Made by a program: the position numbers and the translations under genes
The notes under the pieces: generated by a model
The model's input: only the letters and a program-made list of their open reading frames with translations
Databases searched by the model: none
What the model was told of the DNA's origin: nothing
In this document: in pieces, positions 1 through 44,596 of the stretch
How positions within the stretch are numbered: the first letter of the stretch is position 1
Layout: each line of letters begins with the position of its first letter
NCBI GenBank assembly: GCA_002084955.1
Contig: MZGJ01000003.1
Coordinates: forward strand, 1-44,596
From: a candidate division CPR3 bacterium 4484_211
GTDB lineage: Bacteria > Patescibacteriota > 4484-211
DNA: 44,596 bases
Reading direction: 5' to 3'

Positions 1-122
1 ACCGCACTTCTTCTTTTTTTGCCGCCGTTTTCTGCAAAGCCTCTTTTCAAATCTCAAAATCGGCTCTTTGGTAAAGTGCACAAAATGTATTCTACTATCT
101 ATGTCTATTCTAATATATGGAC

Positions 123-151
123 TTGACAACGTCAACCCATAGTAGTACACT
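123..151 (+). promoter_or_regulatory. sigma-70 promoter with overlapping palindromes
   Basis: TTGACA (123-128), a 17-nt spacer and TACACT (146-151) form a good promoter for the small membrane-protein gene starting at 230. The -35 box is part of a palindrome (TTGAC-aac-GTCAA, 123-135), and the -10 lies in an AGTAGTA/TACTACT inverted repeat (141-147/159-165). Both could be operators; this is inference. Unlike most promoters here it is followed by a leader of about 70 nt with a Shine-Dalgarno sequence. Confidence 0.6.
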
Positions 152-229
152 TATAGTATACTACTGGCTGTTGGTTTTTCATGCCCCGCCAGCATGCGGA
201 GGCAAATTGAAAAGAAAGGAAAGGAGAAA

Positions 230-622
230 ATGTTTCGGGGAAAAAATAGAAAGCTTTCAGTTCGAGTAGGGAACAAATGGGTTCCCTACAAAGACCTGAA
301 AAAGAGGGAATGGCCTTGGTGGGCCCACTGCATCACAGCAGGCGTGATCTGCCTCCTTATCCCGCTGGTTTTCCTTGCATTGGTCAACCAATGCACCGCC
401 AGTAAGATGACGAAGGTCTACGGTGACTATCCATGGAAAATCACCGTAGAAACTAACGGGCAGATCACTTATTACTATGCCAGTGATTGCGAGTGGAACC
501 AGTCGCACGAGATACTCACCATCCGTCATTACCTCAGAGAGGATGGCAGGTGCGGGGATGAACTCTCTCTAAGCGTGCACTACGGTCTCATCACCGTGGG
601 GCCAAACGAATGGTTTAAGTAG
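230..622 (+). CDS. small single-pass membrane protein, unknown function
   Basis: Not recognised. I start it at the second Met of the tracked ORF (230) because a strong GGAAAGGAG ribosome-binding site lies just upstream, giving about 130 residues. A basic N-terminal segment of about 30 residues is followed by one hydrophobic segment (roughly residues 34-56, around LLIPLVFLAL) and a polar domain of about 75 residues containing three cysteines, predicted to be outside the membrane if the positive-inside rule holds. It stands alone behind its own promoter, with a nested inverted repeat just downstream. No family can be named; coding status rests on the ribosome-binding site, promoter and membrane-protein pattern. 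Confidence 0.6.
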   Translation: MFRGKNRKLSVRVGNKWVPYKDLKKREWPWWAHCITAGVICLLIPLVFLALVNQCTASKMTKVYGDYPWKITVETNGQITYYYASDCEWNQSHEILTIRHYLREDGRCGDELSLSVHYGLITVGPNEWFK

Positions 623-647
623 TTTCCTCGTACGTGCAGTATTGAAC

Positions 648-707
648 GGGCAGGTGTTTTGTCGCGGCTACAGTTGCCGCCTTTCAAACCAAACAGAGCA
701 CCTGCCC
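648..707 (+). repeat. nested inverted repeat downstream of the first gene
   Basis: GGGCAGGTG (648-656) pairs with CACCTGCCC (699-707), and inside lies GCGGC/GCCGC (664-668/676-680). The transcript could fold into a long stem with a second hairpin inside. It lies about 25 nt past the stop, so a transcription end or mRNA-stability structure is plausible, but no T-tract follows. The rest of 623-796 shows nothing else I can name. Confidence 0.45.
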
Positions 708-796
708 TCCCTTATACAAGGCGCTAGGAGTCCTTAACAAGCCGTCAATTTTCAGGATAGAACAAGCCGGAATAATGTTGTAAGATAAAAATAGAA

Positions 797-1360
797 ATGA
801 AAAACAACAGTATTCTTCTAACTGAACAAGCAGGAAATGCTCTTTCTATTCAAAACATCTTAAGGATCAATGAGATCTGGAGGAAAGTCTTCCCGGAAAA
901 TAAACCTCTCGATCCAGCCAACCGAAAGCCTTTCACCAACGACAGGTTCTTTATGGTCTTCAAACCCAAAAATGGCATTATTGCCGTGGGTAGATTAAGA
1001 CCTATTCGCGGAATAAATTTTCAAGGACGACTCTTCAACATTGCAGGAGTAGCTGACATTGTCTCAACAGTCAGAAAACAAGGCTATGGCAGTAAGGTAG
1101 TAAAAGCCATGCATAAACATCTCCAGGACAGACACCAGACAGGAATCGGTTTCTGCAGGCCAGACAACAGCCCCTTCTACCAAAAATGCGGTTTCCAAAT
1201 TGCAAAAGACCTGGGTCGAAGATTTATTTATCAAGAAAGCACAGAGAAAATTAAACAAGGAAAAGGCGATGTCCTTTTTGTAAATGGAGAAGATAGGCTT
1301 GTAGAAAAAATACTAGAGCACACAGAAGAAAAGGTCTTAATTCCCTGCCCGCATTGGTAA
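797..1360 (+). CDS. GNAT-family N-acetyltransferase
   Basis: 187 residues. The central strand-turn-helix around residues 86-105 contains RKQGYGS (93-99), which fits the acetyl-CoA pyrophosphate-binding motif A (Q/R-x-x-G-x-G/A) of the GNAT fold. It is followed by a helix and the typical motif B strand with FYQKCGF, the 'aromatic-Y-x-K-x-G-F' signature near the end of GNAT domains. It should transfer an acetyl group from acetyl-CoA to an amine or protein; the substrate cannot be inferred. The last 45 residues extend past the core. It is monocistronic or loosely linked to the methyltransferase 40 nt downstream on the same strand. Confidence 0.75.
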   Translation: MKNNSILLTEQAGNALSIQNILRINEIWRKVFPENKPLDPANRKPFTNDRFFMVFKPKNGIIAVGRLRPIRGINFQGRLFNIAGVADIVSTVRKQGYGSKVVKAMHKHLQDRHQTGIGFCRPDNSPFYQKCGFQIAKDLGRRFIYQESTEKIKQGKGDVLFVNGEDRLVEKILEHTEEKVLIPCPHW

Positions 1361-1399
1361 TCACAGCCGCGGGTTAAAAAGTAAACTAATCAGCAAAAG

Positions 1400-1912
1400 A
1401 TGTTGGCAACACTAATTTTGCAGGGAGTCATTTTATTAACTCTAGGAACGGCAACCTTTCTCCTCATATATTCAATGCTTTTTGGTGCCCCCTATGCCCC
1501 TTCCCAGAAGGGGGTTATTGAAAAGATGATTAAATTAGGAGAAATCAAACAGGGAACGAAAGTAGTTGACTTAGGTTCCGGTGATGGCCGTCTACTCATC
1601 GCCGTCACCAGACTTGGCGCCGAGGCTCATGGTTACGAGATTAACCCTTTCCTTTTCTGTTGGTCAAAAATAAGAATCAAGCGAGCCAGAACAAAAAAAG
1701 CCCTTGTACATCTTAAGGATTTTTGGCGGGTAAATCTGTCCAACTATGATGTGGTATTTCTATTCGGGACACCTCTCATCATGGGCAGATTAGAGAAAAA
1801 ACTGCAGAAAGAACTTCCCCACAATGCCCGCGTAGTATCCAATTATTTCCAGTTCCCCAATTGGCCGCTGTCAAAAAAGTTAGGAAAAGTCTACTGTTAT
1901 GTAAAAAATTAG
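1400..1912 (+). CDS. membrane-anchored class I SAM-dependent methyltransferase
   Basis: 170 residues. An N-terminal hydrophobic helix (about residues 5-27) is followed by a short Rossmann-fold methyltransferase domain. Motif I is VVDLGSGDG (55-63), the SAM-binding glycine loop, and the acidic residue ending strand 2 appears in HGYEINP (about 75-81). A motif IV-like YDVVFLFGTP segment follows. The domain is minimal and truncated after the central strands, as in many small CPR methyltransferases. The substrate is unknown; the membrane anchor suggests action at the inner face of the membrane. It follows the GNAT gene by 40 nt, so the two could share a transcript. Confidence 0.75.
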   Translation: MLATLILQGVILLTLGTATFLLIYSMLFGAPYAPSQKGVIEKMIKLGEIKQGTKVVDLGSGDGRLLIAVTRLGAEAHGYEINPFLFCWSKIRIKRARTKKALVHLKDFWRVNLSNYDVVFLFGTPLIMGRLEKKLQKELPHNARVVSNYFQFPNWPLSKKLGKVYCYVKN

Positions 1913-1930
1913 TTTTTCTTGTATACTTTA

Positions 1931-2200
1931 ATGAGGATAGGTCATAAATGCCCAATCCAGTTATAATGGCAATAACCAAGCACCAAATTACAAACAAATT
2001 CTAAATTCAGAATTCAGAACTCAAATGACCAAAACCTTCCCATGTTTAGGATTTGGGAAATTGTCATTTGGATTTGGTTTAACATTGGGCATTTTTAATT
2101 TGGCATTTTACAAATTTGCCCTTTTCGAGGAGCAATCCCTATTTTATCGCTGAATTACAAACTTGGCCTATTGTACACGCAGACCGCGGACTAACCGCAG
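1931..2200 (+). repeat. dispersed intergenic repeat family A, copy 1 (full length)
   Basis: Non-coding, rich in CAAAT-type words. It closely matches 31004-31151 (+) and, inverted, about 36225-36461 (-); shared words include AACCAAGCACCAAAT, TTCCCATGTTTAG and CTTGGCCTATTG. An 11-bp inverted repeat AAATGCCCAAT (1946-1956)/ATTGGGCATTT (2084-2094) bounds a 149-bp core, resembling a MITE. No transposase is encoded. With the hairpin at 2209-2298 it fills the 559-bp gap 1913-2471. Confidence 0.8.
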
Positions 2201-2208
2201 TACCGTTA

Positions 2209-2298
2209 GGTACACGGCAAGAGTCTGCTATTACAGTGAAATGAGGACGTGTCATGAATGTCCAATTCAGTTGTAATTGTAAACTCTTGCCGTGTACC
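2209..2298. repeat. 16-bp inverted repeat enclosing a fragment of family A
   Basis: GGTACACGGCAAGAGT (2209-2224) is perfectly repeated inverted at 2283-2298. Between the arms, 2248-2282 resembles the start of family A copy 1 (compare ATGAGGACGTGTCATGAATG with ATGAGGATAGGTCATAAATG), suggesting a nested partial copy. Confidence 0.6.
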
Positions 2299-2435
2299 CT
2301 TGTGGTGTTGTGAAAAACCACGCTGGAAGGGGCGGGGATAAATGGCTTTCGGTTCAAAGTTTTCGCTCCCTGGGAGTGGAATCCTGCCAGAAAAATACAT
2401 CCGCTTTCAGGGCGGTGGAACTTCACGGCTAAACC

Positions 2436-2463
2436 TTGAACTTATACCCCGTCCACATACTTT
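2436..2463 (+). promoter_or_regulatory. possible promoter of the ABC ATPase gene
   Basis: TTGAAC (2436-2441), a 16-nt spacer and TACTTT (2458-2463) lie 8 nt before the ATG at 2472. The -10 is a poor match, so this is a weaker call than the others; if right, the mRNA would be leaderless. Confidence 0.4.
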
Positions 2464-2471
2464 AATAAACC

Positions 2472-4868
2472 ATGCAGGAAAACTCACCCAGTCCCGACAT
2501 CTATGACGCCAGTTTTAGAATCCCCTCCAGTAAGGAGAAAGCAAAGGAAAGAACTCGCGAGCTACTGAGGCGTCCGGGGAAAAACTCCTTCTTTGAAGAA
2601 CCTGAGTATGATTTTGCCAGAGAGAAAATTCAAACATTCTTAGAAGGCACGGCCGATAAGATTGCAGAACTGCTAATAGAAAAAACCTCATCAGGTCAAA
2701 TTTTTTCATCCACAGAATTAGATACTCTAGCACAAACTTTAGATGCAGAGTTAAGCGAAGTTATTGAACAAGAACACTTACAAGTAATAGGCAAGGAGGC
2801 CGAAAATGTAGAAATAGAAGAGGCGGAAATTAGCCAGATAACAAAGCGCCTCATTGCCTCCGGCCTTCTTAAATACGATATCCGTAATTTACGAGTAGAA
2901 GGCGGTAAAGTTAAAGGAGAAATTGTTACTCCAGGGAACGAACTCAAGCGAACCCTAGAATCCTACAATGATATCTATATGACAGCCCTTGTTAGCCAGG
3001 GGCTTGAGGCAGGCGAATCCAAAACTTCAGTCATTGACAGTCTGTCAGATAGATATCCTGAATACCCAAGAGAAAGATTGGCAGTTGTGGCAGATGAAGT
3101 AGAAAAAAGAATGACTTTAAAAGAAGATAGCATTTCAGATGCCCGCTTGTATTGGTTGCTAATAAAAAAACTAACCGGTAGGCATAAATTGCAAATTGCC
3201 GAGATTACAGCCTTATCTGCCCTGGCGAGCGCCAGCAACCTGTTTTCCGTAGAAGCTCTCACACAAGGAATTAAATCAGCTGACATCCGTCCACTGATCG
3301 GTGGATTTGTGCTCGCTGGTCTACAATCCACCCTCAATACAGTCAGGACAAGGGAAGTGCAGAAATTAATCGCGGGATTCATGGAAGGAAACGAAGGGTA
3401 CGAGGGCTTAAAGAACGAGGTCTTACGTTCTATCATTGATCTCACGCCAGAAATCACCGAGATTAATGCTAGCAGTCTAGCCATCAACAATCCTTACGAC
3501 CTCGAAAAACAGACATATCGGTTGCAAAAGGCAGCGGAATCTTTCCCTGCCAACCTTATTCCAAGCCTGATTGATTTTACATCAGCTTCTTTGTTTTTAT
3601 CTTCCCGGGACCCCTCCTGGGCAACAGCGATCCTCCCGCTTGTCTATGGTGGTTACCTTATTTACCAAGAAAGACAGCGAGCACAGACGCAGGCCAAACT
3701 AGAGAAAGCTAAACGCCGTATAGAAGGAGCCACAACCGTAATAACTACCGACCTGCAAACGGCAGCTTCTTTAGGGGCAAAAATAGCAGACCCCCAGCGC
3801 ATACGAGAAGCCATAAAACAAAGAAGGAATCTGGCAGCAGAAACAATTAACACCGAGCAGAGGCACCGTTTACAAAAAATAGCACCGTTTGCAGTCCTCG
3901 GCCTAGCACAAACCGCTCTATCCCTAATGGAAGGGCACGTTGATCCTACCGCTTTAGTTCCTCTAGTTAACGCCCAAAAGAACGAAACAGAAGCTTTAGA
4001 CAGGCTAGGCGGATCATATCTAGGTATAAAACCGCTCTTAGCCCCTTTATGCGATTTGTATAACGAAATTACAGCGGCACAAACAAGAAGAGAAAAAAAG
4101 GCAATACCGCAAACGCACGACCTATCCTTTCAACGAGTAGAATTGCGTAGCGCTCGCGAAGAGCCTTATCTACAAATAGAAAACCTGAAAATTTTTCCGG
4201 GAGACACAGTACTGTTAGAAGGGCCAAGCGGAGCCGGTAAATCGGCCTTCTTTCAACTGCTTTATGGTAAAAGACCCGATAGTGGACTCATGACTATTGG
4301 CCGACACACTCTCTGGGAAACCAATCTTAGAAGTTATCGCGAACAAATTGGATTAAAACCCCAGGAGCCGATAACTATTAACGGCAGTCTAGGAGTAAAC
4401 CTCGGCGGCGCAGGATTTAACGAAGCCCTTGCCGCCAAGATACTTGTCAGCTCAGGACTAGACGAAAGTCTTTTTGGGCAGGACTATGCAGCGATAACAG
4501 ATGAGACTCTTCAACAAGCGTATATCAAAAGCCAATTAGACACCTTGCAGCTGGCGGGCAGCACCGCCAAAGCACCCGGAAGCAGGGATCTATCCAAAGG
4601 ACAGCGGCAACTACTAGCGCTTTTAAGGATTGAATATCAACTGCGGTCTGGTGCTGATATCAAGACAATTGCTCTAGATGAACCGCTTGCCGGATTGGAC
4701 ACCCAAAGCACGGAACATGCTTTGCGATTAATTGAGCAGTGGATAGACGAAAGTAAGAAAACTGTTATTGTAGCAACTCATAACGAGAGACTAAAACAAC
4801 TCTTGTCCGAGAAAAAAGCACGAAAAATTAGAGTAGAAAAAGGGAAGATATTTGAATCCGAACACTAG
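2472..4868 (+). CDS. ABC-type ATPase fused to a long N-terminal helical/membrane region
   Basis: 798 residues. The C-terminal ~230 residues are a complete ABC nucleotide-binding domain: Walker A GPSGAGKS (about 584-591), signature LSKGQRQ (about 707), Walker B IALDEP (about 732) with its catalytic glutamate, D-loop AGLDTQ, and H-loop VATHNE (about 768). The first ~230 residues are charged and predicted helical. The middle (about 235-510) holds several moderately hydrophobic stretches (GGFVLAGL, AILPLVYGGYLIY, IAPFAVLGLAQTAL), arranged like a degenerate type I exporter membrane domain followed by the ATPase. A half-transporter with a large cytoplasmic N-terminal extension is the simplest reading; the substrate is unknown. 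The hydrophobic segments are weak, so a soluble SMC-like or regulatory ABC protein is the alternative. Confidence 0.7.
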   Translation: MQENSPSPDIYDASFRIPSSKEKAKERTRELLRRPGKNSFFEEPEYDFAREKIQTFLEGTADKIAELLIEKTSSGQIFSSTELDTLAQTLDAELSEVIEQEHLQVIGKEAENVEIEEAEISQITKRLIASGLLKYDIRNLRVEGGKVKGEIVTPGNELKRTLESYNDIYMTALVSQGLEAGESKTSVIDSLSDRYPEYPRERLAVVADEVEKRMTLKEDSISDARLYWLLIKKLTGRHKLQIAEITALSALASASNLFSVEALTQGIKSADIRPLIGGFVLAGLQSTLNTVRTREVQKLIAGFMEGNEGYEGLKNEVLRSIIDLTPEITEINASSLAINNPYDLEKQTYRLQKAAESFPANLIPSLIDFTSASLFLSSRDPSWATAILPLVYGGYLIYQERQRAQTQAKLEKAKRRIEGATTVITTDLQTAASLGAKIADPQRIREAIKQRRNLAAETINTEQRHRLQKIAPFAVLGLAQTALSLMEGHVDPTALVPLVNAQKNETEALDRLGGSYLGIKPLLAPLCDLYNEITAAQTRREKKAIPQTHDLSFQRVELRSAREEPYLQIENLKIFPGDTVLLEGPSGAGKSAFFQLLYGKRPDSGLMTIGRHTLWETNLRSYREQIGLKPQEPITINGSLGVNLGGAGFNEALAAKILVSSGLDESLFGQDYAAITDETLQQAYIKSQLDTLQLAGSTAKAPGSRDLSKGQRQLLALLRIEYQLRSGADIKTIALDEPLAGLDTQSTEHALRLIEQWIDESKKTVIVATHNERLKQLLSEKKARKIRVEKGKIFESEH

Positions 4869-4975
4869 TAGCAAACGATGACCCTCAAAAAAAACAAGCG
4901 AGAATCAACACATTATCACCAAAAAGGATTAAAGGATTTCAGATAATACATATTAATCCCGAACCTATTGAAGAA

Positions 4976-5051
4976 TGGTGAGGCGGGTGGGACTCGAACC
5001 CACGACTCTCAGCTTAAAAGGCTGATACTCTACCAACTGAGTTACCGCCCC
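4976..5051 (-). tRNA. tRNA-Lys (anticodon UUU)
   Basis: The reverse complement folds as a full cloverleaf: acceptor GGGGCGG/CCGCCTC, D-arm ACTC..GAGT, anticodon stem TCAGC/GCTGA with loop CTTTTAA (anticodon TTT), and T-arm GTGGG-TTCGAGT-CCCAC. Discriminator A and a genome-encoded CCA (4976-4978) follow. UUU reads both lysine codons. Confidence 0.96.
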
Positions 5052-5155
5052 ACAGCGACCCTGCCGGGTGCCAAGAGGGCTTTCGTCTATACCGTGGACA
5101 GACACGATACCGAATCTTCATCACCAAGACATGCCCTTTCTCCTCGTTTGTCAGT

Positions 5156-5184
5156 ATTATACTCTATTCTGACCAGCAGAACAA
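5156..5184 (-). promoter_or_regulatory. probable promoter of tRNA-Lys
   Basis: On the minus strand TATAAT (5161-5156) is a perfect -10, and TTGTTC lies 17 nt upstream (5184-5179). Transcription would start about 100 nt before the tRNA, leaving a 5' leader for RNase P. The -35 is weak. Confidence 0.45.
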
Positions 5185-5197
5185 TGATTCAACATAA

Positions 5198-5231
5198 CAA
5201 CTTAAGAACTCAACTTAAGAACTGTTCTTAA
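5198..5231. repeat. 13-bp tandem duplication plus palindrome
   Basis: CAACTTAAGAACT occurs twice in a row (5198-5210, 5211-5223). The second copy runs into GTTCTTAA, making the perfect palindrome TTAAGAAC-t-GTTCTTAA (5215-5231). It lies upstream of the tRNA-Lys promoter on the minus strand and could be a regulator site. I see no gene in the rest of 5052-5398. Confidence 0.5.
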
Positions 5232-5398
5232 AATAGTTTACAGTACAGCGAAAAGTGCAGATTGCGGGCAAGATGCAAGTGCGCAAAATTTACAACAATT
5301 CCCCTGCCAGGAGGCGAAAAGGCGCCATTACGGTCAAGAAACGGCACACCAGAAGACGCCGTGATCGGATGGAAGCCAAAAACCAGTGATAGGAAGAA

Positions 5399-7057
5399 CT
5401 ACTTCTTGGGAAGAGAAAACCAGAAAGTTGCTCCTTTACCTTCCTCCGACTCCACCCAAATCCTCCCTCCATTCATCTGCACGTACTCTTTTGTAATTGT
5501 CAATCCTATACCTGTCCCCGCCTTCTTTCCACTGCGGAAAAACAGGTTAAACAGCTTCGCCTGGCTGGCCTTAGGAATTCCAACCCCGTTATCTCGCACA
5601 AAAAAGCAATATTCTGTTTCTTTTTCCTCAAAACCAATTTCTACCCTAGGATTTGGTTTCTCTTCAGTGAACTTAATGGCATTGGCAATGAGATTATTAA
5701 AAACCTCCTCAATAGGCCGGGCATAAACCTTCAATCTGGGCATGCCGGACTGCACCTTCGTGGTAAACCCCTTCTCCTTTAATTGGATGCTGACATTATC
5801 AATAACCTTCTCAACCAACTGGTTAAAATCTACCTCCTCGGCACAATACTCCTCACGACCTATACGGCTCAACTTCAGCAAATCATCAATCATCTGGCTC
5901 ATATTCTGTGCAATTTTTTCCATACTCCTCAGATCCTTCTCTAACTGATCACGGTTCGCCTCTTCCACATCCTCCCTCACACACTCCACATATCCACGCA
6001 GAGAGGTAAGTGGGCTTCTCAAGTCATGAGAAACCACATAGACAAATCTTTCCAACTCCTCATTTTTAGAAGCCAACTGCTGAATTAGAAGCTCACGGCC
6101 TTCCTCAATCCCGCGCAGTTCGGTAACATCCTCCACCAAAACCAACAATCTTTTCACGGTACCGTCCGTCGCTTTAATGGGAATACCCCGGTAATGACGC
6201 ACCGTTCTCTTACGAGTATGCAAAGAAACATACTCCAAATTCCTAACCTCAAAAGGCTGACCTGTTTTCATCGCCCGACTAAAACGGTCTGCCAATCCAG
6301 ACTTTCGATAGGGTTCAAGATCCAAGACGTTTACCCCGACCTTCTCATCCGCCTGCTCACCCCCGGCAATCTTGGTCATTGCCGGATTAAGAGTCTCAAC
6401 CACCCCCCGCAAATCTACCGTATAAATTCCCACCGGAGCATGATCAATAATACCTTCACTAAAATCCTTTGCCTCCTTAAGCCGCCTTTGTGCCTGCCGC
6501 CGCGATCCTTCATAAAGAGCTGCGAAAAAGCTAATCAGCGCAAAAACCGACAACATGTCCAAAATAAACTCAAAATCCACATAACCGCCGATTATTCCCC
6601 TATTCGCCAAAAGCGAAACAATAAAGATATAAACAAAAGCCACCACCGTCCAAAAAATCCCGCTTCCTCTACCAGAGATAAAAAAGGCAAAAAGAGGAGT
6701 TAAAAAAAGCCAAAAGGAATTACTGCTGGAGATACCATTAACAAAATTAATGAGTAAGATAGCCACCCCAAAAATAGCGATGAAAATGCCCGTAGTCAGA
6801 TCAATGTCCTCAATTCTTCTCTGCCACCACAAAAAACTAACACCGATAAAAGCGCCGGCAATTTCAATTATAGGCTGAAGCCACCGGCCTAAAACGAACC
6901 AGTCAATTACCGCCCAGAACACAGCGGCAAAAACCACAATGAGAGTGGTGATGTTCATAATCCTCAAGCGACGCACCTTCTCATCATCACCAGAACACGC
7001 CTTGTTGCCAACAATCTTAACCACAGTTCTTTTTACAGCTGGAACAATTTTTTTCAT
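5399..7057 (-). CDS. membrane sensor histidine kinase with PAS domain (orphan)
   Basis: 552 residues. The N-terminal ~185 residues carry about five or six transmembrane helices with short loops, a MASE-like membrane sensor. A PAS domain follows (about 200-320, starting IIDHAPVGIYTVD). HisKA has the phospho-acceptor His344 in VVSHDLRSPL, and the HATPase_c domain has an N-box (NNLIANAIKF), G1 box (DNGVGIP) and G2 box (GTGIGLTI). It should autophosphorylate in response to a membrane or cytoplasmic signal. No response regulator is in the window, so its partner is elsewhere. The start lies 13 nt after the 3' end of tRNA-Ser on the same strand, so the mRNA may be released by tRNA processing. Confidence 0.93.
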   Translation of the reverse strand: MKKIVPAVKRTVVKIVGNKACSGDDEKVRRLRIMNITTLIVVFAAVFWAVIDWFVLGRWLQPIIEIAGAFIGVSFLWWQRRIEDIDLTTGIFIAIFGVAILLINFVNGISSSNSFWLFLTPLFAFFISGRGSGIFWTVVAFVYIFIVSLLANRGIIGGYVDFEFILDMLSVFALISFFAALYEGSRRQAQRRLKEAKDFSEGIIDHAPVGIYTVDLRGVVETLNPAMTKIAGGEQADEKVGVNVLDLEPYRKSGLADRFSRAMKTGQPFEVRNLEYVSLHTRKRTVRHYRGIPIKATDGTVKRLLVLVEDVTELRGIEEGRELLIQQLASKNEELERFVYVVSHDLRSPLTSLRGYVECVREDVEEANRDQLEKDLRSMEKIAQNMSQMIDDLLKLSRIGREEYCAEEVDFNQLVEKVIDNVSIQLKEKGFTTKVQSGMPRLKVYARPIEEVFNNLIANAIKFTEEKPNPRVEIGFEEKETEYCFFVRDNGVGIPKASQAKLFNLFFRSGKKAGTGIGLTITKEYVQMNGGRIWVESEEGKGATFWFSLPKK

Positions 7058-7070
7058 CTTACAACCAAAC

Positions 7071-7157
7071 TGGCGGAGAGGAGGGGACTCGAACCCCTAA
7101 GCGGTTTCCCGCGCCGGTTTTCAAGACCGGTGCCTTGCCAATTCGGCGCACCTCTCC
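7071..7157 (-). tRNA. tRNA-Ser (anticodon UGA)
   Basis: Class II tRNA with a long variable arm on the minus strand: acceptor GGAGAGG/CCTCTCC, anticodon stem CCGGT/ACCGG with loop CTTGAAA (anticodon TGA), variable arm GCGGGAAACCGC, and T-arm GGGG-TTCGAGT-CCCC. Discriminator G and an encoded CCA (7071-7073) follow. It reads UCA and probably other UCN serine codons. Confidence 0.95.
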
Positions 7158-7186
7158 ACACCCCACCGCATACGCACTAGGACCCC

Positions 7187-7405
7187 TCACTTCCTCACCT
7201 CATCAAACTCCGCCCGGCGATATGTATTTAAGCGCTTGTCATAAACAAATACCCGCCGACAGCTGCAGGTCACTAACTCCTTGTCTTCATCACCAGGATA
7301 AGGTTGCCTCTCTGCCTCAGACAACGACCGTGCACATCCCACACAATATCCTCTTTTAATTAGCTCTGTCTGTACTCTGTTTTTCAGCGGCTTCCAAAAG
7401 GGCAT
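7187..7405 (-). CDS. small zinc-ribbon-like protein, unknown function
   Basis: 72 residues. Four cysteines form two pairs, CVGC (21-24) and CSC (47-49), the second followed by RRVFVYDK, as expected for a one-knuckle zinc ribbon. The rest is basic. It lies between a membrane-protein gene (24 nt upstream) and tRNA-Ser (about 30 nt downstream), all on the minus strand, so one transcript could cover them. No specific family is recognised; a nucleic-acid- or protein-binding adaptor is possible. Confidence 0.6.
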   Translation of the reverse strand: MPFWKPLKNRVQTELIKRGYCVGCARSLSEAERQPYPGDEDKELVTCSCRRVFVYDKRLNTYRRAEFDEVRK

Positions 7406-7428
7406 GGGAGAATAGGCTATTTTGTCAT

Positions 7429-8496
7429 TCAGTTCACCACCAGTCTCTCTGCTTCTACTTCCACTTTTTCCATCTTAACTATTTTAACCAAAATAAGCAA
7501 CTTGAAAAATAACCAAAAAGCAAAAAGGGCGCCCAAGCTGGTAATCGTATTTAGATAAAACAAAGCCATAAAAGTAAATGCGGCTAAAATCGGTCCCAGC
7601 CACGGCCGCAGTGGCTCCAACAACTGATCTATTTGATCCTGAATCATTACTCCTAACCCCGCCCCAACTATTTCGCCAGGATCACCTGAAACCGGTTCTT
7701 TAATCATCCCCTGTTCGTCTATTTCTACTGTTGACAAAAAACTTTCCACTATCTCCACAGGCATTCCCAAACTCTGCAGCTGTGCCTCATACTCTTTAGG
7801 GATTTTGCCCTCCTCCACCAAAGACCTTAATTCTTCGGGCAGGGGCTCTTCTCCCTGCAAAAACTTATCTAACCAAGCATCATCACTGGTGATTCCCTGC
7901 ACATCTCCTACCCAACTTTCCAGGCTGGATTTGGTAATCTCAGCTACTTGTTCCCCAATCATTCTCATTAAAAAATCGGGAATTTCAAACTTAAAATGGG
8001 ACAGCCATATTGGTGACAGCCAGAACACCTGCAAAGAGACAAGAAGAGACAAAAAAATGCCCAATCGCTTAAACCATGGCAACAATAAATGCGCACAGGA
8101 AAACTTAAGGTGGTTTTTAACATCTCTTTCCAACCTGCGGCCAGCAAACCCCAAAACTAAAACCAAACCTGCCGCCATGAACAAGCCAATATAAACAGCC
8201 CACTCTTGATTGTGGAAAATCTGGTACCGGTAATAGAGCAAGCCAAAGAACAATCCTCCCCAAATCATCAAGCCCCCAAAGAGCAAGCGTTTCTCCCGGA
8301 CAAGTACAGCAAAAAGCCCCCAAAAACCCAAAAAAAGCGCCCAAGCCAAACCGAAGTTTACAAAAACCGTCCACCAAACTGCCGGCTTGCCCAGCAGAGA
8401 GATAATTAAGTTGTCAGCAGAGAACCAAAAAACAAAAAAGGCGACAGCGGCAAGAAGAACAAAACTTAAACCAACCACAATTTGCTTTTTAGACAT
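7429..8496 (-). CDS. polytopic membrane protein, unknown function
   Basis: 355 residues, not recognised. Four hydrophobic helices fill the first ~120 residues. Another lies at about 145-170 (FLSLLVSLQVFWL). A soluble acidic segment of ~110 residues (about 175-285), presumably outside the membrane, precedes two C-terminal helices (about 290-345). The lysine/glutamate-rich tail MEKVEVEAERL should be cytoplasmic. It is the first gene of a minus-strand run (zinc-ribbon protein, tRNA-Ser, histidine kinase), which may mean a shared envelope-sensing role; that is inference only. The ATG lies about 10 nt downstream of an extended -10, so the mRNA is probably leaderless. Confidence 0.7.
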   Translation of the reverse strand: MSKKQIVVGLSFVLLAAVAFFVFWFSADNLIISLLGKPAVWWTVFVNFGLAWALFLGFWGLFAVLVREKRLLFGGLMIWGGLFFGLLYYRYQIFHNQEWAVYIGLFMAAGLVLVLGFAGRRLERDVKNHLKFSCAHLLLPWFKRLGIFLSLLVSLQVFWLSPIWLSHFKFEIPDFLMRMIGEQVAEITKSSLESWVGDVQGITSDDAWLDKFLQGEEPLPEELRSLVEEGKIPKEYEAQLQSLGMPVEIVESFLSTVEIDEQGMIKEPVSGDPGEIVGAGLGVMIQDQIDQLLEPLRPWLGPILAAFTFMALFYLNTITSLGALFAFWLFFKLLILVKIVKMEKVEVEAERLVVN

Positions 8497-8505
8497 TCTA
8501 CACCT

Positions 8506-8514
8506 ATCATATCA
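8506..8514 (-). promoter_or_regulatory. extended -10 promoter of the membrane-protein gene
   Basis: On the minus strand TGATATGAT (TG-n-TATGAT) ends 9 nt before the ATG at 8496. No -35 is visible at 16-18 nt. The expected start of transcription is nearly at the ATG. Confidence 0.5.
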
Positions 8515-8580
8515 CTCTTCCCAAACCCCCACTGAGACCTAAGTCTTGAAAGGAGGAAAGAAACAGTCAAGATAGGCTAC

Positions 8581-9744
8581 TTACGAAGTAGCACGGGCGG
8601 CGGAGATAACTTCCCTTTGGTAAGAAAATAAAGCCCCCAGCCCAAACAAAATAGTCGCCAAACCAATAAAGAAATTAAAAATTGGAATCAGACCTAAAAG
8701 CTGATAAACCAGCAGTCCCAAAGCCATTACCAGATAGGGGTTTAGCGACCTGTCTTTTAACAAACCCGCTAAAGAATCACCAAAGAGATAGCTTATAAAA
8801 AAATGAGTTAAGTAAATGCTCAACATCCAAAGAGCAAAAATAATTAATCCTATTGGTATACCCACCACCGAGGCCAAGAAAATAATTACCGCCACAGGCG
8901 TTAGAAAAAGCACCAAAAACCCCAACCCCAAACTCCTCCAAGGTTGAATTAAGACCGTCTCGGCCACCCTTTCCACCTGAAACCGGAAAAAATAAACCAA
9001 GATAATTCCAACCACTAGCGAAGAAACATAGGAATAAACATACCCAGCTAAACCAAAGTTCTTTAAAGAAAACCGCCATCCTTTTCTGGGCGCCGTCCCG
9101 CTTACCTTATTTAGCCCGCCTTTTATCTCGGCCGCAGAACTAATACTCTCCGACTTACCCGCCCGGTAGGTTAGGGAACCGCCAATCCTTGCCGCCGAAT
9201 CTACATTTAGAACACTCGCGCCTACATAAACCGACCGACCTACACTGCCGTCAAGCAGCAATCTACCACACCCTCCAACAACATTCCGACCCACCTCGCC
9301 AGACAAAATCCCCCAACCACCAGCAAAAATCAACCCCCCGCCGATCTTGGTATCAGAAGAAATATCAAGCTGCCCTGCGCCGGCAATAACCCCGTCGCCT
9401 ACTTCAGCCCCCGAAAGATTAACATTGCCGCCCAGCACCACCAAGTCCTGACTCACCTTACCCGTAACAGTCACCAACCCACCTGCCGCATAAACATCGC
9501 CATTTATAGTCCCTTCTATGGCAACCGAACCTCCCGCCACAAAAACATCACCGTTTACCGTGCCTCGGATGGCAACTTGAGTTGCAGCAATAAATAAATC
9601 ATCATCAACTACCTCAGCAGACCCAAGAGCAACAGGATTCTCTCTATCATAAACTACCCGCGCTTCAGCAGGGATAACAAGCACCGCCAACGCAACTACA
9701 ACAAAAATAAGAAGGGTGGAAAACAAAACAAGTCCTTTCTTCAT
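8581..9744 (-). CDS. exported bactofilin-like beta-helix protein with C-terminal membrane helices
   Basis: I start at Met62 of the tracked ORF (9744): it begins a clear signal peptide (MKKGLVLF, hydrophobic core, cut near AEA) and sits just behind a promoter. About 388 residues. Residues ~30-200 are short imperfect repeats of the type G(T/S)VNGDVFVAGGSV and G-x-V-x-x-D-V, the right-handed beta-helix typical of bactofilins/polymer-forming proteins, here on the outside of the membrane. The C-terminal ~170 residues hold four or five transmembrane helices. A polymerising or scaffolding role at the envelope is likely; substrate and partners are unknown. Confidence 0.8.
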   Translation of the reverse strand: MKKGLVLFSTLLIFVVVALAVLVIPAEARVVYDRENPVALGSAEVVDDDLFIAATQVAIRGTVNGDVFVAGGSVAIEGTINGDVYAAGGLVTVTGKVSQDLVVLGGNVNLSGAEVGDGVIAGAGQLDISSDTKIGGGLIFAGGWGILSGEVGRNVVGGCGRLLLDGSVGRSVYVGASVLNVDSAARIGGSLTYRAGKSESISSAAEIKGGLNKVSGTAPRKGWRFSLKNFGLAGYVYSYVSSLVVGIILVYFFRFQVERVAETVLIQPWRSLGLGFLVLFLTPVAVIIFLASVVGIPIGLIIFALWMLSIYLTHFFISYLFGDSLAGLLKDRSLNPYLVMALGLLVYQLLGLIPIFNFFIGLATILFGLGALFSYQREVISAARATS

Positions 9745-9751
9745 CGCCTTA

Positions 9752-9780
9752 AAAATACCAAAGTCCTCCCCAACTGTCAA
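9752..9780 (-). promoter_or_regulatory. promoter of the bactofilin-like gene (leaderless)
   Basis: Minus strand: TTGACA (9780-9775), a 17-nt spacer and TATTTT (9757-9752), then ATG after 7 nt. This placement supports the 9744 start over the longer ORF and predicts a leaderless mRNA. Confidence 0.65.
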
Positions 9781-10043
9781 TTTTATAGTGTGCGCAACTG
9801 TTTCAAAATTCGGGGCGGTAATTTTCCCCAAGATATTGAATTGGGTATTGTTCCTCATAAATACTGTTTGGCAAGATTTACTCCGCGCCGCAGAAAGCCA
9901 CAACGGTAAAGGTGTGGATAAATACATGGCCGAGACATAACTTTAAGATTCCACCGTGATAGCAGACTAAGGCAGTTGTCGGCGGTGATAGAGTTCATGT
10001 CAGGAGACAGTATTCTAAAATACGTGTTAATATATTAAAGAGG

Positions 10044-10664
10044 ATGATAGAGCCGCATTGGGAAAAAAGTCTTTGGCGCAAAGGATATCAACACGTTGCC
10101 GGAATTGACGAGGCCGGCAGAGGAGCCTTGGCCGGCCCCCTGGTGAGTGCGGCCGTTGTCTTTGACCCAACCAAGCCTATCCCAAAAGGCATTAACGATT
10201 CCAAACTTCTTTCTCCTAAAAGACGGCAAGCCCTGGCCTTACAGATCATCAAAACGGCCAAAAACTTTAGCTGGGCACAGATATCCGCTCGCCAAATTGA
10301 CCAAAAGGGTATCAGTTGGGCTACCCAAGAGGCCTTCTATCAAACCGTCCTAGACTTAGAAGAGGAGCCCGACTTCATTTTCTTAGACGCCTACCGCGCC
10401 GCAAAAATTAAAAACATAAGCCAGCAAGCCCTGATTAAAGGAGATCAAAAAATCCTCTCCGTGGCCGCCGCCTCAATTTTAGCCAAAGTATTCCGCGACT
10501 GGCTAATGGCAAAAACCTATGATGCCCTCTATCCTATCTACAACTTTAAAAAACACAAAGGATATGGGACTAAGGAGCACATAACGATTATTAAAAAAGT
10601 GGGAATCTGCCCCATTCATCGCAAAAGCTATCTTAATCCTTTGTGGCAAACTGAAGATGGATAG
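10044..10664 (+). CDS. rnhB: ribonuclease HII
   Basis: 206 residues. It removes RNA from RNA-DNA hybrids and single ribonucleotides from DNA. The signature GIDEAGRGALAGPLV gives the metal-binding Asp22 and Glu23. INDSKLL and the SAxIDxxGI-like stretch (ISARQIDQKGISWA) follow, with the third acidic residue in FLDAY (about 114). The C-terminal HKGYGT and HRKSY motifs are typical. Length fits the family. The next gene, rtcB, starts 17 nt after the stop on the same strand, so the two nucleic-acid repair genes probably share a transcript. Confidence 0.97.
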   Translation: MIEPHWEKSLWRKGYQHVAGIDEAGRGALAGPLVSAAVVFDPTKPIPKGINDSKLLSPKRRQALALQIIKTAKNFSWAQISARQIDQKGISWATQEAFYQTVLDLEEEPDFIFLDAYRAAKIKNISQQALIKGDQKILSVAAASILAKVFRDWLMAKTYDALYPIYNFKKHKGYGTKEHITIIKKVGICPIHRKSYLNPLWQTEDG

Positions 10665-10681
10665 ATACAAAACAGCCAGCC

Positions 10682-11851
10682 ATGGAAGTCATTACCGAAA
10701 CCCGCGTACCACTCTATATCTTTGCCAATAGCAGCTCCATCGAGCCCGATTGTCTGCGGCAGGCTAAAGATATCGCCAATTTAGAGCCGGCTTTTCACCA
10801 TGTGGCCCTAATGCCCGATGCCCATGTAGGCTACGGTATGCCCATTGGCGGTATCCTTGCCCTAAAAGGACATATTTGCCCCAATGCTGTCGGTGTGGAT
10901 ATCGGCTGCGGCATGGTCTTTACCCCCACTAACCTCACCGCCCGGGAAATTGCCAAAAAAGATCTAGAAAAACTTGTCCAGCAAATTATGCGCGACATTC
11001 CCACAGGATTCAACATTCACAAAAAACCCAAAACCGCTCCGCCTTTTTTACAAAACCCCAAACTGCCTTCTGTACTGGAAAAAGAAATTGACCGGGCCCT
11101 TAAATCCTTGGGAACTCTAGGCGGAGGCAATCATTTTATTGACATTCAAAAGGACCAAGAGGGAAAAATTGCCCTGATGATACACTCCGGCTCACGGCAT
11201 TTCGGCTTGTCCATTGCCAAGTACTACCATCAGAAAGCACGGGAAATATGTCAGAAAAAAAACATAGATTTGCCCACCCCCGACCTGGCTTATCTTGAAT
11301 CCGACTCCACCCTGGGGCAAGAATACATTCGCGCCATGAATCTAGCCATGCAATATGCCAAAGAAAACCGCCGCCAGTTAATGGAGGCCACTAAAAAGGC
11401 GGTTAAAGAAATATTCCCTCAGGCAAAATTCGGTCAGGAACTTAACGCCCATCATAACTACGCCGCCCTGGAAACCCACTTTGGAGAAAAAGTCTGGGTA
11501 CACCGCAAAGGAGCTATTAGAGCTGGAGAAAAGGACCCGGTGATCGTACCCGGAAGTATGACCACCCACTCATATGTAGGTGTAGGATTAGGGAATCCTG
11601 ATAGCTTCAATTCCTGTGCCCACGGCGCCGGCAGGAAACTAGGTCGCAGAGAAGCCAAACGCAGATACCGGGTTGAAGAGATTTTAAAAGATATTGAAGA
11701 ACAGGGAGTAATACTCGGGAAAATAAAAAAAGGAGACATTGCCGAGGAATCCCGCTTTTCATACAAGAATATAGAAGAAGTGATAGAAAATCAAAAAGAC
11801 CTGGCCAAAATGGAAATCCAACTTACCCCCCTAGCATCAATTATTGGCTGA
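10682..11851 (+). CDS. rtcB: RNA-splicing ligase RtcB
   Basis: 389 residues, a short RtcB. It joins a 2',3'-cyclic phosphate or 3'-phosphate RNA end to a 5'-OH with GTP and Mn2+. Visible motifs: MPDAHVGYG, the metal-binding GVDIGCGM with Cys76, GTLGGGNHFI, MIHSGSRHFG, the HHNYA block, and SCAHGAGR with the histidine that carries GMP. All catalytic signatures are present despite the reduced length compared with archaeal forms near 480 residues. It follows rnhB closely. Release-factor or archease genes are not adjacent. Bacterial roles are tRNA/rRNA repair, for example after ribotoxin cleavage; the VapC-like protein in this window is one possible local source of broken RNA (speculative). Confidence 0.96.
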   Translation: MEVITETRVPLYIFANSSSIEPDCLRQAKDIANLEPAFHHVALMPDAHVGYGMPIGGILALKGHICPNAVGVDIGCGMVFTPTNLTAREIAKKDLEKLVQQIMRDIPTGFNIHKKPKTAPPFLQNPKLPSVLEKEIDRALKSLGTLGGGNHFIDIQKDQEGKIALMIHSGSRHFGLSIAKYYHQKAREICQKKNIDLPTPDLAYLESDSTLGQEYIRAMNLAMQYAKENRRQLMEATKKAVKEIFPQAKFGQELNAHHNYAALETHFGEKVWVHRKGAIRAGEKDPVIVPGSMTTHSYVGVGLGNPDSFNSCAHGAGRKLGRREAKRRYRVEEILKDIEEQGVILGKIKKGDIAEESRFSYKNIEEVIENQKDLAKMEIQLTPLASIIG

Positions 11852-11856
11852 CACAC

Positions 11857-11902
11857 CAACCTCATGAAGTGCCGGGTACTTCACGGGTACTTCATGAGGT
11901 TG
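11857..11902. terminator. hairpin between convergent rtcB and secD
   Basis: CAACCTCATGAAGT (11857-11870) is perfectly inverted at 11889-11902. The loop and right arm contain an 11-bp tandem repeat, CGGGTACTTCA twice (11873-11883, 11884-11894). The right arm covers the last codons of secD. It serves both strands; T-tracts are weak, so a stability hairpin or bidirectional terminator is likely. Confidence 0.65.
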
Positions 11903-13229
11903 ATTTGTAGACCATCCTGATAAGAGTTCGAGTCACAACAACCCCGGTAAAAAGCCCGACCAAAATACCCAAAGCCAGCGTGGCCGCAAATCCACGTACC
12001 ATACCAGAAATATTTAAAAAGGACCATTCCAACGGATTAAAGAGAACAAAACAGGTAATTAAAGTACACACGTTGGCATCACGAATAGAATCCCAGGCCC
12101 GACCAAAAGCCAACTCCAGGCCCAGCTTCCTATCCTTGCCGCTCCGCATCTCTTCCTTAAATCTTTCAAAAATTAAAATATTGGCATCCACCGCCATCCC
12201 AATAGACAACAGAAAACCCGTTATCCCGGCAAAAGTTAGAGTCACCGGAATCAGACGGTAAAGAGCCAGAGTTACCAAACCATAGATAATCAACCCGATA
12301 TCGGCCAAAAGACCTAAAACTCCGTAATACAACCACATAAATAAAGCTACCATGGCTAATCCCACCAGCCCGGCCCGAATTCCCCTACCCACCGTCTCAG
12401 CACCCAGAGTTGCCCCAATCTGCTTTTGACCTAAAATAGAAATTGGTGCCGGCAGCGCCCCGGCATTTAACTGAATAGCCAGCCTCTTGGCATCATCCAG
12501 AGTAAAGTCGCCTGAAATCACCCCGCTACTTTCAATTACCGACCGAACCGTGGCAATACTTAGGGGCTGATCATCCAAAAAGAAGCCGATGGGCTTTTCC
12601 AAATTCCGTTCAGTAATTTCCTTAGATTTTTTCGCTCCTTCGGCGGTAAACTCAAGTTTAACCTGCGGCTTGCCGCTCTGCGGGTCAAAAACCACTGAGG
12701 CCCGTTTTAGATCCCTACCGGTAAGCCCGGTTTTAATAAATTTGTATTCCTCCGGACCAGCTTTGGGATCCTTTTCCCGCACATCCAACTGAGCAGTTTG
12801 ACCAATTAATTCCAAAGCCTGCTGCGAATCGGCTACTCCAGGCAGTTCCACCACAATCCGATAACTATCCAAAGTCTTCGAGGAATAAACATTAGCTTCA
12901 GAAACCCCGAAGAGATTCACCCGGCGCTCAATTGCCTGCCGCGCCGCCTCCAAAGCCTCATCCCGCAAACTCTCTTCAATAGTACTCATGTCAGCCTCCA
13001 AGACAACCTGAAGGCCGCCCTGCAAATCCAGTCCCCGCCGCAAAGAAATGTCACGATATAAATGGAAACCGAAAACACGGAAATCTAACAGGTCCCCGCC
13101 AATAGATCGGTCTATTTTAAAAGATCGAAATTTAAACTTAACAGGAATATGGGGAAGATCAACAAAAATAGCCAGCAGGGTAATCAGCAGAATTAAAAAA
13201 AATGTAAAACGTAAAGTCCTGGACGACAT
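11892..13229 (-). CDS. secD: protein translocase subunit SecD
   Basis: 445 residues. SecD works with SecF and SecYEG, using the proton gradient to pull proteins across the membrane. An N-terminal helix (about 8-28) is followed by the periplasmic P1 domain with LRRGLDLQGG, the hallmark of SecD. The middle domain (LPGV..., FTLDDAKRLAIQLNAGALPAP) leads to five C-terminal helices with GMAVDANILIFER. It is shorter than the E. coli protein, as usual in CPR. secF is not adjacent: the 3' neighbour is convergent rtcB. It begins 6 nt after rpsI, so it is the last gene of the ribosomal transcript. Confidence 0.96.
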   Translation of the reverse strand: MSSRTLRFTFFLILLITLLAIFVDLPHIPVKFKFRSFKIDRSIGGDLLDFRVFGFHLYRDISLRRGLDLQGGLQVVLEADMSTIEESLRDEALEAARQAIERRVNLFGVSEANVYSSKTLDSYRIVVELPGVADSQQALELIGQTAQLDVREKDPKAGPEEYKFIKTGLTGRDLKRASVVFDPQSGKPQVKLEFTAEGAKKSKEITERNLEKPIGFFLDDQPLSIATVRSVIESSGVISGDFTLDDAKRLAIQLNAGALPAPISILGQKQIGATLGAETVGRGIRAGLVGLAMVALFMWLYYGVLGLLADIGLIIYGLVTLALYRLIPVTLTFAGITGFLLSIGMAVDANILIFERFKEEMRSGKDRKLGLELAFGRAWDSIRDANVCTLITCFVLFNPLEWSFLNISGMVRGFAATLALGILVGLFTGVVVTRTLIRMVYKSTS

Positions 13230-13235
13230 GAAGCT

Positions 13236-13634
13236 TTATCTCTTGGAAAACTGCGGGGCCCGTCTAGCCTTCTTTAAGCCATATTTCTTTCTCTCTTTTA
13301 TGCGGGAATCACGAGTTAACAGCCCCGCCGGTTTTAACTTCTTGCGCCATTCAGAATTCAGCTTCTCCAGAGCCCGGGCAATAGCATGCCGGCAAGCCTG
13401 CAACTGCCCCCTCCTGCCCCCGCCCGCCACTCTCAGAGAAATATCAAACTCCTTTGCCTGACAGCCGACTACCTCAAACGGCTCCATTAGCGTTGGCCAG
13501 TCATCTTTATTAGAAAAATACTCACCGTAAGGAACGCCATTAACCACAAATTCTCCCTTACCTTTACTCAGGATTATCCTTGCCCTGGCATTTTTTCTCC
13601 CTCCCGAAGTCCAAATGGATTTATCGTTGGTCAT
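13236..13634 (-). CDS. rpsI: 30S ribosomal protein S9
   Basis: I choose the ATG at 13634 (Met21 of the tracked ORF) because GGAAAGGGA lies 6 nt upstream; product about 132 residues, the usual size. Family marks: the GGRKNARARI start, GEFVVNGVPYGEYF, the glycine-rich VAGGGRRGQLQACRHAIARAL, and the C-terminal tail ending in SKR, which in S9 reaches the P-site tRNA. It follows rplM, the normal L13-S9 pairing, here attached to the end of the alpha block. Confidence 0.97.
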   Translation of the reverse strand: MTNDKSIWTSGGRKNARARIILSKGKGEFVVNGVPYGEYFSNKDDWPTLMEPFEVVGCQAKEFDISLRVAGGGRRGQLQACRHAIARALEKLNSEWRKKLKPAGLLTRDSRIKERKKYGLKKARRAPQFSKR

Positions 13635-13771
13635 AATTAATCCCTTTCCAGAGCTACCTAGTGAAGCCCCATAAAATTGATTTATATCTACCACTCAAAA
13701 CTTGCTATTTAAAAACATTTAACCCCAAAAGGCCACCTGCCCCTACCAACAAAAATTTGAAGAAACTCCAA

Positions 13772-14200
13772 CTATATCTCCATCTCCTTCAATTTTTTAC
13801 CTCGATGGTCATACTTTTCCCCAGCATAGACAAAAAGCTTTTTCATTACCTGTCGGGACAAACGATTCTTGGGCAGCATGCCTTTTACCGCATGAGTAAT
13901 TAAATACTCCGGTTTTTGGGCGCGCATCTTAGCCGCCGGCACCTCCTTTAATCCACCGGGGTAGCCACTGTGCCGATAGTAAATCTTTTTCTCCTCCTTA
14001 TTCCCGGTCAACTTAACCTTGGCGGCGTTATAAACAATTACATAGTCACCCATGTCCCACTGGGGACTAAAATAGGCTCGGTGTTTGCCGCGAAGGATGC
14101 TGGCAACACGGGTAGCCAGCCGGCCAAGAACCACTCCATCAGCGTTAATCAAAAAACACTCCCGTCTAATCTCGTTGGGCTTGATAGTTTTATTAAACAT
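13772..14200 (-). CDS. rplM: 50S ribosomal protein L13
   Basis: 142 residues, standard length. L13 is an early-assembly 23S-binding protein. Motifs: LGRLATRVASILRGKHRA, GDYVIVYNAAKVKLTG, YYRHSGYPGGLK, and AVKGMLPKNRL. It pairs with rpsI downstream (137 nt from the chosen start) and is separated from rplQ by 143 nt that may hold a 35-codon ORF, so a local promoter is possible but none is convincing. Confidence 0.97.
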   Translation of the reverse strand: MFNKTIKPNEIRRECFLINADGVVLGRLATRVASILRGKHRAYFSPQWDMGDYVIVYNAAKVKLTGNKEEKKIYYRHSGYPGGLKEVPAAKMRAQKPEYLITHAVKGMLPKNRLSRQVMKKLFVYAGEKYDHRGKKLKEMEI

Positions 14201-14236
14201 AGGGTAAAAATCTTATCATTAACCAACAAAAACTAG

Positions 14237-14344
14237 TCATTGACCATCTTCCTCTTTCTGATTTGTATCAACAACCTGCCGTAGCAACCCTCTCTTCAAC
14301 TCCCGGCCCCAAAATCCCCTAAGCAGATCACCACCCAAGCTCAC
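14237..14344 (-). CDS. possible 35-aa peptide overlapping the rplQ stop
   Basis: A GTG whose first base is the last base of the rplQ stop opens 35 codons (VSLGGDLLRG...) ending in TGA at 14237. The product would be basic and amphipathic (GRELKRGLLRQVVDTN). The stop/start overlap suggests translational coupling. It fills most of the otherwise unusually long 143-nt gap between rplQ and rplM. Nothing is recognised; chance is a real alternative. Confidence 0.3.
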   Translation of the reverse strand: MSLGGDLLRGFWGRELKRGLLRQVVDTNQKEEDGQ

Positions 14345-14703
14345 TACTCGTCTTTTACAAACTTTATTATTGCCGTCTCCACTCCATCACCTCTTCTGGG
14401 CCCCAGTTTTAAGATACGCGTGTACCCTCCCGGCCTTTCCTTAAACCGCGGGCCAATTTCCTTTACCAGCTTTTTAATTATATTGGGGTAGGGGAAACTT
14501 GATCGTAATTTAAGAAGATCACTCCGTTGACCACGTTTAGCTTTGGTAACAACCTTCTCTACAAAAGGACGCAGTGCTTTAGCCTTGGCGAGAGTGGTTT
14601 TTATCTCTTCATGCAGAATTAATTGTCGAGCTAAATTCTTAAACAGTGCCCGGCGATGCTTCAAATCACGACCCAGCTTCTTCCCCTTTTTTCGCTTAAT
14701 CAT
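14344..14703 (-). CDS. rplQ: 50S ribosomal protein L17
   Basis: About 119 residues from the ATG at 14703, which gives the standard N-terminus MIKRKKGKKLGR; the tracked GTG start adds five residues with no better ribosome-binding site. Family marks: HRRALFKNLARQLILHEEIKTT, RPFVEKVVTKAKRG and the C-terminal GGYTRILKLGPRRGD. It lies next to rpoA, the conserved rpoA-rplQ pair ending classical alpha operons. Confidence 0.97.
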   Translation of the reverse strand: MIKRKKGKKLGRDLKHRRALFKNLARQLILHEEIKTTLAKAKALRPFVEKVVTKAKRGQRSDLLKLRSSFPYPNIIKKLVKEIGPRFKERPGGYTRILKLGPRRGDGVETAIIKFVKDE

Positions 14704-14769
14704 TTCACCAAAATTCACCGATGCAGAAACATCGGAATCAATCAGATTAAGTCACACACTTAAAACTCC

Positions 14770-15699
14770 TCAGGCAGAACGGTCTTCACCCTGCAAAAAC
14801 TGGCCCAAGGTCTGCGTCAAAAGTTCCACACTCTTGGGACCAACATTTTTAACCTTCTTTAACTTCTCAAGCCCAGCCTTCTTAACATCCTCTATCGTCT
14901 GAATTCCCGCCTCCCGTAAGGCATTCGTTAAACGAGTTGGCAAATTAAATTCTTCTAAATAAACCGGGCGAGGAGGTTTTTGAGGTATTACCCTCTTTTC
15001 TACTTGGTCTTCATGCCAAACCTCACGCACCTCAATATCTCCCTTCAATAAAGCAAAGTGCTCCTCCAAAACGCCGGAGGCCTCCTTTAGAGCCTCCAGG
15101 GCAGTTATAGAACCATCCGTCTTAATGTCAAAAACGATCTGATCCAATCCGGTAACACGGCCAACACGCGCCGGCTCTACCCGATAGGCCACAGTCTTCA
15201 CCGGGCTAAAGTCGGCATCAACCAAGATCAGGCCAACCTTTGACTTTTGCTGATCAACCAAATGGTATCCTCGACCAAACTCCACCTTCAATTCCATTTT
15301 TAGGCGTGATTTTTTGTCCGCCAGATGAGCAAGAACCATATCCTTATTTAAGACCTCAATCCCCGTGGGACATTTTAAATCACCCGCCTTAACTTCACCG
15401 GGGCCCGTTGCGTCCAGAGTAACAATTAACGGCTTGGCAACTTCCATCTTAAAGATAATCTTTTTGATATTAAGAACAAGTTCAATAACATCCTCTCTAA
15501 GACCCGGAACTGTACTAAACTCATGGGGAACCCCATCAATAATCACCTCGGTCACCGCCGCTCCCGGAAGATAAGAAAGCAGAGTCCGCCTTAGACCGTT
15601 TCCAATGGTGTGTCCTAATCCACGCTCAAAAGGCCCCACCACCAAAACCTCCCTGTCTTCTTCTTTCTTTATTTGTATTTTTGGTTCAAATCGCAACAC
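14770..15699 (-). CDS. rpoA: DNA-directed RNA polymerase subunit alpha
   Basis: 309 residues. Alpha dimerises to nucleate core polymerase. The N-terminal domain has GPFERGLGHTIGNGLRRTLLS and the insert domain; about residue 230 a linker leads to the C-terminal domain with FNLPTRLTNALREAGI and the helix-hairpin-helix KVKNVGPKSVELL, which contacts UP-element DNA and activators. Order rpsD-rpoA-rplQ is standard. Confidence 0.98.
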   Translation of the reverse strand: MLRFEPKIQIKKEEDREVLVVGPFERGLGHTIGNGLRRTLLSYLPGAAVTEVIIDGVPHEFSTVPGLREDVIELVLNIKKIIFKMEVAKPLIVTLDATGPGEVKAGDLKCPTGIEVLNKDMVLAHLADKKSRLKMELKVEFGRGYHLVDQQKSKVGLILVDADFSPVKTVAYRVEPARVGRVTGLDQIVFDIKTDGSITALEALKEASGVLEEHFALLKGDIEVREVWHEDQVEKRVIPQKPPRPVYLEEFNLPTRLTNALREAGIQTIEDVKKAGLEKLKKVKNVGPKSVELLTQTLGQFLQGEDRSA

Positions 15700-15747
15700 G
15701 TAAACTTCAGTAAATAAAACTATGTCCTCCCCAAAAGCATCATTCCC

Positions 15748-16374
15748 TTACCTAGAATAGTACTCCACAATCAGGCTTACATCAAAATTCCCTTCCAGCT
15801 CTTCTTCCTCAGGCAGCCTTTTCACTTTTCCCACCAGGCCTTTCCTCTCAAGCCACTTGGGAACAGCTTCATTGGGGATTTGGTCCCGGGCCTCTTGAAC
15901 TGCAGACAGCCCCTGCGCCTTTGCACTTAAACTCACCACCTGACCCTGCTTTATATTATATGAGGGAATGTCAACTTTACGCCCATCAACTAATACATGC
16001 CCGTGGCGAATCAGCTGTCGAGACTGATTTTTAGACCAACAGAACCCCAATTTATGCACCACATTATCCAAGCGAGTCTCCAAGAGACGCAAAAGCACCG
16101 TGCCGACATCATCCCCGCTCTTCTCAGCTTTTCTAAGATATCGCCTAAATTGTGCCTCAAGGACGCCATAATACCTCTTAAGCCTCTGCTTCTCTCTTAA
16201 ACGAACCCCATAATCCGATAAGCGAGACGGCCTTCTCTTTGGCCGTTCACCCGGAGGAACCGCCCCCTTTCTCTCAATAGGACACTTGGTAGTCGAACAT
16301 CTTTTACCCTTAAGGTAAAGTTTTTGACCCTCGCGTCGACATAATTTGCATTTTGCGTCAGTATATCTTGCCAT
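15748..16374 (-). CDS. rpsD: 30S ribosomal protein S4 (zinc type)
   Basis: About 208 residues from Met12 of the tracked ORF (16374), which follows a strong AAAGGAGGGTG site. The start MARYTDAKCKLCRREG with CxxC and a later C-x5-C (KRCSTTKC) shows the zinc-binding N-terminal form. The S4 RNA-binding domain follows (RLDNVVHKLGFCWSKNQSRQLIRHGHVLV). S4 starts 30S assembly and in other bacteria represses its own operon. It lies 2 nt after rpsK. Confidence 0.97.
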   Translation of the reverse strand: MARYTDAKCKLCRREGQKLYLKGKRCSTTKCPIERKGAVPPGERPKRRPSRLSDYGVRLREKQRLKRYYGVLEAQFRRYLRKAEKSGDDVGTVLLRLLETRLDNVVHKLGFCWSKNQSRQLIRHGHVLVDGRKVDIPSYNIKQGQVVSLSAKAQGLSAVQEARDQIPNEAVPKWLERKGLVGKVKRLPEEEELEGNFDVSLIVEYYSR

Positions 16375-16376
16375 AC

Positions 16377-16784
16377 TCACACCCTCCTTTTCTTCTTCGG
16401 CCGGCACCCATCATGCGGAATCGGCGTTACATCAGAAATGGAATGAATTCTTAGCCCTGCTGATTTAAGCGCTCTTACCGCCGCCTCCCGACCAAATCCA
16501 GGGCCTTTAATAAGGACATCTACTTTTTTTACCCCCTTCTGCAACGCTTCCCGCGCCACCTTTTCAGCCGCCACCGTCGCCGCATAGGGAGTAGACTTCC
16601 TAGTTCCCCTAAAACCTGCCGTACCCGCACTACCCCAAACAATAGTGTTTCCACCCCAATCGGTGACCGTCACCAATGTATTATTAAAACTGGCATAAAC
16701 ATGCACCTGCGCCCGGTCGGGGACTTCCATCCTTGCCTTCTTCTTTCTGCTTTTTCTTGTTTTATCTCTAGCTTTGGCAACCAT
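16377..16784 (-). CDS. rpsK: 30S ribosomal protein S11
   Basis: 135 residues. A lysine/arginine-rich N-terminus of about 20 residues precedes the S11 core: [57 protein letters not shown], and the C-terminal [19 protein letters not shown]11 forms part of the 30S platform near the E site. It lies between rpsM (16 nt) and rpsD (2 nt). Confidence 0.97.
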
Positions 16785-16800
16785 AGATTATCTACAAAAA

Positions 16801-17199
16801 CTATGTCTTAGCCCGTGCCGCCTTCTTCTTAGCACTCAAACCTCCCACCGCCACCTTCTTGCGTCCTTTTCTAGTTCGCGCATTATGTCGAGTTCTCTGA
16901 CCTCGCACCGGGAGAGATCTTCTATGCCTAATCCCCCGATAAGCCCCAATCGCCTGCAACCTGCGAATATCGTCACGTATGCGCCTTCGCAACTCACCTT
17001 CCACCTTATAATTAGCCTCAATAACCTGATTTAAGCGGGCCAAATCCTGACTGGTTAGATCCTTTACCCTTAGTTCTGGATCAACACGCGCCTGCTTAAC
17101 AATCTTTTTGGCCGAAGACAGACTAACACCATAAATGTAGGTTAAGGCGTATTCAACTTTTTTACCATCGGGTATTTCCACCCCTACCAATCTGGCCAT
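16801..17199 (-). CDS. rpsM: 30S ribosomal protein S13
   Basis: 132 residues, slightly long. It contains ARLVGVEIPDGKKVEYALTYIYGVS, the helix-two-turns-helix region, and RLQAIGAYRGIRHRRSLPVRGQRT with the R-rich tail TRHNARTRKGRKK, which contacts P-site tRNA. S13 forms the 30S head bridges to the 50S. It starts 21 nt after rpmJ. Confidence 0.97.
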   Translation of the reverse strand: MARLVGVEIPDGKKVEYALTYIYGVSLSSAKKIVKQARVDPELRVKDLTSQDLARLNQVIEANYKVEGELRRRIRDDIRRLQAIGAYRGIRHRRSLPVRGQRTRHNARTRKGRKKVAVGGLSAKKKAARAKT

Positions 17200-17220
17200 G
17201 GAAGAACAAATGTTTTTTCT

Positions 17221-17334
17221 CTATCCCTGCCTCTGTTTATGTCGAGGATTTTCACAGATCACCCGCACCACTCCCTTACGGCGGACAATCTTGCATTTGG
17301 CACATCTTCTTTTCACCGACGGACTAACTTTCAT
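17221..17334 (-). CDS. rpmJ: 50S ribosomal protein L36 (zinc type)
   Basis: Missed by the ORF track because it has only 37 codons. The translation starts [20 protein letters not shown] and ends in NPRHKQRQG. The Cys residues at 11, 14 and 27 plus the final His (NPRHKQRQG) form the zinc ribbon of the C+ form of L36. It lies between infA (2 nt) and rpsM (21 nt), the conserved place. Confidence 0.96.
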
Positions 17335-17336
17335 GG

Positions 17337-17558
17337 TTACTTATATCTATACACAATCCTCCCCCGACTTAAATCATAGGGAGACTGCTCAACTTTTACC
17401 CGATCGCCAACCAAAATACGAATCTTATACAATCTTATTTTACCTGATATGTGAGCCAAGACCTCCTCTCCAGAATCCAGCCTCACTCGAAACTGGGCCC
17501 CGGGCAGGCTCTCAACAACCTCGCCCATCTGTTCAATTTTCTTTCTCCGATCAACCAT
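17337..17558 (-). CDS. infA: translation initiation factor IF-1
   Basis: 73 residues with the S1/OB fold: [60 protein letters not shown]-1 occupies the A site during initiation. A strong promoter lies just upstream, so infA heads a sub-operon (infA-rpmJ-rpsM-rpsK-rpsD-rpoA...) that can be expressed apart from the upstream ribosomal genes. Confidence 0.97.
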
Positions 17559-17578
17559 TCAAAAATAAATACCGTGCT

Positions 17579-17607
17579 ATTATAGCAAACCAACCTAAAT
17601 GTCTCAA
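17579..17607 (-). promoter_or_regulatory. internal promoter before infA
   Basis: Minus strand: TTGAGA (17607-17602), a 17-nt spacer and TATAAT (17584-17579), also with the extended TGC. Transcription should start about 14 nt before the infA ATG. It lies in the 103-nt gap after map, the largest break between secY and rpsK. Confidence 0.7.
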
Positions 17608-17661
17608 ATATAAAATCGAAATCGACCGGCGCGGCGGGAAAATTTCAATTTTCTGGCAAGC

Positions 17662-18426
17662 TTAAGATCCAGTTTTAGCGGTTAAAATCAGCGGCGATTC
17701 TTTACCGACAATCACGGTTTCTTCAAAATGAGCCGACAGTTGACCGTCAGCTGTAACCGCTGTCCAGCCATCCTCTAAAATCCTCAACCCACTTTCCCCC
17801 TGAACATACATCACCTCAACCGCCAACCCCATACCCGCCCTTAAAACTTCTCCCGAACCCTTCTCGCCAAAACAGGGAATTTCCGGCGGCTGGTGAAGCT
17901 CCCTACCCACGCCATGTCCCGTATACATCCGCACGACATGATAACCAGCACCTTCCACAACCGACTGAATGGCAAAAGAAATATCACCCACGTGCCTGCC
18001 TTCTATACATTGATTAATGGCCTTCATCAGCGCCACCTTTCCGACATTTAAAAACAAATCCGCCCCCATCCCAGTTTTCCCAATAGGAAAAGTTACCGCA
18101 GTATCACTGTAGTAGCCCTGCCAAACAGCACCCAAATCCACAGTTAAAAGATCACCCTCACGCAGCTGCCGGTCACCGGGAATAGCATGGACAAGCTCTT
18201 CATTAAGGCAGGTTATGATTGAAGCTGGATATCCGCGATAATTCTTAAAAGCCGGCTTTGCGGATTCGCGTAAAATAAACTCCTCACCCCGCTCATCCAG
18301 CTCCCGGGTGGTTACACCTGGTACCGCCCATTTTCTTAACCACCCCTTAAGCTCGGCGGCAATTTCCCCCGAGCGCTTCATTTTTTCAATTGCCTTTTTA
18401 TCAAGAATTGGAATTCGTGAGGTCAT
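17662..18426 (-). CDS. map: type I methionine aminopeptidase
   Basis: About 254 residues from the ATG at 18426, which overlaps the adk TGA; the tracked GTG one codon earlier is less likely. It removes the initiator Met from nascent proteins. Pita-bread fold with NEELVHAIPGDRQ (His), DLLTVDLGAVWQGYYSDTA (two metal Asp), MYTGHGVGRELHQPPEIPCFG (His), and AVEVMYVQG (Glu); a final Glu is in HFEETVIV. Order secY-adk-map-infA is standard. Confidence 0.97.
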   Translation of the reverse strand: MTSRIPILDKKAIEKMKRSGEIAAELKGWLRKWAVPGVTTRELDERGEEFILRESAKPAFKNYRGYPASIITCLNEELVHAIPGDRQLREGDLLTVDLGAVWQGYYSDTAVTFPIGKTGMGADLFLNVGKVALMKAINQCIEGRHVGDISFAIQSVVEGAGYHVVRMYTGHGVGRELHQPPEIPCFGEKGSGEVLRAGMGLAVEVMYVQGESGLRILEDGWTAVTADGQLSAHFEETVIVGKESPLILTAKTGS

Positions 18427-18992
18427 CACCGCCTGGCGATCTTTTCCATAATCTCGCCGTGTATCTCCTCCACACTTTTGCTGCCATCTATTTCCAATAA
18501 AAGCCCCTTGCCGCGATAGTAATCCAAGATCGGCCCCGTTGACCGGTGGTATTCCCGAAGCCTTTTTTTAATAGTCTCTATAACGTCATCAGGCCGATTC
18601 TCAGTTTCCCCGCGATGCAAAAGCCTTTTAATACATTCTTTATCGTCCACTTTCACAAAGAAAACCATATCCAAAGAAGAGTCAATTTCCTCCAAGATGC
18701 TGTCCAGTTCTCGCGCCTGATTTAAATTTCTCGGCAACCCGTCACAGACAAATCCGCGATTTTTTGCAGCCGCCGCTAATTTTTCCCTGGTAATCTCCAG
18801 AATTGTCCCATCATCAACCAACTTGCCTTCCAAATACAACTTCTTCAGCCGGCGGCCCAGAGGCGTTGGTTTCTTCATTAGTCTACGAATCTCAGCACCT
18901 GTCTGGATAAGCACCAAGCCTAACTCTTCGGCAAGAAATCTTCCCTGCGTTGATTTTCCAGAACCCGGAGGTCCCATAACAACAATGTTCAT
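18426..18992 (-). CDS. adk: adenylate kinase (short, no zinc lid)
   Basis: 188 residues. It balances AMP, ADP and ATP. P-loop GPPGSGKSTQG (7-17), AMP-binding helix and CDGLPRNLNQARELD, and the short lid RLLHRGETENRPDDVIETIKKRL. The lid lacks the four-cysteine zinc insertion of longer bacterial forms, so this is the short type. It is coupled to map by a 1-nt stop/start overlap. Confidence 0.96.
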   Translation of the reverse strand: MNIVVMGPPGSGKSTQGRFLAEELGLVLIQTGAEIRRLMKKPTPLGRRLKKLYLEGKLVDDGTILEITREKLAAAAKNRGFVCDGLPRNLNQARELDSILEEIDSSLDMVFFVKVDDKECIKRLLHRGETENRPDDVIETIKKRLREYHRSTGPILDYYRGKGLLLEIDGSKSVEEIHGEIMEKIARR

Positions 18993-18997
18993 TATTA

Positions 18998-19065
18998 ATT
19001 GTTAATTGTTAATTGCCAATTGTCTTTATCCTCCCTCCCTTTATCAACCATCAACAATTAACAAT
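18998..19065. repeat. heptamer repeats forming an inverted repeat between secY and adk
   Basis: ATTGTTA-type heptamers (18998-19015) are inverted at 19055-19065 (CAATTAACAAT), so the intergenic RNA could form an AT-rich hairpin. The same words, ATTGTTAATTG, appear in the repeats upstream of the second and third ATPase genes (31300-31340, 32945-32990). Confidence 0.55.
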
Positions 19066-19073
19066 CAGCATTT

Positions 19074-20348
19074 TCACTTTAGGAATCCATCATAATCCCT
19101 CATGACCATCATGGATTCCAGTTGTTTAGCCGTCTCCACAATTACCGAAACTACAATTAAAATCCCCGTACCTCCCAGTCTCATTGTCGCCACCCCGGTA
19201 ACCTTTGGAGTGATCATTGGCAAAACGGCAATCAATCCCAGAAAAACAGCCCCAACTAATGTAATTCTGCCAACCACGCGATTTAAGAAATCCACCGTAG
19301 CTCTGCCCGGACGAATACCGGGAATAAATCCACCCTGTTTTTGGATATTCTCCGCCACCTCCTGGGGATTGAACTGAACAGCGGTATAAAAATAGGTAAA
19401 ACCCACCACCAGCAAAAAATACAGAATCCCGTACACCAGCTGATTGCTTAAAACCTCCACCACAGCTTGAGACAAACTTGATATCCACCCCCAAGAGACA
19501 TTACTCAAGAAACTAGCCGCCATATTTGGCAGTAAAAGCAAAGACATGGCAAAAATTATCGGCATCACCCCCGCCTGATTCAACCGCAGAGGTAAATGAG
19601 TGGCCTGTCCGCCATAAATCTTCCGCCCCCGGACCCTTTGGGCGTATTGGATAGGAACCTCCCTCTGCGCCTCACTGGTTAAAACAATCCCCCCGATAAC
19701 CGACACCACCATCGCCAAAAACAATATCAGATTAAAAAAATCCCTGCCGGTCTGCACCAGCAGAGTCTGGACAAAAGAAACCGACATCCCCGAAAGAATA
19801 CCCGTAAAAATTAAAACAGAAATTCCGTTTCCCACTCCATGTTCATTAACCAATTCCCCCAACCAAATCATAAATACAGCTCCCGTCACCAACGAGATCA
19901 TCATCATGGCCACCCTGCTCCAAGACAGCTCGGCAACAATCCCCTGATTTCTCAGCAAAAAATATATCCCCAACGACTGCACCAGAGCTAAGGGAACGGT
20001 GAGAATCCGTGCATACTGATTAATCTTGCGCTGGCCATCCTTGTCTTCTTTAGCCATCTTCTCTAAAGACGGAAAAACCATCGTCAGCAACTGGAGAACA
20101 ATGGTTGCGTTAATAAAGGGATTTAAACCCAAAGCCACCACCGAGAAATTGCTCAAGGCCCCACCCGAAAACATATTTAGCAATCCCAAAAAAGCATTCC
20201 TGGCAAATAGATCGCGAAAAGCCTTAATATCCACGCCCGGCAGCGGAATATGTGCCAGAAAACGAAAAACGGTAATAACCATCATAGTAAGCAAAAGTTT
20301 GTTACGAAGCTCCTGATTGCGGAAAATTGACCTGAGTGTAGCTATCAT
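19074..20348 (-). CDS. secY: protein translocase subunit SecY
   Basis: 424 residues with ten predicted helices. The start IFRNQELRNKLLLTMMVITVFRFLAHIPLPGVD is typical. Helix 2/plug with GLNPFINATIVLQLL, LVNEHGVGNGISVLIFTGI, QREVPIQYAQRVRGRKIYGGQATHLPLRLNQAGVMPIIFA and the C-terminal IPGIRPGRATVDFLNRVV are all SecY signatures. It is the membrane channel for protein export and insertion. It follows rplO by 14 nt, as usual. Confidence 0.98.
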   Translation of the reverse strand: MIATLRSIFRNQELRNKLLLTMMVITVFRFLAHIPLPGVDIKAFRDLFARNAFLGLLNMFSGGALSNFSVVALGLNPFINATIVLQLLTMVFPSLEKMAKEDKDGQRKINQYARILTVPLALVQSLGIYFLLRNQGIVAELSWSRVAMMMISLVTGAVFMIWLGELVNEHGVGNGISVLIFTGILSGMSVSFVQTLLVQTGRDFFNLILFLAMVVSVIGGIVLTSEAQREVPIQYAQRVRGRKIYGGQATHLPLRLNQAGVMPIIFAMSLLLLPNMAASFLSNVSWGWISSLSQAVVEVLSNQLVYGILYFLLVVGFTYFYTAVQFNPQEVAENIQKQGGFIPGIRPGRATVDFLNRVVGRITLVGAVFLGLIAVLPMITPKVTGVATMRLGGTGILIVVSVIVETAKQLESMMVMRDYDGFLK

Positions 20349-20362
20349 TGAGATTTGTTAAT

Positions 20363-20794
20363 TTAACCAACATTCCCGCCCAACTTTTCAATTTGCTCTC
20401 GCGCTCCCCGGCTTACATAAACTCCTCTTACGGAAAACTTTTTCTCCAGCCTGCCGACCGATAAAATTTTTATCCCAAAAGAGCTTTTGCCCGAAACTAA
20501 TCCTTTTTCCTTTAAAACCTCCGGCGTAATTTTACTTCCTGCCCTAAAAAGATTTAGCTTATAAATCGGCAAGGTTTCCGGTCTTCTCTGCCGGCCTTTA
20601 AATCCACGTCCGCGAACAAAAGGAAGACGCTTGGTAAGTTTTAGCTGACCTCCCTCAAAACTAATTTTTACTTTAGATCGGGCTTTTTGCCCCTTCATCC
20701 CTCGGCCGGATGTCTTGCCCCGGCCGCTGCCTATCCCTCTGCCAACACGCTTGGCTCGCTTTTTGACAATTTTGGGTAACGAATGTAACTCCAT
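20363..20794 (-). CDS. rplO: 50S ribosomal protein L15
   Basis: 143 residues. The N-terminal glycine/arginine-rich tail (KRVGRGIGSGRGKTSGRGMKGQKARS) threads into 23S rRNA; the globular C-terminal domain (LVSGKSSFGIKILSVGRLEKKFSV) follows. It comes directly after rpsE (2 nt), where most bacteria would have rpmD (L30) between them. Confidence 0.97.
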   Translation of the reverse strand: MELHSLPKIVKKRAKRVGRGIGSGRGKTSGRGMKGQKARSKVKISFEGGQLKLTKRLPFVRGRGFKGRQRRPETLPIYKLNLFRAGSKITPEVLKEKGLVSGKSSFGIKILSVGRLEKKFSVRGVYVSRGAREQIEKLGGNVG

Positions 20795-20796
20795 AT

Positions 20797-21300
20797 CTAT
20801 TGGCTTATTCTTTCATGAGGCTCTTTTATCATTTTTAGAGCCTTAATAGTAGCGTCAAGGGTGCTCTTTTTATTTCTCGTTCCCAAATTTTTCCCCACGA
20901 TATTCTTTATGCCCGCAACCTCAGCCAAGGCCCGCATAGCCCCGCCAATAATTAAACCCGTGCCTTCGGGTGCAGGCTTTAGCAGTACATGCGCCGCTCG
21001 CTGTTTTAGTTCTATCCGATGGGGAATAGTTCGAGCTTCTCCCACCAGCGGCACCGAAATCATTTTCTTTTTTGCCTTCCTCATAGCTTTCTTAATTGCC
21101 GAAAGAACATCTCGGGCACGGCTGTATGACAACCCTACACTTCCCTCCCCATCACCAACCACCGCCAGACAACTAAACCCCAAGCGGTTCCCTCCCTTTG
21201 TTTTCTGGGAAACTCGTTTTATCTCCACTACCTTTTGAAGCAACTTGGGCTCTTCGGCATTATTATCTTCTGTTTTTGCCACTCGTTGTTTTTTAACCAT
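20797..21300 (-). CDS. rpsE: 30S ribosomal protein S5
   Basis: 167 residues. The double-stranded-RNA-like N domain has VVEIKRVSQKTKGGNRLGFSCLAVVGDGEGSVG and the C domain has VPLVGEARTIPHRIELKQRAAHVLLKPAPEGTGLIIGGAMRALAE. S5 guards mRNA entry and accuracy. It starts 1 nt into the rplR stop, so it is translationally coupled. Confidence 0.97.
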   Translation of the reverse strand: MVKKQRVAKTEDNNAEEPKLLQKVVEIKRVSQKTKGGNRLGFSCLAVVGDGEGSVGLSYSRARDVLSAIKKAMRKAKKKMISVPLVGEARTIPHRIELKQRAAHVLLKPAPEGTGLIIGGAMRALAEVAGIKNIVGKNLGTRNKKSTLDATIKALKMIKEPHERISQ

Positions 21301-21659
21301 CAGAAAATTAATCCTCCTTTCCTGGCGCCCTCGGCCAATGCCCTAATCCTCCCATGAAAGCGGTAGGCTCCGCGGTCAAAAACAATTTTTTCTATCCCCG
21401 CTTCCGACGCCTTTCCCGCCAATAATTCCCCAACCAAAAAAGCCGTCTCCGTTTTCGTTCGCTTAACTTTTCCCTCGCGGAGCTGCTGATCACAGGCAGA
21501 AACCAAGGTAACACAAGACTCGTCATCAATAAGCTGGGCATAAATGTGCTTGTGGGAACGGAATACCGAAAGACGCGGACGCTCTTTTGTTCCCTGTATT
21601 TTAGAACGCACCCGGCGCTGTCTTTTTTGGCGTTGTTTTGTTCTGTCCTTGGTTTTCAT
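21300..21659 (-). CDS. rplR: 50S ribosomal protein L18
   Basis: 119 residues with the basic start [39 protein letters not shown] and the C-terminal [32 protein letters not shown]18 binds 5S rRNA and places it in the central protuberance. It overlaps the rplF stop by 4 nt (ATGA). Confidence 0.97.
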
Positions 21660-22219
21660 GCTTTACCAGCCGCCCCGGCTCCCACCGCCTTGGCCGCCTT
21701 CCCGGCTTTTCTCTTTATTACTTCACCAACATATCTTATTCCAGTTCCCTTATAAGGCTCAGGAGGACGGACAGCGCGAATGCTTGCCGCCGTCTGATGA
21801 ACTAGATGTTTGTCAATTCCCTCCAGCCTAATCTTAGACTTTTCCACCGAAACATTAACCCCGCGAGGAATAGTACATTCCACCGGGTGGGAAAACCCCA
21901 CCTGGAGTATTAATCTATCTCCCTTCACCTCAGCACGGTAACCCAAACCAACCAACTCCAATTCCTTCACATAACCCTCCTTAAGTCCTATGACAGCATT
22001 CTGCAGAATTGACCTCCAAGTTCCATGTAGCGCGCGAGTCTGCTTGTCATTACGCCTCCTCTCCACCTTAATCTCCGATTCCCCCACCAATACCTTGATA
22101 CCATCGGGCAGTAAATAACTAAGCTCACCCTTAGGACCCCTAACCGAGACCCGCCGACCCTCAACTGCCACCTGAATTCCTTCATCAATTGAGATAGGTT
22201 TTTTACCAATTCTAGACAT
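21656..22219 (-). CDS. rplF: 50S ribosomal protein L6
   Basis: About 187 residues from Met8 of the tracked ORF (22219), which gives the canonical MSRIGKKPI start. Two L6 domains; the second ends with [33 protein letters not shown]6 lies near the sarcin-ricin loop and factor-binding site. It is 14 nt from the rpsH stop. Confidence 0.96.
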
Positions 22220-22233
22220 ACGGACAAATTGCC

Positions 22234-22626
22234 TTACCACACTTCAGCCAAAAGCTCTCCTCCCAATCCCTTCCTTCTGGCTTCTTCTCCGGTCATTACC
22301 CCTTTAGGCGTGGAAATTAGACAAATCCCATACCCTTCTCTAACATAAGGAATTTTCTTCTTGCCGACATACACCCGGCATCCGGGTTTAGAAATCTGCC
22401 TGAGATCGGTAAATTTTTTCTTTTTCTTATCGTAAAGGTGAACTCTTAACACCGGCTTGCCCTGATGCTCCGTCTTTTTTAGATCCTCAATAAATTTAAA
22501 CTGTTTAAGGACCTTAACAATCTCGTATTTAAACGCGGAATAGGGAATCACCACCTCGGATTTAGAGGCCAGATAGCCATTTTTTATTCTAATCAGTGTA
22601 TCCGCCACCGGATCGGTAATCAACAT
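22234..22626 (-). CDS. rpsH: 30S ribosomal protein S8
   Basis: 130 residues: DPVADTLIRIKNGYLASKSEVVIPYSAFKYEIVKVLK and the C-terminal VREGYGICLISTPKGVMTGEEARRKGLGGELLAEVW, the typical S8 ending. S8 binds helix 21 of 16S rRNA and represses the spc operon in E. coli. A hairpin of 22 bp lies just upstream, between rpsN and rpsH. Confidence 0.97.
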   Translation of the reverse strand: MLITDPVADTLIRIKNGYLASKSEVVIPYSAFKYEIVKVLKQFKFIEDLKKTEHQGKPVLRVHLYDKKKKKFTDLRQISKPGCRVYVGKKKIPYVREGYGICLISTPKGVMTGEEARRKGLGGELLAEVW

Positions 22627-22641
22627 ACGACAAATCTAAGG

Positions 22642-22663
22642 CAAAATTGCCGCGGCAATTTTG
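22642..22663. repeat. perfect 22-bp palindrome between rpsN and rpsH
   Basis: CAAAATTGCCG/CGGCAATTTTG is a perfect palindrome in the 77-nt gap and ends about 15 nt before the rpsH start on the transcribed strand. It could act as an RNA processing site, a stability element, or a binding site for a regulatory r-protein such as S8. No T-tract follows. Confidence 0.55.
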
Positions 22664-22703
22664 TCTTTAGCATTACTAAGATCTTTAACAAATAATCAAA
22701 ATT

Positions 22704-22889
22704 TTACCAGCTGCTTTTTTGCACGCCGGGCAATTCTCCATCCAAAGCCAATAACCTAAAGCAAATTCGGCATAGCTTAAACTTTCTCATATAAGACCCA
22801 GACCGACCGCATACCTGACACCGATTATACTTGCGGGTTTTATACTTTGGCTTCCTTTGTGCCTTAACGACTAACGACTTTTTCGCCAT
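22704..22889 (-). CDS. rpsN: 30S ribosomal protein S14 type Z
   Basis: 61 residues with [22 protein letters not shown], a C-x2-C-x12-C-x2-C zinc knuckle, so this is the short zinc form. It ends [11 protein letters not shown], typical of the family. It lies between rplE and rpsH, the usual place. Confidence 0.97.
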
Positions 22890-22945
22890 TTAAGTTCAAT
22901 ATACAGCCTGCAGACTCTTCTGCGAAATCTGCGCGCCGTGCATCA

Positions 22946-23494
22946 TCATTTGCCTGCTGACTTCAATGGACAACCCAACGCTCTTAACAATTTTTCCGCC
23001 TCCTGATTATTCTTGGCCGTGGTCACAATGGTTATCTGCAATCCACGCAGGCCGCTTACTTTATTGGGATCAACCTCAGGAAAAGCCACCTGTTCCTCTA
23101 AACCCAGCGAATAGTTGCCGCTGCCATCAAATCCCTTCATGTCTAGGCCATTAAAATCTCTCGTTCTCGGTAAAACAATATTAAAGAGTTTGTCAACAAA
23201 CTCGTACATCCGCTCTCTACGCAAAGTAACTCGGCAACCAATAGGCATTCCCTTCCTTAAGCTAAATCCAGAAATAGCCTTCTTAGCCTTGGTGACCGCC
23301 GGCCATTGACCGCTAATCAATTTAAGGTCTTCCATGGCCTGATCCAAACTCTTTTTGTCTTTAACGGCGCGGCCAACTCCCATATTCAAAACCACCTTTT
23401 TTAGCCTGGGCACCTGAAAAGGATTCGAATAGCCCAAGTCTTTTTGCAAAGACGGAAGTATTTTTTTTTGATACAAGTCTTTAAGACGCGACAT
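22946..23494 (-). CDS. rplE: 50S ribosomal protein L5
   Basis: 182 residues with NPFQVPRLKKVVLNMGVGRAVKD, GQWPAVTKAKKAISGFSLRKGMPIGCRVTLR, LPRTRDFNGLDMKGFDGSGNYSLGLEEQ and VTTAKNNQEAEKLLRALGCPL. L5 binds 5S rRNA and touches P-site tRNA. Standard position after rplX, with a 66-nt gap. Confidence 0.98.
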   Translation of the reverse strand: MSRLKDLYQKKILPSLQKDLGYSNPFQVPRLKKVVLNMGVGRAVKDKKSLDQAMEDLKLISGQWPAVTKAKKAISGFSLRKGMPIGCRVTLRRERMYEFVDKLFNIVLPRTRDFNGLDMKGFDGSGNYSLGLEEQVAFPEVDPNKVSGLRGLQITIVTTAKNNQEAEKLLRALGCPLKSAGK

Positions 23495-23560
23495 GGCTTA
23501 CTGCAAAACTACAAGAACATTAGTTTTTTATATTTTAACGATCCGATCTCTGTTACTGTA

Positions 23561-23869
23561 TTACTCGATGATTGCTTTGCATTTCTTACACACCCTAAAC
23601 TTTTCTTTTCTTTTTATCCGGTAACCAACTCTGGTCTTCGCCTTACAGCTGGGACAGACAAGCATCACCTTAGAAACATCAAAGGGCTTGGCAATACTAA
23701 TAATCCCACCGGGCTTTTGCTGAGACTTCTGACGCACATGTTTTTTAACTACGTTTACCCCAGAAATCACCACCTTCCGCAAACGGGGGAGGACTCTCTC
23801 CACCACTCCCTGCCTGCCTGCCGCATTACCACTGATAACTTCAACTTTGTCTCCTTTTTTTATTTTCAT
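23561..23869 (-). CDS. rplX: 50S ribosomal protein L24
   Basis: About 102 residues from the ATG at 23869; the tracked TTG start four codons earlier is less likely. KOW domain KIKKGDKVEVISGNAAGRQGVV, then PGGIISIAKPFDVSKVMLVCPSCKAKTRVGY. The C-terminal CPSC...CKKC pairs form an extra zinc ribbon, seen in many but not all L24 proteins. It is an early 50S assembly protein. Confidence 0.96.
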   Translation of the reverse strand: MKIKKGDKVEVISGNAAGRQGVVERVLPRLRKVVISGVNVVKKHVRQKSQQKPGGIISIAKPFDVSKVMLVCPSCKAKTRVGYRIKRKEKFRVCKKCKAIIE

Positions 23870-23939
23870 TTTCTCAGGCAATAAGCTCTAGGTTATAGTT
23901 TTCCAGCAAGGCGCCTCATCATCCAGCTCCTAATCTGCA

Positions 23940-24308
23940 TCACACAATCTCTGGCGCCATAGAGGCAATTTTATCATACCCCAAATCTTTTATTTCACGA
24001 GCCACAGGCCCAAAAATCCGCGTTCCCAACGGATTACCCTTTTTATCAACAATCACCGCCGCATTATCATCAAAGCGAACATACGAACCATCTTTCCGCC
24101 GATACTCCTTTTTAGTCCTGACAATAAGAGCTCGGACTATTTGAGCTTTTTTTACCGATCCTTCCGGACTGCTAAGTTTAACCACCGCCGAGATAGTATC
24201 ACCAATGCGAGCGTATTTCTTTTTACTAAAGCCCGGAATAGACAGACACATAATCTCTCTAGCTCCACTATTATCGGCAACTTTTAAACGACTGTGCGTC
24301 TGAATCAT
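23940..24308 (-). CDS. rplN: 50S ribosomal protein L14
   Basis: 122 residues, standard length: MIQTHSRLKVADNSGAREIMC, RIGDTISAVVKLSSP, KEYRRKDGSYVRFDDNAAVIVDKKGNPLGTRIFGPVARE. L14 forms intersubunit bridges with 16S rRNA and lies between rpsQ and rplX. Confidence 0.98.
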   Translation of the reverse strand: MIQTHSRLKVADNSGAREIMCLSIPGFSKKKYARIGDTISAVVKLSSPEGSVKKAQIVRALIVRTKKEYRRKDGSYVRFDDNAAVIVDKKGNPLGTRIFGPVAREIKDLGYDKIASMAPEIV

Positions 24309-24367
24309 GGTTAATCAGCTATTTGACTTGCAAATAGCGCACTCACACCAAGTGTAGCCCACAACCT

Positions 24368-24604
24368 CTAAGCATCCAGCTTTTTTATAATTTTCCATCT
24401 CTTTAACTTCGATCTTGGTCTGCTCTCTTCAATAATCACCTCATCCCCTTCCCGAACCCCCAAGCCATCATGAGCATAATACTTTTTCCTCTTTTGAACA
24501 TACTTTTGGTAACGAGGATGCTTAAATTTTCTTACCACCTGAACCACGGCACTCTTTTCCATTTTATTGGAAACAACCGTCCCCTTTAATTTTTTAGCCG
24601 GCAT
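24368..24604 (-). CDS. rpsQ: 30S ribosomal protein S17
   Basis: About 78 residues from the ATG at 24604, which follows an AAAGGAGG site; the tracked start lies inside rpmC. KLKGTVVSNKMEKSAVVQVVRKFKHPRYQKYV and EGDEVIIEESRPRSKLKRWKI show the S17 OB fold. The gene overlaps the end of rpmC by 11 nt. Confidence 0.96.
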   Translation of the reverse strand: MPAKKLKGTVVSNKMEKSAVVQVVRKFKHPRYQKYVQKRKKYYAHDGLGVREGDEVIIEESRPRSKLKRWKIIKKLDA

Positions 24605-24815
24605 ATTTTTCCTCCTTTCGTTTCGTATTAAGTACGGTAAGCAAACGGGCAATTTTCTTTTTAAGCTTTTTGATCTGCGAATAATCCTTAAGCTTGTTAA
24701 GACTGTGATCTAGGTTTAACTTGGCCAAATTAAGCCTTAACTCCTGCAACTGCTGGTTTAGGCTGTTGATATCCTTGCTTCTTATTTCTTTTAACCACTG
24801 ACTTGTCTTTTTCAT
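24594..24815 (-). CDS. rpmC: 50S ribosomal protein L29
   Basis: 73 residues, two-helix coiled coil: EIRSKDINSLNQQLQELRLNLAKLNLDHSLNKLKDYSQIKKLKKKIARLLTVL. L29 sits at the polypeptide exit site. It overlaps rplP by 4 nt (ATGA) and rpsQ by 11 nt, so all three are coupled. Confidence 0.95.
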   Translation of the reverse strand: MKKTSQWLKEIRSKDINSLNQQLQELRLNLAKLNLDHSLNKLKDYSQIKKLKKKIARLLTVLNTKRKEEKYAG

Positions 24816-25234
24816 TTAGACAAAGAATTTTGCCTGCTAACAATCAATGTCTTCACAGGCAGCTTGTGCTTGGCCAATCTAAAAGCTTCCCGCGCTACCT
24901 TCTCTTCAATACCTGCCAATTCAAATAACAGCATTCCCGGTTTAACCACCACCGCATAGTGGCTAAAAGGACCTTTTCCGGCGCCCATGCGCACTTCGGG
25001 CGGTTTTTTGGTAATCGGCTTGGCCGGAAAAACTCTAATCCACAATTTCCCCGACCGTTTAGTATAATTACGAATCGCCCGGCGAGCCGCTTCAATCTGC
25101 GCCGCGCTAACCCATCCCCGCCCCAACGACTTGAGGCCAAATTCTCCAAAAGAAAGCTTGTTTCCGCGGTAAGCCAGCCCTTTCATCCGACCCCTAAATT
25201 GTCTGCGGTATTTAATCTTTTTAGGTTCAAGCAT
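24812..25234 (-). CDS. rplP: 50S ribosomal protein L16
   Basis: 140 residues: [83 protein letters not shown]16 helps place A-site tRNA. It overlaps the rpsC stop by 8 nt, so the two are translationally coupled. Confidence 0.98.
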
Positions 25235-25889
25235 AACTTTCCTCCGGTACCAAGTTGAGCCAAATCTTTACCCCCAGCAGGCCATACTTAGTACGGGCCA
25301 CAAGATGAGCATAATCTATATTCGCCGAAATTGTCTGCAGAGGAACACTGCCCTCACTCCATTTCTGCGTCCGGGCAATTCTCACCCCGCCCAGCCGGCC
25401 GCTTAGGGCCACCTTAATACCCTTAACCATCTTTGATTCCATAGCCTTGGCCACCACCTTGTTTACCGCCCGCTTGTAGGGCACTCTACCTTCTATCTGT
25501 TGGCAAATCTCCTCCGCCAGCAAGCGGGCCGAAAGCTGCGATCTTTTGATTTGCTCCACATTGAGCTTAAGTTTCACCTCACCCACATACTTTCTAATCT
25601 CATTTTTTAAAGCCTCTATCCGTTCACCGCCCTTTCCAATAATTAAACCCGGCTTGGCCACCTGAAGGGTAATTACCACATCTCCAGCCGTCCTTTCAAT
25701 AAGCACCGAGACCACGCCCGCCGCCCGCAACTTTTCCTCAATAAAACGCCGAATTTTAAGGTCCTGCAACAGAAGATCGGCATAGTCGTCTTTGCTGTAC
25801 CACCGCGATTTCCAATCTTTATTTACCTGTAATCTAAACCCTAAAGCATTAGTTTTTTGCCCCAAGATAAAAATTTGTTCATTTAGCAT
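25227..25889 (-). CDS. rpsC: 30S ribosomal protein S3
   Basis: 220 residues. About eight residues precede the usual GQKTNALGFRL start. The KH domain carries GLIIGKGGERIEALK, and the C-terminal domain ends VPLQTISANIDYAHLVARTKYGLLGVKIWL. S3 lines the mRNA entry tunnel. The order rplV-rpsC-rplP is standard. Confidence 0.97.
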   Translation of the reverse strand: MLNEQIFILGQKTNALGFRLQVNKDWKSRWYSKDDYADLLLQDLKIRRFIEEKLRAAGVVSVLIERTAGDVVITLQVAKPGLIIGKGGERIEALKNEIRKYVGEVKLKLNVEQIKRSQLSARLLAEEICQQIEGRVPYKRAVNKVVAKAMESKMVKGIKVALSGRLGGVRIARTQKWSEGSVPLQTISANIDYAHLVARTKYGLLGVKIWLNLVPEESYA

Positions 25890-25965
25890 CCCGTTCCTGC
25901 AAACGATCGGCTATTTTCCTACAAGCCGCCGAAAACACTAAATGACAAAATAATAAACGGTTAAA

Positions 25966-26340
25966 TTATTTACGCTCTGCGGGTTTCTTTTCCTTTCCTT
26001 TTATTTCCTTCTCTCCTTCCAGAACCACTCTAATATGGCAATTTCTTTTCCGAATAACATCAGCGCGTCCGCGAGCACGGAACCTTACCCGTCTTACCGT
26101 TGGCGCCGGACTAACCTGTATTTCTTTTATTTTTAAACTCTCCCGTTTTAGCCCGAAATTATTCTCGGCATTGGCCACCGCAGAGTGTAAAACTTTCCGC
26201 ACCGGTACTGCGGCCTTTCTTACAGAAAGAGCCAGTTTATCCAGCGCCTCTTCCACGCCCAGATGTCTAACCACATCCGCCACCACTCGAACCTTCCTAG
26301 GTGATTGCCGAATGTGTTTAGCGCAAGATATAACCTCCAT
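25966..26340 (-). CDS. rplV: 50S ribosomal protein L22
   Basis: 124 residues: AKHIRQSPRKVRVVADVVRHLGVEEALDKLALSVRKAAVPVRKVLHSAVANAENN, and the exit-tunnel hairpin VSPAPTVRRVRFRARGRADVIRKRNCHIRVVLE. A lysine/glutamate tail follows. It starts 7 nt after rpsS; a 76-nt gap precedes rpsC. Confidence 0.97.
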   Translation of the reverse strand: MEVISCAKHIRQSPRKVRVVADVVRHLGVEEALDKLALSVRKAAVPVRKVLHSAVANAENNFGLKRESLKIKEIQVSPAPTVRRVRFRARGRADVIRKRNCHIRVVLEGEKEIKGKEKKPAERK

Positions 26341-26347
26341 GATAAAG

Positions 26348-26638
26348 TCAGCCTTCTTTTTCCACTGGTTTTACATAACCCTTCTTACTATGGGAGATGA
26401 ACTTCCGCGTCGGGGCAAACTCACCCAATTTATGGCCAACCATCGCCTCGGTCACCAAAATCTCCTGAAAGCTACGTCCATTATGGACAGCAAACCGATA
26501 ACCAACCATTTCTGGAGAAATATCCGAATCACGCGACCAGGTCCTAATAAGATCGCGGCGCCCTTCTTTCTCCATTTTCTTTATTTTCTTGACTAATTTG
26601 GGATCCACATACGGACCCTTTTTGCTTGATCGCGACAT
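26348..26638 (-). CDS. rpsS: 30S ribosomal protein S19
   Basis: 96 residues: [69 protein letters not shown]19 forms part of the 30S head with S13. It starts 2 nt after rplB. Confidence 0.98.
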
Positions 26639-26640
26639 AA

Positions 26641-27462
26641 CTATTTCCTTTTTTTAACAATCAGTCTATTGCTTTTCTTTTTTCTCTTTCTTGTTTTACC
26701 ATAGGCCGGTTTGCCGTAGACCGTGCGCGGATTGCGTCCGGTGCCTGTTCTTCCTTCACCACCCCCATGGGGATGCTCTCCTGCCGGCATCGCCACCCCA
26801 CGAACAGAGGGTCTAATACCCATATGACGGCTGCGGCCTGCCTTACCCAGCTTAACCAGTTTATAATCGGGGTTACTTACCTGACCAATGGTAGCAGAAC
26901 AACTGCTTAAAAACAAACGCCTTTCACCAGAAGGCAGTTTAAGCAGCGAGTACTTGCCTTCATGAGACATAATCACCGCAGACTCTCCGGCAGAACGCAC
27001 TATCTGTCCGCCCTTTCCGGGCTGCAACTCAATATTGTAAACCACAGTTCCCTGCGGCATTTTCCCCAAGGGCATAGCGTTCCCCACCCGAACAGGCGCT
27101 TTTTCTCCGTACATAACCTCATCTCCTTTTTTAAGACCATCCGGAGCCAGCATATAGCGCTTATCTCCATCAGCATAATGCAGGCGCGCAATAAAGGCCG
27201 ATCGATTAGGATCATACTCCAACGCCGCCACGCGAGCCGCTACCCCCTCCTTGTCACGGCGGACAAAATCAATCTCACGGTATAAGCGCTTGTGGCCGCC
27301 GCCTTTATGCCGGACGGTTATTTTGCCCTTGCTCCTGCCCGCCTTTCTTTTTAAACGCCTCGTTTTGGACTTTAGAGGCTTAACATTGTCCAGATGGCTG
27401 TAGTCAACCACCTTTTTAAATCTCATCCCCGGCGATGTGGGTTTATATGTTTTAATCGGCAT
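26641..27462 (-). CDS. rplB: 50S ribosomal protein L2
   Basis: 273 residues, standard length. [62 protein letters not shown], the SH3-like middle, and the C-terminal [32 protein letters not shown] with the conserved histidines near the peptidyl-transferase centre. It starts 2 nt after rplW. Confidence 0.98.
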
Positions 27463-27464
27463 GG

Positions 27465-27764
27465 CTATCCTTTAGATTCTACCTCAAAAACATCTATCTT
27501 TTGCTTGGGATTTATAGTTACCACCGCAAAACGCTTGGATGGACTCATCTTTTTCAATCTGAGCTTGCCCACCCGCCGGCTGTGTCCGCGCCGATTAATT
27601 ACCCTAACCCGATACACTTCCACATTAAACAACTGCTCTACCGCCGCCGCGATATCTCTTTTAGTTGCCTTTTTGTCTACCTCAAAAGTATATTGGTTAA
27701 GCGCTACCCGAGAGGTTGACTTTTCCGTTACCACCGGCCGCTTAATAATTTGATTAATTTGCAT
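27465..27764 (-). CDS. rplW: 50S ribosomal protein L23
   Basis: 99 residues: IIKRPVVTEKSTSRVALNQYTFEVDKKATKRDIAAAVEQLFNVEVYRVRVINRRGHSRRVGKLRLKKMSPSKRFAVVTI. L23 sits at the exit tunnel and docks trigger factor and SRP. A 148-nt non-coding gap separates it from rplD, unusual for a pair that usually touches. Confidence 0.97.
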   Translation of the reverse strand: MQINQIIKRPVVTEKSTSRVALNQYTFEVDKKATKRDIAAAVEQLFNVEVYRVRVINRRGHSRRVGKLRLKKMSPSKRFAVVTINPKQKIDVFEVESKG

Positions 27765-27829
27765 TATAGTTTAATGTCAGGTAACCAGCTAAAAGTTTGG
27801 CACTTTTTAGATTTAGCGCTAACCTTAGT

Positions 27830-27905
27830 AAATTTCAAGCACCAAATCTTAAATGTCAAATATCAATATCAAAATTCAAAACCATAGCCTAAAACCCAAA
27901 ACCTG
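27830..27905. repeat. low-complexity repeat between rplW and rplD
   Basis: Words such as CAAGCACCAAAT (27836-27847), AATGTCAAATATCAAT and CAAAATTCAAAACC resemble family A repeats (AACCAAGCACCAAAT). It lies inside the L4-L23 gap (27765-27912); no promoter or ORF is evident there. Confidence 0.45.
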
Positions 27906-27912
27906 ATCTAAA

Positions 27913-28548
27913 TTAACCATCCCGCTTGTTTAAAAACACCTTTTCAATCTCATTCAAGGCAGCTTTTAGGACGACCAATTTTTTGCAATTCAAAACATCG
28001 TAGGTATTTAACAACCTAGCCTCCAAAGTACGCGCCTGCGGCAAGTTTTTAAAAGACTTTTCCACAATTTCGTTGGCCTTTGGCAAAACAAAAAGAGCTT
28101 TCTCGCCCTTGCTTAGATTATTAAAAATACCGGCAGCGGTTTTGGTACTAATTTCTTTCAAGTCCATCTTGTCAACGATCACCAACCGATTCTCTTTAAG
28201 CTGCAGGCTTAGCGCTGAAAATAAAGCCAATCGCTTCATCTTCTTGGGAATTTCCAAACTGAAGTCCCGGGGCCGTTTGGGATGAGCGTGTCCGCCGCCG
28301 ACCCAGATTGGCGATCGTCTGGAACCGTGCCGGGCCCGCCCGGTGCCCTTCTGCCGCCAAGGCTTTTTTCCTCCCCCTCTCACTTCTCCTCTAGACTTTG
28401 TCTTTACCGTTCCCAGCCGCTTATTAGCCAGCCGCACCCGAACCGCTTGCGCCATCAAAGCACGGTTTATTTTAGCCTCAAAAATAGAAGGATTCAACTC
28501 CACCTTCCCCTTTTTTTTACCTTTTTGATCAAAAACATCAACTTGCAT
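27913..28548 (-). CDS. rplD: 50S ribosomal protein L4
   Basis: About 211 residues from the ATG at 28548 (MQVDVFDQKGKKKG); the tracked TTG start adds four residues. The exit-tunnel loop GTVKTKSRGEVRGGGKKPWRQKGTGRARHGSRRSPIWVGGGHAHPKRPRDF is present. In E. coli, L4 shuts off its operon by transcription attenuation, which matters here because a terminator-like hairpin precedes rplC. It lies 43 nt after rplC. Confidence 0.96.
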   Translation of the reverse strand: MQVDVFDQKGKKKGKVELNPSIFEAKINRALMAQAVRVRLANKRLGTVKTKSRGEVRGGGKKPWRQKGTGRARHGSRRSPIWVGGGHAHPKRPRDFSLEIPKKMKRLALFSALSLQLKENRLVIVDKMDLKEISTKTAAGIFNNLSKGEKALFVLPKANEIVEKSFKNLPQARTLEARLLNTYDVLNCKKLVVLKAALNEIEKVFLNKRDG

Positions 28549-28591
28549 AAGAAAATTCAAAACAGAACTGTGCCGACAAAATAGTATAACT

Positions 28592-29179
28592 TCACTGTTT
28601 TCTAATCACCACCAGCCCCCCCCTATTCCCCGGCACAGCTCCTTTTACCTTCATCAAATGCTTTTCCACATCAAGCTCCATCACTTCCAGTCCTTTCACC
28701 GTGACTTTTTCTCCACCCATCCGTCCAGCCATGCGCTTACCTTTATAAACCCGGGCGGTCCTTTGATCGCCAATAGACCCCGGGGCGCGATGGCGGTCAC
28801 TTTGCCCATGTGTTTTAGGTCCGCCATGAAATCCCCAGCGCTTCACTACCCCCGCAAAACCTTTTCCTTTAGAAATTCCGCTCACCGTAACCAAATCTCC
28901 CGTTGAAAAAACATCCTCTAACTTTATTACCTCGCCAACTTTTACCTTAGCTCCACCGCCATCACGAACCTCCCGCACATAACGCGGGACAGTTTTGCCC
29001 GCTCTTCCCTTCTTGGCCCCCAAACCCAGCTGGACTGCCCGATACCCATCTTTTTCCCTCGTCTTAACCTGGGTAACCACGCAGGGACCAACAGACAAAA
29101 CGGTAACCGGAACCACCGTCCCGTCTTCTTTAAAAATCTGCGTCATCTCCTTTTTTTGACCCAAAAGACCCGAAAGCAT
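28592..29179 (-). CDS. rplC: 50S ribosomal protein L3
   Basis: 195 residues: LLGQKKEMTQIFKEDGTVVPVTVLSVGPCVVTQVKT and the tryptophan-extension region VSGISKGKGFAGVVKRWGFHGGPKTHGQSDRHRAPGSIG. L3 nucleates 50S assembly. It is the first gene of the block; rpsJ, which usually precedes it, is absent. No Shine-Dalgarno sequence is visible: the ATG follows directly on the T-tract of the hairpin. Confidence 0.97.
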   Translation of the reverse strand: MLSGLLGQKKEMTQIFKEDGTVVPVTVLSVGPCVVTQVKTREKDGYRAVQLGLGAKKGRAGKTVPRYVREVRDGGGAKVKVGEVIKLEDVFSTGDLVTVSGISKGKGFAGVVKRWGFHGGPKTHGQSDRHRAPGSIGDQRTARVYKGKRMAGRMGGEKVTVKGLEVMELDVEKHLMKVKGAVPGNRGGLVVIRKQ

Positions 29180-29180
29180 T

Positions 29181-29211
29181 AAAAAAAATTAAGCGGAGCC
29201 AAGAGCTCCGC
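29181..29211 (-). terminator. terminator-like hairpin directly before rplC (attenuator candidate)
   Basis: On the minus strand GCGGAGC-tcttg-GCTCCGC (29211-29205/29199-29193) is followed by TTAA and eight T (29188-29181), then the rplC ATG at 29179. Stem and U-tract fit an intrinsic terminator. Its position between the operon promoter and the first gene points to attenuation. Confidence 0.7.
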
Positions 29212-29355
29212 CTATTTCTCAACCGCCAAAGGGCAGGACAAGAAAAATCTTATTTCTGCAACTTTGCAACCAACAAAGCGCATTTTCGCTCAGAAAATAA
29301 GCTCCTCGCCAAATTAGTCTTTAAGTTTAACTTGTACATGATCATTTGCATGACC
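29212..29355 (-). promoter_or_regulatory. structured leader of the ribosomal-protein operon
   Basis: The predicted leader runs from about 29355 to the terminator. On the transcribed strand CTTATTTTCTG (29301-29291) can pair with CAGAAATAAG (29258-29249), enclosing two small stems, GCG/CGC (29289-29287/29280-29278) and TTTG/CAAA (29277-29274/29266-29263), i.e. a three-way-junction-like fold. It resembles ribosomal-protein autoregulatory leaders in layout; no known leader motif is recognised. Confidence 0.5.
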
Positions 29356-29361
29356 AGGGGT

Positions 29362-29390
29362 ATTGTAACAAAGCACAACAAGATATGCAA
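29362..29390 (-). promoter_or_regulatory. promoter of the rplC operon
   Basis: Minus strand: TTGCAT (29390-29385), a 17-nt spacer and TACAAT (29367-29362). Start expected near 29355, giving a 5' leader of about 176 nt. Confidence 0.65.
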
Positions 29391-29447
29391 TAGCCTATTG
29401 TGCGGTGACTCAAGACCTTCTCCCTGGATTTCGGTTTAAGAAACACC

Positions 29448-29627
29448 TTAATTGAGGACTTCCAAGAGATTGCCTTTCGCCGCAACAAAGGCAACCGCGT
29501 GGATAATTTTGCCTTCCGGAACCTTTTCTTCTGTCACGGGACACAAAATTTCAGCTGCCACAAAATGGCCGATTTGATACCGGCCTTCGTCCCTGCCGTG
29601 GCCGCAGAGTAGGGGGTAGGAGCCCAA
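29448..29627 (-). CDS. possible 59-aa protein or gene remnant
   Basis: Too short for the ORF track. A TTG (29627) opens 59 codons with coding-like composition (LCGHGRDEGRYQIGHFVAAE ... FVAAKGNLLEVLN) and two cysteines. No Shine-Dalgarno sequence is seen. The frame is closed upstream by a stop six codons before the CGHG region's likely TTG start. No family recognised. It may be the remnant of a longer gene disrupted when the ATPase island arrived, or a real small protein. It occupies most of the 509-nt gap between rplC and the first ATPase gene. Confidence 0.3.
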   Translation of the reverse strand: MGSYPLLCGHGRDEGRYQIGHFVAAEILCPVTEEKVPEGKIIHAVAFVAAKGNLLEVLN

Positions 29628-29632
29628 AGAGC

Positions 29633-29661
29633 TTGACTTTTAACCCTGACCATATTAGAAT
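29633..29661 (+). promoter_or_regulatory. promoter of ATPase gene 1
   Basis: TTGACT (29633-29638), a 17-nt spacer and TAGAAT (29656-29661). Start expected near 29668, about 20 nt before the GTG. No Shine-Dalgarno sequence is seen. Confidence 0.7.
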
Positions 29662-29688
29662 TAAATAGACTTCAGCCATAACCGCATT

Positions 29689-30996
29689 GTGCCTGAAAAG
29701 AGATTAATCCCCCGCAACTTAGAAAAGGAACTTACAAAGTGGCTCAAACGGCCAGAAATACTGGCTATTAAAGGCCCGCGCCAATCGGGAAAAACAACTC
29801 TTTTAAAGAAACTCGAAGTAAAACTAAAGCGAGAAGAAAGCAGAGCGGGTGTGGTTTACATTAATCTTGAAGACCGTGATCGACTGGACCAGTTTACCAA
29901 GGACCCAATAAGGTTTATTGAAAGTTTTAGTCCGAGAAAATCAAAACGGACTTTCTTTCTTTTCGACGAATATCATTATGTACCGGAAGCAGGCCAAAGC
30001 CTAAAACTCCTTTACGACTCTTTTACCCCACAGGTCAAATTTATTATCACTGGGTCATCCTCTTTAGAGCTAACGGCGCAAACCGGCCGCTGGCTGGTAG
30101 GCAGGGTTTTCTCTTTTAATCTATTTCCGGTGAGCTTTGGCGAGTACTTAAATTTCAAAAACCTCCGCCTTTATAACATCTGGCAGGAGAAAAATAACGA
30201 ACTAAGAGATTTTATTGAGGGTAAAAGCCAAAAAGTTAGAGAAGAGGAGGTTTTCTCCTCGGAAATACAAGTTCATTATAGTGACTACCTTCGATACGGA
30301 GGTTATCCGGCGGTAGTAACAGCCGAAGATGAGGAAACCAAGCAGCAAATCCTAAAAAACATTGAAGATACCTACTTGAGGCGTGACATTATCGAACTGC
30401 TAAAGGTGGAAAGCGTGGATAAATATCGCAGGCTGACCCAGCTGATTGCCGGGCAGACTGGTCAATTAGCCAATTATCAGCAGCTATCGCAGGATTCGGG
30501 ACTTTATTTTAAGAAGCTTAAACACTATTTATCAATACTGGAGGAGACTTACGTTATTAGCCGCTTAAGGCCCTACTTTAACAATTTGACCACGGAGATT
30601 AAAAAGAACCCCAAGTTGTACTTTCTCGACAGCGGATTAAGGAATTGGCTGGTGCGGAATTTTAATATGATTGACATCCGCATGGACCGAGGCCAACTGG
30701 CCGAAAGTGTGACTAACTCACTTTTGTACTACTCCTATAGCGAAGAATGGCAGCTCAATTTTTGGCGGACAACCAACGGGGCAGAAATTGATTTTATCCT
30801 GTCCAAAGGAATAAAGTCCCCTATCCCTGCTGAAGTAAAATATTCTTCATTCAACAAGCCCCGAGTAAGCCGCTCTTATAGAAACTTCATCCGCGCCTAT
30901 TCCCCAGAAAGAGGCTTGATACTCACCAAAGATTATTGGGACCAGATACAGATTGGCAAAACTAAAGTAGTTTTTGTCCCCGCATGGGTTTTGTAA
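29689..30996 (+). CDS. AAA+ ATPase with DUF4143 domain, paralogue 1
   Basis: 435 residues, GTG start. N-terminal AAA_14-type ATPase: Walker A GPRQSGKTT (29-37), Walker B TFFLFDEYHY, sensor-like FIITGSSSLEL and arginine in WLVGRVFSF. After YGGYPAVV and the YLRRDI segment comes a winged-helix-like region (about 240-300), then a DUF4143 C-terminus with NGAEIDFIL and AEVKYS, the D...ExK pattern of the PD-(D/E)xK fold. Such proteins are common in CPR and archaea with no settled role; the parts suggest an ATP-driven DNA- or protein-remodelling factor with a nuclease-like domain. First of three tandem paralogues, each with its own promoter. Confidence 0.85.
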   Translation: MPEKRLIPRNLEKELTKWLKRPEILAIKGPRQSGKTTLLKKLEVKLKREESRAGVVYINLEDRDRLDQFTKDPIRFIESFSPRKSKRTFFLFDEYHYVPEAGQSLKLLYDSFTPQVKFIITGSSSLELTAQTGRWLVGRVFSFNLFPVSFGEYLNFKNLRLYNIWQEKNNELRDFIEGKSQKVREEEVFSSEIQVHYSDYLRYGGYPAVVTAEDEETKQQILKNIEDTYLRRDIIELLKVESVDKYRRLTQLIAGQTGQLANYQQLSQDSGLYFKKLKHYLSILEETYVISRLRPYFNNLTTEIKKNPKLYFLDSGLRNWLVRNFNMIDIRMDRGQLAESVTNSLLYYSYSEEWQLNFWRTTNGAEIDFILSKGIKSPIPAEVKYSSFNKPRVSRSYRNFIRAYSPERGLILTKDYWDQIQIGKTKVVFVPAWVL

Positions 30997-31003
30997 AATA
31001 TTG

Positions 31004-31151
31004 AGGATGGGTCATAAATGCCCAACCCGGCTGTAGTCATAATGACAAAAACCAAGCACCAAATGACAAACAAATTCAGAATTCAGAATTTAAATGACCA
31101 AAACCCTCCCATGTTTAGGATTTGGGAATTTGTCATTTGAATCTGGTTTGC
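31004..31151 (+). repeat. dispersed repeat family A, copy 2 (truncated)
   Basis: Starts 7 nt after ATPase gene 1 and matches copy 1 (1931-2085) closely: TGAGGATGGGTCATAAATGCCCAA..., AACCAAGCACCAAATGAC, TTCCCATGTTTAG-like, TTGTCATTTGAATCTGGTTT. The right part of copy 1 (with ATTGGGCATTT) is missing. Confidence 0.8.
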
Positions 31152-31260
31152 TAAAACGCAAAACACTGGATAACTGAGCAACAGCGGTTTTTCTGATGCT
31201 CGAATTTGAGCCAGAGGTTCATCAGCTTTTGGCTGAAATCCGCCTTCGGTAAACCTAATC

Positions 31261-31416
31261 ACCCAATAAATCAGTTAACTAATCAATCTATTTCCCAATT
31301 GTTGATGTTAATTGTTGATGTTGATTGTTGATTGTTAATTGCTGATCGCCGATCTACTCTCTTAAATCCTGGCTTCTGTATTCTGACTTCTACCTTCTAC
31401 ATTCTGTCTCCTGTCT
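31261..31416 (+). repeat. repeat family B, copy 1, upstream of ATPase gene 2
   Basis: ACCCAATAAA..., tandem ATTGTTGATGTTA-type heptamers, then GCTGATCGCCGATCTACTC, AAATCCTGG and TTCTGTATTCTGACTTCTAC...TGTCTCCTGT. Nearly identical to 32915-33062. The number of heptamers differs between copies. With family A it fills the 516-nt gap 30997-31512. Confidence 0.85.
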
Positions 31417-31475
31417 TTATAATGTCCCTCAGCACAACCTTACCTCCCAAGGAAACTATTCCCAAAACTCCTCAC

Positions 31476-31503
31476 TTGACAACCTAAATATCCTTGATAA
31501 AAT
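31476..31503 (+). promoter_or_regulatory. promoter of ATPase gene 2 (leaderless)
   Basis: TTGACA (31476-31481), a 16-nt spacer and TAAAAT (31498-31503), 9 nt before the ATG at 31513. The mRNA should be leaderless. Confidence 0.75.
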
Positions 31504-31512
31504 AGTACTGCT

Positions 31513-32772
31513 ATGCAATTTCTACAAAGAAAGGTCTATCTTGAGGTTAAAAAGCACATAAAGAGTCCGGAAATATCCCTTATTCTGGGACCACGACAGG
31601 CCGGAAAGACCACGATCATGCTAAAACTTAGTGAAGAGCTGGAAAGTCAGGGCCTGGCAACCGCCTATTTTAATCTCGATGTTTTCGAAGACAAGCAATA
31701 CTTTATTACCCAGCACACTCTTTTAGACCGCTTAGAGAAACTGGTTGGTAAAGGGCCGGCCGTAGTTTTTATTGATGAAATACACCGCCTGGAAAATGCT
31801 GGGCTTTTTTTAAAAGGTCTTTATGATCTAAAACCAAGTTATAAGTTTGTCGCCTCTGGATCCGGATCTCTGGAGTTAAAAGCCAATATTATTGAGCCGA
31901 TGACAGGGAGAAAGCGAATTTTTCTGTGCCTGCCGCTTTCTTTTACGGAGTTTGCCGCTAATAAATTAAAGGTGGATTTTGAGCAAGTGACCCGCGTTTT
32001 AGATACTAATCCTTATGCTTGTCAACGTTTAACGGCTGAATACTTTACTTACGGCGGCTACCCCCGTGTGACGCTGAGCGAGACCCATAAGGAAAAGGTT
32101 GCCACACTGGCCGAAATCTATAAAAGTTATCTGGAAAAAGATATTCAGCTTTTATTAAAAGTGGAAAAGGGGCACGCCTTCGAGACCTTAGTTAAAATCC
32201 TAGCCACTCAGGTGGGCAATTTAATCAATCGCTCGGAATTAGCCTCAACAATCGGAGTAACCCAAAAAACAGTTGAAAAGTACCTGTACCTTCTGGAAAA
32301 AACATTTGTAATTTTTCTCCTTAGGCCCTTTTTTAAAGATGCGCGAAGAGAACTCCGCAAATCGCCAAAAGCCTACTTTGCGGATCTAGGCTTTCTGCGG
32401 CTAGCCCAAGGCACACTGCCAGTTTCCAAGCCGCTCCTTAAGGGGAGTCTTTTTGAAAATGCGTGTTTTTTGAGGCTAAAAGAGCTAAACCTTTTGGAAA
32501 CACCTCGATTTTGGCGTTCTCATTCGGGCGCCGAGGTAGATTTTGTTGTCACCTCCCCCCATACAGGAGAAGTAATCCCTATTGAAGCGAAGGTTTCTCC
32601 GCTTAAGCGACAGACGCTGGGTAAAAGTCTAATTAGCTTTTTGCAGCGGTATCGGCCGCGGCAGGCTTACATTTACACTAAAAAGACCAACCTAAACTTT
32701 AAACGTTTTGGTATTCCAATCCGCTATCTACCCTTTCACTTCCTACCGCCTGCACTCCTTAAAAAGTCCTGA
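31513..32772 (+). CDS. AAA+ ATPase with DUF4143 domain, paralogue 2
   Basis: 419 residues. Walker A GPRQAGKTT (26-34), Walker B AVVFIDEIHRL, KFVASGSGSLEL, and the arginine in MTGRKRIFL. The DUF4143 part starts at YFTYGGYPRVT, then a winged helix (NRSELASTIGVTQKTVEKYLYLLE) that is the clearest of the three copies. The C-terminus has SGAEVDFVV and IPIEAKVS (D...ExK). Same layout as paralogue 1 but clearly divergent in sequence, so the duplication is old or the copies arrived separately. No Shine-Dalgarno sequence; the promoter predicts a leaderless mRNA. Role unknown. Confidence 0.85.
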   Translation: MQFLQRKVYLEVKKHIKSPEISLILGPRQAGKTTIMLKLSEELESQGLATAYFNLDVFEDKQYFITQHTLLDRLEKLVGKGPAVVFIDEIHRLENAGLFLKGLYDLKPSYKFVASGSGSLELKANIIEPMTGRKRIFLCLPLSFTEFAANKLKVDFEQVTRVLDTNPYACQRLTAEYFTYGGYPRVTLSETHKEKVATLAEIYKSYLEKDIQLLLKVEKGHAFETLVKILATQVGNLINRSELASTIGVTQKTVEKYLYLLEKTFVIFLLRPFFKDARRELRKSPKAYFADLGFLRLAQGTLPVSKPLLKGSLFENACFLRLKELNLLETPRFWRSHSGAEVDFVVTSPHTGEVIPIEAKVSPLKRQTLGKSLISFLQRYRPRQAYIYTKKTNLNFKRFGIPIRYLPFHFLPPALLKKS

Positions 32773-32914
32773 AACACTCCATCAACCCAAATTCCTATTT
32801 CTCAAACTTCTAACTCATCAGACAAGTTTCTATTCTTCAATGCGGCTCTTATAACACGAGCATGGCAAAGTGTCTTTAGCCAATCGAATTAATCCGCCTA
32901 TGGCGGACCCAACC

Positions 32915-33062
32915 ACCCAATAAACTAATCAATCTATTTCCCAATTGTTGATGTTAATTGTTGATTGTTGATTGTTAATTGTTAATTGCTGATCGCCGAT
33001 CTACTCCCCTAAATCCTGGATTCTGTATTCTGACTTCTACCTTCTACATTCTGTCTCCTGTT
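32915..33062 (+). repeat. repeat family B, copy 2, upstream of ATPase gene 3
   Basis: Matches 31261-31416 over its length, with a different number and order of ATTGTTG/ATTGTTA heptamers. It fills most of the 388-nt gap 32773-33160. Just before it, TCCGCC-tat-GGCGGA (about 32892-32906) is a small inverted repeat. Confidence 0.85.
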
Positions 33063-33125
33063 TTCTATCTTCCCGCCACCTGCCTCTTACTTCCTTTTTT
33101 CTAATACCCAGGTGTCAACCAACAC

Positions 33126-33154
33126 TTGACAATTCTTGTGTCATTTTGTAAGCT
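33126..33154 (+). promoter_or_regulatory. promoter of ATPase gene 3 (leaderless)
   Basis: TTGACA (33126-33131), a 17-nt spacer and TAAGCT (33149-33154), 6 nt before the ATG at 33161. A leaderless mRNA is predicted. Confidence 0.65.
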
Positions 33155-33160
33155 AGTATC

Positions 33161-34342
33161 ATGAATTATCCAAGAAAGCTTCTTCCCATTCTACAAAAGC
33201 AGATTGATTCCAGGGAGATTATTGTGGTAACTGGTATGCGGCGGGTTGGTAAAACCACCCTTTTACAAATGCTCTTTAACGAAATCGAGAGTGAGAATAA
33301 AGTTTTCTTAGATCTGGAAAACCCCATCGAGCAAAAAATTTTTGAAGAAAAAAACTACCATAATATCTGGTCCAATTTACGGGAATATGGCATATCACCA
33401 GAGAAAAAAGCCTACCTTTTCCTGGATGAGATCCAGGCCATGCCGGAAATTGTCAAGGCCATAAAGTACCTTTATGACCACGATAATGTCAAGTTCTTCT
33501 GTACGGGCTCTAGTAGTTTCTATCTTAAAAATCTTTTTCCCGAAAGCCTGGCCGGTCGAAAATTCATTTTTGAACTATATCCCTTAGACTTTGAGGAGTT
33601 TCTAGTTTTTAAAAGCCAGCCAAGAGATTTTTACCATTCGTTTGCCGAGAAAGAGACAAATAAAAGCCTGGTTAGGCATGAAAAGGTTAAAGGCCTTTAT
33701 GAAGAGTACCTTAACTACGGTGGTTTCCCCGGTGTAGTGAGAGAAAAAGATTCTCGGAAAAAAAAGCTTAAACTTAACGACATTTTTAAGTCTTATTTTG
33801 AAAAGGACGTAAGAAACCTTGCCGATTTTAGAGAGATCAATGCTTTTCGCGACCTTATTTTACTTTTAATGCAAAGAGTCGGCTCAAAGCTGGATATTAC
33901 CAAGTTGTCTTCGGAAATAAGCGTCTCAAGAGAAACGGTCTATTCTTATCTTTCTTTTCTTGAAGGAACCTACTTTATCAGTTTGATATCGCCCTACACT
34001 TTGAGTGTGGACCGCGAAGTAAGCGGGACAAAAAAGGTCTATTTTTGTGACAGCGGTCTATTAAACCATCTGTCGCAGTTGACGCCGGGGCACCTATTTG
34101 AGAATTCTGTGTTTAACAGCCTGAGAAAATACGGGCATATCAATTACTACCAAAAAAGATCCGGAGCGGAGATTGATTTTATTATCAATAAAGACATCGC
34201 TCTTGAGGTTAAGACAAAAGGAACATTAAGAGATCTGCGGAAATTAAAGAAAATCTCCCAGTCGTTGAATTTAAGCGAGCATTATCTGATTAGTAAGGAT
34301 TTTGTCGGGGAGAAAGGTTTTTTACCAGCCACAGAGCTCTAG
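33161..34342 (+). CDS. AAA+ ATPase with DUF4143 domain, paralogue 3
   Basis: 393 residues, the shortest and most divergent. Walker A GMRRVGKTT (25-33), where the PRQ of the others is MRR; Walker B AYLFLDEIQAM; FFCTGSSSFYL; LAGRKFIFELYPLDFEEFL; YGGFPGVVRE; winged helix with KLSSEISVSRETVYSYLSFLEGTYF; C-terminus SGAEIDFII and ALEVKTKG (D...ExK). The GMRR(V/R)GKTT version is typical of a separate DUF4143 subfamily, so this copy may have come from a different source. It lies 209 nt before the antitoxin gene on the same strand. Confidence 0.85.
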   Translation: MNYPRKLLPILQKQIDSREIIVVTGMRRVGKTTLLQMLFNEIESENKVFLDLENPIEQKIFEEKNYHNIWSNLREYGISPEKKAYLFLDEIQAMPEIVKAIKYLYDHDNVKFFCTGSSSFYLKNLFPESLAGRKFIFELYPLDFEEFLVFKSQPRDFYHSFAEKETNKSLVRHEKVKGLYEEYLNYGGFPGVVREKDSRKKKLKLNDIFKSYFEKDVRNLADFREINAFRDLILLLMQRVGSKLDITKLSSEISVSRETVYSYLSFLEGTYFISLISPYTLSVDREVSGTKKVYFCDSGLLNHLSQLTPGHLFENSVFNSLRKYGHINYYQKRSGAEIDFIINKDIALEVKTKGTLRDLRKLKKISQSLNLSEHYLISKDFVGEKGFLPATEL

Positions 34343-34405
34343 TTTTTTTAAGCGAAAAAGCCCGAGAAGATAAACTTTTCTTCGCAAATCTCACAAAACA
34401 CCAAG

Positions 34406-34448
34406 TTCAATTTTCAATTTTTAATTTTTAATTTTCAATTTTTAAATT
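34406..34448. repeat. TTTTCAA/TTTTTAA low-complexity tract
   Basis: Tandem AATTTTCAATTTTTAATTTT-type octamers upstream of the antitoxin promoter, similar in style to family B but with different words. Gap 34343-34551 holds this tract and the promoter/operator. Confidence 0.5.
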
Positions 34449-34513
34449 CTTCACCAATCCCAAACCACCAAATTTATAACCGATCCCCGCTTCCCAACTT
34501 GAGATTTATCATC

Positions 34514-34552
34514 TTGACAGACCGACACCGTTGATGTAACATCATTACATCA
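34514..34552 (+). promoter_or_regulatory. promoter and operator palindrome of the toxin-antitoxin pair
   Basis: TTGACA (34514-34519), a 17-nt spacer and TAACAT (34537-34542), ATG at 34552. The perfect inverted repeat TGATGTAA (34532-34539)/TTACATCA (34545-34552) covers the -10 and start codon, a natural site for self-repression by the antitoxin. Expected transcription start is almost at the ATG. Confidence 0.7.
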
Positions 34553-34872
34553 TGGATAAGCAAGCTCAAATCATAAAATCAATTACAAAAGATAATAAAT
34601 ACTCTCTCAGAACACAGATCTCTCTCTCCGTAGCCCTGCGTAGAGCGGTTGATGCAAAAAGGAAATTATATGGCGAGACTCTGGCCGAGTACTTACGTAA
34701 AGCAATTTTAATGAGGCTGATGGCTGAGGAAACAGAGGAAAATGAACTGGCTATTTTAGCCAAGGCAGTCGTTGGTTCAGTTTCTAAAAATAGAGGCGGC
34801 TGGAAAAATATTAAAAATATTAATACTTGGCAAAAAAGGACCCGGCAAAAAGAAGGCTGTCATAGGAGTTAG
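34552..34872 (+). CDS. antitoxin of a VapBC-like pair
   Basis: 106 residues. The N-terminal half (about 15-55) could form a ribbon-helix-helix or short helical DNA-binding unit (SLRTQISLSVALRRAVDAKRKLYGETLAEYLRKAILMRLM), and the C-terminal half is charged, as expected for a toxin-neutralising tail. Its identity rests mainly on context: the next gene, 2 nt downstream, is a PIN-domain toxin, and a perfect palindrome overlaps its promoter. Length is at the high end for VapB. I see no closer family assignment. Confidence 0.65.
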   Translation: MDKQAQIIKSITKDNKYSLRTQISLSVALRRAVDAKRKLYGETLAEYLRKAILMRLMAEETEENELAILAKAVVGSVSKNRGGWKNIKNINTWQKRTRQKEGCHRS

Positions 34873-34874
34873 AG

Positions 34875-35261
34875 ATGTCAGAAAATTACCTTCTGGACAC
34901 CAACATTGTGCTTGAGGCCATTTGGGGTAAAGAACCTGTTGCCTCGAGAGTAGCCAGTTGGATCAAAAGAGGCCAAATTGTTCTTTCTCCAATTGTCGTT
35001 GCCGAGATTTATGCCAAGGCCAGTCAGGAAGAAAAAGAGAAGTTGGAGCTACTAATTGGTAAATTTGGAGTATTACCTATTGATGTCGTCACCGCGAGAA
35101 TTGCCGGTGACTATCGTCATCGCTTTCTAAGAAAGAAAAAGAAAGTTTTCTTAATGGATTGCCTTATCGCCGCCGCAGCTAAACTTTACAGTCTCACTCT
35201 AGTAACCCACAATACCTCGGATTACCCCATGACCGATATCAATATTTTAGATCCGCGGTAG
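34875..35261 (+). CDS. PIN-domain ribonuclease toxin (VapC-like)
   Basis: 128 residues. The conserved acidic residues of PIN nucleases are all visible: Asp8 in LLDTNIV, the Glu in VAEIYAKA, the Asp in FLMDCLIAAAAK, and the final Asp in THNTSDYP. VapC toxins cut tRNA or rRNA when the antitoxin is degraded. The ATG follows AGGAG at 6 nt and starts 2 nt after the antitoxin stop, so both are co-translated. RtcB, encoded in this window, could in principle repair some such cuts (speculation). Confidence 0.85.
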   Translation: MSENYLLDTNIVLEAIWGKEPVASRVASWIKRGQIVLSPIVVAEIYAKASQEEKEKLELLIGKFGVLPIDVVTARIAGDYRHRFLRKKKKVFLMDCLIAAAAKLYSLTLVTHNTSDYPMTDINILDPR

Positions 35262-35310
35262 CGATTGCGCGTGAGTTGGTAAACAGCCCGCATTACAATC
35301 TTACAAATAT

Positions 35311-35520
35311 TCATTTCTTTCTTCCTTTTTGTGAGCGGCGGCGCAGAAGGGTTAACTGCCGGGAAGAAGTAAATTTATAACTTACCGACTGCTTCTCCAT
35401 ATCCACTTCCACCTTAACCTCGTCTCCATCTTTAATCCCCAACACATTTCTAAAGACAGCCGGAATAACTACCACCAGTGAATTTCCTGCTTTAAAAACT
35501 TTTTGTTTTGTGGACGCCAT
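35311..35520 (-). CDS. SpoVT/AbrB-type DNA-binding protein (MazE-like)
   Basis: 69 residues. The first ~50 form a swapped-hairpin AbrB domain: VFKAGNSLVVVIPAVFRNVLGIKDGDEVKVEVD, with the GNSLVV(V/I)IP core of MazE/AbrB proteins. The C-terminus is a basic tail (LLRRRSQKGRKK). It begins 10 nt after the winged-helix gene upstream on the same strand, and lies back to back with the PIN toxin. As an antitoxin it has no obvious toxin; the upstream gene may be its partner, or it may regulate locally. Confidence 0.75.
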   Translation of the reverse strand: MASTKQKVFKAGNSLVVVIPAVFRNVLGIKDGDEVKVEVDMEKQSVSYKFTSSRQLTLLRRRSQKGRKK

Positions 35521-35530
35521 TGATGCAACC

Positions 35531-36133
35531 CTACGGACTCATGAGATTAAAACTTTGCTCATCCCCAATAAGCATAATCTGCGGCTGGGACAAAATCTTT
35601 AGAACAAAACTGTCTCTTCTTTTCTTGCGAAAGTTAAACTCCTCTACCGTCATCACCGAATAGTTTATCTGCCGACCATCTTCTTTTTCCGCAGTCTGAA
35701 TAAGCTCTTCCAGCAACCTTAACTTAACACGCCCCACAATCAACAAGTCCACCTGCCTTTCACTGGCCACTCTTCCTTCCACAAATGGCAGTGCCATCAT
35801 GGCGTACTTTATGCTTCCCAGCTCTTCCCGCCGCTCAATGATCCTTTTTCCCAGACGGGTAGTTTTAGCCACCAAGCGGATAATTTCCGGATAAAAAACA
35901 AACTCTTTTCTTGCCTTATAAAAAAGTCTGTTCCCCCGCTGCTTGCTTTTTAACAGGCCGACGGCAACCAACCGCCCCAGCTCGCGTCTGACCGCATTAA
36001 TCTCTTCTCCAATAATTCGGCAAATTTGCCGCACGTACAGCTCTTTATCCGAAAGAAGGAGAAGACCAAGAATTTTAATACGAACGCGCGAAGTAAATAG
36101 AGCCAGCAATTTTCTTTCCATATCTTTATGCAT
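35531..36133 (-). CDS. winged-helix regulator with degenerate nucleotidyltransferase-like domain
   Basis: 200 residues. Residues ~8-75 form an ArsR-like winged helix (FTSRVRIKILGLLLLSDKELYVRQICRIIGEEINAVRRELGRLVAVGLL). Residues ~105-190 resemble the MNT nucleotidyltransferase fold at QVDLLIVGRV, where active enzymes have GS-x-(n)-D-x-D-(L/I)-(L/I)V; the glycine-serine motif is not seen, so catalysis is unlikely. This wHTH plus NTase layout is known in archaea and CPR without settled function. It is followed by the AbrB-like gene after 10 nt, suggesting a two-gene unit. Confidence 0.65.
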   Translation of the reverse strand: MHKDMERKLLALFTSRVRIKILGLLLLSDKELYVRQICRIIGEEINAVRRELGRLVAVGLLKSKQRGNRLFYKARKEFVFYPEIIRLVAKTTRLGKRIIERREELGSIKYAMMALPFVEGRVASERQVDLLIVGRVKLRLLEELIQTAEKEDGRQINYSVMTVEEFNFRKKRRDSFVLKILSQPQIMLIGDEQSFNLMSP

Positions 36134-36224
36134 TCATCTGGTAATCGAGGTGTACTTCCATAGTCCGCCTACGGCCGGAACATAACGCCGCACTTTACTT
36201 GCAAGCAGCAGACTTTAGTCCGCA

Positions 36225-36461
36225 TTAGGTAAATTTGTAATAGCAGATTTCAGTCCGCGATCTGTGCGCGCAATAGGCCAAGCTTGCAACTCAGCGATAA
36301 AACAAGAGCCGCTCCTTGAAAAGGGCGAATCTGTAAAATGTCAAATTAAAAATGCCCAATGTCAAACCAAATCCAAATGACAATTTTCTAAATTCTAAAC
36401 ATGGGAAGGTTTTGGTCATTTAAATTCTGAATTTGTTTGTCATTTGGTGCTTGGTTATAGT
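36225..36461 (-). repeat. dispersed repeat family A, copy 3 (inverted)
   Basis: The reverse complement matches about 1972-2195 of copy 1: ATAACCAAGCACCAAATGAC, TTCCCATGTTTAG, ATTGGGCATTTTTAATTTG, TTTTATCGCTGA, CTTGGCCTATTG, GCGGACT. It stops at the end of the DUF3048 gene. The flanking 36170-36245 has short AGTCCGC/GCGGACT repeats. It fills the 335-nt gap 36134-36468. Confidence 0.8.
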
Positions 36462-36468
36462 CGTTCAT

Positions 36469-37707
36469 CTAATACACTATCTCCGACCCTGTAGGTGCGA
36501 CCATAATCCAGGTTCTTCCTCGGTTAAACTCAATTTCTTCCCCTTCGGCATTATAAAACTTGGTTCTAGATGCTCTGTCCGCTTTTCTCCAGACTCCGTT
36601 AACCGCTTCCCCGTCCAGAAAAATCACCGCTTCTCCCTCACCGATTGTCTGGTAAAGAATATGATTTAAAGAATCATTAGCCAGAGTCTGAACGGACAGT
36701 TCGATGACTACATTCTTAGCCCAAATCTGCTGTCCATCTTCTTCCAGCGCTTTTTCTCCACCATTTTCCCGAAGATAGCGATTCTCTTTTCGGTCATAAA
36801 TCCATTTGACCGAGTAGGCGTTCTCCCCCCACCCGTCCCAATTGAGAGAAATTTCCTGACTTTCTGGCCTCTGGTCCAAAGCTGTCTCGTCTTTATACTT
36901 CCACTTGTCAAAACTCAACATACCCAACCACCCTTTAGCTTCGGCCTTCTGCCACAACATCTTGGTGGAAGTAAATGCATTGTGCGGCGACCGGCGGCCA
37001 ACTACCCGCCAAAAATTTCTCCCCGAGGCCAGACCTAGACTTTTTACCCCGTAACGGGAGATATAGGCCAAAACATCGGACGCGGGCGCACTCTGCGGAT
37101 ACGGAGGGGCATAACCGATGTGCATCACCAAGGCATCTCCAAACTCGGCCAGCCAGTCTAAAAAATAGGTTCTTAGGGAACGCACCGGACCAATTTTTTC
37201 CGCCTCCCCCCTAAGATAAAAGAGCATAAAGCGGGTAATCCCCCCCTCGGCCAGACATTCGTAAACCAAATCCGCCCGATTAAGCCCGGCCGAAGGACGA
37301 GACGAAACATGATTTTCAACAATCACCGCCAATGGGCGGCGGGCGGTAATCTTGGTGTATTCCTCCGAAGTAATCAAGACGCCATCCAGAGGAGACTCTT
37401 TGTCTTTCAAGGTCTCCGGCGGATTAATCTCCACCGAAGTCAAATTTTCCCGCCTTGAAATCTTTCCCGCGGCACCGGACAGCGCCCCGGAGGGAGCGGC
37501 CAGATAAGCAACAAGAGCCACCAGACCCATCAAGAACAGGCCAATACCACTACCTGCTAAAATCCGCTGTCTTCTGTTAAGCCGTGATATCCAGAGTTTA
37601 ATTCGGCTGCACCTGTCTTTAACCGCCGATTTTAGGTTATCAAAACGGCTCAAATTTACCGTCTCAATAGTAATTTCCTGTTCCATAATAGGGATTAACT
37701 CATCCAT
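36469..37707 (-). CDS. membrane-anchored DUF3048 (YerB-like) protein
   Basis: About 412 residues from the ATG at 37707, which overlaps the stop of the DUF4446 gene by 8 nt; the tracked start lies deep in that gene. A cytoplasmic stretch of ~45 residues and one transmembrane helix (AGSGIGLFLMGLVALVAYLA) precede the extracytoplasmic part. The DUF3048 marks RRPLAVIVENH, RPSAGLNRADLVYE, GGITRFMLFYL, IGPVRSLRTYFLDWL and RRSPHNAFTST are plain, and a C-terminal domain ends GRTWIMVAP. YerB relatives are lipoproteins of unknown function; this one has a transmembrane anchor instead. Confidence 0.88.
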   Translation of the reverse strand: MDELIPIMEQEITIETVNLSRFDNLKSAVKDRCSRIKLWISRLNRRQRILAGSGIGLFLMGLVALVAYLAAPSGALSGAAGKISRRENLTSVEINPPETLKDKESPLDGVLITSEEYTKITARRPLAVIVENHVSSRPSAGLNRADLVYECLAEGGITRFMLFYLRGEAEKIGPVRSLRTYFLDWLAEFGDALVMHIGYAPPYPQSAPASDVLAYISRYGVKSLGLASGRNFWRVVGRRSPHNAFTSTKMLWQKAEAKGWLGMLSFDKWKYKDETALDQRPESQEISLNWDGWGENAYSVKWIYDRKENRYLRENGGEKALEEDGQQIWAKNVVIELSVQTLANDSLNHILYQTIGEGEAVIFLDGEAVNGVWRKADRASRTKFYNAEGEEIEFNRGRTWIMVAPTGSEIVY

Positions 37708-38224
37708 CAGCCTTCGCCTTTTGAGCTTTATCAATAGCCTCCTTCTCTTCCTGCGAAAATTCATATCCCGACGGCTTGCCTCCAGCCACCACCTTGGTAT
37801 AAATCCTCGTCCTCTCTCTCCCATGCAATGAACTTATCACCACTCCGTTGTTCTCCGCATCCAAAAGAGCAATTACAAAACTTTGATCACCGCCGGTGTC
37901 TTGGAAAGGATTAAATCTCACCACACCAATTTTTTGTACATGTTTAAGGCTATCTTTTTGCATCTTCTTAACCGCCGACTCCAGATCATTTAACTTAATC
38001 TGCACCACCCCCACACGGGAAATATGTTCTTGAAGAATATCTTTTAGATCATCTCCGGTGGTGGAGCCAAAAACACGCCGTATCAAAAGGCGGCTCTTGA
38101 CAACCCAAAAACTCAGCAAAACAAGCCAGAGAAATAAGAAGACAAGAACCAGCCCGCCAGCGGTGATTAGAGCTGTTGAAGAAATATCTGTAAGGTAGTT
38201 AATAACGCTGTTTAATCCTCCCAT
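37700..38224 (-). CDS. DUF4446 membrane protein
   Basis: 174 residues. One N-terminal transmembrane helix (about 18-42), a coiled-coil-like segment (LQEHISRVGVVQIKLNDLESAVKKMQKD), and a C-terminal domain with IGVVRFNPFQDTGGDQSFVIALLD and NGVVISSLHGRERTRIYTKVV, the DUF4446 signature. Function unknown; related proteins are found beside parB/chromosome genes in Firmicutes. It is coupled to the DUF3048 gene by overlap, and its ATG lies 11 nt past a near-perfect promoter. Confidence 0.88.
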   Translation of the reverse strand: MGGLNSVINYLTDISSTALITAGGLVLVFLFLWLVLLSFWVVKSRLLIRRVFGSTTGDDLKDILQEHISRVGVVQIKLNDLESAVKKMQKDSLKHVQKIGVVRFNPFQDTGGDQSFVIALLDAENNGVVISSLHGRERTRIYTKVVAGGKPSGYEFSQEEKEAIDKAQKAKADG

Positions 38225-38235
38225 TGAGTAATTTT

Positions 38236-38263
38236 ATTATACAAAGGACAATTCCTCTGTCAA
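38236..38263 (-). promoter_or_regulatory. promoter of the DUF4446-DUF3048 operon (leaderless)
   Basis: Minus strand: TTGACA (38263-38258), a 16-nt spacer and TATAAT (38241-38236), both perfect. ATG at 38224, so the leader is only about 5 nt. Confidence 0.85.
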
Positions 38264-38279
38264 TAGGGCAAGCCTCCAT

Positions 38280-38305
38280 CTAGAGCATCTAGAGAAAGGC
38301 TCTAG
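38280..38305. repeat. CTAGAGC/GCTCTAG inverted repeat
   Basis: Seven-base-pair stem (38280-38286/38299-38305) between the RRM gene and the DUF4446 promoter. It may end the RRM transcript, but no T-tract follows on the minus strand. Confidence 0.35.
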
Positions 38306-38345
38306 CAAAACTACCGCTTATTCTAATTAAGAACACCTAGAAACT

Positions 38346-38612
38346 TTAGTGAAAATTCCTGGGTTGGCGGGGACGGGCCTCGTTTACCGTTAACTTCCTG
38401 CCCATAAACTCTTTATCATTAAACATTTCAATAGCTTTCTTAGCTTCCTCTTCGTTTCCCATTTCCACAAAACCAAAACCCTTTGAACGGCCAGATTGCC
38501 TGTCTATAATAACCGTAGCACTGACAACTGTACCAGATTGACTAAATAATTCCGTTAGTTGGGCATCGGTTACACCATAATCTAAATTGCCGACATATAA
38601 TTTTGTACTCAC
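38346..38612 (-). CDS. single-RRM RNA-binding protein
   Basis: About 88 residues from the GTG at 38612, which follows AAAGGGGGTG at 6 nt; the tracked GTG lies within that site. One RRM: RNP2 LYVGNL, RNP1 KGFGFVEM, and the helix EEAKKAIEMFNDKEF, with a short arginine/proline tail. It binds single-stranded RNA; cyanobacterial and other bacterial RRM proteins of this size are often cold-induced. A putative extended -10 promoter about 270 nt upstream implies a long 5' leader, also typical of cold-shock genes. Confidence 0.92.
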   Translation of the reverse strand: MSTKLYVGNLDYGVTDAQLTELFSQSGTVVSATVIIDRQSGRSKGFGFVEMGNEEEAKKAIEMFNDKEFMGRKLTVNEARPRQPRNFH

Positions 38613-38870
38613 TTTTATCACCCCCTTTTCAATAATCCCGATGTAGCATCAGGAGAACTAATACGCCGCAGCCCTAGGCTAAGTTAAAAGCCAAAAGCCG
38701 GCACAATAATATCCGCCCATCAAACCAAGCCGCATCAATCTGACCAAAGTAAACCTAAATACTTTTCCATAATGTAAATTGGTCGCTGGAAGTTTCTTGG
38801 GATACCACTTGGAGACCTACGGAAACCGAACGGAGACCATCTGGAGCCCTAAAGAAATCTCTCCTCTCGC
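38613..38870 (-). promoter_or_regulatory. long 5' leader of the RRM gene
   Basis: About 258 nt of non-coding sequence between the predicted transcription start and the GTG. Near its 5' end it repeats GGTCTCC-like words (AGATGGTCTCC, GTAGGTCTCC). No clear terminator or riboswitch is recognised. A regulatory role in RNA folding is inference. Confidence 0.45.
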
Positions 38871-38876
38871 CAATAC

Positions 38877-38885
38877 ATTATAGCA
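38877..38885 (-). promoter_or_regulatory. extended -10 promoter of the RRM gene
   Basis: TGCTATAAT on the minus strand (38885-38877) is a perfect extended -10; no good -35 is present. It lies in the non-coding stretch 38622-39094, in which I see no other feature. Confidence 0.6.
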
Positions 38886-39094
38886 GGTATGTCCAAAAAA
38901 AGCGCATTTTTCAATCTATTTCTCTAATCCGGTCCCGATTTAGCGCCTGCCGTCTGAAACCTACCAAAAGCTGGTAACCTTCAGCGAATTGAGGCAAACC
39001 ATTACCCAAACGAGAATGTCCTTAAACATCAAATCAATTTCCGAATTTGGCATCAAGACCTGAGCAAAGACTGCAAAATTCCGGCTGCTCAAAA

Positions 39095-39430
39095 TCATCT
39101 GCAATCTTGCGGGCAATTCTCCTTGGTTTCCGGACACGGACAACCAACAGCCATACAAACCACCGCCTGACAAACTCCATCGCCGCAAAGATCTCTGCAT
39201 ACCGCCTCCGAAGGCCTAATCTCTTCCACAAAAATTCTGCCGTCAGGAGTCTTGCACTGCCTCGGATAAGACTCCATAACCGGGTAGCCGGCCGCCGCGC
39301 ATTCCTCAAAAGAACCTACCCACCTGATGCCGATAGTCGAACTAAATAAAACGCCAAGAATCACCACCCCTAACAACGCCAATAAGACAAAAATTATCAA
39401 AGTAACGGCGATAGTTTTCTTCTCCCTCAT
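39095..39430 (-). CDS. small exported or membrane-anchored Cys-rich protein
   Basis: 111 residues. An N-terminal hydrophobic helix (about 6-30, TLIIFVLLALLGVVILGV) acts as signal or anchor. The outer part contains FEECAAAGYPVMESYPRQC, a motif I know from many small exported CPR and archaeal proteins, then a Cys-rich C-terminus (CRDLCGDGVC, CPCPETKENCPQDC) with about ten cysteines. Disulfides or metal binding are likely. No function known. It lies about 30 nt downstream of tRNA-Arg on the same strand. Confidence 0.75.
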   Translation of the reverse strand: MREKKTIAVTLIIFVLLALLGVVILGVLFSSTIGIRWVGSFEECAAAGYPVMESYPRQCKTPDGRIFVEEIRPSEAVCRDLCGDGVCQAVVCMAVGCPCPETKENCPQDCR

Positions 39431-39459
39431 CCCTCATTAAGAATAATAAGCCAAAGTCA

Positions 39460-39536
39460 TGGCACCCCCGAGAGGATTTGAACCTCTAACCTTTTGCTCC
39501 GCAAGCAAATGCTCTATCCAATTGAGCTACGGGGGC
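39460..39536 (-). tRNA. tRNA-Arg (anticodon GCG)
   Basis: Minus-strand cloverleaf: acceptor GCCCCCG/CGGGGGT (G-U at the end), D-arm GCTC-AATTGGATA-GAGC with the arginine-identity A20, anticodon stem TTTGC/GCAAA with loop TTGCGGA (anticodon GCG), T-arm AGAGG-TTCAAAT-CCTCT, discriminator G, encoded CCA (39460-39462). The anticodon is GCG, not the usual bacterial ACG (inosine). Confidence 0.93.
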
Positions 39537-39597
39537 CTAAGAACTACCTGATTATAGCACAAGCGAAAGAATGAGCGCGCTACTACAACAGAAAAAG

Positions 39598-39606
39598 TGA
39601 TAAAAT
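39598..39606 (+). promoter_or_regulatory. extended -10 promoter of dnaG-sigA (leaderless)
   Basis: TGATAAAAT (39598-39606) ends 6 nt before the dnaG ATG. No strong -35. If used, the transcript starts at or next to the ATG. Confidence 0.5.
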
Positions 39607-39612
39607 AAAACC

Positions 39613-41427
39613 ATGAGCTCCGATGCAGAGAGAGTTAAAGAAGCCATAGACATAGTTTCGTTTATCGGCAAGTACGTCCCCCTTAAACGCGCCGGGCGCA
39701 ATTTTAAAGGCCTTTGCCCCTTTCATCAGGAAACCAATCCCTCGTTTACCGTCTCCCCAGAAAGGCAATCCTGGCACTGTTTCGGCTGCAATCGCGGGGG
39801 AGATATTTTTACCTTTCTCATGGAGAAGGAAAATCTCGACTTCCCCGAAGCACTTAAATTTCTTGCTCAGCAAGCCAGCATTACCCTAAGCCGCACATCC
39901 CATGAACTCCCGGGATTTAAAAAAACCCGGCTTCTGGAAGCCTTAACCCTGGCAGGGCGTTTCTATCATTACCTCCTCACCCAACACAAACTGGGACGGC
40001 CGGCACTAGAATACCTGCACCAGCGCCAGATAAGCAACGACTCTATTAAAAAATTCAACCTTGGCTACGCGCCTGCTTCCTGGGAAGTACTGGGCAAATT
40101 CCTCCTAAAAAGAAATTTTAGCCCGGACGAACTTTTTAACGCCGGCCTAATCATAAAAAGCAAATCCCGCCAGAATCGGCAAAATTGGTACGACCGCTTC
40201 CGTCAGCGAATTATGTTTCCCCTTCGGGATCACCTGGGACGCATTGTCGGCTTTAGCGGCCGAGCGCTGAGTGATAAACAACTTCCCAAGTACCTCAACT
40301 CTCCCGAAACACCACTCTTTAAAAAAAACAAATTTCTTTACGGCCTGTACGAAGGAAAAGATTCCATCCGAAAGCAGGACCGGGTAATTTTGGTCGAGGG
40401 CAATGTAGACATTATCAACGCTCACCAGCACGAAATAGATAATGTCGTCGCTCCCCTAGGAACCAGCTTCACCGAAAACCAAATCAGGCTACTTAAAAGA
40501 TTTACCAATAATTTTATCGTCTGTTTTGACAGTGATGCCGCAGGCGAAAAGGCAACCATCAAAACCCTGGAGCTGGCGCAGTCGCATGAAGTTGGCCTCA
40601 AAGTTATTCAACTTACCGGCGGAGTGGACCTGGATGAAGTTTTAAAAAAAGACCCCGAATCTTTTAAAAAACAGCTTCAAGCCCCTCAAGAAGCCTTTGA
40701 CTACCTCATAAAAAAAGCTTCGGCACGGACCGACTTAAAAACTGCCCGCGGAAAGGCAGATTTTATCAGTTTTCTTTTTACATTTATCAATCAAACTCCG
40801 CAACAGGTAGTCAAAAGCGACTACATAAAAAAGATCGCCGAGGTCTTAGAAACCGACGAGGCAAATGTAGCGGCCGATCTGGAAAGAATAAAAAAACAAC
40901 GAACGACAGGAATAAAAAGTCAAGGCAAGAGCGAGGAGATACTCCCGTCAAAACCCAAGAAAAGCCGGCACGACAAGATTTGCGAACTTCTTTTTGGCTT
41001 AATCTTACTAACCCCCATCAGCCTATACACTGAAGAAGACTATCAACTTCTCCTTAAACGGGTAAACCCGGATTGGTTCTTATCCAAAATTTATCAAGAC
41101 CTCTGGGTCCATTTAACAAAACACCTAGAAGAATACAAAGGTATTAACATAGACATGCTCGCCTCCCAACTGCCATCATCAGAACGTCAAATTATTGATT
41201 TGCTTTTACTTAAAGACTCTGCTACAATAGGCGACAGTGAAGCCTTCATCAAAAGCCTAAAAGGGGCCGTCTGTGAACTAGAAAGGTCTTTCCTGAAACT
41301 AAAATTAAAGCAGATAATCCGTGAGATAAAATCCGCAGAGACAAAAGAAAACCAAGAAAAAATTGCCCGCCTTAAAAAAGAAGCACAGGAGATAAGTAAG
41401 AAATTAAAAAACTATCCTACCGTCTAG
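39613..41427 (+). CDS. dnaG: DNA primase
   Basis: 604 residues. It makes RNA primers at the replication fork. The N-terminal CHC2 zinc finger has Cys35, His38, Cys56 and Cys59 ([17 protein letters not shown]). The catalytic core has [21 protein letters not shown], then Toprim with [10 protein letters not shown], where the usual aromatic after EG is Asn, and the acidic FDSDAAG. The C-terminal helicase-binding domain (about 450-604) is divergent. It is followed by the sigma-factor gene after 22 nt, the classic dnaG-rpoD pair. Confidence 0.97.
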
Positions 41428-41449
41428 GTATCAAATCGTTCCTTTCATC

Positions 41450-42550
41450 GTGCCATCAAAATCAGATATTCAAAAAATTAAAAAATTGGTCAAGATAGGC
41501 CAAAGGCAAGGCTACATAACTCTAGACGACATCTTAGAAGTTTTCCCCAAAGCCGAAGAGGATTTAGAAACATTAGACCATCTTTACCAGGTTCTACTGG
41601 AGAAAAACATTGATCTCCTGGAAACGCGGGAAGAGCACCTTGAGGAAGAAAGAAAGAAAAGTACCGTTTTTAAGGAAACACTTAAGCAAAGTTTAGAAAA
41701 AGCTACTCTCACTCTCACCAAAACCAGAACCGACCCTATCCGAATGTACCTTTCGGAAATCGGTAAAGTCCCCCTACTAACCAAGCAGGAAGAGATAGAT
41801 CTAGCCAAGCGGGTTGAGGCCGGGGATCGAAAAGCCGTGGAAAAGCTTATCCGATCCAATCTCCGTCTAGTAGTTTCTCTGGCTAAAAAATATCTCGGTC
41901 GAGGACTGAGCATGCTTGACCTTATTCAGGAAGGCAACATTGGCCTCATGAAAGCCGTACAAAAATACGACTGGCGCCGCGGGTTTAAATTCTCCACCTA
42001 TGCCACCTGGTGGATACGCCAGGCCATTACCCGGGCTATTGCCGACCAGGCGCGAACTATTCGAATACCCGTCCACATGGTGGAAACCAAAAACAAATTT
42101 TTCCGGTTGGCCAGAAAGCTAGCCCAGGAGCTCGGGCGCGAACCAACTCCAGAGGAAATTGCCGACGAAATGGGCATTCTCCCCGAGAAAGCCTATCAAA
42201 TTATCCGCATCGCCCAGGAGCCTCTCTCTTTGGAAAAGCCGGTTGGCGAAGAAGAAGATTCCGAACTGGGAGATTTTATTGAAGACAAATTGATTCTGTC
42301 TCCCGACGAGGTTGCTTCACACGAATTGCTAAAGGAACAACTGGCCCGCGTCCTCTCCACCCTGCCCCCGCGGGAGAAGAAGGTACTAAGTTTGCGATTT
42401 GGACTGGAAGACGGCCGGCAAAGAACCCTAGAGGAAGTGGGGCGGATTTTCGGAGTAACCCGTGAGCGCATCCGCCAGATTGAAGCCAAGGCTCTGCGCA
42501 AACTTAGACACCCAACCCGAGCCAAAAGATTAAAGGATTATCTGGGCTGA
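41450..42550 (+). CDS. rpoD: primary RNA polymerase sigma factor (sigma-70/SigA)
   Basis: 366 residues, GTG start. Short region 1.1-like N-terminus (about 1-85), region 1.2 ([21 protein letters not shown]), region 2 ([60 protein letters not shown]), region 3, and region 4 with the helix-turn-helix [28 protein letters not shown]. Complete recognition elements for TTGACA/TATAAT agree with the many consensus promoters in this window. Co-transcribed with dnaG. Confidence 0.97.
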
Positions 42551-42569
42551 CCGCTCCTGCCTTACCCTT

Positions 42570-43091
42570 CTACTGAACCTCAGAAAGTTTTACCGGTCGA
42601 AAAACCAACGATTTACGGACAATGGTGCAGGCCTCATCCAAAGTGCACCCCCGAGAAGCAACAATTTCTGAGGCAAACAGGGAAATAGCACTGGAATAAA
42701 GACCCCTTTTAGACAGCGACAAGCTGCCCCCCTCCTTCTGACGGTAAATTTTTTCGTAAAACAAACTCTTAATAACCATCAACGTCTTTCGAGGATCGGC
42801 AAGACTAATCTCCTGGCTAATTTTTGATGTGCGCAGGAAAGACTCGTCACAGGCGAAAGGTTCACGGAAAAACTTCAACATATCTTCAATTTCCTCGTAA
42901 GGAAGAGGTAAACGCAATCCTACGCGTTCAACAGATGCACAGGGAACCTTAATTAAGATATCCAGAAGCAAGGGATCAACAACATAGCACCTTTTCCTTT
43001 CGCGGACAACAAGCAGGCTTTCCAAGTTCACAACCTTGCCGGCACCGTAGCGGGGATGAATAACAAACTGTCCTTTCCTAAAGTGAAGCAT
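42570..43091 (-). CDS. CarD/CdnL-like transcription regulator
   Basis: 173 residues. The N-terminal RNA-polymerase-interacting Tudor-like domain starts FRKGQFVIHPRYGAGKVVNLE and continues YVVDPLLLDILIKVPCASVERVGLR, as in CarD/CdnL and the TRCF RID. The C-terminal helical domain (about 75-173) should bind the upstream edge of the promoter bubble; in CarD it stabilises open complexes at rRNA and housekeeping promoters. It converges with the sigma gene (19 nt apart), although the two are on opposite strands. Confidence 0.85.
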   Translation of the reverse strand: MLHFRKGQFVIHPRYGAGKVVNLESLLVVRERKRCYVVDPLLLDILIKVPCASVERVGLRLPLPYEEIEDMLKFFREPFACDESFLRTSKISQEISLADPRKTLMVIKSLFYEKIYRQKEGGSLSLSKRGLYSSAISLFASEIVASRGCTLDEACTIVRKSLVFRPVKLSEVQ

Positions 43092-43193
43092 GACTAAATT
43101 AAGAAGCTTTTCTTGAGCCCTAAACTGCCTAAATTCCCCCTATTGTACCAATATCGGCCACTTTTTACAAGAGAAATCGTGAGAAAAATTTAC

Positions 43194-44306
43194 CTACTCT
43201 ACCCATTCGTCGGAAATGGCAGGGACATAAGCTTCCCAGTCAGCTTTTTGATCATTGGCTAAGATAGCACGGCCTTTAAAAACCCAGATAGGCTGAAGAT
43301 ATTGCGGCTGTTTTGGAGGATTAAAATAGGCCAAAAATACTTCACGGGCTCGAAATTCCCTTACCGAGCGGGGCGTGTAAGGCGCCAAGGGATCCCCGCC
43401 TTCGGGCAGAAGCTCCACCAAGCTCTGGCCGGTGGCTTTAAATTGATCCCACGCCGCCCGAGCCGTTTTAAGCGGGTATTCTTCTGCTTCCTCCTCTTTT
43501 AAAAACCAGCGGGTACTGGAAAATTTAAGAATCCTGCCATAACCACCGCGTTTACCAGGATTTCCGGTAAAAATCACATAAACATTATCAAACAGGGGAC
43601 TGCTGCCCAAGACAAGATAACTTTCCAAAGAAGCTCGGGGGAAATCCACCCGGACAGCAGAGGCTTCTTCCAAAGACGCCGTGCTCACCAGCGTGCCCGC
43701 CGAGTATTTTAGCAACTGATACCGCGGTTTCCCCACCCTAAAATTGCCCAACAGACCCCAGTTCTTTAAAATCTCCTGAGCGGTGGTCAACGCTCCCTCG
43801 GTGGAAAAGATACTGCCCGCCGAAAAAAGACCAGGCTCCCGCGCATATTTATATTCGTAAATAAAATTTAGGGTTTTCCCATCAACTTCCAATCTGCGCT
43901 CGGCATCCTCCCAGATATAATTGATCCCACTTAATGAGGCGTCATTTTTAAATCCAAACTTTTCGGCAATTTTTCGAGCTTTTTCTCCAGATAAAAACCC
44001 AATTTTCGGTTGAACGACCGGGTAAACCTTGGCCACCTGGGGCTTTGCAGGCAAAACTGCGGTAATGAGGTCCAAAACATACGCCGGCTCCACCTGCGGC
44101 GAGATATCTAAGGAAGCAATCTCTAGACGAGGAACTTTTGCGGAAGGCAGAGAAGAAAGTACAGGCGTCGGCATGGGAGTAACTTCCCCTCCCCCTCCTC
44201 CGCCTAGTACTCCAAAAACTATTCTCCCAATAATCATCAATACCGTGCCGACAGCAATCAATTTGGTGCCGGTGTGAAAAGTGTAGACAGTTTCAACAAG
44301 TGTCAT
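43194..44306 (-). CDS. membrane-anchored extracytoplasmic protein, unknown function
   Basis: 370 residues. One N-terminal helix (about 15-35) is followed by a glycine run (VLGGGGGGE) and a proline/serine-rich linker (TPMPTPVLSSLPSAKVP). The remaining ~290 residues are a soluble, beta-rich domain with several aromatic motifs (YIWEDAERRLEVDGKTLNFIYEYKY, YLQPIWVFKGRA) and no cysteines. The layout resembles two-domain envelope proteins with PepSY/YycH-like folds, but I cannot assign a family. It is transcribed away from gltX from overlapping divergent promoters. Confidence 0.7.
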   Translation of the reverse strand: MTLVETVYTFHTGTKLIAVGTVLMIIGRIVFGVLGGGGGGEVTPMPTPVLSSLPSAKVPRLEIASLDISPQVEPAYVLDLITAVLPAKPQVAKVYPVVQPKIGFLSGEKARKIAEKFGFKNDASLSGINYIWEDAERRLEVDGKTLNFIYEYKYAREPGLFSAGSIFSTEGALTTAQEILKNWGLLGNFRVGKPRYQLLKYSAGTLVSTASLEEASAVRVDFPRASLESYLVLGSSPLFDNVYVIFTGNPGKRGGYGRILKFSSTRWFLKEEEAEEYPLKTARAAWDQFKATGQSLVELLPEGGDPLAPYTPRSVREFRAREVFLAYFNPPKQPQYLQPIWVFKGRAILANDQKADWEAYVPAISDEWVE

Positions 44307-44410
44307 TCAACAAAGCCCCCAAAAACACGGCGCGGCAAGATGTTTTGGTCGGCCGAACCAATCCACCAAAGTTCCGAGCAGAATTGAGCGGCGAGAAGGT
44401 GGATGAGATT

Positions 44411-44439
44411 AGTATAGCAATGATTTGTGATATAATCAA
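44411..44439 (-). promoter_or_regulatory. promoter of the membrane-anchored protein gene
   Basis: Minus strand: TTGATT (44439-44434), a 17-nt spacer and TATACT (44416-44411), with an extended TGC. Leader about 100 nt. Confidence 0.6.
44428..44436 (+). promoter_or_regulatory. extended -10 promoter, divergent, towards gltX
   Basis: TGATATAAT (44428-44436). It overlaps the -35 of the opposite promoter, so the two cannot be occupied together. Leader to gltX about 100 nt. Confidence 0.5.
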
Positions 44440-44539
44440 CTTTGTTATTTTGTTTTTGCGCTGGCTTATACTGCTGTAAAATTCAAAAGGGAACATTTTT
44501 TTATCTTAACATTGATATAGAACAATTAGAAACTCTACT

Positions 44540-44596
44540 ATGGTCAAAACCCGTATTGCTCCTTCCCCCACCGGGGACCCGCATATTGGTAATCTT
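44540..44596 (+). CDS. gltX: glutamyl-tRNA synthetase, N-terminus only (runs off the window)
   Basis: Only 19 codons are visible, MVKTRIAPSPTGDPHIGNL, the class I synthetase start with the HIGH signature (HIGN) just after PSPTGDP. This is the GlxRS family start; in CPR it usually charges tRNA-Glu and often tRNA-Gln for later amidation. No stop in the window. Confidence 0.9.
   Translation, partial: MVKTRIAPSPTGDPHIGNL

Follow-up and report, generated by a model that had tools for sequence, protein, structure and literature searches.

A transcription attenuator, conserved among relatives, very probably controls the rplC ribosomal-protein operon of candidate division CPR3 bacterium 4484_211, to judge from its sequence. 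The best overall explanation of how it works, which we favor as probable, is that the attenuator is coupled to ribosomes translating a short open reading frame (ORF) in its leader. The window, i.e. the whole stretch of DNA that was analyzed, is 44,596 nucleotides long (MZGJ01000003.1, positions 1-44,596) and carries the element on its minus strand, with the following layout:

29689-30996, divergent from rplC: gene with AAA_14 and DUF4143 domains (Pfam), the upstream neighbor of rplC
29385-29390, minus strand: -35 element TTGCAT, followed by a 17-nt spacer to the -10 element (sequence)
29362-29367, minus strand: -10 element TACAAT (sequence)
29339-29356, minus strand: 5' hairpin UGGUCAU-GCAA-AUGAUCA (fold), with a GNRA-type loop, including the ORF start codon
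29250-29351, minus strand: candidate leader ORF, near-leaderless, 33 codons, MQMIMYKLNLKTNLARSLFSERKCALLVAKLQK; ATG 10 nt past the -10 element, stop 35 nt ahead of the terminator hairpin
29299-29306, minus strand: AGGAGCTT segment, a possible antiterminator through pairing, read by eye, to GGAGCTCTT (terminator 5' arm and loop)
29190-29214, minus strand: terminator hairpin, core GCGGAGC/GCTCCGC, 7 G/C-rich core pairs and up to 11 in total, dG -16.7
29181-29188, minus strand: T8 tract (sequence), followed by an A at 29180 and the rplC ATG at 29179
28592-29179, minus strand: rplC (ribosomal protein L3; Pfam PF00297, Ribosomal_L3), first gene of the operon, with a start that agrees with relatives
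19074-28560, minus strand: remaining co-directional operon, i.e. rplD, rplW, rplB and more ribosomal-protein genes up to secY

The genes for L4, L23, L2 and SecY were called with Pfam, and the intervening ORFs were judged to encode ribosomal proteins from their N-termini. The sequence bore out an earlier sequence-only reading that had described the promoter TTGCAT-17-TACAAT, a leader of about 176 nt, a GC hairpin, and a T8 tract 1 nt ahead of the rplC ATG. The divergent ATPase gene upstream lies close to a second AAA_14/DUF4143 ATPase gene (31513-32772), the pair sitting beside a divergent promoter region.

The promoter, a consensus match rather than a mapped start, lies upstream of the hairpin on the same strand, and the gene lies downstream. 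In the window and in many relatives the T-tract runs up to, or almost up to, the ATG, which leaves no room there for a promoter ahead of the gene; every transcript of the operon must therefore pass through the terminator, just as the sequence-only reading had stated for the ribosomal genes. The hairpin ranked first among the terminator-like sites between 20000 and 38000 of the window. Over 293 kb of the 4484_211 genome, 18 of 272 genes had any hairpin plus T-rich stretch within 40 nt of their start, and the rplC hairpin was the strongest among those of the 18 with a T-rich tail of at least six Ts. For the window, the attenuator is well supported, and termination at this site would be expected in the cell.

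L3 genes, gathered by scanning genome contigs once and by sampling the whole phylum, were placed on an L3 tree, and a hairpin was scored when it had a strength of at least -8 kcal/mol, preceded a stretch of eight letters with five or more Ts and lay within 62 nt of the gene. Such hairpins preceded rplC in 80/89 loci of Microgenomates and sister classes, the window's own order included. Absence from relatives had been named in the sequence-only reading as one outcome that would count against an attenuator. In the same 89 loci they were rare at other genes (rplD, 6/89; rplW, 1/75; rplB, 0/72), and shuffled versions of the sequence upstream of rplC produced them in 32/445 cases (7%), relatives not being independent samples. 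Other CPR and Chloroflexi loci showed a patchy distribution (26/101), a between-group contrast that is descriptive, since the hairpins were already visible on the tree when the 89 loci were delimited; comparison within the group, with rplD, rplW, rplB and shuffles, is the fairer test. A TTGC-type -35 element with a 17-nt spacer was likewise found before rplC in most relatives.

Closer to the window, a family alignment of three genomes, too few for covariation, showed that TGTTACAATAC at the -10 region is kept in both other rplC-bearing members and that one of them (L007) carries a compensating G-C to A-U change in the terminator stem. Neither rplC nor rplD was found in the family genomes G003 and G007.

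The hairpin and its U-tract might instead act in translation of rplC or in processing of its mRNA. The gene has no Shine-Dalgarno sequence and the hairpin occupies the place of a ribosome-binding site, as such a role might require. Against this, a T-tract is present in nearly all relatives at a variable distance from the ATG (∼5-60 nt), as expected of a terminator, and we consider a role other than termination extremely improbable.

Many genomes of Microgenomates and sister classes have rpsJ directly upstream of rplC. The hairpin is kept in loci that lack rpsJ upstream and in those with a divergent upstream gene (e.g., L038 and L053), and hence belongs to rplC; an ordinary rpsJ terminator is thereby ruled out. 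In the 4484_211 genome itself rpsJ, which the sequence-only reading had taken to be missing, is present beside tuf on contig C33. Between tuf and rpsJ of this genome (L089, ∼1400-1465) lies a long inverted repeat, ACAGCTCACAG...CTGTGAGCTG. Sixteen of 45 tuf genes in Microgenomates and sister-class loci had a hairpin and T-tract within 62 nt of their start, which may be a further attenuator or the place where an upstream transcript ends. A separate gap concerns 23S rRNA, for which no match to RF02541 was found in the organism's own genome (G000), rated 99.85% complete; the gene may be absent from the assembly, split or interrupted.

If the hairpin terminates transcription, it need not be regulated. 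A leaky constitutive terminator could set the ratio of short leader RNA to operon mRNA, or insulate the operon from upstream transcription, and with tuf and rpsJ upstream in many relatives it could end their transcript. Its persistence in loci that have no co-directional gene directly upstream speaks against this explanation, and so does the folding behavior of leaders from two related clades, presented below.

The whole window leader folded better than expected (z -2.87), mainly owing to the terminator; minus the terminator, it folded no better than shuffles (z -1.06). The three-stem region proposed in the sequence-only reading is therefore no evidence on its own, its structure not rising above chance. 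GNRA-type loops occur at the position of the 5' hairpin in two family members, and mismatches in the stem of one of them leave this hairpin weakly supported. The motif AGGAGYT..ATTTT around 29299-29306 is partly kept in the family, and we offer as a suggestion only that its AGGAG segment (29306-29299) can pair with GAGCUC of the terminator as an antiterminator. What stood of the sequence-only reading was an attenuator in the rplC leader and a new leader type, a claim supported by strong conservation in Microgenomates and sister classes; the three-stem structure and the loss of rpsJ fell away. Its hint at L4 control as in the E. coli S10 operon gained no support from this analysis, which points to a translated short ORF instead.

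The new element of this analysis is a short leader ORF with its start near the -10 element and its stop before the hairpin. In leaders whose promoters were chosen by their -35 and -10 sequences alone, an ATG or GTG was present 7-16 nt past the -10 element in 94/103, compared with 26.9 expected from shuffles and 13-28 at other offsets. A stop in the ORF frame fell 15-45 nt ahead of the hairpin in 63/89 leaders (71%), compared with 38% and 30% for the other frames and 38% for shuffles, and 2% lacked any stop before the hairpin in the ORF frame vs 20-26% in the comparisons. As the ranges of 7-16 and 15-45 nt were set after inspecting the sequences, and these are related, the counts cannot be taken as blind or as independent. 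The placement of start and stop is conserved across the group, and the window conforms to it (10 nt and 35 nt), the typical gap between stop and hairpin in relatives being ∼30 nt. Its ORF of 33 codons is longer than in most relatives, which counts against ribosome coupling. Promoter-like sequence and terminator, the conservation of both, and the positions of ORF start and stop in relatives are what the sequences themselves show.

Such a start would suit the organism. Within the 293 kb of its own genome (L266-L285 plus the window), 21/41 genes with a recognizable promoter begin 3-16 nt past the -10 element. Near-leaderless mRNAs thus seem common in 4484_211, and the leader ATG lies where the organism often begins translation. 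In the Levybacteria ORF the three codon positions change equally (575/573/501). Conservation thus extends to the reading frame and the stop position but not to the peptide in its entirety, a further point against ribosome coupling. A conserved leader peptide sequence is ruled out as the explanation in Levybacteria by the same comparison.

A switch is predicted in Levybacteria. Here the last codons and stop of the ORF (GGCUACAUAG) would base-pair with terminator sequence from the loop and 3' arm (CUAUGUGGUC). Over 18 aligned leaders, this antiterminator helix was 90% paired with both-side changes in three pairs, compared with 25-41% for slid versions, its covariation score being only moderately above the shuffle control (30/500); the terminator helix was 98% paired. 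Computed terminator pairing was 0.50 in free RNA, fell to 0.30 when a ribosome occupied the start codon and rose to 0.87 when one occupied the stop. For shuffled leaders it was 0.85-0.87 in all ribosome states, and 5000 bootstrap draws of these never matched the real values. In the model the terminator is thus favored once a ribosome has reached the stop, which is the classical logic of ribosome-mediated attenuation.

Woesebacteria leaders gave a free-RNA terminator pairing of 0.58 vs 0.79 in shuffles, with no clear ribosome effect. In both clades terminator pairing was significantly lower than in shuffles, as expected of switches, and an unregulated leaky terminator appears to us quite improbable. 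In Woesebacteria (e.g., L057, L024, L232 and L241), GGAGGUG directly follows the leader start codon; it can pair with CCUC/CCAC just past the stop codon or with a terminator arm, and resembles a ribosome-binding motif.

The window itself gave no sign of a switch, a point that counts against ribosome coupling and favors the leaky terminator. Equilibrium folding of the window RNA gave a terminator pairing of 0.95 in every ribosome state, with no switch seen, and complementarity between its leader and terminator was not above chance (z +0.38; over 83 loci, pairing between leader and terminator arms showed a weak excess, mean z -0.38). For the window's order (six loci) free terminator pairing was 0.65 vs 0.88 in shuffles (p 0.01), a signal owed to the relatives. 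Because its own RNA has no predicted switch, ribosome coupling in the window rests on layout and homology, which tilt our judgment slightly in its favor.

In the mechanism we favor, the promoter at 29390-29362 would start an RNA with a short ORF near its 5' end and an intrinsic terminator directly before rplC, and most transcripts would be expected to end at the T-tract. Read-through, required by all genes of the operon, would occur when the terminator hairpin is kept from forming, the most likely signal being translation of the leader ORF. With ribosomes plentiful, one that runs unhindered to the stop codon would allow the hairpin to form and so turn the operon off; with translation absent or slow, an antiterminator would persist and the operon would be on. 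That the window ORF is translated, and that control runs in this direction, are both inferred.

Ribosome-mediated attenuation is the mode of control of amino-acid operons of the trp/his type. By mechanism, trp-type attenuators are the nearest known systems, and by place the E. coli S10 leader is. With the former the rplC element shares a short leader ORF whose stop shortly precedes the terminator, and in Levybacteria a predicted antiterminator that overlaps the stop codon. Unlike them, it precedes ribosomal-protein genes, its ORF start is nearly leaderless and the ORF lacks a run of any single regulatory codon, which makes general translation the likely signal. With the S10 leader it shares a terminator hairpin immediately ahead of the gene that opens the same ribosomal-protein cluster. 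Unlike the S10 leader, it precedes rplC, with rpsJ on another contig, and has a short ORF at its 5' end; the S10-type arrangement, a leader before rpsJ, is not found here.

This likeness in place raises the possibility of autogenous control, in which L4, L3 or some other operon-encoded protein would bind the leader and stabilize the terminator, with no leader translation. The S10 leader, the target of L4 in E. coli (PMC7186457), stands before the same operon core. Leaders of Daviesbacteria add to the case: these are strongly conserved structured RNAs with compensating changes, of a design of their own. On the other side, no leader family was matched in an Rfam scan of the window and 15 relatives, the window leader outside its terminator is no more structured than chance, and autogenous control would not explain why a start codon and an in-frame stop are conserved. 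We therefore regard protein-mediated autogenous control as unlikely, if the most serious competitor of ribosome coupling.

The Daviesbacteria leader (L083, L077, L107, L076, L180, L015, L028, L036, L137 and L184) lies ∼100 nt before rplC and reads CAGUAGAUCGCGCGUC ... GAUACGGCGA ... UACUGAGUGAG. Those members that were scanned matched nothing in Rfam, and the leader looks like a separate RNA class. In the rpsJ-rplC gap of a Gottesmanbacteria subgroup (L040, L021, L025, L050, L070 and L260-L265), a stem ACUUUGGUAU...AUACCAAAAGU is followed by CUCGGAUGAG and a terminator (by eye); in L025, GUCCC/GGGAC replaces the subgroup stem. The Daviesbacteria leaders and part of those of Gottesmanbacteria look more like ligand-binding RNAs, which counts against ribosome coupling. 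Leader designs thus vary by clade, as the Daviesbacteria design illustrates, while the terminator and its position stay.

We found nothing in the open-access literature on a CPR rplC leader or on control of ribosomal-protein operons by a leader ORF. Eckert and Weinberg (2020; PMC7247131) listed ribosomal-protein leaders, among them an L4 leader that precedes rplC in Archaeoglobi; these are likewise cis-acting leader RNAs before ribosomal-protein operons. Their Table 1 lists 20 new motifs, none from Microgenomates; they are predicted protein binders, and no leader ORF is described.

Ribosome coupling yields concrete predictions for reporter systems. Its broadest form, on which we are evenly divided, is that across Microgenomates and sister CPR classes a near-leaderless ORF gauges general translation capacity, efficient translation to the stop shutting off rplC and the genes downstream. 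Bacteria balance ribosome synthesis mainly via free ribosomal proteins that bind their own mRNA, and to our knowledge ribosome regulation has hardly been studied in this large, uncultured group of reduced genomes. If ribosome coupling holds, feedback here would sense working ribosomes, not free ribosomal proteins, a different solution to the same problem.

Follow-up and report, generated by a model that had tools for sequence, protein, structure and literature searches.

Background

PDC-S01 is a phage-defence candidate of the PADLOC collection. Listed as unvalidated and consisting, as described, of a single gene, it is reported to be the fourth commonest (candidate) defence across prokaryotes (PMC12988326). 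Compact single-gene systems are reported to be frequent in host-dependent organisms with small genomes, and free-living bacteria and archaea commonly carry the PDC-S01 family as well (PMC12988326). The literature that is found under the bare names DUF4143 or COG1373, as far as it was accessible, gave no function for either. In this study, we report three genes (G1, G2 and G3) standing in a row in a window of 44,596 nucleotides (the whole stretch of DNA analysed, contig MZGJ01000003.1) from a tiny Microgenomates-type Patescibacterium of the symbiont type. The three are new members of the known family, gathered with other divergent versions of it in an accessory pocket; what is new here is how the stack was built.

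Results

Bounds and content of the insert

The features of the locus are listed in Table 1. In a family-level relative (L056/G002) the wHTH-nucleotidyltransferase, AbrB and rplC genes are adjacent with nothing in between, and this empty site therefore identifies the insert as G1-G2-G3-VapBC, about 6 kb long (~29.39-35.3 kb), without the AbrB and wHTH-nucleotidyltransferase genes. Its left edge is placed to within some hundreds of bp and its right edge to within ~50 bp; the leader hairpin of the S10/rplC operon lies at 29190-29214, in the left flank. The GC content is 0.414 in the insert versus 0.457 in the remaining window. No transposase, integrase or replication gene was found in the insert, and a 63-aa ORF at 29448-29639 (reverse strand) was rejected as a gene remnant, since it matches no Pfam family and a search of 37 other genomes revealed no relative.

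The first-pass annotation had named an AbrB/wHTH-nucleotidyltransferase pair as adjoining the block. The pair does adjoin it but was rejected as an island member; it belongs to the conserved flank, as indicated by the syntenic empty site and by its single-copy, core-like distribution. The nucleotidyltransferase matches the M05A subunit of PDC-M05 (PADLOC PDLC04368, E 3.3e-34); the HEPN-domain partner of PDC-M05 was absent beside it, its neighbours being AbrB and DUF3048 (Pfam). The adjoining VapBC-like pair was confirmed by the PIN-domain match (E 2e-15) of the toxin; the putative antitoxin ORF (106 aa) stops 2 nt ahead of vapC and gave no profile match.

Table 1. Features of the insert and its flanks, with positions in the window
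Feature	Position	Strand	Description
Conserved flank: S10/rplC operon promoter (TTGTTACAATAC) and leader hairpin	29190-29385	-	Aligns with L056 empty site
Accessory insert	29390-35305	.	~5.9 kb; between S10/rplC operon promoter and abrB; based on empty site in L056/G002 and on GC
Promoter-like site of G1, TTGACT-17-TAGAAT	29633-29661	+	10/12 consensus matches
G1	29689-30996	+	435 aa, GTG start; AAA_14, winged-helix-like middle, DUF4143 PD-(D/E)XK-like C-terminus; PDC-S01 E 5.8e-84
Dispersed ~120 bp imperfect-palindromic repeat copy	31030-31160	+	Between G1 and G2; 43 matches in genome
Direct repeat copy 1	31237-31417	+	Upstream of G2
Promoter-like site of G2, TTGACA-16-TAAAAT	31476-31503	+	11/12 consensus matches
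G2	31513-32772	+	419 aa; AAA_14, DUF4143; nuclease-like C-terminal part from ~32290 to end; PDC-S01 E 7.7e-78
Direct repeat copy 2	32891-33064	+	Upstream of G3
Weak promoter-like site of G3	33126-33154	+	Perfect TTGACA (33126-33131), 17-nt spacer, poor -10 TAAGCT; read from sequence
G3	33161-34342	+	393 aa; AAA_14, DUF4143; PDC-S01 E 4e-72
Promoter-like site of toxin-antitoxin pair, TTGACA-17-TAACAT	34514-34542	+	10/12 consensus matches
Putative antitoxin	34552-34872	+	Directly upstream of vapC; ribbon-helix-helix-like by eye, no family match
VapC-like PIN-domain toxin	34875-35261	+	PF01850 E 2.1e-15
AbrB/MazE-type regulator, conserved flank	35311-35520	-	60% identity to L056, same place
wHTH-nucleotidyltransferase, conserved flank, core-like	35531-36133	-	PDC-M05A-like; in 17/20 sampled genomes

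Domains and motifs of G1, G2 and G3

In the Pfam profile search, all three proteins scored 94-119 bits for AAA_14 and 106-127 bits for DUF4143, above the cut-offs (27 and 28.1 bits), and are therefore real genes. The PADLOC profile of PDC-S01 spans nearly the whole of each. These results confirmed the annotation of three full-length AAA+/DUF4143 ATPases, and also that of intact Walker A and B motifs and a C-terminal ExK signature: each protein carries the lysine/threonine of Walker A, the DE of Walker B, a sensor-like GS, a conserved GR and the E...ExD...ExK residues. The middle part of all three is winged-helix-like. Across 110 relatives these residues are near-invariant, the catalytic ones being kept in 105-110 of the 110. 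No signal peptide or secretion gene was noticed in the sequences, and the three genes share no antitoxin partner.

Predicted structure

The model of the G2 C-terminus (pLDDT 87.2, pTM 0.83) has the order alpha-beta-beta-beta-alpha-beta, with E56/E82/D84/E99/K101 as the PD-(D/E)XK-type residues, and its best matches among PDB structures were to McrC (E 2e-4 to 7e-4), followed by HindIII, DdmD and Card1. The model shows confidently that this part is predicted to fold as a PD-(D/E)XK nuclease. A C-terminus outside a nuclease fold had been named earlier as evidence against the annotation; that of G2 lies within the fold as predicted (pLDDT 87). Profile search with the same part gave a few weak matches, among them Card1, Cas4 and a CARF nuclease. 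For G3, modelled at full length, confidence was only moderate (pLDDT 71.6, the C-terminal part mostly <63), and the nuclease fold is predicted there at low confidence; the sequence of G3 alone gave no useful match against the PDB.

In the structure search, the ATPase part resembled PABY2304 (2qen), Orc1/Cdc6, Apaf-1, NLR and Avs5 STAND structures, as well as RFC and RuvB; it also has weak sequence similarity to the transposon protein TnsC. The likeness to Orc1/Cdc6, RFC and RuvB would suit housekeeping proteins of DNA metabolism (replication, repair or Orc1/Cdc6-like loading) that are multi-copy by chance. That reading is very improbable and largely refuted because the distribution of the family is patchy: it occurs in 94 of 286 genomes, and is thus missing from two thirds of the relatives, in 0-12 copies, without a conserved genomic place and with high divergence.

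Promoter-like sites and repeats

An own promoter had been assigned to each gene. This stands for G1 (10/12) and G2 (11/12), whose sites ranked top in the consensus scan, and is weaker for G3, whose site has a poor -10 and was not reported by the scan. Over the whole region, 17 promoter-like sites were counted versus 11.5 +/- 4.0 in shuffles, which is little excess. Copies of the dispersed repeat at 31030 and 36363 were considered as island boundaries and rejected as unspecific, given 43 genome-wide matches.

The direct repeats around G2 are 88% identical over ~180 bp and are the only two full copies in the genome; no full-length copy was found in 286 other genomes. A known mobile element was rejected for them, as only short, low-complexity matches occur elsewhere. 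Recombination between the paired repeats may permit gain or loss of a single gene. It is conceivable, though unlikely, that the pocket is a repertoire locus, in which each gene would have its own promoter and trigger, single genes would be swapped between direct repeats and lineages of the same phylum would differ in their recogniser sets; in innate immunity, such a locus would correspond to a cassette array.

Relatives, copy number and origin of the stack

Pairwise identity among G1, G2 and G3 is 32-33%, in agreement with the strong divergence already noted for them, and the tree places the nearest relative of each in a different genome. Across the phylum as sampled, 18 out of 19 pairs of neighbouring family genes were likewise not sisters, and the median tree distance was 3.70 for neighbouring pairs versus 3.58 for all pairs. 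The identity and the tree together rule out recent tandem duplication, so that 'paralogues' was not retained as a term for locally duplicated genes. As the sequences and the tree show, the three genes fall in separate subclades, and the stack arose either through independent arrivals of its members or through an ancient duplication with wide exchange afterwards. Neighbouring members are no closer to each other than randomly chosen ones, a finding that distinguishes collection for diversity from tandem duplication and is open to testing.

The host genome carries 7 complete and 2 decayed family copies, one of the latter with two in-frame stops, and the earlier statement that three intact copies imply selection is for this reason too strong. 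The decayed members, together with the GC of the insert below the window average, would also fit neutral cargo, recently arrived, still uneroded and without present function. We consider this quite improbable, since three long ORFs retain all motifs despite deep divergence, and promoter-like sites lie directly ahead of G1 and G2.

Other copies in the host genome have a type I restriction system and an integrase, or AbiE, as neighbours, and a decayed one lies by VapBC arrays. The family occurs on hundreds of plasmid records and also on viral contigs, and a Runella plasmid carries a gene with 42% identity to G3. A tRNA-linked integration was rejected: some copies lie near tRNA genes, but a rough gene-density estimate gives about as many.

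Neighbourhood of family genes

Proximity of family genes to AbiEii was significant, with 6 of 23 within 5 kb (0.87 expected, P about 1e-4, an optimistic value as AbiE was chosen post hoc). Family genes are also in excess beside type I and IIG restriction-modification genes, and lie within 4 kb of each other in 9 pairs versus 0.73 expected. Proximity to PIN/VapC, the test set a priori, did not reach significance (P=0.08), and the host genome accounts for 3 of its 4 cases; a general VapBC/PIN linkage of the family was thus rejected beyond this genome. The proposed clustering with defence and toxin-antitoxin genes was accordingly upheld for AbiE, restriction-modification genes and the family itself, but not for VapBC. 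Clustering of this kind could just as well come from mobile or addictive genes that settle where insertion is tolerated.

Since the neighbours are restriction and AbiE genes and not uptake or secretion genes, episymbiotic use of the nucleases, be it to degrade or process DNA of the host or the environment or to compete with other episymbionts, appears remote. The small genome of this Patescibacterium, a type in which compact single-gene systems are reported to be frequent, would suit it; the lack of a noticed signal peptide or secretion gene and the abundance of the family in free-living prokaryotes (PMC12988326) would not.

Selfish or addictive genes provide a more serious, although still rather doubtful, explanation, in which G1-G3 persist because mobile DNA carries them or is stabilised by them, as toxin-like proteins or TnsC-like helpers, and pile up in harmless pockets without antiviral benefit. 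Carriage on plasmids and viral contigs, the toxin-antitoxin pair within the same insert, the decayed copies, the weak TnsC similarity and the direct repeats permitting gene loss or gain are all in its favour. It is opposed by an insert devoid of transposase, integrase and replication genes, by ATPase and nuclease sites intact family-wide, by the lack of a common antitoxin partner and by the excess beside AbiE and restriction genes.

Discussion

The locus is probably an accessory pocket by the S10 operon that holds divergent PDC-S01 stand-alone sensor-effector ATPase-nucleases together with a VapBC-like pair. We infer an antiviral function for G1-G3. In each protein, the ATPase/winged-helix part would bind a nucleic-acid or protein cue of the invader, and an ATP switch would then release or position the McrC-like nuclease domain, which may cut DNA or RNA so that the invader is cleared or the infected cell stopped. 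Holding several divergent versions could widen the range of invaders recognised. The idea of a defence role, put forward from the sequence in the first-pass annotation, agrees with the match of all three proteins to PDC-S01 and was already in the literature (PMC12988326).

Of the prokaryotic defences that rank as candidates, PDC-S01 is one of the most common. At the present locus the insert is delimited by an empty site, three intact and divergent versions stand next to each other and can be compared directly, and G2 has a confidently predicted nuclease fold with named catalytic residues.

Comparison with known systems

The best full-length fold match of these proteins, and the best meaningful profile match of their ATPase and winged-helix parts, is to archaeal Walker-type ATPases (2qen, PABY2304; 2fna, SSO1545; PF01637) and STAND ATPases such as Avs5. 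However, PF01637 scores 21-25 bits in G1-G3, below its cut-off of 33.2, and the long sensor repeats of Avs proteins are lacking. With McrBC they share an AAA+ motor coupled to a PD-(D/E)XK nuclease, and the predicted C-terminus of G2 matches McrC chains best; unlike McrBC, in which McrC partners a separate, GTP-specific McrB with an N-terminal DNA-reading domain, they are single polypeptides instead of two, no McrB-type DNA-reading domain was found, and Pfam and NCBIfam gave no McrB or McrC family match.

The DUF4143 ATPases of Thermus thermophilus pTT27 are plasmid-borne relatives (27% identity to G1), and VapC genes and XerD lie no more than 5.5 kb from one such gene (209853-211073). TT_P0211, a T. 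thermophilus DUF4143 gene that may not be the matched copy, was 6.6-fold up with plasmid DNA in Ago-positive cells, and the ago mutant gave no plasmid response (PMC4406477).

The closest system is PDC-S01 (AAA_14 PF13173 and DUF4143 PF13635), likewise a one-gene ATPase-PD-(D/E)XK fusion of patchy, multi-copy occurrence, from which the present locus differs in that three divergent members in a row and a VapBC pair make up one bounded insert.

Three tandem AAA_14-DUF4143 genes

Three ORFs (G1, G2 and G3) were confirmed where the first-pass annotation had placed them, and each passed the curated Pfam cut-offs for AAA_14 and DUF4143 by a wide margin. The ATPase motifs (GxRxxGKT, DE, GS and GR) and the nuclease-type residues (E, ExD and ExK) were complete in all three proteins. 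Across 110 family members (G3 numbering), D89 and E90 of the ATPase were present in 110/110, and the nuclease residues E314, E337, D339, E349 and K351 in 106, 107, 110, 105 and 106, respectively. Mutual identity of 32-33% bore out the strong divergence claimed for the copies. A separate promoter for each gene was borne out in part: G1 and G2 carry good promoter-like sites, and G3 a perfect -35 but weak -10. The -10-like hexamer ends just 6-9 nt before the ATG of G2 (31503/31513), G3 (33154/33161) and the antitoxin gene (34542/34552), a spacing that would yield leaderless transcripts.

Features of the window and of compared loci (L-numbers; G000, genome of the window)
Feature	Coordinates	Strand
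G1	29689-30996	+
G2	31513-32772	+
G3	33161-34342	+
Putative antitoxin	34552-34872	+
VapC-like PIN toxin	34875-35261	+
AbrB	35311-35520	-
wHTH-NTase	35531-36133	-
GC-rich hairpin and T-tract	29190-29214	-
Direct repeats (~180 bp; bracket G2, precede G2 and G3)	31237-31417; 32891-33064	
Dispersed repeat copies (~120-130 bp, imperfect-palindromic)	31030-31160; 1959-2080; 36363-36465	+; +; -
Region of same-genome DUF4143 copy (G000:C19)	L147:9867-18656	
Region of decayed DUF4143 gene (G000:C16)	L151:98-9055	
AAA ATPase beside decayed gene	L151:7178-8101	
Second DUF4143 triplet (G003:C111)	L156:2949-7460	
T. thermophilus pTT27 DUF4143 locus	L285:5998-12507	
Apparent rplC frameshift of the empty-site relative	L056:4436-4445	

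Protein family and predicted fold

In PADLOC-DB all three proteins matched PDC-S01 almost from end to end (E between 4e-72 and 6e-84), the nearest model being PDLC04789 for G1 and G2 and PDLC04787 for G3. The AlphaFold model of G3 (six sequences) was moderate (pLDDT 71.6, pTM 0.67); its top PDB match was PABY2304, an archaeal ATPase (2qen, E 5.6e-9), ahead of Orc1/Cdc6, Apaf-1, NLRs of plants and Avs5, a STAND protein of bacteria. The family profile also matched SSO1545 (2fna, E 4.5e-10). The winged-helix-like middle was assigned from weak HTH matches and a moderate model. Confident folding was limited to the C-terminal 160 residues of G2 (22 sequences; pLDDT 87.2, pTM 0.83), modelled in the order helix-strand-strand-strand-helix-strand, with E56, E82/D84 and E99/K101 occupying the PD-(D/E)XK positions; these residues and G52 were the only invariant alignment columns. 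Foldseek placed four McrC chains on top (E 2e-4 to 7e-4), with HindIII, DdmD and Card1 below amid weaker, mixed matches and modest TM-scores of about 0.4. Used as a sequence profile, the alignment weakly matched Card1, Cas4 and a CARF nuclease (E 0.02-0.36). The G2 C-terminus is predicted to fold as a PD-(D/E)XK nuclease; the first-pass annotation had proposed that a C-terminus outside a nuclease fold would refute its reading, and this check did not refute it.

The insert and its flanks

On locus L056 (JAHJGY01) the order u37700, DUF3048, wHTH-NTase, AbrB and rplC is kept at 52-65% identity with no gene between AbrB and rplC, an empty site found in one relative. L056 appears to be genome G002, because both show the same apparent L3 frameshift at the 5' end of rplC, likely a sequencing error or else a true indel. 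The rplC promoter (TGTTACAATAC) and leader hairpin are common to both loci; in the window, G1-G3 and the VapBC-like pair fill this gap, at about 29.39-35.3 kb. At a GC of 0.414, against 0.457 in the remaining window, the insert is relatively AT-rich, but the value is not extreme genome-wide (4/37 comparison windows were lower). Of 20 genomes sampled, 17 carry the wHTH-NTase gene, mostly as a single copy, and it lies with AbrB at the empty site; the pair, earlier counted as part of the island, is therefore flank. In two genomes AbrB and wHTH-NTase adjoin the rplC operon, as a conserved putative regulator or NTase, and the NTase gene is core-like in the phylum sample. The 'PDC-M05A' match of the NTase does not amount to a PDC-M05 system, because the HEPN partner is absent.

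The hairpin directly upstream of rplC is kept in L056, where much of the nearby leader is not, and may serve the S10 operon as an attenuator or leader element; in the window this operon lacks rpsJ beside rplC. The nearest L3 proteins were mostly from Patescibacteria, Woesebacteria, Daviesbacteria and Levybacteria, which assigns the window to a Microgenomates-type Patescibacterium.

Repeats and origin of the stack

The direct repeats share 88% identity (95% in their core), a much closer match than that between the very different genes they precede, and searches of this genome and 286 others of the phylum gave no further full copy. They may record recent recombination at single-gene scale, short of proof of exchange. 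The dispersed repeat (ends AAATGCCCAA...TTGGGCATTT) gave 43 matches in the 826 kb genome, often at contig ends; a same-family genome held 10 weaker matches and other genomes almost none. It is a recently amplified MITE/REP-like element.

Nine DUF4143 matches in the genome comprise seven complete genes, one stop-broken copy and one fragment. In a FastTree phylogeny of the 110 members (trimmed alignment), G1, G2 and G3 each had their nearest relative in a different genome from the phylum; in a smaller tree, G1 grouped instead with a same-genome copy on a different contig. Family members cluster in the sampled genomes (9 pairs within 4 kb vs 0.73 expected), yet 18 of 19 neighbouring pairs were not mutual nearest relatives, their median tree distance (3.70) differed little from the 3.58 of random pairs, and the tandem triplet of a same-family genome likewise unites three other subclades. 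The stacks are therefore assembled from divergent members.

Neighbours and distribution

In a set of 140 genes no more than 2 kb from a family member, PADLOC identified four AbiEi, four AbiEii and two type IIG genes, together with genes of type I restriction, none of which was among the families listed for 141 control genes from the same genome set; Pfam added AbiEii (5) and PIN (2), neither among the listed control matches. Genome-wide, under uniform placement on fragmented assemblies, 6/23 AbiEii genes had a DUF4143 gene within 5 kb against 0.87 expected (P about 1e-4, optimistic since AbiEii was chosen after the neighbour scan), which agrees with the proposed defence company. The suggested toxin-antitoxin linkage was not upheld: 4/40 PIN genes against 1.65 expected (P=0.08), three of the four in this genome.

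The family is patchy (94/286 genomes, 0-12 copies) and occurs on hundreds of plasmid records. One same-genome copy has a XerC/D-like recombinase (integrase) and tRNA-Asn on one side and an XRE/RadC/type I restriction island (HsdM, AlbA-like, HsdS) on the other; another lies near AbiE, and the decayed gene adjoins several PHD/VapC-like pairs, one more VapBC pair and a second AAA ATPase. The most likely reading is that each protein works alone as an ATP-switched nuclease, which would recognise an invader cue and then cut nucleic acid; the fold, the motifs and the company are shown, while what is sensed, what is cut and any antiviral effect are inferred. The strongest rival holds that mobile or addictive genes gather in tolerated pockets, and present data separate the two readings only weakly.

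Comparison with known systems

PDC-S01, in which an ATPase is joined to a PD-(D/E)XK domain, is already published as a (candidate) defence that ranks fourth in frequency among prokaryotes and awaits experimental validation, and small host-dependent genomes, including Patescibacteria, are noted for compact single-gene systems (PMC12988326); the first-pass hypothesis is therefore an independent rediscovery. This study adds an empty site, the removal of AbrB/wHTH-NTase from the island, the divergent-stack pattern and a confidently modelled nuclease fold, whose nearest solved relative is McrC. A Thermus thermophilus DUF4143 gene rose 6.6-fold in the joint presence of plasmid DNA and Argonaute (PMC4406477). 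On the T. thermophilus pTT27 megaplasmid, two VapC genes and XerD lie no more than 5.5 kb from a DUF4143 gene, company that echoes that in the genome of the window.
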